Below are positions 1 to 28,232 of a stretch of 28,232 bases of DNA, piece after piece. The notes below the pieces were generated by a model. It saw only the letters and a program-made list of their open reading frames with translations, did not search any database and had not been told where the DNA came from. The DNA is taken from positions 1 to 28,232 of the IMG/VR virus record IMGVR_UViG_3300027759_003990; one strand, 5' to 3'. Numbering within the stretch: the stretch's first letter is position 1; every line of letters begins with the position of its first letter. Source of the DNA: a virus. Position numbers and translations under genes: made by a program.

Positions 1-120
1 GAAATGGGTTCTGATACAAATATTTTTGTTATCTCCCATAAAGGTGACCAATTATTTGATAAGTTCCGGAGTGTTATCCGGTTTGAAAAGAAAAACAATT
101 TTAGTCAGGTGGCAAAATGA
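1..120 (+). CDS. 46: Recombination endonuclease subunit gp46, C-terminal end (partial)
   Basis: The first 39 codons are open to a TGA at 118-120 and read as the end of an SbcC/Rad50-like ATPase. The stretch NIFVISHKGDQLFDKF followed by RFEKKNNFS resembles the C-terminus of T4 gp46, where the conserved His of the ABC-ATPase H-loop sits in ISHK. In T4, gp46 works with gp47 to resect DNA ends for recombination-dependent replication. The gene is cut by the window edge, so its start and Walker A motif are not visible. Its stop overlaps the deformylase start (ATGA). The call rests on this short match plus synteny with 45, 44, 62 and regA downstream. Confidence 0.8.
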   Translation, partial: EMGSDTNIFVISHKGDQLFDKFRSVIRFEKKNNFSQVAK

Positions 121-689
121 GTGATGTCTTTACATATAATACAGAAGAAGTATTAAACCAAAAACCAATTCAAAAACCCAATGCGCAAATATTTCCTTTG
201 GTTGGTGAAGATAACCCAATATTAAAACAGGTTATACCAGAATTTAGTTTTGATAATCCGCCAGTCAATCCAAATTCACTTGCTTCTTCTTTGGTAGAAA
301 CTTGTAAGTATTATAAAGGTTATGGTTTATCTGCCAACCAATGTGGTCTTTCCTATCGTGTTTTTGTAATGGGTGCTAATGATGAATATGTGGCATTTTT
401 TAATCCAAAAATAATTTCAACTAGTGGTGAATGCCACATGGTAGAAGGATGTTTATCATTTCCACTTTTAGGATTAAGAATTACCAGGCCAGAAACTATT
501 GAAGTGGAATACCAAGACTTTAATGGAGTGATAAGAACGGCAAAATACAATGGCATATCTGCTCGTTGTTTTCAACATGAGCTTGACCACATGAATGGAA
601 TAGTGTATACTGAAAAAGTAAAACCAATGGCATTACAATCTGGCATGAATAAACGTAATAAAATTATAAAGAAATTGAGAATTCGTTAA
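117..689 (+). CDS. def: Peptide deformylase
   Basis: This is a 190-residue metalloenzyme that removes the formyl group from the N-terminal Met of new proteins. All three family motifs are present: GYGLSANQ (68-75, motif 1), EGCLS (110-114, with the metal-ligand Cys) and HELDH (154-158, with two His ligands and the catalytic Glu). The length is normal for the family, with a roughly 30-residue N-terminal lead. An AGGTGG sequence lies before the ATG, which overlaps the gene 46 stop. Phage deformylases are known from cyanophages, where they are thought to favour processing of host photosystem proteins. Here no photosynthesis gene is seen, but an initiator-like tRNA lies in the same window (11068). 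Confidence 0.95.
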   Translation: MSDVFTYNTEEVLNQKPIQKPNAQIFPLVGEDNPILKQVIPEFSFDNPPVNPNSLASSLVETCKYYKGYGLSANQCGLSYRVFVMGANDEYVAFFNPKIISTSGECHMVEGCLSFPLLGLRITRPETIEVEYQDFNGVIRTAKYNGISARCFQHELDHMNGIVYTEKVKPMALQSGMNKRNKIIKKLRIR

Positions 690-1954
690 TGGCAACACCA
701 ATTGAATATGTAGAAAAACAATGGAAAGAATGGTCTGAAAAAAATCCACCTTCCACATTCAAACACATAGATAAAGAACAACTGGTAAAAGTTCTTACAG
801 AAGATTTAAAATATGCTTCACAAATGGATGTTCGTGAATACACGTTATATCAAAAATGGTGTGAAGTAAAAGAAAGATATCCTGTTGAAGAAGTATCTAC
901 ACTATTTGGCCAAGAGTGTCAAATGGTAAATCCTGAACAAGAAAAATTAATTAAACAAGTTAAATCTAATTTTTGGATGCCGTCTGAACCAGACGATTAT
1001 GAAAAATTAAAACCTGTTATGAAATTGCATAATGGTGAATTGGCAGAAACATGGAATGCCATTCGTACTTTTTCTTCTACAATGAAAAACAATTCTAATA
1101 TTGGCCGTAATCTATTCTATACAATTGAAGATGAGATTACAGGTAAATATCTTGGTGTTATTTGCATCTCATCAGATTTTTTAGATTTGACTCCAAGAGA
1201 TAAATCTATTGGATGGGATAGAGATGTTAAAACATCACAAGGTATGATTAATCATACCGCAATTGGTTCTACAATTGTTCCATTACAACCACTCGGTTTC
1301 AATTACATGGGCGGTAAATTACTTGCTCTACTTTGTTTAGCTGATACAGTTCAAAAAGATTGGAAGGAAAGATATGGTGATATATTGGTGGGAGTTACTA
1401 CTACTTCTCTTTATGGCAATACTAAGTCTGGCGGTCTATCTCAATATGACGGACTAGAACATTGGAATAAAATGGGATTCTCCTCAGGTTCTGTGGCATT
1501 TGAACCTAGTAGAGCAACTAAGAAGATGATTTTTGATTGGTTAAGAGAAGAACACACAAGAAAATATTTTGAATGGTGGGAAGCCAAAAATACACAAGGA
1601 CTTCCACTTAAACGTGACCATAAAAATCGTTCATTACATTTTGCATATCCAAAACTTGGTATACCAAAAGAATTAACACGGACAGAACATCAACGTGGTA
1701 TCTATTTTAGTCCTCTGTATAATAATACCAATGAGTTTCTTTGTAAACAAATTACAGAAGATAAATTGGTAAAATCATTTGATACCAGCTTAGAAGCATT
1801 ATCCAATGTTTGGAAAACAAAGTATGCCAAAGGCCGTATTCGGCAACTACAAAAGAAAAACAATGTTTCATATGAAACACTTTTCTATGACGATTTGATT
1901 TATTTGTCATGGGAAGAAACCAAAGCAAAATATTTACCACAAGTTGGTCGATAA
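689..1954 (+). CDS. DUF4338 (DruA-like) protein, copy 1
   Basis: This 421-residue protein has a central block typical of the DUF4338/DruA family: a KSIGWD segment (172-177), then QPLGFNYMGGKLLALL (200-215), DWKERYG (224-230) and TTTSLYGN (237-244), with SQYDGL shortly after. DruA is a core component of Druantia anti-phage systems, and related DUF4338 proteins occur near mobile elements. The biochemical role is not known to me; the core looks GNAT-like, but that is only an impression. The N-terminal 140 residues and the Lys/Arg-rich C-terminus are unassigned. The start overlaps the deformylase stop (TAATG). A divergent paralogue follows helicase 41 at 23619. No other Druantia gene is visible. 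Confidence 0.75.
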   Translation: MATPIEYVEKQWKEWSEKNPPSTFKHIDKEQLVKVLTEDLKYASQMDVREYTLYQKWCEVKERYPVEEVSTLFGQECQMVNPEQEKLIKQVKSNFWMPSEPDDYEKLKPVMKLHNGELAETWNAIRTFSSTMKNNSNIGRNLFYTIEDEITGKYLGVICISSDFLDLTPRDKSIGWDRDVKTSQGMINHTAIGSTIVPLQPLGFNYMGGKLLALLCLADTVQKDWKERYGDILVGVTTTSLYGNTKSGGLSQYDGLEHWNKMGFSSGSVAFEPSRATKKMIFDWLREEHTRKYFEWWEAKNTQGLPLKRDHKNRSLHFAYPKLGIPKELTRTEHQRGIYFSPLYNNTNEFLCKQITEDKLVKSFDTSLEALSNVWKTKYAKGRIRQLQKKNNVSYETLFYDDLIYLSWEETKAKYLPQVGR

Positions 1955-1958
1955 ACGC

Positions 1959-1987
1959 TTGACAACACATCTATATAATGATATGAT
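1959..1987 (+). promoter_or_regulatory. Sigma70-type promoter upstream of the winged-helix gene
   Basis: TTGACA (1959-1964) is followed after exactly 17 bp by TATGAT (1982-1987). The spacer also contains CTATATAATG, shared at the same distance with the promoter at 9899. The predicted leader (about 1994-2042) contains a small CTTGC/GCAAG hairpin (1995-2009) ahead of a TGGAG Shine-Dalgarno. Confidence 0.85.
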
Positions 1988-2042
1988 GTGAGAACTTGCT
2001 TAAGGCAAGGATTTATTATTAACTTTACTATGGAGTATTACA

Positions 2043-2309
2043 ATGAGCAAATTATCTGCTAAAGAAAAGATGTTGAATGCTTTACAACAACCTTCTGGTT
2101 ACAACACTTTTACTGTCAAACAAGCACAACGCCGTTTTGGCATCACCAATGTTACCGCACGTATTGACGAACTGCGTCAAGAAGGTAACGTAATCTATAC
2201 GAATACCAAAGTTGTTGATGGAAAGAAAGTTTCTTTCTATCGTATGGGTAAACCAACAAAAGCTCTGGTTCGTGCCGCTTACAAAGGTGGTTTTAGTTTT
2301 ACTGCCTAA
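2043..2309 (+). CDS. Winged-helix DNA-binding protein
   Basis: This small 88-residue basic protein has a helix-turn-helix/winged-helix layout. An N-terminal helix (KEKMLNALQQ) leads to a helix-turn-helix around residues 25-48 (VKQAQRRFGITNVTARIDEL), then a two-strand wing (NVIYTNTKVV and KVSFYRMG) and a basic tail. Similar small proteins are common in T4-like phages. It is probably a DNA-binding regulator or nucleoid-type protein; its target is unknown. It stands alone between a consensus promoter (1959) and a strong terminator (2322), so it is expressed as its own short transcript, in contrast to the overlapping replication operon around it. Confidence 0.75.
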   Translation: MSKLSAKEKMLNALQQPSGYNTFTVKQAQRRFGITNVTARIDELRQEGNVIYTNTKVVDGKKVSFYRMGKPTKALVRAAYKGGFSFTA

Positions 2310-2321
2310 TTAAGGCTCAGT

Positions 2322-2353
2322 AGGGAGATCCTCAAAGAGGACTCCCTTTTTTT
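2322..2353 (+). terminator. Intrinsic terminator after the winged-helix gene
   Basis: AGGGAG-A-TCCTC (2322-2333) pairs with GAGGACTCCCT (2337-2347) with one bulged A and an AAA loop, followed directly by a run of Ts (2347-2353). It closes the monocistronic winged-helix unit. Confidence 0.9.
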
Positions 2354-2370
2354 ATATTATCGGAGCGCAC

Positions 2371-3189
2371 ATGGAAATATCAATTAAAAAAGAAGAATTA
2401 CAAAAGAAAAGTTTATTCGTTGCGACACCAATGTATGGTGGTATGAACCACGGATTATACATGAAAGCTTGCCTCGACCTACAAGGTCTTTGCATGCAGT
2501 ATGGTGTTAATGTTAAATTCTCATTTCTATTCAATGAGTCCCTAATTACACGAGCAAGAAATTATCTTGTCGATGAATATCTCCATCGTTCCGATTGCAC
2601 ACATATGTTGTTTATTGATTCAGATATTCATTTTAATCCACAAGATGTGATTGCACTCTTGGCTATGGATAAAGAAGTATCTGGTGGTCCCTATCCTAAG
2701 AAAGCAATTAAATGGAAATCAGTTAAAACAGCCGTAACAAAACATCCAGATATTGATCCTGGTATGCTTGAGAAAGTTACTGGTGATTATGTGTTTAATC
2801 CAGTTAAAGGCACAGCACAATTCTCGGTTACAGAGCCGTTAGAAGTTATGGAAATTGGTACTGGCTTCATGATGATTAAGCGTGAAGTATTTAAGAAAAT
2901 GGAAACAGCGTATCCAATGATTCGTTATAAGCCCGACCATGTAGGTCAAGCACACTTTGACGGTTCTCGTTACATTCATGCTTATTTTGATACAGTTATC
3001 GATACTGCAAATAGTATTACTGGTGGTGGTTCTGACCGTTATCTTTCAGAAGATTATATGTTCTGCCAAATGTGGCGTAAGATTGGTGGAAAAATTCACC
3101 TGTGTCCTTGGATGAAAACATCACACATTGGCACTTATCATTTCCAAGGAGATATGCCAGCTGTGGCTAATTTCGTAGGAGAGATGTAA
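2371..3189 (+). CDS. GT-A fold glycosyltransferase-like protein
   Basis: This 272-residue protein has the features of phage-type GT-A glycosyltransferases: an N-terminal nucleotide-sugar region (LFVATPMYGGM, 15-25), a DSD metal-binding DXD motif in FIDSDIHF (81-88), EIGTGFMMIKREVF (161-174) and SEDYMFCQMW (226-235) with a downstream conserved His (SHIG). It is likely to transfer a sugar to phage DNA, a virion protein or a host glycan; the acceptor cannot be read. A CGGAG site lies before the ATG. It is the first gene of the operon running into the clamp genes, and its stop overlaps the next start (TAATG). Confidence 0.75.
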   Translation: MEISIKKEELQKKSLFVATPMYGGMNHGLYMKACLDLQGLCMQYGVNVKFSFLFNESLITRARNYLVDEYLHRSDCTHMLFIDSDIHFNPQDVIALLAMDKEVSGGPYPKKAIKWKSVKTAVTKHPDIDPGMLEKVTGDYVFNPVKGTAQFSVTEPLEVMEIGTGFMMIKREVFKKMETAYPMIRYKPDHVGQAHFDGSRYIHAYFDTVIDTANSITGGGSDRYLSEDYMFCQMWRKIGGKIHLCPWMKTSHIGTYHFQGDMPAVANFVGEM

Positions 3190-3560
3190 TGAAAAGAAGT
3201 AATTTAACAAAAGACATTGTTAAAGCTTCACAAACGGCCACAACAGGTGGTCGTAAGTTTGATGGTGGTAAATTGCAGTATGGATTAATTCCACCTAATG
3301 CACTCAAGGCAACAGTAGAGATTCTTACCTTTGGTGCAGAGAAGTATGAACCAGATAATTGGAAATGGGTACCAGATTCAAAGCGTAGATATTTTGATGC
3401 TGCACAACGGCATCTTTGGGCTTGGAAATGTGGTGAACAAAATGACCAAGAAACTGGTAAAAATCACTTGGCACATGCGCTGTGCTGCTTGATGTTTTTG
3501 TATGAACATGATACAATAGATTTTTTAAATAATGGAGAAGTGAATGAAACTATCAAATGA
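3189..3560 (+). CDS. dATP/dGTP diphosphohydrolase-like protein (MazZ/DUF5664 type)
   Basis: This 123-residue protein carries the conserved blocks of the phage dATP/dGTP diphosphohydrolase N-terminal family: GRKFDGGKLQYGLIPP (21-36), FGAEKYEPDNW (48-58) and an all-alpha acidic segment, RHLWAW...GEQNDQETGKNHL (74-93). Characterised MazZ enzymes hydrolyse dGTP/dATP to the monophosphates. In Z-genome phages they feed 2-aminoadenine synthesis together with PurZ. No PurZ is in this window, so general dNTP-pool shaping is equally possible. Its last 17 bases overlap the start of the clamp gene, which suggests coupled translation. Confidence 0.7.
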   Translation: MKRSNLTKDIVKASQTATTGGRKFDGGKLQYGLIPPNALKATVEILTFGAEKYEPDNWKWVPDSKRRYFDAAQRHLWAWKCGEQNDQETGKNHLAHALCCLMFLYEHDTIDFLNNGEVNETIK

Positions 3561-4215
3561 AACCCTTACCGTATTGAAGAACTTTTCTTCTATCAATCAA
3601 GGTATTCAATTCAAAAAAGGCAACAAACTTACCACAGTATCTTCTGGTAAAACTGTTTTGGCACAAGCCAATCTTAAAGATGAATTTCCAAAAGAATTCT
3701 GTATCTATGATTTGAATGAATTCTTATCAATTCATAGCCTCTATAAAGATTCTGAAATCGATTTTACGGAATCTGATGTTATTTTTAAAGTAGGTAAACG
3801 CTCTGGCAACTACAGAATGACTGCCAAAGAAATGATTGTAACACCACCAGAAAAAGAAATTACTTTACCTTCTGTTGATTGTGAATTCACTTTGACTGCT
3901 GAAGATTTAGATTCTTTAATGAAGTCGGCTGCTGTTGTTGCTTCACCGAATATTGCTGTCAAATCTGACGGTGAAAAAATCAATGTGGTCACATTTGATG
4001 CAGGTAACAATGCCGCACACACAAACACAATTGAAGTTGGTATTGGCAATGGTTCGAAGTACAGCATCGTATTTAAAACAGAAAACATCAAACTAATTTC
4101 TGGCAGTTATGATGTAAAGATTTCATTCAAAGGAATTGGTCACTTTAAAAACACCAAAAATGACATTCAGTATTGGATTGCCTTTGAAGCAAAAGAAACT
4201 AAAATTGGAGAATAA
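3544..4215 (+). CDS. 45: Sliding clamp (T4 gp45-like)
   Basis: This 223-residue protein is close to the 228 of T4 gp45. The N-terminus MKLSNETLTVLKNF and the block IYDLNEFLSIHSL (54-66) match gp45 (MKLSKDTTALLKNF and IYDLNGFLGILSL). It forms the trimeric ring that tethers polymerase gp43 to DNA and, in T4, also activates late transcription through gp33/gp55. It starts inside the preceding diphosphohydrolase gene behind a GGAG site, and lies upstream of the loader genes 44 and 62 as in T4. In T4 this region is also a RegA translational target. Confidence 0.95.
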   Translation: MKLSNETLTVLKNFSSINQGIQFKKGNKLTTVSSGKTVLAQANLKDEFPKEFCIYDLNEFLSIHSLYKDSEIDFTESDVIFKVGKRSGNYRMTAKEMIVTPPEKEITLPSVDCEFTLTAEDLDSLMKSAAVVASPNIAVKSDGEKINVVTFDAGNNAAHTNTIEVGIGNGSKYSIVFKTENIKLISGSYDVKISFKGIGHFKNTKNDIQYWIAFEAKETKIGE

Positions 4216-4217
4216 TA

Positions 4218-4403
4218 ATGTTATACTTTACTGAATCAATTTCAAAATCAAGTATTGCAATTAATCCTAAACACATTGTGGCGGTCTTTACTGCCACAGA
4301 TGGTGAACAAAAAGGAAAAACAGTTATTAGTATTGTGAATGGTAATATTTCAGTAGATGAAGATTATCTTGAAACAGTAGGCCGTTTAAACGCTGCTGAG
4401 TAG
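4218..4403 (+). CDS. Small beta-rich protein (FlbD-like?), unknown function
   Basis: This 61-residue protein lies between the clamp and the clamp-loader ATPase, with GGAG two codons upstream of its ATG. It reads as short beta strands (IAINPKHIVAVFTA, KTVISIVNGNISV) followed by a short helix (DYLETVGRLNA). The pattern 'IxPxxIVxV...TxIxxxNGxxxVxEDYxxV' recalls FlbD-like small proteins found in phages and flagellar operons, but the match is only to a pattern I recognise, not an alignment. Its position argues for co-expression with the replisome. Confidence 0.6.
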   Translation: MLYFTESISKSSIAINPKHIVAVFTATDGEQKGKTVISIVNGNISVDEDYLETVGRLNAAE

Positions 4404-4435
4404 TATTGTTGTATATTATATTATGGGAGTTTTGA

Positions 4436-5368
4436 ATGGAACATTTATTATGGGTCGAGAAGTATCGGCCAAAAACAATTGAAGATTGTATTCTTCCCGA
4501 TGCGCTCAAAGAAACTTTTCAGGAGTTCGTTAAGAGAAAAGAAATACCAAATCTTCTTTTATCTGGTACGGCAGGTGTTGGAAAAACAACAGTTGCTAAA
4601 GCATTGTGTAATGAGGTTGGTTGCGATTATATTGTCATCAATGGCTCTGATGAGTCTGGCATTGATGTTCTCCGTAACAAAATTAAAAACTATGCTTCGT
4701 CAGTTTCTTTGGCTGGTGGCAGAAAAGTTGTCATCATTGATGAGGCTGATTATCTCAATCCTAATTCAACTCAACCTGCTTTACGGGGAGCCATTGAAGA
4801 ATTTGCATCAAACTGCTCATTCATCTTCACATGTAATTTCAAAAACCGTATCATCGATCCAATCCATTCTCGGTGTTCTGTCATCGATTTTAAAATCAAC
4901 GGTTCTAAACCAAAGCTGGCGTCACAGTTCTTTAAAAGAGTTGAAAGTATTCTTGAGCAAGAAGGTGTCAAATATTCAAAAGATGTCGTGGCGGCAGTTA
5001 TCACAAAACACTTCCCAGACCATCGTAGAATTCTTAACGAATTGCAACGATACTCGGTATCTGGCACCATTGATACTGGCATCCTTTCTAATATTAGTGA
5101 TATACAATTTGAGTCACTAATTTCATCTTTAAAAGATAAAGACTTTGCATCTACTCGTAAATGGGTTACTGCTAATCTGGATAATGATCCAACAAAAATT
5201 TATCGTAAGATATATGATTCACTATATGATGTTCTTACACCTAGTTCGGTTCCGCAACTAGTTCTCATACTGGCCAAATACCAGTATCAATCTGCCTTTG
5301 TGGCCGACCACGAAATCAATATGATTGCTTGTTTGACCGAAATTATGGTAGATTGTGAGTTCAAATGA
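4436..5368 (+). CDS. 44: Clamp loader large subunit (T4 gp44-like AAA+ ATPase)
   Basis: This 310-residue AAA+ ATPase loads the gp45 ring using ATP. Visible motifs are the family N-terminal signature WVEKYRPKTIEDCILP (6-21), Walker A GTAGVGKT (44-51), Walker B VVIIDEAD (98-105) and the SRC arginine-finger motif (145-147). The length matches T4 gp44 (319). In the loader, four gp44 subunits combine with one gp62. It starts after a TGGGAG site, and its stop overlaps the next start (ATGA). Unlike T4, gene 62 does not follow directly: two extra genes intervene. Confidence 0.96.
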   Translation: MEHLLWVEKYRPKTIEDCILPDALKETFQEFVKRKEIPNLLLSGTAGVGKTTVAKALCNEVGCDYIVINGSDESGIDVLRNKIKNYASSVSLAGGRKVVIIDEADYLNPNSTQPALRGAIEEFASNCSFIFTCNFKNRIIDPIHSRCSVIDFKINGSKPKLASQFFKRVESILEQEGVKYSKDVVAAVITKHFPDHRRILNELQRYSVSGTIDTGILSNISDIQFESLISSLKDKDFASTRKWVTANLDNDPTKIYRKIYDSLYDVLTPSSVPQLVLILAKYQYQSAFVADHEINMIACLTEIMVDCEFK

Positions 5369-5841
5369 AAATAGGATTTAATTGCTCTTGTTTTGATTTG
5401 TTTCATGCTGGCCATGTTACTATGTTAAAAATGGAAAAAGAGATGTGTGATTACTTAAAGGTTGCACTTCAAGTTGACCCCACCATTGACAGACCTGGCC
5501 TAAAAAATAAACCCGTACAATCAATCTATGAAAGATATGCTCAAGTTCAAGCTTGTAAGTATGTTGATGAGATCCTATTGTACGATACCGAATCTGAGTT
5601 ATTAAATTTAATTATGACACAGACTATGAACATTCGTTTTTTAAGTGAAGAATATTTAAATCGTGATTTTACAGGAAAACAATACTGTATGACAAATGGC
5701 ATTGAACTATTTTATCACAAACGCCAACATACATATAGCACTTCTGAATTAAGAAATCGTGTATATGAATTAGAATTGGCCAAACGCCAAGAAAAAGATG
5801 TAATAGATATTCCACAATATTCTACGGAGTTATTGAAATGA
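5365..5841 (+). CDS. Cytidylyltransferase-like nucleotidyltransferase
   Basis: This 158-residue protein is of the HIGH-motif nucleotidyltransferase superfamily, close to glycerol-3-phosphate cytidylyltransferases (TagD). It has GFNCSCFDLFHAGH with HAGH at 14-17, a central ERYAQVQACKYVDEILLYDT block (56-75) and a STSELR C-terminal signature (125-130) corresponding to the family's nucleotide-binding ISSTxLR. It probably makes a CDP- or other NDP-activated alcohol or sugar. The polar substrate is unknown. It overlaps both neighbours (ATGA at each end), so it is translated with the clamp loader even though its chemistry is unrelated. The glycosyltransferases in the window are possible downstream users. 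Confidence 0.75.
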   Translation: MKIGFNCSCFDLFHAGHVTMLKMEKEMCDYLKVALQVDPTIDRPGLKNKPVQSIYERYAQVQACKYVDEILLYDTESELLNLIMTQTMNIRFLSEEYLNRDFTGKQYCMTNGIELFYHKRQHTYSTSELRNRVYELELAKRQEKDVIDIPQYSTELLK

Positions 5842-6302
5842 ATACGACAAACATTTTAGAATTAGGTCGTGCAGGAGAACTTGTCGTGATTGACATGTTA
5901 AAATCTTTAGGTCTCGATTTACAAATCCGTGATATGTATTTGGAAAACAAATACGATTCTGAAAAAGATATTCTAGTTGATGGCAAATACAGAGTAGAAG
6001 TAAAAACTCAAGCACCTTTTGTTAAAATGAATGCGTTTACTTTTTTACCAAATCAAGTAAAGAAATGCACCTCTGCTCATGTCTTGTATTTTGTTTCTGT
6101 ACCACATACAACATGGCCACATTTTTCTGACGGATGGATTTACAGAGCTGTGCCAAGTGAAATGAATTATTATCCATGGAAAGACCGTTGGGGTAAAGAA
6201 AGAATCATTATTCCTATTAAACAAAGTGCTTTGGTGCCTGTGCATAAAATGCCTGATGAAAAATCAAAGGAATTACAGCAATTACTTTCGACAATGTATT
6301 GA
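5838..6302 (+). CDS. PD-(D/E)XK nuclease-like protein
   Basis: This 154-residue protein has an Archaeal-Holliday-junction-resolvase-like arrangement: an N-terminal helix with G-x-x-GE (10-14) and V-x-x-M-L-K-S-L-G, then D44 in EKDILVDG and E54-V55-K56 in YRVEVKTQ. That gives an E...D...ExK constellation typical of PD-(D/E)XK nucleases. The rest has aromatic beta segments (HVLYFVSV) as expected for the core sheet. A DNA nuclease or resolvase-type role in replication or recombination is plausible given its place between genes 44 and 62, but no specific family was recognised. The start overlaps the cytidylyltransferase stop. Confidence 0.55.
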   Translation: MNTTNILELGRAGELVVIDMLKSLGLDLQIRDMYLENKYDSEKDILVDGKYRVEVKTQAPFVKMNAFTFLPNQVKKCTSAHVLYFVSVPHTTWPHFSDGWIYRAVPSEMNYYPWKDRWGKERIIIPIKQSALVPVHKMPDEKSKELQQLLSTMY

Positions 6303-6303
6303 T

Positions 6304-6696
6304 ATGCCAGATTTATTTAAAGAGATATTACCATCAATTCTACAAACTAAAAAATCTGTATTCCGTGATGAGATAGATTTTAAAGAATACAAGCCATTTA
6401 TTATCAATCGTGCTTTGTCGTACCACATGGACTGTGTTCTATACATCAATGAGATGAACCTACATCCAAACATTGATGTGGACATGCAATATTCGTATCT
6501 TCTAAATACCATAAGACCAATGAAACGGAAATTCCAACCGTGGCAGAAATCAGAGGTCGATAAAGATATAGAATGTGTCAAACAGTATTTTGGATACTCT
6601 AATGAGAAAGCCAAAGAAGCCTTGCGTATTCTAAATGATGAACAAATCGCTGAAATAAAAGCTAAAACAAATAAAGGCGGAATGAACAAGTCATGA
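6304..6696 (+). CDS. 62: Clamp loader small subunit (T4 gp62-like)
   Basis: This 130-residue protein starts MPDLFKEILPSI, one base after the preceding stop (TGATATG). The frame is open upstream to 6226, but the translation there reads out of the neighbouring gene, so I take the ATG at 6304. It is shorter than T4 gp62 (187) but shares the all-helical plan and the segments FIINRALS, YINEMN, FSYLLN-like YSYLLN and RPMKRKFQPW (T4: VPRGKRYGKW). It completes the gp44/gp62 loader, where it bridges the ATPase ring to the clamp. It lies directly before regA, as in T4. Confidence 0.88.
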   Translation: MPDLFKEILPSILQTKKSVFRDEIDFKEYKPFIINRALSYHMDCVLYINEMNLHPNIDVDMQYSYLLNTIRPMKRKFQPWQKSEVDKDIECVKQYFGYSNEKAKEALRILNDEQIAEIKAKTNKGGMNKS

Positions 6697-7100
6697 TTTC
6701 AATTACAGATTTAGTTGAAGTTACACTCGGTGAAAAAGATGATTTTTTAAAAGTACGTGAAACTTTAACACGCATCGGTGTGGCTTCCAAAAAAGATAGA
6801 ATATTATACCAATCTTGCCATATTCTACACAAACAAGGCAAGTATTATATCGTTCACTTCAAAGAACTCTTTGCATTAGACGGCAAAACTACAGACCTAT
6901 CTGAGAATGATTTATCTCGTAGGAACGCCATAGCGCAACTCCTAGAAGATTGGGGTTTAGTAAAGATTGTGAATAGAAAGCAGGCAGAGAACCCTCCACC
7001 AATCTTCCTATCACAAATTAAGATACTTTCCCACAAAGAAAAAGACGATTGGGACTTGGTACCCAAGTATAATATTGGTAAGAAACCAGGGGCCTATTGA
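6693..7100 (+). CDS. regA: RegA translational repressor
   Basis: This 135-residue protein clearly matches T4 RegA (122): the segments FLKVRETLTRIGVASKKD, LYQSCHILHKQGKYYIVHFKEL, LLEDWGLVKIV and the C-terminal WDLVPKYNIG are almost colinear with T4. RegA binds ribosome-binding regions of many early phage mRNAs, including those for the clamp and loader, and blocks translation. About ten extra residues at the N-terminus (SITDLVEV region) and a short insertion before the C-terminal block distinguish it. The start overlaps the gene 62 stop (ATGA). Its stop codon lies in the loop of a terminator hairpin that also carries a promoter -35 box. Confidence 0.96.
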   Translation: MISITDLVEVTLGEKDDFLKVRETLTRIGVASKKDRILYQSCHILHKQGKYYIVHFKELFALDGKTTDLSENDLSRRNAIAQLLEDWGLVKIVNRKQAENPPPIFLSQIKILSHKEKDDWDLVPKYNIGKKPGAY

Positions 7101-7115
7101 CAAAATAGGCTTTTT
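7092..7115 (+). terminator. Intrinsic terminator at the end of regA
   Basis: GCCTATT (7092-7098) pairs with AATAGGC (7104-7110) around the loop GACAA, followed by TTTTT (7111-7115). The regA stop codon lies at the loop edge. The hairpin overlaps the promoter described next. Confidence 0.8.
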
Positions 7116-7127
7116 GTGTTATAAATA
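7097..7127 (+). promoter_or_regulatory. Overlapping sigma70 and T4 late-type promoter before hsp20
   Basis: TTGACA (7097-7102) and TATAAA (7120-7125) are 17 bp apart, forming a sigma70 promoter. The -10 extends to TATAAATA (7120-7127), the exact T4 late-promoter octamer, so the same site could serve early and late transcription of the chaperone gene. The -35 sits in the terminator hairpin above. Confidence 0.75.
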
Positions 7128-7192
7128 TGGATGTAGGTGCCTTTGGGGCCTATAATTTTGATTAACTCGCTTAAACTAAGGAGCATATAACC

Positions 7193-7654
7193 ATGACTAC
7201 AAGTCTATTACCTTCCCTTTTTGACTTCCACAAGACCCTCGACCCATATACGGTTGGCTTTGATAAATTCTTTAAAGATATTGAAGAAGTTACCAAAACG
7301 GTTCAGAAGGCTGTGCCGTCATATCCCCCATACAATATCAAACAAGTAAGCAAAAACAAGTATGTCATTGAAATGGCAGTTGCTGGTTTTGCCAAATCTG
7401 ATATTGAAGTAACACTTGAAGGCAATAAATTGGTCATCAAAGGTTCCGCTCAAGAAAACGATATCAATGAAGAAGAAAGCTTCTTGTTCAAAGGTATTGC
7501 TAACCGTAACTTTACCCGTGCATTTACATTGGCTGATAAGATTGAAATTGGCCAAGCTGAAATGGTAAATGGTATGTTACGAGTATGGTTAGAAAATCTT
7601 GTGCAAACCCAAGATACCATTAAAAAGATTGCCATTAAAGAAAAGAGTGAATAA
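7193..7654 (+). CDS. Small heat-shock protein (Hsp20/IbpA-like)
   Basis: This 153-residue alpha-crystallin-family chaperone holds unfolding proteins without using ATP. The alpha-crystallin domain spans about residues 44-138, with YPPYNI at its start, IANRNFTRAFTLAD (102-115) as in IbpA, and the A-x-x-x-NGxLxV signature (AEMVNGMLRVWL, 122-133). The C-terminal IAI (146-148) is the IxI motif used in oligomerisation. A strong AAGGAG precedes the ATG. Hsp20 genes are common in T4-like phages of aquatic bacteria, probably for folding virion or replication proteins. It is the first gene of the island that separates regA from 43. Confidence 0.95.
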   Translation: MTTSLLPSLFDFHKTLDPYTVGFDKFFKDIEEVTKTVQKAVPSYPPYNIKQVSKNKYVIEMAVAGFAKSDIEVTLEGNKLVIKGSAQENDINEEESFLFKGIANRNFTRAFTLADKIEIGQAEMVNGMLRVWLENLVQTQDTIKKIAIKEKSE

Positions 7655-7716
7655 TGAACTGGTGGCCCGTAACCGATGAGGAATGGGAACAGTTGAATTA
7701 TCCAAAATTTCGGTAA
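7654..7716 (+). CDS. Possible 20-residue peptide coupled to hsp20
   Basis: A 20-codon frame (MNWWPVTDEEWEQLNYPKFR) starts with an ATG sharing one base with the hsp20 stop (TAATG) and ends seven bases before the next terminator stem. It is acidic and Trp-rich. Translational coupling and exact packing between gene and terminator support it. Its size makes chance likely, so confidence is low. Confidence 0.35.
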   Translation: MNWWPVTDEEWEQLNYPKFR

Positions 7717-7722
7717 TAATGA

Positions 7723-7750
7723 TAGGGGGTCTTGACAACCCCCTACTTTT
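7723..7750 (+). terminator. Intrinsic terminator carrying a promoter -35 in its loop
   Basis: TAGGGGGT (7723-7730) pairs with ACCCCCTA (7738-7745). The 7-base loop CTTGACA contains the whole TTGACA box of the next promoter. A C then TTTT (7747-7750) follows. Confidence 0.8.
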
Positions 7751-7760
7751 GTGTTATTAT
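7732..7760 (+). promoter_or_regulatory. Sigma70-type promoter within the terminator
   Basis: TTGACA (7732-7737), 17 bp, TATTAT (7755-7760). The segment TTTTGTGTTAT running into the -10 (7747-7757) is identical to the one at 7112-7122 in the regA/hsp20 module. Confidence 0.8.
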
Positions 7761-7770
7761 GGAGTATATT

Positions 7771-7971
7771 ATGAAAAATGTGAAACCCAAATCAATTCTT
7801 AAAAAAGTTCGTGCCAAAAATGGTACGGATATTTTCTATACTTATTCTAATTGGCCAATTGAAGAAATTGACGGTGAAAAATTTATTCCTGTTGTGAAAC
7901 AAATGCCAGATTCAAAAAAAAATCAAGTCGTTCATTATATGAAAAAAGATAGTATGGAGTATGTGAAATGA
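7771..7971 (+). CDS. Small basic hypothetical protein
   Basis: This 66-residue Lys-rich protein starts MKNVKPKSILKK behind GGAG. A longer in-frame reading from the TTG at 7732 would begin inside the promoter -35 box, so I reject it. The body (GTDIFYTYSNWPIEEIDGEKFIPVV) looks like a small beta protein with a helical C-terminus. No family was recognised. The likely transcript starts only a few bases upstream, giving a very short leader. Its stop overlaps the next start (ATGA). Confidence 0.6.
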   Translation: MKNVKPKSILKKVRAKNGTDIFYTYSNWPIEEIDGEKFIPVVKQMPDSKKNQVVHYMKKDSMEYVK

Positions 7972-8198
7972 GTTTTTTAGTTCAACATCAATTATTAAAT
8001 AATCAAAAACGAAGATTTGATCCCAAAAACAAAAGGGATATTGAATTATTTAAAATGTTCTTAACTGAAAACAAATGGAATGGTCCTTGTCCTTTTCTCT
8101 TAGAAGAACCACATACTGTAATTCCTGAAATGTTAAAAGACAAATATATTCGTAGTCAATTCAACATTCCAGAACCTATTGGTGAAATATTAAGATGA
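7968..8198 (+). CDS. Hypothetical protein, 76 residues
   Basis: I do not recognise this small protein (MSFLVQHQLLNNQKRRFDPKN...). It has a basic N-terminal helix and then a KMFLTENKWNGPCPFLLEEP segment with Trp and Cys, typical of compact phage accessory proteins. It overlaps the genes on both sides through ATGA junctions, so it belongs to a three-gene unit (7771-8365) run by the promoter at 7732. Confidence 0.6.
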   Translation: MSFLVQHQLLNNQKRRFDPKNKRDIELFKMFLTENKWNGPCPFLLEEPHTVIPEMLKDKYIRSQFNIPEPIGEILR

Positions 8199-8365
8199 AT
8201 TGGTTGCGGTATTCAGGTTGTAATATCATATTAAAATTAAATCCATTTCATTGGAGATTAAATTATTCTTATAATAAGACCAATGAGATATGGGAAACAG
8301 ATGCTTTAGTTATTGAATTGTTACCTATAACCATACGAATATGGTTTGATGACGGAACGTGGTAA
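8195..8365 (+). CDS. Hypothetical protein, 56 residues, Trp-rich
   Basis: A 56-codon gene (MNWLRYSGCNIILKLNPFHW...) begins at the ATGA overlap with the upstream stop and ends TAA at 8363-8365. It is rich in Trp, Ile and Tyr with alternating hydrophobic residues (ALVIELLPITIRIWFDDGTW), suggesting a small beta-sheet protein; there is no clear membrane helix. The pattern of a short Trp-rich protein ending in DDGTW/DDGSW is one I associate with phage hypothetical proteins. The perfect overlap with its neighbour supports it being real. Confidence 0.6.
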   Translation: MNWLRYSGCNIILKLNPFHWRLNYSYNKTNEIWETDALVIELLPITIRIWFDDGTW

Positions 8366-8412
8366 TCCCTTGGCCAATTGTGGTCTACCAAATTTTTTTA
8401 AAGGAAAATAAT

Positions 8413-9321
8413 ATGAAGAAAATTATTGCGAGTTTGTTTTTGTTGATGCTTTCATGGACTGCACAGGCTGAATCTGTTCGAACTCCTGGAGTCTGGGGTT
8501 TTGCTGTGGGATCCACACAAGGCACTTATTTTCGTGCCATACTAGAACAAGCAAATTTGGACCAAAAAAAATATCAATTCGTATTTGAACACAAACCTGG
8601 TGCCGGCGGTAGTATTGCCACACGTTCAGTATTAGAAAATAAAGGACCTGTGATTCTTGCGCACACTGCGGCTTTTTACGTTCGGCCGTATTTGTATTCG
8701 GACACTGGTTATAATTTTGACCAGTTTCGTCCTATATTGGTAATGGGTTCCGCTCCTGCTGTATTGACCACTCGTGGTAAAACCTTGGATCAATTACTAA
8801 AACAACCCCGAATTATCTTGGGCACGGCTGGTGCTGGTAGTAGTACACACCTCATGGCCGAAGTGTTCAAAAGTTATATCAAAGGTCCAGAAGTGACCAT
8901 GGTGCATTTTAAAGACACTAATGAAGCCTATCTTAATGTCATGGGTGGACATGTGGATGCAAACTTTGAATTTTTGGGTGACGCAATTGCCAGAGCCACT
9001 CCCGAAATCACCTTTGCTGGTATGACTGGCACAGTCAGCGTCAACAACATTCCATTATTACTCAATCGTGGCATGCCAGATATGGCACAGGTCAACAACA
9101 TTTTTGCCATCTATGTACCAGCAAACATGAGTCCAGAAACCTACACCGAACTGCGTGCCATTTTGTTAAAAGCTGAAAAAAGTTCCAAAGTGCAAGAACT
9201 TTATGTTAAAGATTTTACATATAGAGATCCAAAACACCTACAAACTCAGTACTTGCAGTCCTGGTATCAGGACAATATAACACGATTCAAACGATTAACC
9301 GTAAATATACAACTACAATAA
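8413..9321 (+). CDS. TctC/Bug-family periplasmic solute-binding protein
   Basis: This 302-residue protein belongs to the tripartite tricarboxylate transporter substrate-binding family. The start chosen is the ATG at 8413 after AAAGGA; it opens a signal peptide (MKKIIASLFLLMLSWTAQA, predicted cleavage before Glu20). Family motifs follow: HKPGAGGSIATR (60-71), GTAGAGSSTHLMAEVFK (137-153) and a VHFKDTNEAYLNVMGGHVD block (164-182). Such proteins capture carboxylates or other organic acids in the periplasm for TctAB-type permeases, and are most expanded in Betaproteobacteria. No permease gene is present, so it would serve a host transporter. Counted lines are 38-50% G+C (8821-8880 is 30/60), richer than the phage core, suggesting later acquisition from a host. 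Confidence 0.9.
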   Translation: MKKIIASLFLLMLSWTAQAESVRTPGVWGFAVGSTQGTYFRAILEQANLDQKKYQFVFEHKPGAGGSIATRSVLENKGPVILAHTAAFYVRPYLYSDTGYNFDQFRPILVMGSAPAVLTTRGKTLDQLLKQPRIILGTAGAGSSTHLMAEVFKSYIKGPEVTMVHFKDTNEAYLNVMGGHVDANFEFLGDAIARATPEITFAGMTGTVSVNNIPLLLNRGMPDMAQVNNIFAIYVPANMSPETYTELRAILLKAEKSSKVQELYVKDFTYRDPKHLQTQYLQSWYQDNITRFKRLTVNIQLQ

Positions 9322-9344
9322 TTTCACCTGGTGAAATTGATTTT
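9320..9344 (+). terminator. Probable terminator after the solute-binding gene
   Basis: AATTTCA/TGAAATT arms (9320-9326 and 9332-9338) close on CCTGG; the near-palindrome covers 9320-9338 and TTTT follows at 9341-9344. The stem is AT-rich and overlaps the stop codon, so efficiency is uncertain. Confidence 0.5.
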
Positions 9345-9345
9345 A

Positions 9346-9370
9346 CTCCTAAATATTAATATCCTAGGAG
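9346..9370 (+). promoter_or_regulatory. Hairpin that can mask the metalloprotease Shine-Dalgarno
   Basis: CTCCTA (9346-9351) is complementary to TAGGAG (9365-9370), which contains the Shine-Dalgarno for the ATG at 9379. The 13-base loop is AT-only except its last bases. Pairing would block initiation in longer transcripts. Confidence 0.45.
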
Positions 9371-9378
9371 AGTTTTAA

Positions 9379-9918
9379 ATGCAGCTCAGTATAGTTGGAT
9401 GTCCAGATAAAAAACGTTTCCGACCATATGTGAAACGTGCAGCGGCTTTTTATGCTCAGGAATTGATGACCGAAAGAATGTTAGATAATATCTTTATTCG
9501 GATCAAATTTGATTCTAAACTTGATGCATTAGGATACGCTGGTGTCATTGATTATAATGACAGTAATAAACCTAGAGAATTTGAAATAGAAATAAATCCT
9601 ATGGCTGGTTCACATGACATATTGGAGACCATAGCACATGAAATGGTACACATTAAACAATATGCATATGGTGAAACCAATGAATACGGTACTCGGTGGA
9701 GAGGTCAAAGAATTAATACCGAAAACTTAGATTATTATGATGAACCATGGGAGATAGAAGCCTATGGATTATCAACAGGATTGTTTAGTAAGTTTGTGAT
9801 TAAAGAGAAGTTATGGGAAGTATTTTCAGACATTCGTAATCCGGATGATCCATTGAAACCAGAACCTATTGCTTGGAAAAGTATACCACAAATAAATATT
9901 GACAATCAGCCTATATAA
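9379..9918 (+). CDS. Zinc metalloprotease-like protein (HExxH, SprT-like fold)
   Basis: This 179-residue protein has a zincin active site: IAHEMVHIKQ with HEMVH at 87-91 (two His ligands and the catalytic Glu), and a downstream PWEIEAYG (123-130) whose Glu could be the third ligand, as in SprT-like or gluzincin enzymes. The segment EFEIEINP (67-74) before the helix fits the edge strand of the fold. It has no signal peptide, so it acts inside the infected cell; the substrate is unknown. The Shine-Dalgarno AGGAG lies in a possible hairpin, and the last codons overlap the -35 of the next promoter. Confidence 0.75.
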   Translation: MQLSIVGCPDKKRFRPYVKRAAAFYAQELMTERMLDNIFIRIKFDSKLDALGYAGVIDYNDSNKPREFEIEINPMAGSHDILETIAHEMVHIKQYAYGETNEYGTRWRGQRINTENLDYYDEPWEIEAYGLSTGLFSKFVIKEKLWEVFSDIRNPDDPLKPEPIAWKSIPQINIDNQPI

Positions 9919-9927
9919 TGTTACAAT
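9899..9927 (+). promoter_or_regulatory. Sigma70-type promoter before the structured leader and tRNA-Thr
   Basis: TTGACA (9899-9904), 17 bp, TACAAT (9922-9927). The -35 and spacer overlap the 3' end of the metalloprotease gene. The spacer holds CTATATAATG six bases after TTGACA, as at 1959. Transcription should start near 9934. Confidence 0.75.
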
Positions 9928-9933
9928 TTTAAT

Positions 9934-10024
9934 TATGCGGTGAGTGATAGCACGATATGAGATTCCCTCTTATATTACCTGAGCATAGCAGTGGCACCGC
10001 TCCAAATTCTTTAAGGACTATATC
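9934..10024 (+). ncRNA. Structured 5' leader (candidate RNA element)
   Basis: The predicted transcript begins with GCGGTG (9937-9942), which pairs with CACCGC (9995-10000). Inside it, ATATGAGA (9955-9962) pairs with TCTTATAT (9968-9975) around TTCCC, with one G-U. This gives a closed multi-element fold ending 12 bases before the AAGGA of the downstream 57-residue gene. I do not recognise a known riboswitch class. It may regulate that gene or simply protect the 5' end. Confidence 0.4.
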
Positions 10025-10198
10025 ATGGCAGTTTCAAAAACAAAAAAGAAAAATCCTATGTTGACCAAAAATGGTAAACCAAGATTAGGTCCTTTAAATC
10101 TGAAACAACTCAATGATATGTTGGAAAGAAGTAGCCGGCCAAAAGACAAGGCAAAAATTCAGAAACGAATTGCCGTAATAACTTCAAGGCCGGTTTAG
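10025..10198 (+). CDS. Small basic protein overlapping tRNA-Thr
   Basis: This 57-residue Lys/Arg-rich protein (MAVSKTKKKNPMLTKNGKPR... LNLKQLNDMLERSSRPKDKAKIQKRI) starts behind AAGGA. The motif TKNGKxRLGPLN...LEKSSRPK followed by a basic helix is one I recognise from small proteins of aquatic T4-like phages; its function is unknown, possibly nucleic-acid binding. The reading frame ends TAG at 10196-10198, nine bases inside the tRNA-Thr gene, so processing of the tRNA 5' end would cut the mRNA just before its stop. Confidence 0.65.
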   Translation: MAVSKTKKKNPMLTKNGKPRLGPLNLKQLNDMLERSSRPKDKAKIQKRIAVITSRPV

Positions 10199-10264
10199 CT
10201 CATTCGGTAGAGCAACTGATTTGTAATCAGTAGGTGGTCAGTTCGAATCCGACAACCGGCACCA
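10189..10264 (+). tRNA. tRNA-Thr (anticodon TGT)
   Basis: This is a full cloverleaf of 76 bases: acceptor GCCGGTT/AACCGGC, D-stem GCTC/GAGC, anticodon stem ACTGA/TCAGT with loop TTTGTAA (anticodon TGT at 10222-10224), T-loop TTCGAAT, discriminator A and an encoded CCA. The T-stem GTCAG/CCGAC contains one A-C mismatch (52:62). It would read ACA (and, by wobble, other ACN) codons, which are frequent in these AT-rich genes. A T7 run follows six bases after the CCA. Confidence 0.95.
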
Positions 10265-10362
10265 TTAATTTTTTTGATTACAGTTATTAAAACATATCAT
10301 AAAGGCAATAAGTATTTTTTATCAATTTGAGTGATATATAAGTTTTTAACTATGGAGAAATC

Positions 10363-10821
10363 ATGTCAATCACTATTAAGAATTTAGAAAGCGCTTTGGC
10401 TGGAGAAAGTCAAGCACACATTAAGTATCGTTACTTTGCCAAAATTGCTCGCCAAAATGGCCATGAAGAAGTGGCAAAACATTTTGAACACACCGCAGAA
10501 CAAGAACTACTACACGCATGGAGCCATTTAGAATTACTCATTGGTAAACCATCAACAAAAGAATGTTTAGAAAAAGCCATTGAAGGTGAAACATATGAAT
10601 TCACTACAATGTATCCTAATTTCTATGAGAGTGCTGTATCAGAAAAAAATGCTCAAGCATCGGTTGAGTTTGTTGAACAGATGGCTGAATCAAAAGAACA
10701 TGCCAATCAGTTTAAACAAAAACTGGATGTATTAGAAAAAGCAGAGAAACGTTTTGCTGCTCTAAAGAAAGTTGAAGAGCGTCACGCTAATGCTTATAAA
10801 CAAGTATTGGAGGCACTATAA
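10363..10821 (+). CDS. Rubrerythrin (diiron domain only)
   Basis: This 152-residue ferritin-like diiron protein reduces peroxide in the cytoplasm. It has the rubrerythrin helix signatures: GESQAHIKYRYFA with E15, EQELLHAW with E48 and H51, EGETYEFTTMYPNF (74-87) and VEERHANAYKQ with E138 and H141. Between the third and fourth signatures there is a longer helical stretch (about 100-133) than I expect. The usual C-terminal rubredoxin-like domain is absent; instead a separate rubredoxin gene starts at the stop codon (TAATG). CTATGGAG precedes the ATG. No convincing promoter was found in the 98 bases upstream. Confidence 0.9.
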   Translation: MSITIKNLESALAGESQAHIKYRYFAKIARQNGHEEVAKHFEHTAEQELLHAWSHLELLIGKPSTKECLEKAIEGETYEFTTMYPNFYESAVSEKNAQASVEFVEQMAESKEHANQFKQKLDVLEKAEKRFAALKKVEERHANAYKQVLEAL

Positions 10822-10976
10822 TGACAGCAGAAATAATGCACATCTGTATTGTTTGTGGCCATAAACACGATGAAAAGACCGAAGGTAAATGGGAAGAATT
10901 ACCAGATGACTTCTTGTGTCCAGAGTGTGGATGTGGAAAAGACGAATACTATGATGAACTTTGGCATTCGGTTTAA
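10821..10976 (+). CDS. Rubredoxin
   Basis: This 51-residue protein has the complete FeS4 site: CIVCGH (9-14) and CPECGCGKDEYY (33-44), separated by 20 residues containing the usual acidic segment (GKWEELPDDFLCP). It shares one base with the rubrerythrin stop. It would pass electrons from a host NAD(P)H reductase to the rubrerythrin diiron centre, restoring as two polypeptides the function usually fused in one. Confidence 0.93.
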   Translation: MTAEIMHICIVCGHKHDEKTEGKWEELPDDFLCPECGCGKDEYYDELWHSV

Positions 10977-10991
10977 CAAAAAAGGTTGGAG

Positions 10992-11025
10992 TCGCCGGAG
11001 CCACCGAAAAAATTTCGGCGATTTT
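10992..11025 (+). terminator. Probable terminator after rubredoxin
   Basis: TCGCCG (10992-10997) pairs with CGGCGA (11016-11021), followed by TTTT (11022-11025). A competing inner hairpin CCGAAA/TTTCGG (11004-11018) shares the CGG. The region 10977-11067 holds no gene. Confidence 0.5.
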
Positions 11026-11067
11026 CAAGTTTCAAATTTTGATTTTTGTTTTTAAGATATATAATAT

Positions 11068-11142
11068 AGCGGGGTAGCTCAGAGGTAGAGCATTGGACTC
11101 ATAATCCAGGGGCCGTAGGTTCGATTCCTTCCCCCGCAACCA
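11068..11142 (+). tRNA. tRNA-Met (anticodon CAT), initiator-like acceptor end
   Basis: Anchoring on T8-A9-G10 gives acceptor positions 2-7 GCGGGG pairing with 66-71 CCCCGC, while position 1 (A, 11068) faces A72: an unpaired 1:72 end as in bacterial initiator tRNA, and the 3' end CCCCCGCAACCA is identical to E. coli tRNA-fMet. The anticodon loop is CTCATAA (CAT at 11100-11102). The D-stem GCTC/GAGC and anticodon stem TTGGA/TCCAG are elongator-like, lacking three G-C pairs. CCA is encoded. The T-stem has one T-T mismatch (50:64). Alternatives are elongator Met or lysidine-modified Ile. Confidence 0.9.
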
Positions 11143-11155
11143 ATAAGGAGATGAT

Positions 11156-11287
11156 ATGTCAGATGATAAAAAGTTTCGTGAAGAACAATTAAAAAAAGTT
11201 CGTAACCTCAAACCAGTAACTCCCAAACCAAAACCAAACTTTGCACCTAAAATGACTGTAATGCGTAAGGCAGGTAGAGGAAGATAA
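11156..11287 (+). CDS. Small basic protein, 43 residues
   Basis: This is a short Lys/Pro/Arg-rich frame (MSDDKKFREEQLKKVRNLKP... MRKAGRGR) behind a strong AAGGAG. It has an N-terminal charged helix, a PKPKPNFAPK linker and a basic tail, so it could bind nucleic acid. The competing ATG at 11151 is out of frame and soon stops. No family was recognised. It sits between tRNA-Met and the PP-loop cassette. Confidence 0.6.
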   Translation: MSDDKKFREEQLKKVRNLKPVTPKPKPNFAPKMTVMRKAGRGR

Positions 11288-11301
11288 CGCAGTACTTTAT
11301 A

Positions 11302-12297
11302 ATGGATAATAAAAATTATATTTGGATCAATAGATTTAATTTAGACTATGAAAAATATCCGAATAGAAAAAAACACAAATCTTTTTTTGATTTAGAATTT
11401 CCTGTTGACCGATTTAATATTGTTCCAGGTTTATTAGAATTACCTTGTATCAATATAGTAAAAGAACCAAAATTCAATTTAGATAATATCTCAAATGATT
11501 TTGAAGATAGATATTATTCAGTAATAGAGCAAGTTGTTAATAATGTTTATAAGTTTGCTCAAAACAAAACCATACATTTGTTTTATAGTGGTGGTATTGA
11601 TAGTGTATGTGTTTTAGTTGCTTTACAAAAAAATAAAAAATACAAAGAATTTCTTGCTGAAAACCGTTTTTTCATTTGTATGACATCAAAAAGTATAGAT
11701 GAATATCCAAACTTTTTCTCCAATCACATACAAAATAAAATTCCCATAAGATTATTGAATTTTAATGAATCAATGAATGATTCAAATGTTCTAGTTGTGT
11801 CTGGAGATATGGGAGATTATATAATAGGTTCCAGTGATGCATTAAATTTTGAAATCGATAATTTGATGGACAATTGGAAAAAATTAAATATTGATAATGA
11901 ATTGTATTCTAAAACTATCAAAAGATGCCCATTTGATATTACTTCAATTAATCAATACGTCTGGTGGATAAACCAATGTTTTTCATATCAAGATGAGTTG
12001 GTTCGTTATTATGTTTGGTCATCAACAAAAGATATACAATCAATACCAACTGATGAAAAAGTTTTTAGATTTTTTTATGACGATTTATTTACCACATATT
12101 CTTACGAATACATGAGTACGAATCCATATTACACTGATGCAAAACAATTAAAGCATTGGCCAAAAAAGTTTATACATAATTTTACAAAAGACGATTCTTA
12201 TTTACATAAAGAAAAAATTTGTAGTCAAAAAATGATACCAAAAACACTACAAAAAAATAGTTTATTTGTGGAAAACAAAGTTATTAAAAGTGATTAA
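11302..12297 (+). CDS. PP-loop ATPase A (asparagine-synthetase-like domain)
   Basis: This 331-residue protein has an ATP-pyrophosphatase motif, IHLFYSGGIDSVCVLVAL with SGGIDS at 96-101, and a second glycine-rich block SGDMGDYIIGSSDA (167-180) that resembles the GDGADE.F.GY region of asparagine synthetase C-terminal domains. Such enzymes adenylate a carboxyl or carbonyl group and let an amine or sulfur nucleophile displace AMP. No glutaminase domain is present, so the nitrogen donor is unknown. Its start lacks a clear Shine-Dalgarno. It is followed without a gap by gene B. DNA is very AT-rich here (12301-12360, at the start of gene B, has 13/60 G+C). Confidence 0.75.
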   Translation: MDNKNYIWINRFNLDYEKYPNRKKHKSFFDLEFPVDRFNIVPGLLELPCINIVKEPKFNLDNISNDFEDRYYSVIEQVVNNVYKFAQNKTIHLFYSGGIDSVCVLVALQKNKKYKEFLAENRFFICMTSKSIDEYPNFFSNHIQNKIPIRLLNFNESMNDSNVLVVSGDMGDYIIGSSDALNFEIDNLMDNWKKLNIDNELYSKTIKRCPFDITSINQYVWWINQCFSYQDELVRYYVWSSTKDIQSIPTDEKVFRFFYDDLFTTYSYEYMSTNPYYTDAKQLKHWPKKFIHNFTKDDSYLHKEKICSQKMIPKTLQKNSLFVENKVIKSD

Positions 12298-13509
12298 ATG
12301 CAGACAAATAATTTTTTAGGTTATTATAAAACTAATGGCCAAATATTTACAGATAAGTTATCTTGTATATTAGAAGCTCAAAAAACATTATCAGATATAA
12401 CTTGGCATTTTAATGATGATGTGTTTCAAAAAGTTAATTGGAATATTGAACCACAATTAACTTTGGATGAATATTATAAGTTAAGAGCTCAACAAATCAG
12501 AGATAGATTTGATTATGTTATTATTATGTGTAGTGGTGGTGCCGATAGCACTAATGTTTTATATTCTTTTTTAAATAATAATATACGAGTTGATGAAATA
12601 GTTTCTGGTGCTCCTTTGTCCGGTTTAAAAAATTGGAATTTTAACGACAAAGATTATTCAGCAAATAACACAATAAGTGAAACAAAATTTGCTTTATTTC
12701 CATTACTTAACAAAGTCGCTTCCCATCATCCTTCAATTAAAATTACAATCAATGATTGGTTTGAAGATGTGATTCAATATAAAACCGATGAATGGTTATA
12801 CAATAGTGGAGACTGGATTTCTCCAACAAGTGCTTGTGACCGTAGTTTAGATAAATTTAAACATCTCGTTGATTTGGCTGAAAGTGGTAAAAAAATTGCT
12901 GTTGTTTACGGTATAGATAAGCCTATGATAAGATTTAGTAACAATGGTAATATCAATCTCCGCATTTTTGATAGTGCAATAAACATAGCTAGACAACCAT
13001 TCAAAACAAATTACTCTAATGTTGAAAGAGTTTTATTCTATTATACTCCAGAGTTGCCAGAAATGATGGTCAAACAATGCCATATTGTTTCAAAATATTT
13101 ACATAAAGCTGAAAACAAACATATCATAGAATATATTCATGCATTACAAAATGTAGCAAACCAAAGTTTTGAACTACAAGGTTTAAATTTTTCTGGCCGC
13201 ACTGACGATAGGCCTAAGGGCGAATACCAAAGAGCAATTGTTCCTGCCATATATCCACAAACATATCATTCCAATTTTAAAGATGTATTTCAATGTAAAA
13301 AGGCATGGGGTACATTTATGAATGAACAACATAGTTGGTTCTATGAGTTGCATAAAGATGCAAAAATATATGAGATGATGAAAAGTGATTTTCAATCATT
13401 CTATAAGAATATAGATAGTAAATATTTAAAAGATTCAGGTGCAGGGTTTAAAACATTTTCAAATTACTATAAAATAGGTTTGATAGAAAACTTCAAAATA
13501 ACCTCATGA
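12298..13509 (+). CDS. PP-loop ATPase B (paralogue of C)
   Basis: This 403-residue protein has a PP-loop YVIIMCSGGADSTNVL with SGGADS at 79-84, after an N-terminal region beginning GYYKTNGQIFTDKLSCILEA. The block KKIAVVYGIDKPMIRF (about 198-213) and the C-terminal WFYELHKDAKIYEM...SDFQSFYKNIDSKYL are shared with gene C. It is about half identical to C along its length, so the two arose by duplication; roles as a heterodimer or as successive steps are both possible. The ATG follows the gene A stop directly. The reaction and substrate are unknown; no thiouridine, NAD or GMP synthetase signature was recognised. Confidence 0.7.
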   Translation: MQTNNFLGYYKTNGQIFTDKLSCILEAQKTLSDITWHFNDDVFQKVNWNIEPQLTLDEYYKLRAQQIRDRFDYVIIMCSGGADSTNVLYSFLNNNIRVDEIVSGAPLSGLKNWNFNDKDYSANNTISETKFALFPLLNKVASHHPSIKITINDWFEDVIQYKTDEWLYNSGDWISPTSACDRSLDKFKHLVDLAESGKKIAVVYGIDKPMIRFSNNGNINLRIFDSAINIARQPFKTNYSNVERVLFYYTPELPEMMVKQCHIVSKYLHKAENKHIIEYIHALQNVANQSFELQGLNFSGRTDDRPKGEYQRAIVPAIYPQTYHSNFKDVFQCKKAWGTFMNEQHSWFYELHKDAKIYEMMKSDFQSFYKNIDSKYLKDSGAGFKTFSNYYKIGLIENFKITS

Positions 13510-14675
13510 AAAAGTGGCTAGGCACATACACAGTTAATGGAAAAATATTTTCTGATAAAATTGAAGCAATATTGGAAGCCAATAAAACATTAGCTGATAT
13601 TAATTGGTCATTTCATGATGAAAAATTAAGAAAAATTAAATGGTATGTTGAACCAGAATTACCATTACAAACGTATTACAAGCTTAGAGCCGAACAAATA
13701 CGGAATGAATATGACTATGTTGTTATCATGTTTAGTGGTGGAGCGGACAGTAGAAACATAATACAAACTTTTATAAAAAACAATATTAAAATTGATGAGG
13801 TAATAACTAGCATTCCTGAAACTGGTTTAAATAATTATAAAATAAATAGTCAAAATATTAATTCTGAAAATGCTGCAAGTGAATGGGAACTTTCAGTATA
13901 TCCTGTGTTAAAAGAATTATCAAATTTTTATCCAAATATTAAAATAACAATCAACGATTTATTTAAAAATATGTTGGATTATAAAAGTGATGAATGGTTA
14001 TATCAAAGTTCTGATTGGATACATCCTTCTACTGTTGCAAGATATAAACTAGAAAATTTGAAACACCTAAAAGATTTGGCAGAACAAGGCAAAAAAATTG
14101 GTGTAATTTATGGAACCGATAAACCTTTTTTAGTCTATGAGAACAATGGTTGGTTGACAAGTGTTATTTCAGATTTGGCTGTTAATGTGGCAAGAAGTCC
14201 TTTTGACAATGATTATTCAAATGTTGATATAGTTTTATTTTATTATACCGTTGATATGCCAGAATTAATGATAAAACAATCTCATGTTTTAGCCAGATGG
14301 ATAAATTTACCAGAAAATAACCATATAAAATATTTAATTTACGATAATAGAATTGGTAATGAAACATTTAAAAATACTGTGTATGATAAAATACAAAATA
14401 GCCATTATCAAAGAGAAATAATACCTTGCATTTATCCGGATATCGACATGAAAGAAATATTTCAAGCTCACAAATCACATCAAAATTTTATGGCTCATCA
14501 TGACAATTGGTTCTATGAGTTACATAAAGATACAAAAATATATCAGATGATTAATAGTGATTTTCAATCATTCTATAAGAATATAGATAGTAAATATTTA
14601 AATCGTAACAAAACCGGTTTTCGTCTTTTTAGGCAAGCATTTGGATTGGGGAAAATAGAAAGATTTTTTAATTAA
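13506..14675 (+). CDS. PP-loop ATPase C (paralogue of B)
   Basis: This 389-residue protein has PP-loop YVVIMFSGGADSRNII with SGGADS at 77-82, and the B-like blocks LGTYTVNGKIFSDKIEAILEA, EPELPLQTYYKLRAEQIR, KKIGVIYGTDKPFLVYENNG and WFYELHKDTKIYQM. Compared with B it lacks a loop of about 15 residues near residue 285. It starts within the B stop (ATGA), so A, B and C form one tight operon. Its stop meets the stop of the opposite-strand amidohydrolase with no terminator between them. The 3' end includes a 47-base stretch identical to gene B. Confidence 0.7.
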   Translation: MKKWLGTYTVNGKIFSDKIEAILEANKTLADINWSFHDEKLRKIKWYVEPELPLQTYYKLRAEQIRNEYDYVVIMFSGGADSRNIIQTFIKNNIKIDEVITSIPETGLNNYKINSQNINSENAASEWELSVYPVLKELSNFYPNIKITINDLFKNMLDYKSDEWLYQSSDWIHPSTVARYKLENLKHLKDLAEQGKKIGVIYGTDKPFLVYENNGWLTSVISDLAVNVARSPFDNDYSNVDIVLFYYTVDMPELMIKQSHVLARWINLPENNHIKYLIYDNRIGNETFKNTVYDKIQNSHYQREIIPCIYPDIDMKEIFQAHKSHQNFMAHHDNWFYELHKDTKIYQMINSDFQSFYKNIDSKYLNRNKTGFRLFRQAFGLGKIERFFN

Positions 14676-15721
14676 AGACCGAATAATTTTTCGGCATTTT
14701 TGTAAGCTATATTTTCTAAGTCTTTAATTGGTAGTATAGATTTTTTTAAATCTTTAACATCATTAAACTTGTTGGATCCAAAAGGATCTTCATGTGGGTA
14801 ATCGGTGCAAAATAATAATCTATCACTACCAAATTCGTCTACCATATATTTTAAAGTTTCGGTTTTTTCCACATCTACCGCAATGAAAAGATTATTTTTA
14901 AAATAATGTAAAGGATCATTTTTAAATTGATTTTTTAAATTTTTATAACAATTAATTATCAAATAGTCATAGACTTCTGCAATCACTATTTTAATTTTTG
15001 GAAAACGATCTAATAGTCCAGAAACTATTAAGTCATAAATTAATAGTTCTTTATCTATAAGAGTATCATTTTTGTGAATAGATTTATACTGTAAAGAATA
15101 TTTTTTGGATACTTTTGCATGATGCATTGCAGTATGAGCAAAAATTATAATATTATTCTTTTCACATTTTTCAAATAACAAATCAATATCTTTTATAGTA
15201 GATAATGGCCGGCATCCTTTATCATATTCATCCAAATAAATTATATCAATGTATATTGCTTTAAAATTATTTTCTATAACCCAATCAATTTCTTTTAATG
15301 CTAGTTTCATATTTTGTACGGCAACCATTGCAACTGAAAAAAATCTATTAGGATAAGAATCTACAATTTTTTTAATTTCTATATTGAAACTGTGTGCCAT
15401 TTCAGCAGCCAAATTAGGTTCAACAGAAGTATTAAATCTCATAGTATATTCTTGAGGACCTAATAATTGTTTGTCAATGCCTAAAGAGTCCAAATATTCT
15501 AGTCGGTGTTTTATACTGGAAATTCCTGGCAAAACACAATGTTTGTTTATTGGTGCCATTCGATTGTAATTGATTTTTACCGGATCAGATTTACAAATAA
15601 ATTTTGTTATTTTTTGATTTGAATCAAATTCATATTTCGGTATCAATTCTTTATATTGTTCGGATACATTATCAAATACGGTTGGGGGGATAAAATGACT
15701 ATCACAGTCAATAATTTTCAT
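14672..15721 (-). CDS. Amidohydrolase-2 family protein (ACMSD-like TIM barrel)
   Basis: This 349-residue protein resembles the PF04909 metal-dependent hydrolase/decarboxylase family. It has an N-terminal DCDSHFIPP (5-13, the DxH metal motif), IIIFAHTAMHH (with metal-site His), FCTDYPHEDPFGS (with the late conserved Asp) and the family ending NAEKLFGL. The usual His-rich strand motif after the barrel middle reads IVIAEVYDYL, so one ligand may be replaced. Family members decarboxylate or hydrolyse small ring or carboxylate substrates. AAAGG precedes the ATG, and a late-type TATAAATA lies 32 bases upstream on this strand. It converges on the PP-loop operon, sharing the stop-codon region. Confidence 0.75.
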   Translation of the reverse strand: MKIIDCDSHFIPPTVFDNVSEQYKELIPKYEFDSNQKITKFICKSDPVKINYNRMAPINKHCVLPGISSIKHRLEYLDSLGIDKQLLGPQEYTMRFNTSVEPNLAAEMAHSFNIEIKKIVDSYPNRFFSVAMVAVQNMKLALKEIDWVIENNFKAIYIDIIYLDEYDKGCRPLSTIKDIDLLFEKCEKNNIIIFAHTAMHHAKVSKKYSLQYKSIHKNDTLIDKELLIYDLIVSGLLDRFPKIKIVIAEVYDYLIINCYKNLKNQFKNDPLHYFKNNLFIAVDVEKTETLKYMVDEFGSDRLLFCTDYPHEDPFGSNKFNDVKDLKKSILPIKDLENIAYKNAEKLFGL

Positions 15722-15752
15722 TCATTGAGCCTTTATATATAATGTTTATATA

Positions 15753-15760
15753 TATTTATA
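15753..15760 (-). promoter_or_regulatory. T4 late-type promoter octamer for the amidohydrolase
   Basis: Reading the minus strand, TATAAATA runs from 15760 to 15753, 32 bases before the amidohydrolase ATG. It is an exact match to the T4 late consensus, but the surroundings are very AT-rich, so chance is possible. Confidence 0.5.
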
Positions 15761-15779
15761 ATGAAAGAGGGAGAAAAAC

Positions 15780-15956
15780 ATGACACAACCTAAAGAAATT
15801 GGTGGGGTTCCACCTATTGAGATTTATACGATAGTTAAACCAGAAAAAGATCCTGTTCTGGAACAAGATTCAAAAAATGAAGATGATGAATTTCATCGAA
15901 TAGAATATGAACAAGAATTAAAGTCTAGAAGCCAATCTATAGGGCAAAAAATATAA
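15780..15956 (+). CDS. Small acidic hypothetical protein, 58 residues
   Basis: This frame (MTQPKEIGGVPPIEIYTIVK... EDDEFHRIEYEQELKSRSQS) starts behind GAGGGAG. It has a Pro-containing N-terminal part and a charged helical C-terminal half; it is probably soluble. No family was recognised. It is divergent from the amidohydrolase and ends just before a symmetrical terminator, which fits a self-contained transcript. Confidence 0.55.
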   Translation: MTQPKEIGGVPPIEIYTIVKPEKDPVLEQDSKNEDDEFHRIEYEQELKSRSQSIGQKI

Positions 15957-15957
15957 A

Positions 15958-15983
15958 GATAGTATATAATATATATAACTATC
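15958..15983. terminator. Bidirectional AT-rich hairpin between converging units
   Basis: GATAGT (15958-15963) pairs with ACTATC (15978-15983) around a self-complementary AT core. The minus-strand product is followed by TTTATATTTTTT, a convincing T-tract; the plus-strand tail is weaker. It lies between the 58-residue gene (+) and the minus-strand peptide genes. Confidence 0.5.
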
Positions 15984-16019
15984 AAAAATTATTTCTAATG
16001 GATTTTTATATGTCATTTA

Positions 16020-16106
16020 TTACATTTTAACTATAATATCTAAAGCCATAAGAGTCAAACTACCAATCAATACAATCGCAAATATTAGTTGCGGCAATTT
16101 ATTCAT
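16020..16106 (-). CDS. Tiny membrane peptide, 28 residues
   Basis: The frame MNKLPQLIFAIVLIGSLTLMALDIIVKM has a perfect GGAGGT Shine-Dalgarno and encodes one hydrophobic helix (about residues 6-26) with basic ends. It is the last of three minus-strand genes that all encode membrane segments. The strong ribosome site supports real expression; the function is unknown. Confidence 0.55.
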   Translation of the reverse strand: MNKLPQLIFAIVLIGSLTLMALDIIVKM

Positions 16107-16126
16107 AATACCTCCATCTCAGTTTA

Positions 16127-16210
16127 TTATTTAAATACTCCAGATTCAATTACCATTAAAGACATACACACTATAAGAACAAATATAAAAACAATTGGTT
16201 GCATATTCAT
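16127..16210 (-). CDS. Tiny membrane peptide, 27 residues
   Basis: The frame MNMQPIVFIFVLIVCMSLMVIESGVFK is one transmembrane helix. Its ATG follows directly on the TAA of the upstream coiled-coil gene (TAAATG), so it is likely translated by reinitiation. It resembles the 28-residue peptide downstream in plan and length, perhaps an old duplication. Confidence 0.5.
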   Translation of the reverse strand: MNMQPIVFIFVLIVCMSLMVIESGVFK

Positions 16211-16654
16211 TTATAATTTATACAATTTAAAAAAGTATGTTACTAAAGCAGCAGCTGTCATACACCACCAAAAAAGCTGAGCTTGTTTTTGCCTATCTTT
16301 ATCCATGAATTTTAATTCTTCAGCTCTTTCTTTTTCCATTTTTGCTTTTGTGGCTTCAACTTCTGCCCAAGCAGCTTTACCATATTTTTTAATAGCTTCC
16401 AGTTTTAACTGTTCAATTTTTAGTTGGTGAGCTTTTTCTTTTTGATATTTTTCGTAGGCCTTAAACTCTGCCATTGTGGCTAAGTATTCTTGTTCGGCTT
16501 TGGCTTTCATTCTTTGAATGTGCTGTTGTTGGACCGCCTTTTCCATATCGGCTTGTTGGTCAGTAACTACAGAACTTAATTGTTTGCTTGCTCCTTGAGC
16601 AGCTTTAAAGGTATTAACGGCACCTTGAGCGCCGGCAACAATAGGATCAGCCAT
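16211..16654 (-). CDS. Coiled-coil protein with C-terminal membrane anchor
   Basis: This 147-residue protein begins MADPIVAGAQGAVNTFKAAQ at 16654. An upstream in-frame ATG at 16738 would add 28 unrelated residues across the opposite-strand promoter, so it is not chosen. Residues 35-122 are a long charged helix rich in Ala, Lys, Glu and Gln, predicted coiled coil. The end LFWWCMTAAALVTYFFKLYKL is a single transmembrane helix, making it tail-anchored with the coil in the cytoplasm. No Shine-Dalgarno is evident. It leads a minus-strand set with two tiny membrane peptides. A structural, spanin-like or membrane-remodelling role is possible, but none is shown. Confidence 0.65.
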   Translation of the reverse strand: MADPIVAGAQGAVNTFKAAQGASKQLSSVVTDQQADMEKAVQQQHIQRMKAKAEQEYLATMAEFKAYEKYQKEKAHQLKIEQLKLEAIKKYGKAAWAEVEATKAKMEKERAEELKFMDKDRQKQAQLFWWCMTAAALVTYFFKLYKL

Positions 16655-16706
16655 TTGATTTTTTTTAATTGTGTTATGGGAATAATAAAGAATACCAAAT
16701 GTCAGA

Positions 16707-16735
16707 TTGACAAGGTCTTGAGAATAACGTATAAT
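16707..16735 (+). promoter_or_regulatory. Perfect-consensus sigma70 promoter upstream of the polymerase operon
   Basis: TTGACA (16707-16712), 17 bp, TATAAT (16730-16735): both hexamers match consensus exactly. It reads into the Sm-like gene and polymerase 43, restoring strong early transcription after the island. It overlaps the 5' flank of the minus-strand coiled-coil gene. Confidence 0.88.
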
Positions 16736-16776
16736 CACATCAACTACATACTTATTTATAACGTGGAGATAATCAA

Positions 16777-17088
16777 ATGAAGATATTAGCTATGAAACTA
16801 GTTACCGGAGAAGAAATTCTTGGTGAAATTGAATCGGAATCAGAAACCGAATTTGTACTCGAAAACCCAGTTGGTATTGCCATTGTGCGTGACCCTAAGA
16901 CCGGTCAACCCAATGTCGGTTTTGCACCTTTCCCATTACATGCCGAACAAAAGAAAGGTTCCACGCTTGCCATCGCTAAGAAGAATGTAGTATACTCTTA
17001 TATTCCAGCAGAGGATTTTGTTAATAATTATAACAGCGTCTTTGGTTCTGGTATTGTGGTAGCAAAACAACAAATCATTACAGGTTAA
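16777..17088 (+). CDS. Small protein with Sm/LSm-like N-terminal pattern
   Basis: This 103-residue protein begins MKILAMKLVTGEEILGEIESE, then EFVLENPVGIAIV and a Pro/Gly-rich loop with FAPFPLH, followed by a strand KNVVYSYIP and a tail with NNYNSVFGSGIVV. The 'KLxTGEEIxGEI...VLxNPV' pattern resembles the Sm1 part of Sm/LSm RNA-binding barrels and is common beside polymerase in T4-like phages of aquatic hosts. RNA binding is an inference only. It is the first gene after a perfect promoter and ends two bases before the polymerase TTG start, so it may also act through coupling. Confidence 0.6.
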   Translation: MKILAMKLVTGEEILGEIESESETEFVLENPVGIAIVRDPKTGQPNVGFAPFPLHAEQKKGSTLAIAKKNVVYSYIPAEDFVNNYNSVFGSGIVVAKQQIITG

Positions 17089-17090
17089 AT

Positions 17091-19628
17091 TTGAGCAATT
17101 TTTATACAAATGTTCAATGTTTCGGTAACAACATATTATATCGAGGCATTCAAAATGGCAAAAGAGTGAAGGATAAAATCAATTATTCTCCTTCACTTTT
17201 TATACCTTCCAAAAAAATAACAAACTACACCTCACTTGAAGGTGATTATCTTGATGAGAAAAAATTTGCCTCTGTCAAAGCGGCAAGAGATTACATCAAA
17301 CAATTTGAAGATGTGTCTGGGGCCCCTAAGATTTGTGGCCAAACTCGATTTGAATATGCTTTTATTGCCGACCAACATGGCATGGTCGATTATGATTATG
17401 AAAAAGTATCTGTTGCTGTAATCGATATTGAGGTTGGTTCAGAGAATGGCTTTCCTGATCCATACGAAGCAAACGAACCTATTACAGCAATCTGTTTAAA
17501 ATTCCTCAATGGTAAGCCAATCGTATTTGGCTGTGGTGAGTATCAAGTTGAAGAAGGTGAAATCTATATTCGTTGTAAAGATGAATACAATCTCTGTAAG
17601 AAATTCCTAGAGTTTTGGAAAGACAAATATCCAGACATCGTAACTGGCTGGAACACCAAGTTCTTTGATATACCTTATCTTGTCAATCGTTTTCGTAAGA
17701 TTTTAGGTGATGATGAAGCCAAGAAATTGTCGCCATGGAATTACATTACAGAACGCAAGGCATATGTAAACAATCGACAGTTAATTGATTACACACTTGT
17801 TGGTGTATCCTCACTTGATTATATTGAACTATACAAATGGTACGCACCAGGTGGTAAATCACAAGAGTCCTATCGTTTGGATAATATCGCACAAGTAGAA
17901 CTTGGTGAAGGTAAACTAGACTATGATGAGTATGATAACCTCAATGCTCTGTATCGTTTAAACTTTCAGAAGTTTATTGAGTACAACATTAAAGACGTTG
18001 AACTCATTATTAAACTTGAAGATAAATTAAAACTGATTGAACTGGCAGTAACTCTTGCCTATGACACCAAATCAAACTTTGAAGATGTGTTTGCTCAAAC
18101 TCGTATGTGGGATTCTCTAACATATTCCTATTTGTTTGAGAAAGGTATTATCGTACCACCAAGAGTTATTAAAGATAAAGATTCAGCATTTGAAGGTGCA
18201 TATGTTAAAGATCCACAAGTTGGTTCACACAATTGGGTTGCTTCATTTGACTTGAACTCTCTGTATCCACATTTGATGATGCAGTATAATATTTCACCAG
18301 AAACTTTGATTGAACCACAAAATTACACAGAAGAAATGCGTGAGATTATTTCACAAGGTGTTTCTGTTGATAAACTTCTAAAGAAAGAAGTTGACACATC
18401 TAAATTAAAAGATGCAACACTAACACCAAATGGCCAATTCTTCCGTACCGACTTTCAAGGTTTCTTACCAAAAATGATGGAAGAAATGTATGAAGATAGA
18501 AAGAAATTTAAGAAGCTGATGCTTCAAGCAAAACAGGAGTATGAAAATGAAACGGATGATTCCAAAAAATACGCAATCGAAAAACGAATTGCCAAATACA
18601 ATAACATTCAGTTGGCCAAAAAGGTCTCTCTTAACTCTGCTTATGGTGCTTTGGGTTCTCAGTATTTCCGTTTCTACGATTTGCGGATGGCTCTTGGCGT
18701 CACTACTGCTGGCCAATTAAGCATTCGTTGGATTGAGAATAAACTAAATCAATACATGAACAAATTGTTGGACACTAAAAATGATGACTACGTTATTGCG
18801 AGCGATACTGATTCGATTTATTTACGTCTTGGAGGCCTCGTTACAAAGGTCTATGGTGATAGAGATGTTGATACAAACAACATCATTGCATTCATGGATA
18901 AAGTATGTGATGATAAGATTCAACCGTTTATTGATGTTTCCTATCAAGAACTTGCAGATTACGTTAATGCGTATTCGCAGAAAATGGAGATGAAACGAGA
19001 GGCATTGTCTAACAAAGGATTGTGGACTGCCAAGAAACGATATATTCTAAACATTTTTAATAACGAAGGTGTATCATATAAAGAGCCATACATGAAAGTC
19101 ATGGGTTTAGAAATGATTAAGTCCTCAACACCATCTTCAATTCGTGAGAAGATGAAACAGGCTATCAAAATAATGATGTCTGGCACAGAACAAGACATAC
19201 ACAATTTTATTGCCAAGTTTAGAGAAGAATTTCGTAATCTACCACCAGAAGAAATATCTTTTCCCCGTGGTCTTAATGGTTTGAATAAATATTCAGATGC
19301 AGCCACTTTATATAAATTAGGAACACCAATTCATGTTAAAGGTGCAATTTTATATAACAACTTTTTAAATCAAAATAATCTTACCAAAAAATATCCACTC
19401 ATTCAAGAAGGCGAGAAGGTCAAGTTTACATACTTGAAGATGCCAAATCATTTTAAAGATACAGTCATTTCATATCCTTCACGATTACCAAAAGAATTAG
19501 GTTTGCATGATTATATCGATTATGATATGCAATTCGATAAAGCTTTCTTAGAACCAATCAAAGTCATTTTAGATTGTATGGGCTGGTCTACAGAAAAGGT
19601 AAGTACATTGGAGGACTTTTTCTCATGA
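17091..19628 (+). CDS. 43: DNA polymerase, family B (T4 gp43-like)
   Basis: This 845-residue replicative polymerase has a 3'-5' exonuclease. The N-terminus SNFYTNVQCFGNNILYRG aligns with T4 gp43 (KEFYISIETVGNNIVER), which fixes the start at a TTG codon; the next in-frame ATG is over 100 residues further in. Exonuclease ligands D112 and E114 lie in VIDIEVGS; IVTGWNTKFFDIPYL and YNIKDVELI are Exo II and III. Polymerase motif A is DLNSLYP (387-393), motif B KKVSLNSAYG (510-519), motif C DTDS (572-575), and AKKRY follows. The C-terminal STLEDFFS is a clamp-binding tail like that of T4. Shine-Dalgarno support is weak. The stop overlaps the next start. Confidence 0.97.
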   Translation: MSNFYTNVQCFGNNILYRGIQNGKRVKDKINYSPSLFIPSKKITNYTSLEGDYLDEKKFASVKAARDYIKQFEDVSGAPKICGQTRFEYAFIADQHGMVDYDYEKVSVAVIDIEVGSENGFPDPYEANEPITAICLKFLNGKPIVFGCGEYQVEEGEIYIRCKDEYNLCKKFLEFWKDKYPDIVTGWNTKFFDIPYLVNRFRKILGDDEAKKLSPWNYITERKAYVNNRQLIDYTLVGVSSLDYIELYKWYAPGGKSQESYRLDNIAQVELGEGKLDYDEYDNLNALYRLNFQKFIEYNIKDVELIIKLEDKLKLIELAVTLAYDTKSNFEDVFAQTRMWDSLTYSYLFEKGIIVPPRVIKDKDSAFEGAYVKDPQVGSHNWVASFDLNSLYPHLMMQYNISPETLIEPQNYTEEMREIISQGVSVDKLLKKEVDTSKLKDATLTPNGQFFRTDFQGFLPKMMEEMYEDRKKFKKLMLQAKQEYENETDDSKKYAIEKRIAKYNNIQLAKKVSLNSAYGALGSQYFRFYDLRMALGVTTAGQLSIRWIENKLNQYMNKLLDTKNDDYVIASDTDSIYLRLGGLVTKVYGDRDVDTNNIIAFMDKVCDDKIQPFIDVSYQELADYVNAYSQKMEMKREALSNKGLWTAKKRYILNIFNNEGVSYKEPYMKVMGLEMIKSSTPSSIREKMKQAIKIMMSGTEQDIHNFIAKFREEFRNLPPEEISFPRGLNGLNKYSDAATLYKLGTPIHVKGAILYNNFLNQNNLTKKYPLIQEGEKVKFTYLKMPNHFKDTVISYPSRLPKELGLHDYIDYDMQFDKAFLEPIKVILDCMGWSTEKVSTLEDFFS

Positions 19629-20644
19629 TTATGTTAACACTATTATCAGCATTATTACTATCAGGCATTGCAGCCTATTATTCCATTATTGGTTTGGCTG
19701 CAATCTTTACAGGCGCATTTTGGCCAATCGTTTTTATGGGTTCGGTTCTTGAGATGAGTAAATTAGTTACTGCATCATGGTTATATCGTAATTGGAAAAC
19801 CTGCCCACTTTTATTGAAATCATACTTGACATCTGCCGTAGTAGTATTAATGGTGATTACGAGTATGGGTATTTTTGGTTTTCTATCCCAAGCACACATT
19901 GATTCCACATTAGAAGCTGGTGCCAACTCAGTAGAAATAAGAACACTCAAACAGCAAGAAAAGATTGCCAATGAGCGATTAGAATATTTACTGAAGCGTG
20001 CAGGCAATCCTGAAACGGCATCAGCCAATGTCGATAGGCAAATTCAACAAACACAAAAAGAATTGGCTGATATCAATAAACGAAAATTACCATTATTAAA
20101 AGAAGAAAATAAACTAGTGGCAGAAGTTGGTCCTATCAAATATATTGGTGATATGATATATGGTACAGATGACACCAATGCCATTGATAAAGCAGTTCGT
20201 TTGGTAATTATGTTAATCATGGTTGTATTTGACCCCTTAGCTGTGTTATTATTAATAGCAGCAAATATGTCCATGCAACAGAGAAGTGGTAAACCAATTA
20301 TCAAAGATAATACTGTTGTTGGTTTGACACCAGAAACGGAAAGATTTAAAGTACATAAAAAAATCTGGAAGAAAAAAGAAAAAAAAGCCAATACAGAAAT
20401 AGATATTCCGGTATTTACAGAACAAGAAGAATTGGCAAATAATGTTATTAAAATTGAAAAAGAAAACATTACTGAGATTGAAGAAAAACCTGTGGAAGAT
20501 ATTGTAATTGATAGTGCTTCAGGTGAATCTATACCTCCAATAACAAAAAGTAAAAGAGGTTTTCCAAACAGGAAGACTAAAGAATTAACACCTAAGTATG
20601 ATTATGAAGATGAGTTTGCGTTTCGTGAAAAGGAAAAGAAATGA
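19625..20644 (+). CDS. Four-helix membrane protein with internal coiled coil
   Basis: This 339-residue protein starts at the ATGA overlapping the polymerase stop; an in-frame ATG at 19574 lies inside the polymerase and is not chosen. Hydrophobic helices lie near residues 2-21, 22-40, 63-86 and 197-224. Between the third and fourth is a charged coiled coil (about 100-175) and the block AEVGPIKYIGDMIYG. The last 110 residues are a charged, probably disordered cytoplasmic tail. The same protein plan sits next to polymerase in many T4-like phages of aquatic bacteria. Its function is unknown; membrane tethering of replication is a guess from position. Confidence 0.75.
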   Translation: MIMLTLLSALLLSGIAAYYSIIGLAAIFTGAFWPIVFMGSVLEMSKLVTASWLYRNWKTCPLLLKSYLTSAVVVLMVITSMGIFGFLSQAHIDSTLEAGANSVEIRTLKQQEKIANERLEYLLKRAGNPETASANVDRQIQQTQKELADINKRKLPLLKEENKLVAEVGPIKYIGDMIYGTDDTNAIDKAVRLVIMLIMVVFDPLAVLLLIAANMSMQQRSGKPIIKDNTVVGLTPETERFKVHKKIWKKKEKKANTEIDIPVFTEQEELANNVIKIEKENITEIEEKPVEDIVIDSASGESIPPITKSKRGFPNRKTKELTPKYDYEDEFAFREKEKK

Positions 20645-21723
20645 GTATACTTGATAAAATTAAAAAGAATAGTTCGATTAAAGAATCCGCTATTCTCTCA
20701 AAATCAAAATTCTTCACACAGAAGGATATGATACCAACATCGGTGCCCATTATTAATGTGGCATTGAGTGGTCGTTTGGATGGTGGCCTGACCCCAGGTC
20801 TTACAATGTGGGCCGGTCCATCAAAACATTTTAAAACTGCCTTTAGTTTGTTAATGGCAAAATCTTATTTGGACAAATATAATGATGCAGCGTTACTATT
20901 CTACGATTCTGAGTTTGGTACTCCTCAGTCTTATTTTGATAGCTTTGGTATTGATACCGAGCGAGTTCTACATACACCTCTTACTGATATTGAACAATTA
21001 AAGTTTGATATCATGCAACAATTAACTAATCTTGAAAGAGGTGATAGGTTAATTATTGTTATTGATTCAATCGGTAATTTGGCATCAAAGAAAGAAGTTG
21101 AAGATGCACTAGAAGGCAAATCAGTTGCTGATATGTCCCGTGCTAAACAAGTTAAAAGTTTATTCCGTATGGTGACGCCACACCTTACAATGAAAGATGT
21201 TCCAATGATTGTGGTAAATCACACATATAAAGAAATTGGTATGTTCCCTAAAGATATTGTAGGGGGTGGAACCGGTTCTTACTATTCTGCTGACAACATT
21301 TTTATTATTGGCCGTCAGCAAGAAAAGGAAGGTACAGAGGTTGTTGGTTACAACTTCATAATTAACGTGGAGAAATCACGCTATGTTAAAGAGAAATCTA
21401 AAATTCCTGTTACTGTTTCTTTTGATGGCGGTGTTAGCCGGTGGTCAGGCTTACTTGATTTGGCACTTGATTCAGGCCTTGTCGTTAAGCCTTCTAACGG
21501 GTGGTACAGTCGAGTTGATGTTTCTACCGGTGAAATAGAAGCAAAGAAATACAGAATAAAAGAAACAGATACCAAAGATTTCTGGATGCCTATTATCACC
21601 AGTAAAAAGTTTCAAGATTATGTAACAGACAAATACCAAATTGCAGCAGGTGAAATTATGCAAGGCGGTATTGATAATTTATTTGATGAAATTGTAACCA
21701 TGAATGGAACAGAAGATGAGTAA
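20641..21723 (+). CDS. uvsX: UvsX recombinase (RecA-like)
   Basis: This 360-residue RecA-family strand-exchange protein drives recombination-dependent replication. Walker A is GPSKHFKT (59-66; T4 UvsX has GPSKSFKS), the catalytic Glu lies in FYDSEFG (E91) and Walker B is RLIIVIDSIGNL (136-147). IVVNHTYKEIG and the Gly-rich VGGGTGSYYSAD fit the L2 region. Length is close to T4 (391). The acidic C-terminal tail ends TEDE. The start overlaps the membrane-protein stop (ATGA). UvsX works with gp46/47 and gp41, all in this window at least in part. Confidence 0.97.
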   Translation: MSILDKIKKNSSIKESAILSKSKFFTQKDMIPTSVPIINVALSGRLDGGLTPGLTMWAGPSKHFKTAFSLLMAKSYLDKYNDAALLFYDSEFGTPQSYFDSFGIDTERVLHTPLTDIEQLKFDIMQQLTNLERGDRLIIVIDSIGNLASKKEVEDALEGKSVADMSRAKQVKSLFRMVTPHLTMKDVPMIVVNHTYKEIGMFPKDIVGGGTGSYYSADNIFIIGRQQEKEGTEVVGYNFIINVEKSRYVKEKSKIPVTVSFDGGVSRWSGLLDLALDSGLVVKPSNGWYSRVDVSTGEIEAKKYRIKETDTKDFWMPIITSKKFQDYVTDKYQIAAGEIMQGGIDNLFDEIVTMNGTEDE

Positions 21724-21958
21724 TGAAGATGCTAAAATCAAACATTCAAAGCGTATTCAAAAAACTCAAAATCAAATTAAGAAACAAACCAAAATTGCAA
21801 AATCACACGGCGTACCAATAGATGAACCACACAAATTTGCCAAACATCATGCAATGGATTGTGGTAATCCGGAGTGTGTAATGTGTGGTAATCCTAGAAA
21901 AGTATGGAAAGAAAAGACCATACAAGAAAAAAGATTCGATGAGGTGAAAGATGATTGA
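21716..21958 (+). CDS. Small Cys-containing protein (Zn-ribbon-like)
   Basis: This 80-residue protein starts at the ATG at 21716 overlapping the uvsX end; an ATG four codons upstream (21704) is an alternative. It has a Lys-rich N-terminal helix, HKFAKHHAMDCGNPECVMCGNPRK with three Cys and several His that could bind zinc, then KTIQEKRFDE. The 'CGNxxCxMCGNPRK...K(T/L)xQEKRF' motif recurs in small phage and bacterial proteins of unknown function. It is probably an RNA- or DNA-binding accessory of the recombination operon. Confidence 0.6.
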   Translation: MSNEDAKIKHSKRIQKTQNQIKKQTKIAKSHGVPIDEPHKFAKHHAMDCGNPECVMCGNPRKVWKEKTIQEKRFDEVKDD

Positions 21959-22271
21959 AGGACTAGACTATTGTTTTATCTACCCTAAAAATGATGGTGC
22001 GGCTGTGCATATTAAGTTTTTAGAAGGACCATATAAAGATACCATATTCAAATATGGTAAAGTTAAATTTGAGGAAAAGAATGATTTGGTCTATTTACTT
22101 TTTGCATATGATGTGATAGAATCACCAGTTGATAAACCAAGAAAATTGGAAAAAGATGACAAGTTTAAGAACTACATTGGTGATTTACTTGTGGAATTAA
22201 TGAGCAGTAATATTGAACAGGAAGTAATTGATGAAACTGGAAACAGCAATACTGAAGAACCTCATCTATAA
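21951..22271 (+). CDS. Conserved hypothetical protein between uvsX and 41
   Basis: This 106-residue protein overlaps the upstream stop by eight bases and the helicase start by 41 bases. It begins with a small beta domain (YCFIYPKNDGAAVHIKFLEGPYKDTIFKYGKVKFEE, strands with YLLFAYDVIES), then a helix (KFKNYIGDLLVELM) and an acidic tail. In T4 the corresponding slot holds gene 40, but I see no resemblance to gp40. The long overlap suggests its translation sets the level of the helicase. Confidence 0.6.
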   Translation: MIEGLDYCFIYPKNDGAAVHIKFLEGPYKDTIFKYGKVKFEEKNDLVYLLFAYDVIESPVDKPRKLEKDDKFKNYIGDLLVELMSSNIEQEVIDETGNSNTEEPHL

Positions 22272-23622
22272 CGAGGAATTTTTAAGAAAAGTATTACCAT
22301 TTATCAGATTAGAATATTTTAGTGATAGCGTAGAAAAAGCATTATTCAATGAAATTACATCATTCACAGAGGCTTACAATAACACGCCAACGATTGAAGC
22401 ACTTAGTATTGCCATCAAAGAAAAGAGAAATCTTTCATCTGATGAAGTTCAGAGATGCGAAGATTATCTATCAGAGATTGAGAAGAATAAGTCAGCAGAA
22501 ACCGAAGTTCAATGGCTTGTTGACAAAACAGAAAAGTTCTGCCAAGAAAAAGCCATCTACAATGCAGTATTGGGGTCTATTTCAATTCTCGATGGTAAGG
22601 ATAAAAATCACGACAAAGGTCAGATTCCCAAGATATTATCAGACGCCTTGGCCGTTTCGTTTGACAACTCCGTAGGACATGATTATTTACAGGACTCAGA
22701 TGCTCGATATGAATTCTATCACAGAAAAGAAGAAAGAATCCCCTTTGACCTCGACTACTTCAACAAAATCACCAAAGGTGGTCTTCCAGCTAAAACACTT
22801 AATATTGCTTTGGCGGGGACTGGTGTTGGTAAATCTCTTTTTATGTGTCATGTGGCTGCTTCGTGCATGGTTCAGGGTAAAAATGTACTTTACATCACTT
22901 TGGAAATGAGTGAAGAAAAAATTGCAGAACGAATTGATGCCAATTTATTGAATGTAACAATTGATGATTTGATGGAGTTACCAAAGGACATATATGATAA
23001 AAAGGTTACCAGAGTCCGTGAGAAAACAACTGGCAAACTTATTATCAAAGAATATCCAACTGCCTCAGCATCAACTATTCACTTTAGGACACTATTAAAT
23101 GAACTTAATCTCAAGAGGTCTTTTGTACCTGATATTATATTCGTTGACTATCTCAATATTTGTTGTTCTGCTCGTATTAAGGCTGGTACGAATATTAATT
23201 CCTACACCTACGTTAAAGCAATTGCAGAAGAACTACGTGGCCTTGCTGTTGAGTATGATGTTCCTATTGTATCTGCTACACAAACTACCCGCTCAGGATT
23301 TACTTCCAGTGATCCGGGACTTGAGGATACGAGCGAATCGTTCGGACTTCCCGCCACCGCAGACTTGATGTTTGCTCTTATTTCTTCTGAAGAACTAGAA
23401 GAACTTGGTCAAATCATGGTGAAACAATTGAAGAATCGATATAATGATCCTACATTATACAAACGATTTACACTTGGTGTCGATAGAGCCAAAATGAAAC
23501 TCTATGATGTCGAACAGGCTGCACAACATGGATTGGCTGATGCTGGTCACGATAAACCTTTGAACACATTTGGTACCCGTGAACAACAGCCTAAAAAGAA
23601 ATTTGAAAATTTTAAAATATGA
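22231..23622 (+). CDS. 41: Replicative DNA helicase (T4 gp41-like, DnaB family)
   Basis: This 463-residue protein starts at the ATG at 22231, one codon after an in-frame TTG. It unwinds DNA ahead of the lagging-strand polymerase and activates primase. Walker A is AGTGVGKS (195-202), YITLEMSEE (221-229) is the DnaB H1a-type motif, IIFVDYLNIC is Walker B, and SESFGLPATADLMFAL is the late motif (T4: AESAGLPATADFMLAV). The N-terminal domain matches T4 gp41 (ILKNLIYNEEFLRKV). It overlaps the preceding gene by 41 bases and its stop overlaps the next DUF4338 start. Neither primase gp61 nor loader gp59 is in the window. Confidence 0.97.
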   Translation: MKLETAILKNLIYNEEFLRKVLPFIRLEYFSDSVEKALFNEITSFTEAYNNTPTIEALSIAIKEKRNLSSDEVQRCEDYLSEIEKNKSAETEVQWLVDKTEKFCQEKAIYNAVLGSISILDGKDKNHDKGQIPKILSDALAVSFDNSVGHDYLQDSDARYEFYHRKEERIPFDLDYFNKITKGGLPAKTLNIALAGTGVGKSLFMCHVAASCMVQGKNVLYITLEMSEEKIAERIDANLLNVTIDDLMELPKDIYDKKVTRVREKTTGKLIIKEYPTASASTIHFRTLLNELNLKRSFVPDIIFVDYLNICCSARIKAGTNINSYTYVKAIAEELRGLAVEYDVPIVSATQTTRSGFTSSDPGLEDTSESFGLPATADLMFALISSEELEELGQIMVKQLKNRYNDPTLYKRFTLGVDRAKMKLYDVEQAAQHGLADAGHDKPLNTFGTREQQPKKKFENFKI

Positions 23623-24728
23623 TATTAACTAGAGACCAAGCACTTCATTGTGCCAAAGTGTTTGATGATTACTTTAGTACAATTGGAAGTACCGAAGAAT
23701 ACATGCGTGATGAGAAACTGAAGAATGTGGCTGATATGCCATCTTCTTTATTTCCTATTGAAGATGATTTGTTCTCCGATTTCTCTATGCATCCAAAAGA
23801 TATGGGTATTGAGGTATGTGAAATACCAAATGATGTTTGGGAACCATTACTTGCCATTACCAGTTCACACATTAATAAATCACCAGTTGGTAAGAATATA
23901 CAATTGGCTGTCAAAGAAAAGAACACAGGAAAGATTCTAGGATTCATTCGTTTAGGTTCACCAGTCATCTATATGAAACCCCGTAATGACTACCTAGGAC
24001 AAGTTTGGATTCAACAGGAAGATACTGCCAAACGATTCAATGCTTCTTGTGCCATGGGATTTGTAATCGTACCATCTCAGCCATTTGGATTTAACTATCT
24101 TGGCGGTAAACTACTATCTGCTATTTGTACCAGCCACACCGTTAGGGAAATATGTAATAAAAAATATGGCATGAATCTTTGCCTATTTGAAACCACCAGT
24201 TTGTATGGCACAACAAAGAATGTATCACAATATGATGGCATGAAACCATATATTCGTTTTAAGGGTTTGACCGACTCCGATATTGTACCAATGATGCACG
24301 GCCAAAGATATCATGATTTGAAAAACTATGTGGAAAATATTACTGGAGATTTGTTGGGTGGAGATACTTCAACAACAAGTAGAAAACTCAGAACATTTAC
24401 TAAGATTATTGCTCTCACCAAAGCTGCATTAAAAGGAACATCTGAGGGAGATGCTTTCTCTTTAACGATTGAGAACGCCAAAAAGTTGACAGAAAAGAAA
24501 CGATATTACATTTCTGATTATGGATTTAAGAATACAGTAGATTACATGAACTGTAAGATCGATAAACTTTTACCTGGTGAAAATTACGATAAACACGAAT
24601 TGAGTAACGTAATTGAATGGTGGCGGACCAAAGCTATAAATAGATATGAAACCCTCAAAGTAGAGGGTAGGTTAAGGACAGAATTAGAAATCTGGACTTC
24701 AGGCAAAGACATTCAAATTATTAGGTAA
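23619..24728 (+). CDS. DUF4338 (DruA-like) protein, copy 2
   Basis: This 369-residue paralogue of the gene at 689 shares with it QPFGFNYLGGKLL (154-166), ETTSLYG (191-197) and SQYDGM (203-208). It has a different N-terminus (MILTRDQALHCAKVFDDYF) and a C-terminal block (KKRYYISDYGFKNTVDYM) that DruA-type proteins also tend to end with. Identity outside the core looks low, so the two copies are old or independently gained. It starts within the helicase stop (ATGA), meaning it is made with gp41. Its function is unknown; possibilities are counter-defence, exclusion of other phages, or DNA transactions at the fork. Confidence 0.72.
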   Translation: MILTRDQALHCAKVFDDYFSTIGSTEEYMRDEKLKNVADMPSSLFPIEDDLFSDFSMHPKDMGIEVCEIPNDVWEPLLAITSSHINKSPVGKNIQLAVKEKNTGKILGFIRLGSPVIYMKPRNDYLGQVWIQQEDTAKRFNASCAMGFVIVPSQPFGFNYLGGKLLSAICTSHTVREICNKKYGMNLCLFETTSLYGTTKNVSQYDGMKPYIRFKGLTDSDIVPMMHGQRYHDLKNYVENITGDLLGGDTSTTSRKLRTFTKIIALTKAALKGTSEGDAFSLTIENAKKLTEKKRYYISDYGFKNTVDYMNCKIDKLLPGENYDKHELSNVIEWWRTKAINRYETLKVEGRLRTELEIWTSGKDIQIIR

Positions 24729-24731
24729 AAA

Positions 24732-26048
24732 ATGGCATCAAAAGAAGATATACAAGAAGCAGCTCAAGCACTATTTTGTGCTATGGCTGATTATCTTGGT
24801 CAAGATAAAATTAATAAGCCAAAAAGTTTTTTTGATACTAAAGAATATAAAACATATTCAGAATTTAAAACTGCATGGAATCAATCTTTTTCAAAAAGAA
24901 GAAATTCTGTTGAAGATATCTTCAAAAATCATGTAAAATCCGGCCAAGCATCCTTTGAACAAGTTGATAAATTTTTAACTGATAAAAAAGACTGGTACCT
25001 TTCTTCATCTAATATCGCAAAAAAACTTGTTGCTGAAGTCAACGGTCTACAAAAATTACATAACAAAATAAAAGGCTTTGGTTGGTCTGATGTATTCTAT
25101 GAACACAAAGATGAAATCATGAATAATATAGAAAAATTGTTTACTGTAGCAAATGAAAAACAAAGGGCCAACAAAGATAGTAAAAGTAAAAGATATTTTA
25201 TACCTTTTGGTGAATTGAATAAATGGTCTCCTGCAGATATTTACTTTGCATCACCTCTTGCAAAAAGAACAATACTAACTGCATCCTCACCAAAAAACTT
25301 ACCTAATACAACTTTTATGTCGTTAAACAAAATGATAAGTGATTTGATTGATGAAGGAGAGTTGTTACCATTATCTTTGAAATTTCAACCAAATGAAGTT
25401 ACAATAAAAAAAGTTAATTTTAACAGAACAAAAGAATGGAAAGATATTGAAAAAATTGGCGGCGGAAATTATTCTTGGACAAAATATCCAGAAACAGAAA
25501 CTACAGGAAAACTTCCAGCTAGAGATTTGAAAGTTTTTCTAAAAAATACAAATAGTGAAAATGATAAAATATTAATTCGTCATGATCCTTCAACTGCAGG
25601 AATTAAAGGTGAAATTTTAATAAAAGGTATGAGTGCTCGTGGTGGAAGTTTGGGTTTTGAACAAATTTTAGGAATTATAGGATTAATTAAAAAAGATTTA
25701 CCTTCAAAAATTGAATTAGAATTTCAATCGGGCAATAGAACATTTAAAGACAAAAAGAAACCGATTAGAAAACAATTTGAAGAAGCTGTCAAAGACGCTG
25801 GTTATAATATAAAGATGGCTTCAAAAGATGAAGAAACCAAAGGAGAAGTAAAAAAAATTAGAAAAGAACAACAATATGATGAAAAAGTTGGCCGCCTTAG
25901 TGCAGTATATGTATCAAATGTAGTTTGGCCATTAATAATAAACAACATACTTTTAGATGAAAAATTAAAAGATGATTTTACTAGAATGGCTTATGCATAT
26001 GCAGCATCTCAATCAAAAGATTCGGCTAAATTTGTTATAGCAAAATAA
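24732..26048 (+). CDS. Unrecognised 438-residue protein
   Basis: I do not recognise this protein by family. It is Lys-rich. The N-terminal third is helical (EDIQEAAQALFCAMADYLGQ). The centre carries RYFIPFGELNKWSPADIYFAS (about 155-175) and TTFMSLNKMISDLIDEGELLPLSLK, which suggests an ordered enzyme-like core. A short loop MSARGGSLGFEQILGI (about 301-316) is conspicuous, and the C-terminal end is helical. The IPF...KWSPADIYxAS block is one I associate with large hypothetical proteins of T4-like phages. AGGT precedes the ATG. It follows the second DUF4338 gene after three bases, so the two are probably co-translated. Confidence 0.55.
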   Translation: MASKEDIQEAAQALFCAMADYLGQDKINKPKSFFDTKEYKTYSEFKTAWNQSFSKRRNSVEDIFKNHVKSGQASFEQVDKFLTDKKDWYLSSSNIAKKLVAEVNGLQKLHNKIKGFGWSDVFYEHKDEIMNNIEKLFTVANEKQRANKDSKSKRYFIPFGELNKWSPADIYFASPLAKRTILTASSPKNLPNTTFMSLNKMISDLIDEGELLPLSLKFQPNEVTIKKVNFNRTKEWKDIEKIGGGNYSWTKYPETETTGKLPARDLKVFLKNTNSENDKILIRHDPSTAGIKGEILIKGMSARGGSLGFEQILGIIGLIKKDLPSKIELEFQSGNRTFKDKKKPIRKQFEEAVKDAGYNIKMASKDEETKGEVKKIRKEQQYDEKVGRLSAVYVSNVVWPLIINNILLDEKLKDDFTRMAYAYAASQSKDSAKFVIAK

Positions 26049-26056
26049 GGTAAATT

Positions 26057-26335
26057 ATGGCACTAATAGACTTTGATAAACTCTCACAAGAGTTTGATAT
26101 GGAAGATGACTTTGGTTTTTCTGCCGTATCGGAAGAAGAATACAATTCGGTTATCAATAAAACGGCCGAGACCGCAGAAGATTATAAAGTTCGATTGAAA
26201 GAAGTGGAGAAAATGATTGTTCCCTTTCTCACCAAACTACATTCAACCGGAGATAAAGAATATATATATTGGCCAAATCGTAAACCAGCAATAGAAAAAC
26301 AAATAGAGAAGATATTAAAACTGACTAGAGGTTAA
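26057..26335 (+). CDS. Conserved small phage protein, 92 residues
   Basis: This 92-residue protein has an acidic N-terminus (DFDKLSQEFDMEDDFGFSAVSEEEY) and a helical C-terminal half ending in KEYIYWPNRKPAIEKQIEKILKLTRG. The 'YIYWPNR...I..QI.KIL.(I/L)TRG' ending is a pattern I recognise from proteins of T4-like cyanophages and relatives; its role is unknown. AAGG lies upstream of the ATG. It sits immediately before the glycosyltransferase cluster. Confidence 0.65.
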   Translation: MALIDFDKLSQEFDMEDDFGFSAVSEEEYNSVINKTAETAEDYKVRLKEVEKMIVPFLTKLHSTGDKEYIYWPNRKPAIEKQIEKILKLTRG

Positions 26336-26338
26336 ATT

Positions 26339-27061
26339 ATGTCCGCAACTGTGATTATACCAACTACTGGTTCACCAGAGGTTATTGAAGCTATTAAATC
26401 TGTATTAGACCAAACATATGACACCAAGTGTTATGTTGTATGTGATGGTCCTGATTTTACTTATACTGTAAGGAATATGCTAAGATGGGTTGAAAAACAT
26501 CCAAATTACCATAGATTAAAACTCTGTAATCTTCCAATCAATGTCGGTGCCAAAGGATTTTATGGTCACCGTGTCTATGCAGCCTTCACACATTTAATCG
26601 ATACAGACTATGTTATGTGGCTCGACCAAGACAATTGGTTGTATCAGAGCCACGTTGCTAAATGTATTGAAACAATACAAAAACGAAATCTTGATTGGTG
26701 CTATGCGTTGCGACAAGTACACGACAAAAGTGGTAAGTTTGTTTGTTTTGATGATTGTGAATCATTAGGTAAATGGCAAACATATCATGGAATTCATCAT
26801 ATAGATACTAATAGCTATTGCCTTAAAACAGAAATTGCTGTAAAATTGGCCTCTGCGTGGCATGGAGGCTGGGGACAAGATAGAGTGTTCTTACAAGCTG
26901 TTACACAACATTTCCCTAAATGGGATTGTACAAATGAATATACAGTACATTATCGTACTGATGGTGGTAAAGGTTCTGTGACACCAGATTTCTTTATCAA
27001 TGGAAATGAAGTAATGTTGAAAAAATATGATGGGAAATATCCATGGCGTCAAAAAACTTAA
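26339..27061 (+). CDS. Glycosyltransferase family 2-like protein
   Basis: This 240-residue GT-A enzyme has a GT2 N-terminus ATVIIPTTGSPEVIEAIKSVLDQTY (3-27), D36 in VCDGPD contacting the nucleotide, and a DQD metal site in MWLDQDNW (93-100). The acceptor-side region has GWGQDRVFL (177-185) with the likely catalytic acid. It likely glycosylates phage DNA, capsid or a cell-surface molecule. It overlaps the next gene by 19 bases and is first of three adjacent genes with sugar-transfer character. Confidence 0.8.
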   Translation: MSATVIIPTTGSPEVIEAIKSVLDQTYDTKCYVVCDGPDFTYTVRNMLRWVEKHPNYHRLKLCNLPINVGAKGFYGHRVYAAFTHLIDTDYVMWLDQDNWLYQSHVAKCIETIQKRNLDWCYALRQVHDKSGKFVCFDDCESLGKWQTYHGIHHIDTNSYCLKTEIAVKLASAWHGGWGQDRVFLQAVTQHFPKWDCTNEYTVHYRTDGGKGSVTPDFFINGNEVMLKKYDGKYPWRQKT

Positions 27062-27882
27062 TTATTGGTGGATTTACAAACTATAACGCTAACCACCTAA
27101 AACCTTGGGTATTATCTGCAAAGATCCATGCGGGTGATAACGATGATGTTGTTTTAGTTTATGGCAACGCATCTGATGAAACCCTAAATTGGTTAGAATC
27201 ACAAGGTGTCATTATTGTTCCTATGTTAGAGGTTCAAAATGTACCAATTCATGTATTACGATTTTTATCAATCTATGAATATTTACATAAGCATTGGCAA
27301 AAATATGAATATGTTATTACAACAGATGTCAAAGATGTTTACTTCCAAACAGACCCATTTAAATTTCTAGTTAGTCGTAAACTCATTGTTGCTTCAGAAG
27401 GTTTAAAATATAAAGATGAATCTTGGGGTAATGAGAATCTATTTCAAGCTTATGGCCAATATGTCTATGAACAGTTTAAAGATAATGAAATCTTTAATGT
27501 TGGAACATTCGGTGGCCAATCTGAATATGTAAAAGATATGGTGTTTCATATCTTCACCAATGCAATCAATAGGCCTATTCCCATCTGCGACCAAGCCGTA
27601 TTCAATGTATTACTCAATACACAACCATTCAAAGATATTGCAACAAAAACAATTCAATGGGCGGCCGAATTAGGTACTATCATGGATCCATCAAAGATTG
27701 CCAGATTCAGACCCAATCTACTATTTGCTGAGCCTGTATGGGAAAATGGTTTACTAAAAGATGTCAATGGTCATATCTTCCCTATTGTACATCAATATGA
27801 CCGAGTACCAGAATTGAAAGCGTTTGTCCAAAAGAAATTTGGCCAAGAAGATCCGGCAGAATACTTTACCTATAGAGTTTAA
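27043..27882 (+). CDS. Putative glycosyltransferase (DVxD motif)
   Basis: This 279-residue protein looks like a GT-A enzyme of a different family from its neighbour. It has LIIGGFTNYNANHLKPWV at the N-terminus, a nucleotide-type strand VVLVYGNAS, a YVITTDVKDVYFQTDPF block (90-106) with D95-V-K-D98 as metal motif, and EIFNVGTFGG and CDQAVFNVLL downstream, as in GT8/GT77-like proteins with a late D-Q acceptor motif. It starts inside the preceding gene. The acceptor is unknown. Confidence 0.65.
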   Translation: MASKNLIIGGFTNYNANHLKPWVLSAKIHAGDNDDVVLVYGNASDETLNWLESQGVIIVPMLEVQNVPIHVLRFLSIYEYLHKHWQKYEYVITTDVKDVYFQTDPFKFLVSRKLIVASEGLKYKDESWGNENLFQAYGQYVYEQFKDNEIFNVGTFGGQSEYVKDMVFHIFTNAINRPIPICDQAVFNVLLNTQPFKDIATKTIQWAAELGTIMDPSKIARFRPNLLFAEPVWENGLLKDVNGHIFPIVHQYDRVPELKAFVQKKFGQEDPAEYFTYRV

Positions 27883-27884
27883 TT

Positions 27885-28232
27885 ATGAATGAAATTACCA
27901 TTGTAACGGCATTTTTTGATATTGGCCGGAGTGACTGGACACCAGATAAAGGATTACCACACTACTTACAAAGAACAACAGATACATATTTTGACAGGTT
28001 TGCCAACATGGCCAATCTTGATAATACTATTGTTGTTTATACATCTGAAGATTTGGCAGAAAAAGTATGGTCTATAAGAAAAAATAAAGAACATAAAACG
28101 GTTGTCATAACTGTCGATTTTGAAGATCAATTTATTGAACAACGAGATTCAATTCGTAAAGTACAAAATAATCCTGAGTATCTTGCCAAAATAAATCCAA
28201 GTCAAATTAAAAATCCAGAATATTGGTCGGCG
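27885..28232 (+). CDS. HtrL/YibB-like protein, N-terminal part (partial)
   Basis: The frame is open for 116 codons to the window edge. The start ITIVTAFFDIGRSDWT followed by YLQRTTDTYFDRFANMANLDNTIVVYTS matches the opening pattern of the HtrL/YibB family, a GT-like group found near lipopolysaccharide genes in bacteria. It follows the previous stop after two bases. The C-terminal half is outside the window, so neither the full domain nor the length can be checked. Confidence 0.7.
   Translation, partial: MNEITIVTAFFDIGRSDWTPDKGLPHYLQRTTDTYFDRFANMANLDNTIVVYTSEDLAEKVWSIRKNKEHKTVVITVDFEDQFIEQRDSIRKVQNNPEYLAKINPSQIKNPEYWSA

Follow-up and report, generated by a model that had tools for sequence, protein, structure and literature searches.

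Genes A to D of the window (the whole stretch analysed, a 28,232-base IMG/VR virus record that is a phage fragment from an environmental DNA sample; Table 1), together with the solute-binding proteins encoded beside relatives of B, have about an even chance of forming a virus-borne metabolite module in which B and C would adenylate a carboxylate and D would process an acid of the same pathway. An earlier reading of the sequence alone (the sequence-only reading) had described SGGIDS, SGGADS and SGGADS motifs in three consecutive genes, 0-base or ATGA junctions between them, and an opposite-strand amidohydrolase meeting the third gene at its stop codon. All three motifs were found intact. The stop codon of A (TAA, 12295-12297) and the ATG of B are separated by 0 bases, B and C overlap by a shared ATGA (13506-13509), and the C stop (TAA, 14673-14675) overlaps the minus-strand stop of D (14672-14674), an Amidohydro_2 protein, so that the two genes lie tail to tail. 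The three PP-loop genes are not equivalent, however: B and C are paralogues (47% identity), while A belongs to another family.

Table 1. Features of the window and of related loci; coordinates refer to the window unless a locus (L number) is given.
Feature	Position	Strand	Remarks
Clamp-loader-like gene	4436-5368	+	reading of translation
TctC-type (Bug) solute-binding protein	8413-9321	+	signal peptide present; recurrent B-family neighbour
tRNA-Met(CAT)	11068-11142	+	border of low-GC island
A, asparagine-synthetase-like PP-loop protein, 331 aa, without glutaminase domain	11302-12297	+	FYSGGIDS; VVSGDMGDYIIGS
B, PP-loop ATPase, family near-restricted to viruses, 403 aa	12298-13509	+	MCSGGADS; SGGADS = residues 79-84
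C, paralogue of B, 389 aa	13506-14675	+	MFSGGADS, intact
D, Amidohydro_2 (COG2159-type), 349 aa	14672-15721	-	PF04909 match
Terminator-like hairpin, T-rich tail on each strand	14679-14694	both	C/D convergence (end of D)
TATAAATA, T4-late-promoter-like	15753-15760	-	about 30 bases upstream of D
DNA polymerase-like gene	17091-19628	+	reading of translation
RecA-like gene	20641-21723	+	reading of translation
Helicase-like gene	22228-23622	+	reading of translation
Gene of about 205 aa after an A-family gene	L099 7025-7651; L100 7049-7687; L101 7038-7655; L102 7013-7672; L103 7038-7652; L105 7056-7688; L106 7044-7724; L107 6860-7489		
B-family neighbours (PurD-like ATP-grasp, cytochrome P450, Rieske, nitronate monooxygenase-like)	L017 6742-8007; L049 3936-5129; L044 12539-13426; L016 13869-14837		

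The ABCD order was kept in L001, a related 17 kb contig (amino acid identity 67, 80, 78 and 92% for A, B, C and D respectively). The dN/dS ratios between the window and L001 were 0.17 in A, 0.12 in B, 0.10 in C and 0.07 in D, with dS near saturation for A to C, and purifying selection acts on all four genes. This selection and the recurrence of the gene order in L001, in L010 (A, then the start of B) and in L018 (C and D) make A to D more than a chance assembly. Only close relatives of the window phage are known to share the strict A-B-C-D cassette, and A+B+C+D as a general cassette was rejected, the linkage of A to B being limited to those relatives among the loci read. The recurrence in other phages proposed in the sequence-only reading as a check was borne out for the PP-loop pair and the amidohydrolase, which occur together in another phage lineage, but not for the four genes as a set. 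A late promoter for D was also considered and rejected: TATAAATA lies upstream of both minus-strand genes (of the second, 16211-16738, at 16753-16760 on the minus strand), yet its total in the window was not above chance. Elsewhere in the window there are two DruA-like genes (689-1954 and 23619-24728; PADLOC DruA1, 1e-14 and 3e-6 respectively; PF14236, 5e-19 for the first), members of a family known from the Druantia anti-phage system and found here within a phage.

One profile scan of IMG/VR returned at least 490 relatives of B, 80 of which were kept. A scan of 84,980 prokaryote genomes with one short peptide pattern returned a single match, and "virus-only" here means not found at that sensitivity. 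The lone match (L090), probably a phage fragment, is a contig of 3,156 bases from a Methylococcaceae MAG; besides one B gene it has two more regions matching the B profile. In 50,697 deposited phage records, tblastn with A, B, C and three diverse B members gave no match. The B family is large and essentially restricted to uncultured viruses. In BFVD, B matched A0A6J5TD96 ("Uncharacterized protein [uncultured Caudovirales phage]"; 45% identity, TM 0.91-0.93); such entries share the family and fold of B, but have no function assigned. No account of the family or of its linkage to solute-binding proteins was found in openly licensed papers.

The recurrent neighbours of the B family are PF03480 (DctP) and PF03401 (TctC) proteins. 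A TctC gene was present within 6 kb in 44 of the 68 nonredundant B loci, compared to 5 of the 61 nonredundant A-family loci (p = 1e-11), and a DctP gene in 39/68 compared to 2/61 (p = 3e-12); this linkage partly reflects descent among related phages. By contrast, desaturases (16/68 B vs. 14/61 A loci) and the PP-loop family c4 (16/68 vs. 14/61) generally accompany both. In 29/68 B loci, two or more B members are close neighbours. The window, which like the other contigs is a fragment, showed no DctP gene. The c4 family is a third, divergent and weakly QueC-like PP-loop family with several copies per locus (L044 10449-14299; L102 2940-11347). Other neighbours of the B family include PurD-like ATP-grasp, cytochrome P450, Rieske and nitronate monooxygenase-like genes (Table 1), which look like variable tailoring enzymes.

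The viral neighbours resemble the solute-binding proteins of TRAP (DctP) and TTT (TctC) transporters in their Pfam membership, but differ from them in that viral DctP has no signal peptide and in that an unsystematic look noticed no membrane-subunit genes nearby. TctC has a clear signal peptide, while DctP starts at the mature domain (median peak N-terminal hydropathy 2.48 vs. 1.06), and since the signal peptide is missing, the viral DctP proteins should, as judged from their N-termini, be cytosolic. DctP-fold proteins of this kind were seen in L016 (10375-11331), L044 (5694-6638) and about 40 other cases, with conserved AHxP and YSGG stretches. The neighbours could also reflect nitrogen or carbon scavenging, the solute-binding proteins hijacking host uptake and the PP-loop/amidohydrolase pair turning an acid into a host-usable amide or amine, as auxiliary metabolism with no special product. 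Phages carry solute-binding protein genes, such as PstS in cyanophages, and TctC is secreted, its closest solved relatives (BugD and a terephthalate-binding protein) binding carboxylates. We nevertheless consider scavenging unlikely: it leaves unexplained the two co-inherited PP-loop paralogues and the cytosolic DctP, and the family is near-absent from cellular genomes, whereas close homologues in hosts are the rule for ordinary auxiliary metabolic genes.

Searches of Pfam, NCBIfam, PHROG and PADLOC gave no convincing family for A, B or C, in agreement with the sequence-only reading, which had proposed an undescribed set of PP-loop ATPases. None of the PADLOC anti-phage defence models was matched by A to D, the 97 B-family members scanned showed no meaningful Pfam or PHROG family, and sequence searches of the PDB with A and B returned chance matches only. 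SGGxDS was intact in 96 of the 97 rows of the B-family alignment. K20, R63, R68, D99, E128, K208, F247 and K335 were invariant and K259 and H262 nearly so, while no cysteine was conserved (no Cys column above 37/97). The many invariant basic residues and the lack of a conserved cysteine suit an anionic substrate and not thiolation. The AF2 model of B built from the 97-row alignment had a pLDDT of 95.5, with a strand (residues 73-77), a loop (79-81) and a helix (82-92) that place SGGxDS at the end of strand 1. B and C are N-type PP-loop ATPases. The closest PDB fold to B was carbapenam synthetase (1q15/1q19; E 1.3e-3, prob 0.99, TM about 0.3), followed by TtuA, GMPS, LarE, NADS and beta-lactam synthetase. 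The best match covers the predicted fold poorly, and the N- and C-terminal parts of B may do something else. Carbapenam synthetase (CarA) and beta-lactam synthetase share with B the SGGxDS ATP site and need no glutamine-derived ammonia; they differ in that B lacks their Ntn/glutaminase-like N-terminal domain (its PP-loop core begins at about residue 56), has no sequence match to them and an unlike C-terminal half, and belongs to a paralogue pair.

As relatives of QueC, TilS, DndC or ThiI, the PP-loop proteins would instead modify a nucleobase, in tRNA or in phage DNA against restriction. QueC-like PP-loop genes for deazaguanine DNA are known in some phages, the PHROG "QueC-like" model touched A (E 0.004), and Pfam QueC touched c4 at E 0.0017, below the cut-off. 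A to C had no PF06508 match (1 of the 97 B members reached E 0.005) and the B family had no Cys4 zinc site, nor did A to C match any profile of LarE, TtuA, ThiI, MnmA or PAPS reductase/DndC. No family cut-off was reached by A, B or C, as expected from the sequence-only reading, in which no QueC, TilS, DndC or GuaA signature had been recognised. Thiolation and zinc-dependent QueC chemistry need a conserved cysteine and are disfavoured because none was found anywhere in B. No RNA- or DNA-binding domain was recognised, and the neighbours are solute-binding proteins, desaturases, PurD-like ATP-grasp, P450, Rieske and radical SAM genes, not queF, queD or DNA-transglycosylase genes. The nucleobase or tRNA function suggested earlier is thus unsupported, and we regard it as improbable.

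In sequence comparison, A had only the motif in common with B and C, and it is a separate, asparagine-synthetase-like PP-loop family. SGGxDS was kept in 9 of 9 aligned A members. The model of A had a pLDDT of 59, with block values of 71-94 in the PP-loop core (residues 70-170 approximately) and poor values in the rest; from its motif and this weak model, A is a putative member of the N-type PP-loop superfamily. Its structural matches were weak (asparagine synthetase, ASNS, and TsnB9). Asparagine synthetase B (PF00733) and TsnB9-type amidotransferases share with A the SGGIDS motif and a GDxGD-(I/F)-x-G-like block, but A lacks their glutaminase domain with its N-terminal Cys (the PP-loop helices begin after only about 60 residues). 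No Pfam match was obtained for A, PF00733 included, and one relative reached E 0.018. Almost all other loci with an A-family gene lack B; A stands outside the wider module and was added in the window's phage lineage only. A gene of about 205 aa comes after the A-family gene in other phages (Table 1), and its translations are alike by eye, suggesting a two-gene unit; the window lacks this gene and has B after A instead.

D matched PF04909 (Amidohydro_2) at 3.3e-17 (63.6 bits, cut-off 26.4). The relatives of D with solved structures are 2,3-dihydroxybenzoate, salicylate, gamma-resorcylate and ACMS (ACMSD) decarboxylases, which act on aromatic or dicarboxylic acids. D7, H9, H196 and D307 were invariant in six relatives and are candidate metal ligands, which we assume by analogy with gamma-resorcylate decarboxylase. 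D keeps the metal-ligand positions of the Amidohydro_2/COG2159 decarboxylases, but its first motif is DxH rather than HxH and it makes up a separate viral group, with 42-48% identity from one lineage to the other; its matches in deposited phage records were distant generic amidohydrolases. As D was present in six contigs, compared to about 490 B-family loci, it is accessory, not core.

In the tree, the window B grouped with the first genes and the window C with the second genes of the tandem pairs in L013, L014 and L016 (99/99 and 100/100). By this grouping, the B-C pair is older than the split of the two phage lineages, with its order kept since, and such co-inheritance may reflect a heteromer or two linked or sequential steps. 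The order in L013, L014 and L016 is B-C-DctP-TctC-D on one strand, whereas D is convergent in the window. D was nearby at every untruncated C-clade locus, and once without C in reach (L094). The association of C with D gave p = 7.5e-5 with C called by similarity (the C of L013 was missed, the tree placing it in the C clade), a generous value as the phages are related. The L013 and L016 contigs each carry the full set of C, DctP, TctC and D. The L020 contig has flanking genes in common with L013 and L016 and has kept B, but over its entire 125 kb D, DctP and TctC were missing and there was no second strong B-family gene (C). That these four genes were gained or lost together speaks for a common function. 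The L020 contig also bears on a surface glycan or sugar amide made or tailored by A to D in the manner of an N-sugar amidotransferase: epimerase and c18 genes adjoin the BC pair in L013-L016 and there are glycosyltransferases in the window (26339-27061), but epimerase and c18 are also present in L020 without C or D and so are not tied to the module, and no profile search linked A to C to sugar amidotransferases, which leaves this reading with a low probability. Chance cargo, unrelated genes gathered in a variable low-GC region beside a tRNA, draws on the island just past tRNA-Met (25-29% GC vs. 33.6% overall) and on the separate occurrence of A, and perhaps holds for A, but for B, C and D it is very improbable given their paired orthology and joint absence in the second lineage.

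N-type PP-loop enzymes adenylate a substrate oxygen and release pyrophosphate. In the metabolite module that we favour, B and C would bind ATP and adenylate a carboxylate or carboxylate-like small molecule, releasing pyrophosphate, and an amine or ammonia would attack the adenylate to form an amide-type bond, as in carbapenam, beta-lactam and asparagine synthetases but without a glutaminase domain. Adenylation followed by amine or ammonia attack is the simplest scheme because there is neither a glutaminase domain nor a conserved cysteine; three features point to a carboxylic acid as substrate: the basic residues, the neighbours that bind carboxylates, and the kinship of D with acid-processing enzymes. 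We infer adenylation, substrate, step order and product from these features. D, with its metal-dependent amidohydrolase fold, would most likely decarboxylate or hydrolyse an acid of the same pathway. In the relatives, secreted TctC would capture the carboxylate in the periplasm and the DctP-fold protein would handle it, or act on it, in the cytosol; in the window lineage, A would add an asparagine-synthetase-like ligase step. The small-molecule function proposed in the sequence-only reading was the better half of its guess, given the carboxylate-binding and metabolic neighbours. More speculatively, and with rather low confidence, the pathway could be a viral invention, with uptake by secreted TctC, a cytosolic DctP-fold protein that is perhaps an enzyme, and B/C ligases leading to a metabolite that cells do not make, tailored variably by D, desaturases, P450, Rieske and PurD-like ligases.

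The BC pair, DctP, TctC and D are a small set amenable to expression and assay. Auxiliary metabolic genes are usually seen as borrowed from hosts. The B family is ATP-using, near-absent from sequenced cells and deposited phages, common in environmental viruses and reproducibly tied to carboxylate-binding proteins; should it produce a metabolite, viruses would have biosynthesis of their own.
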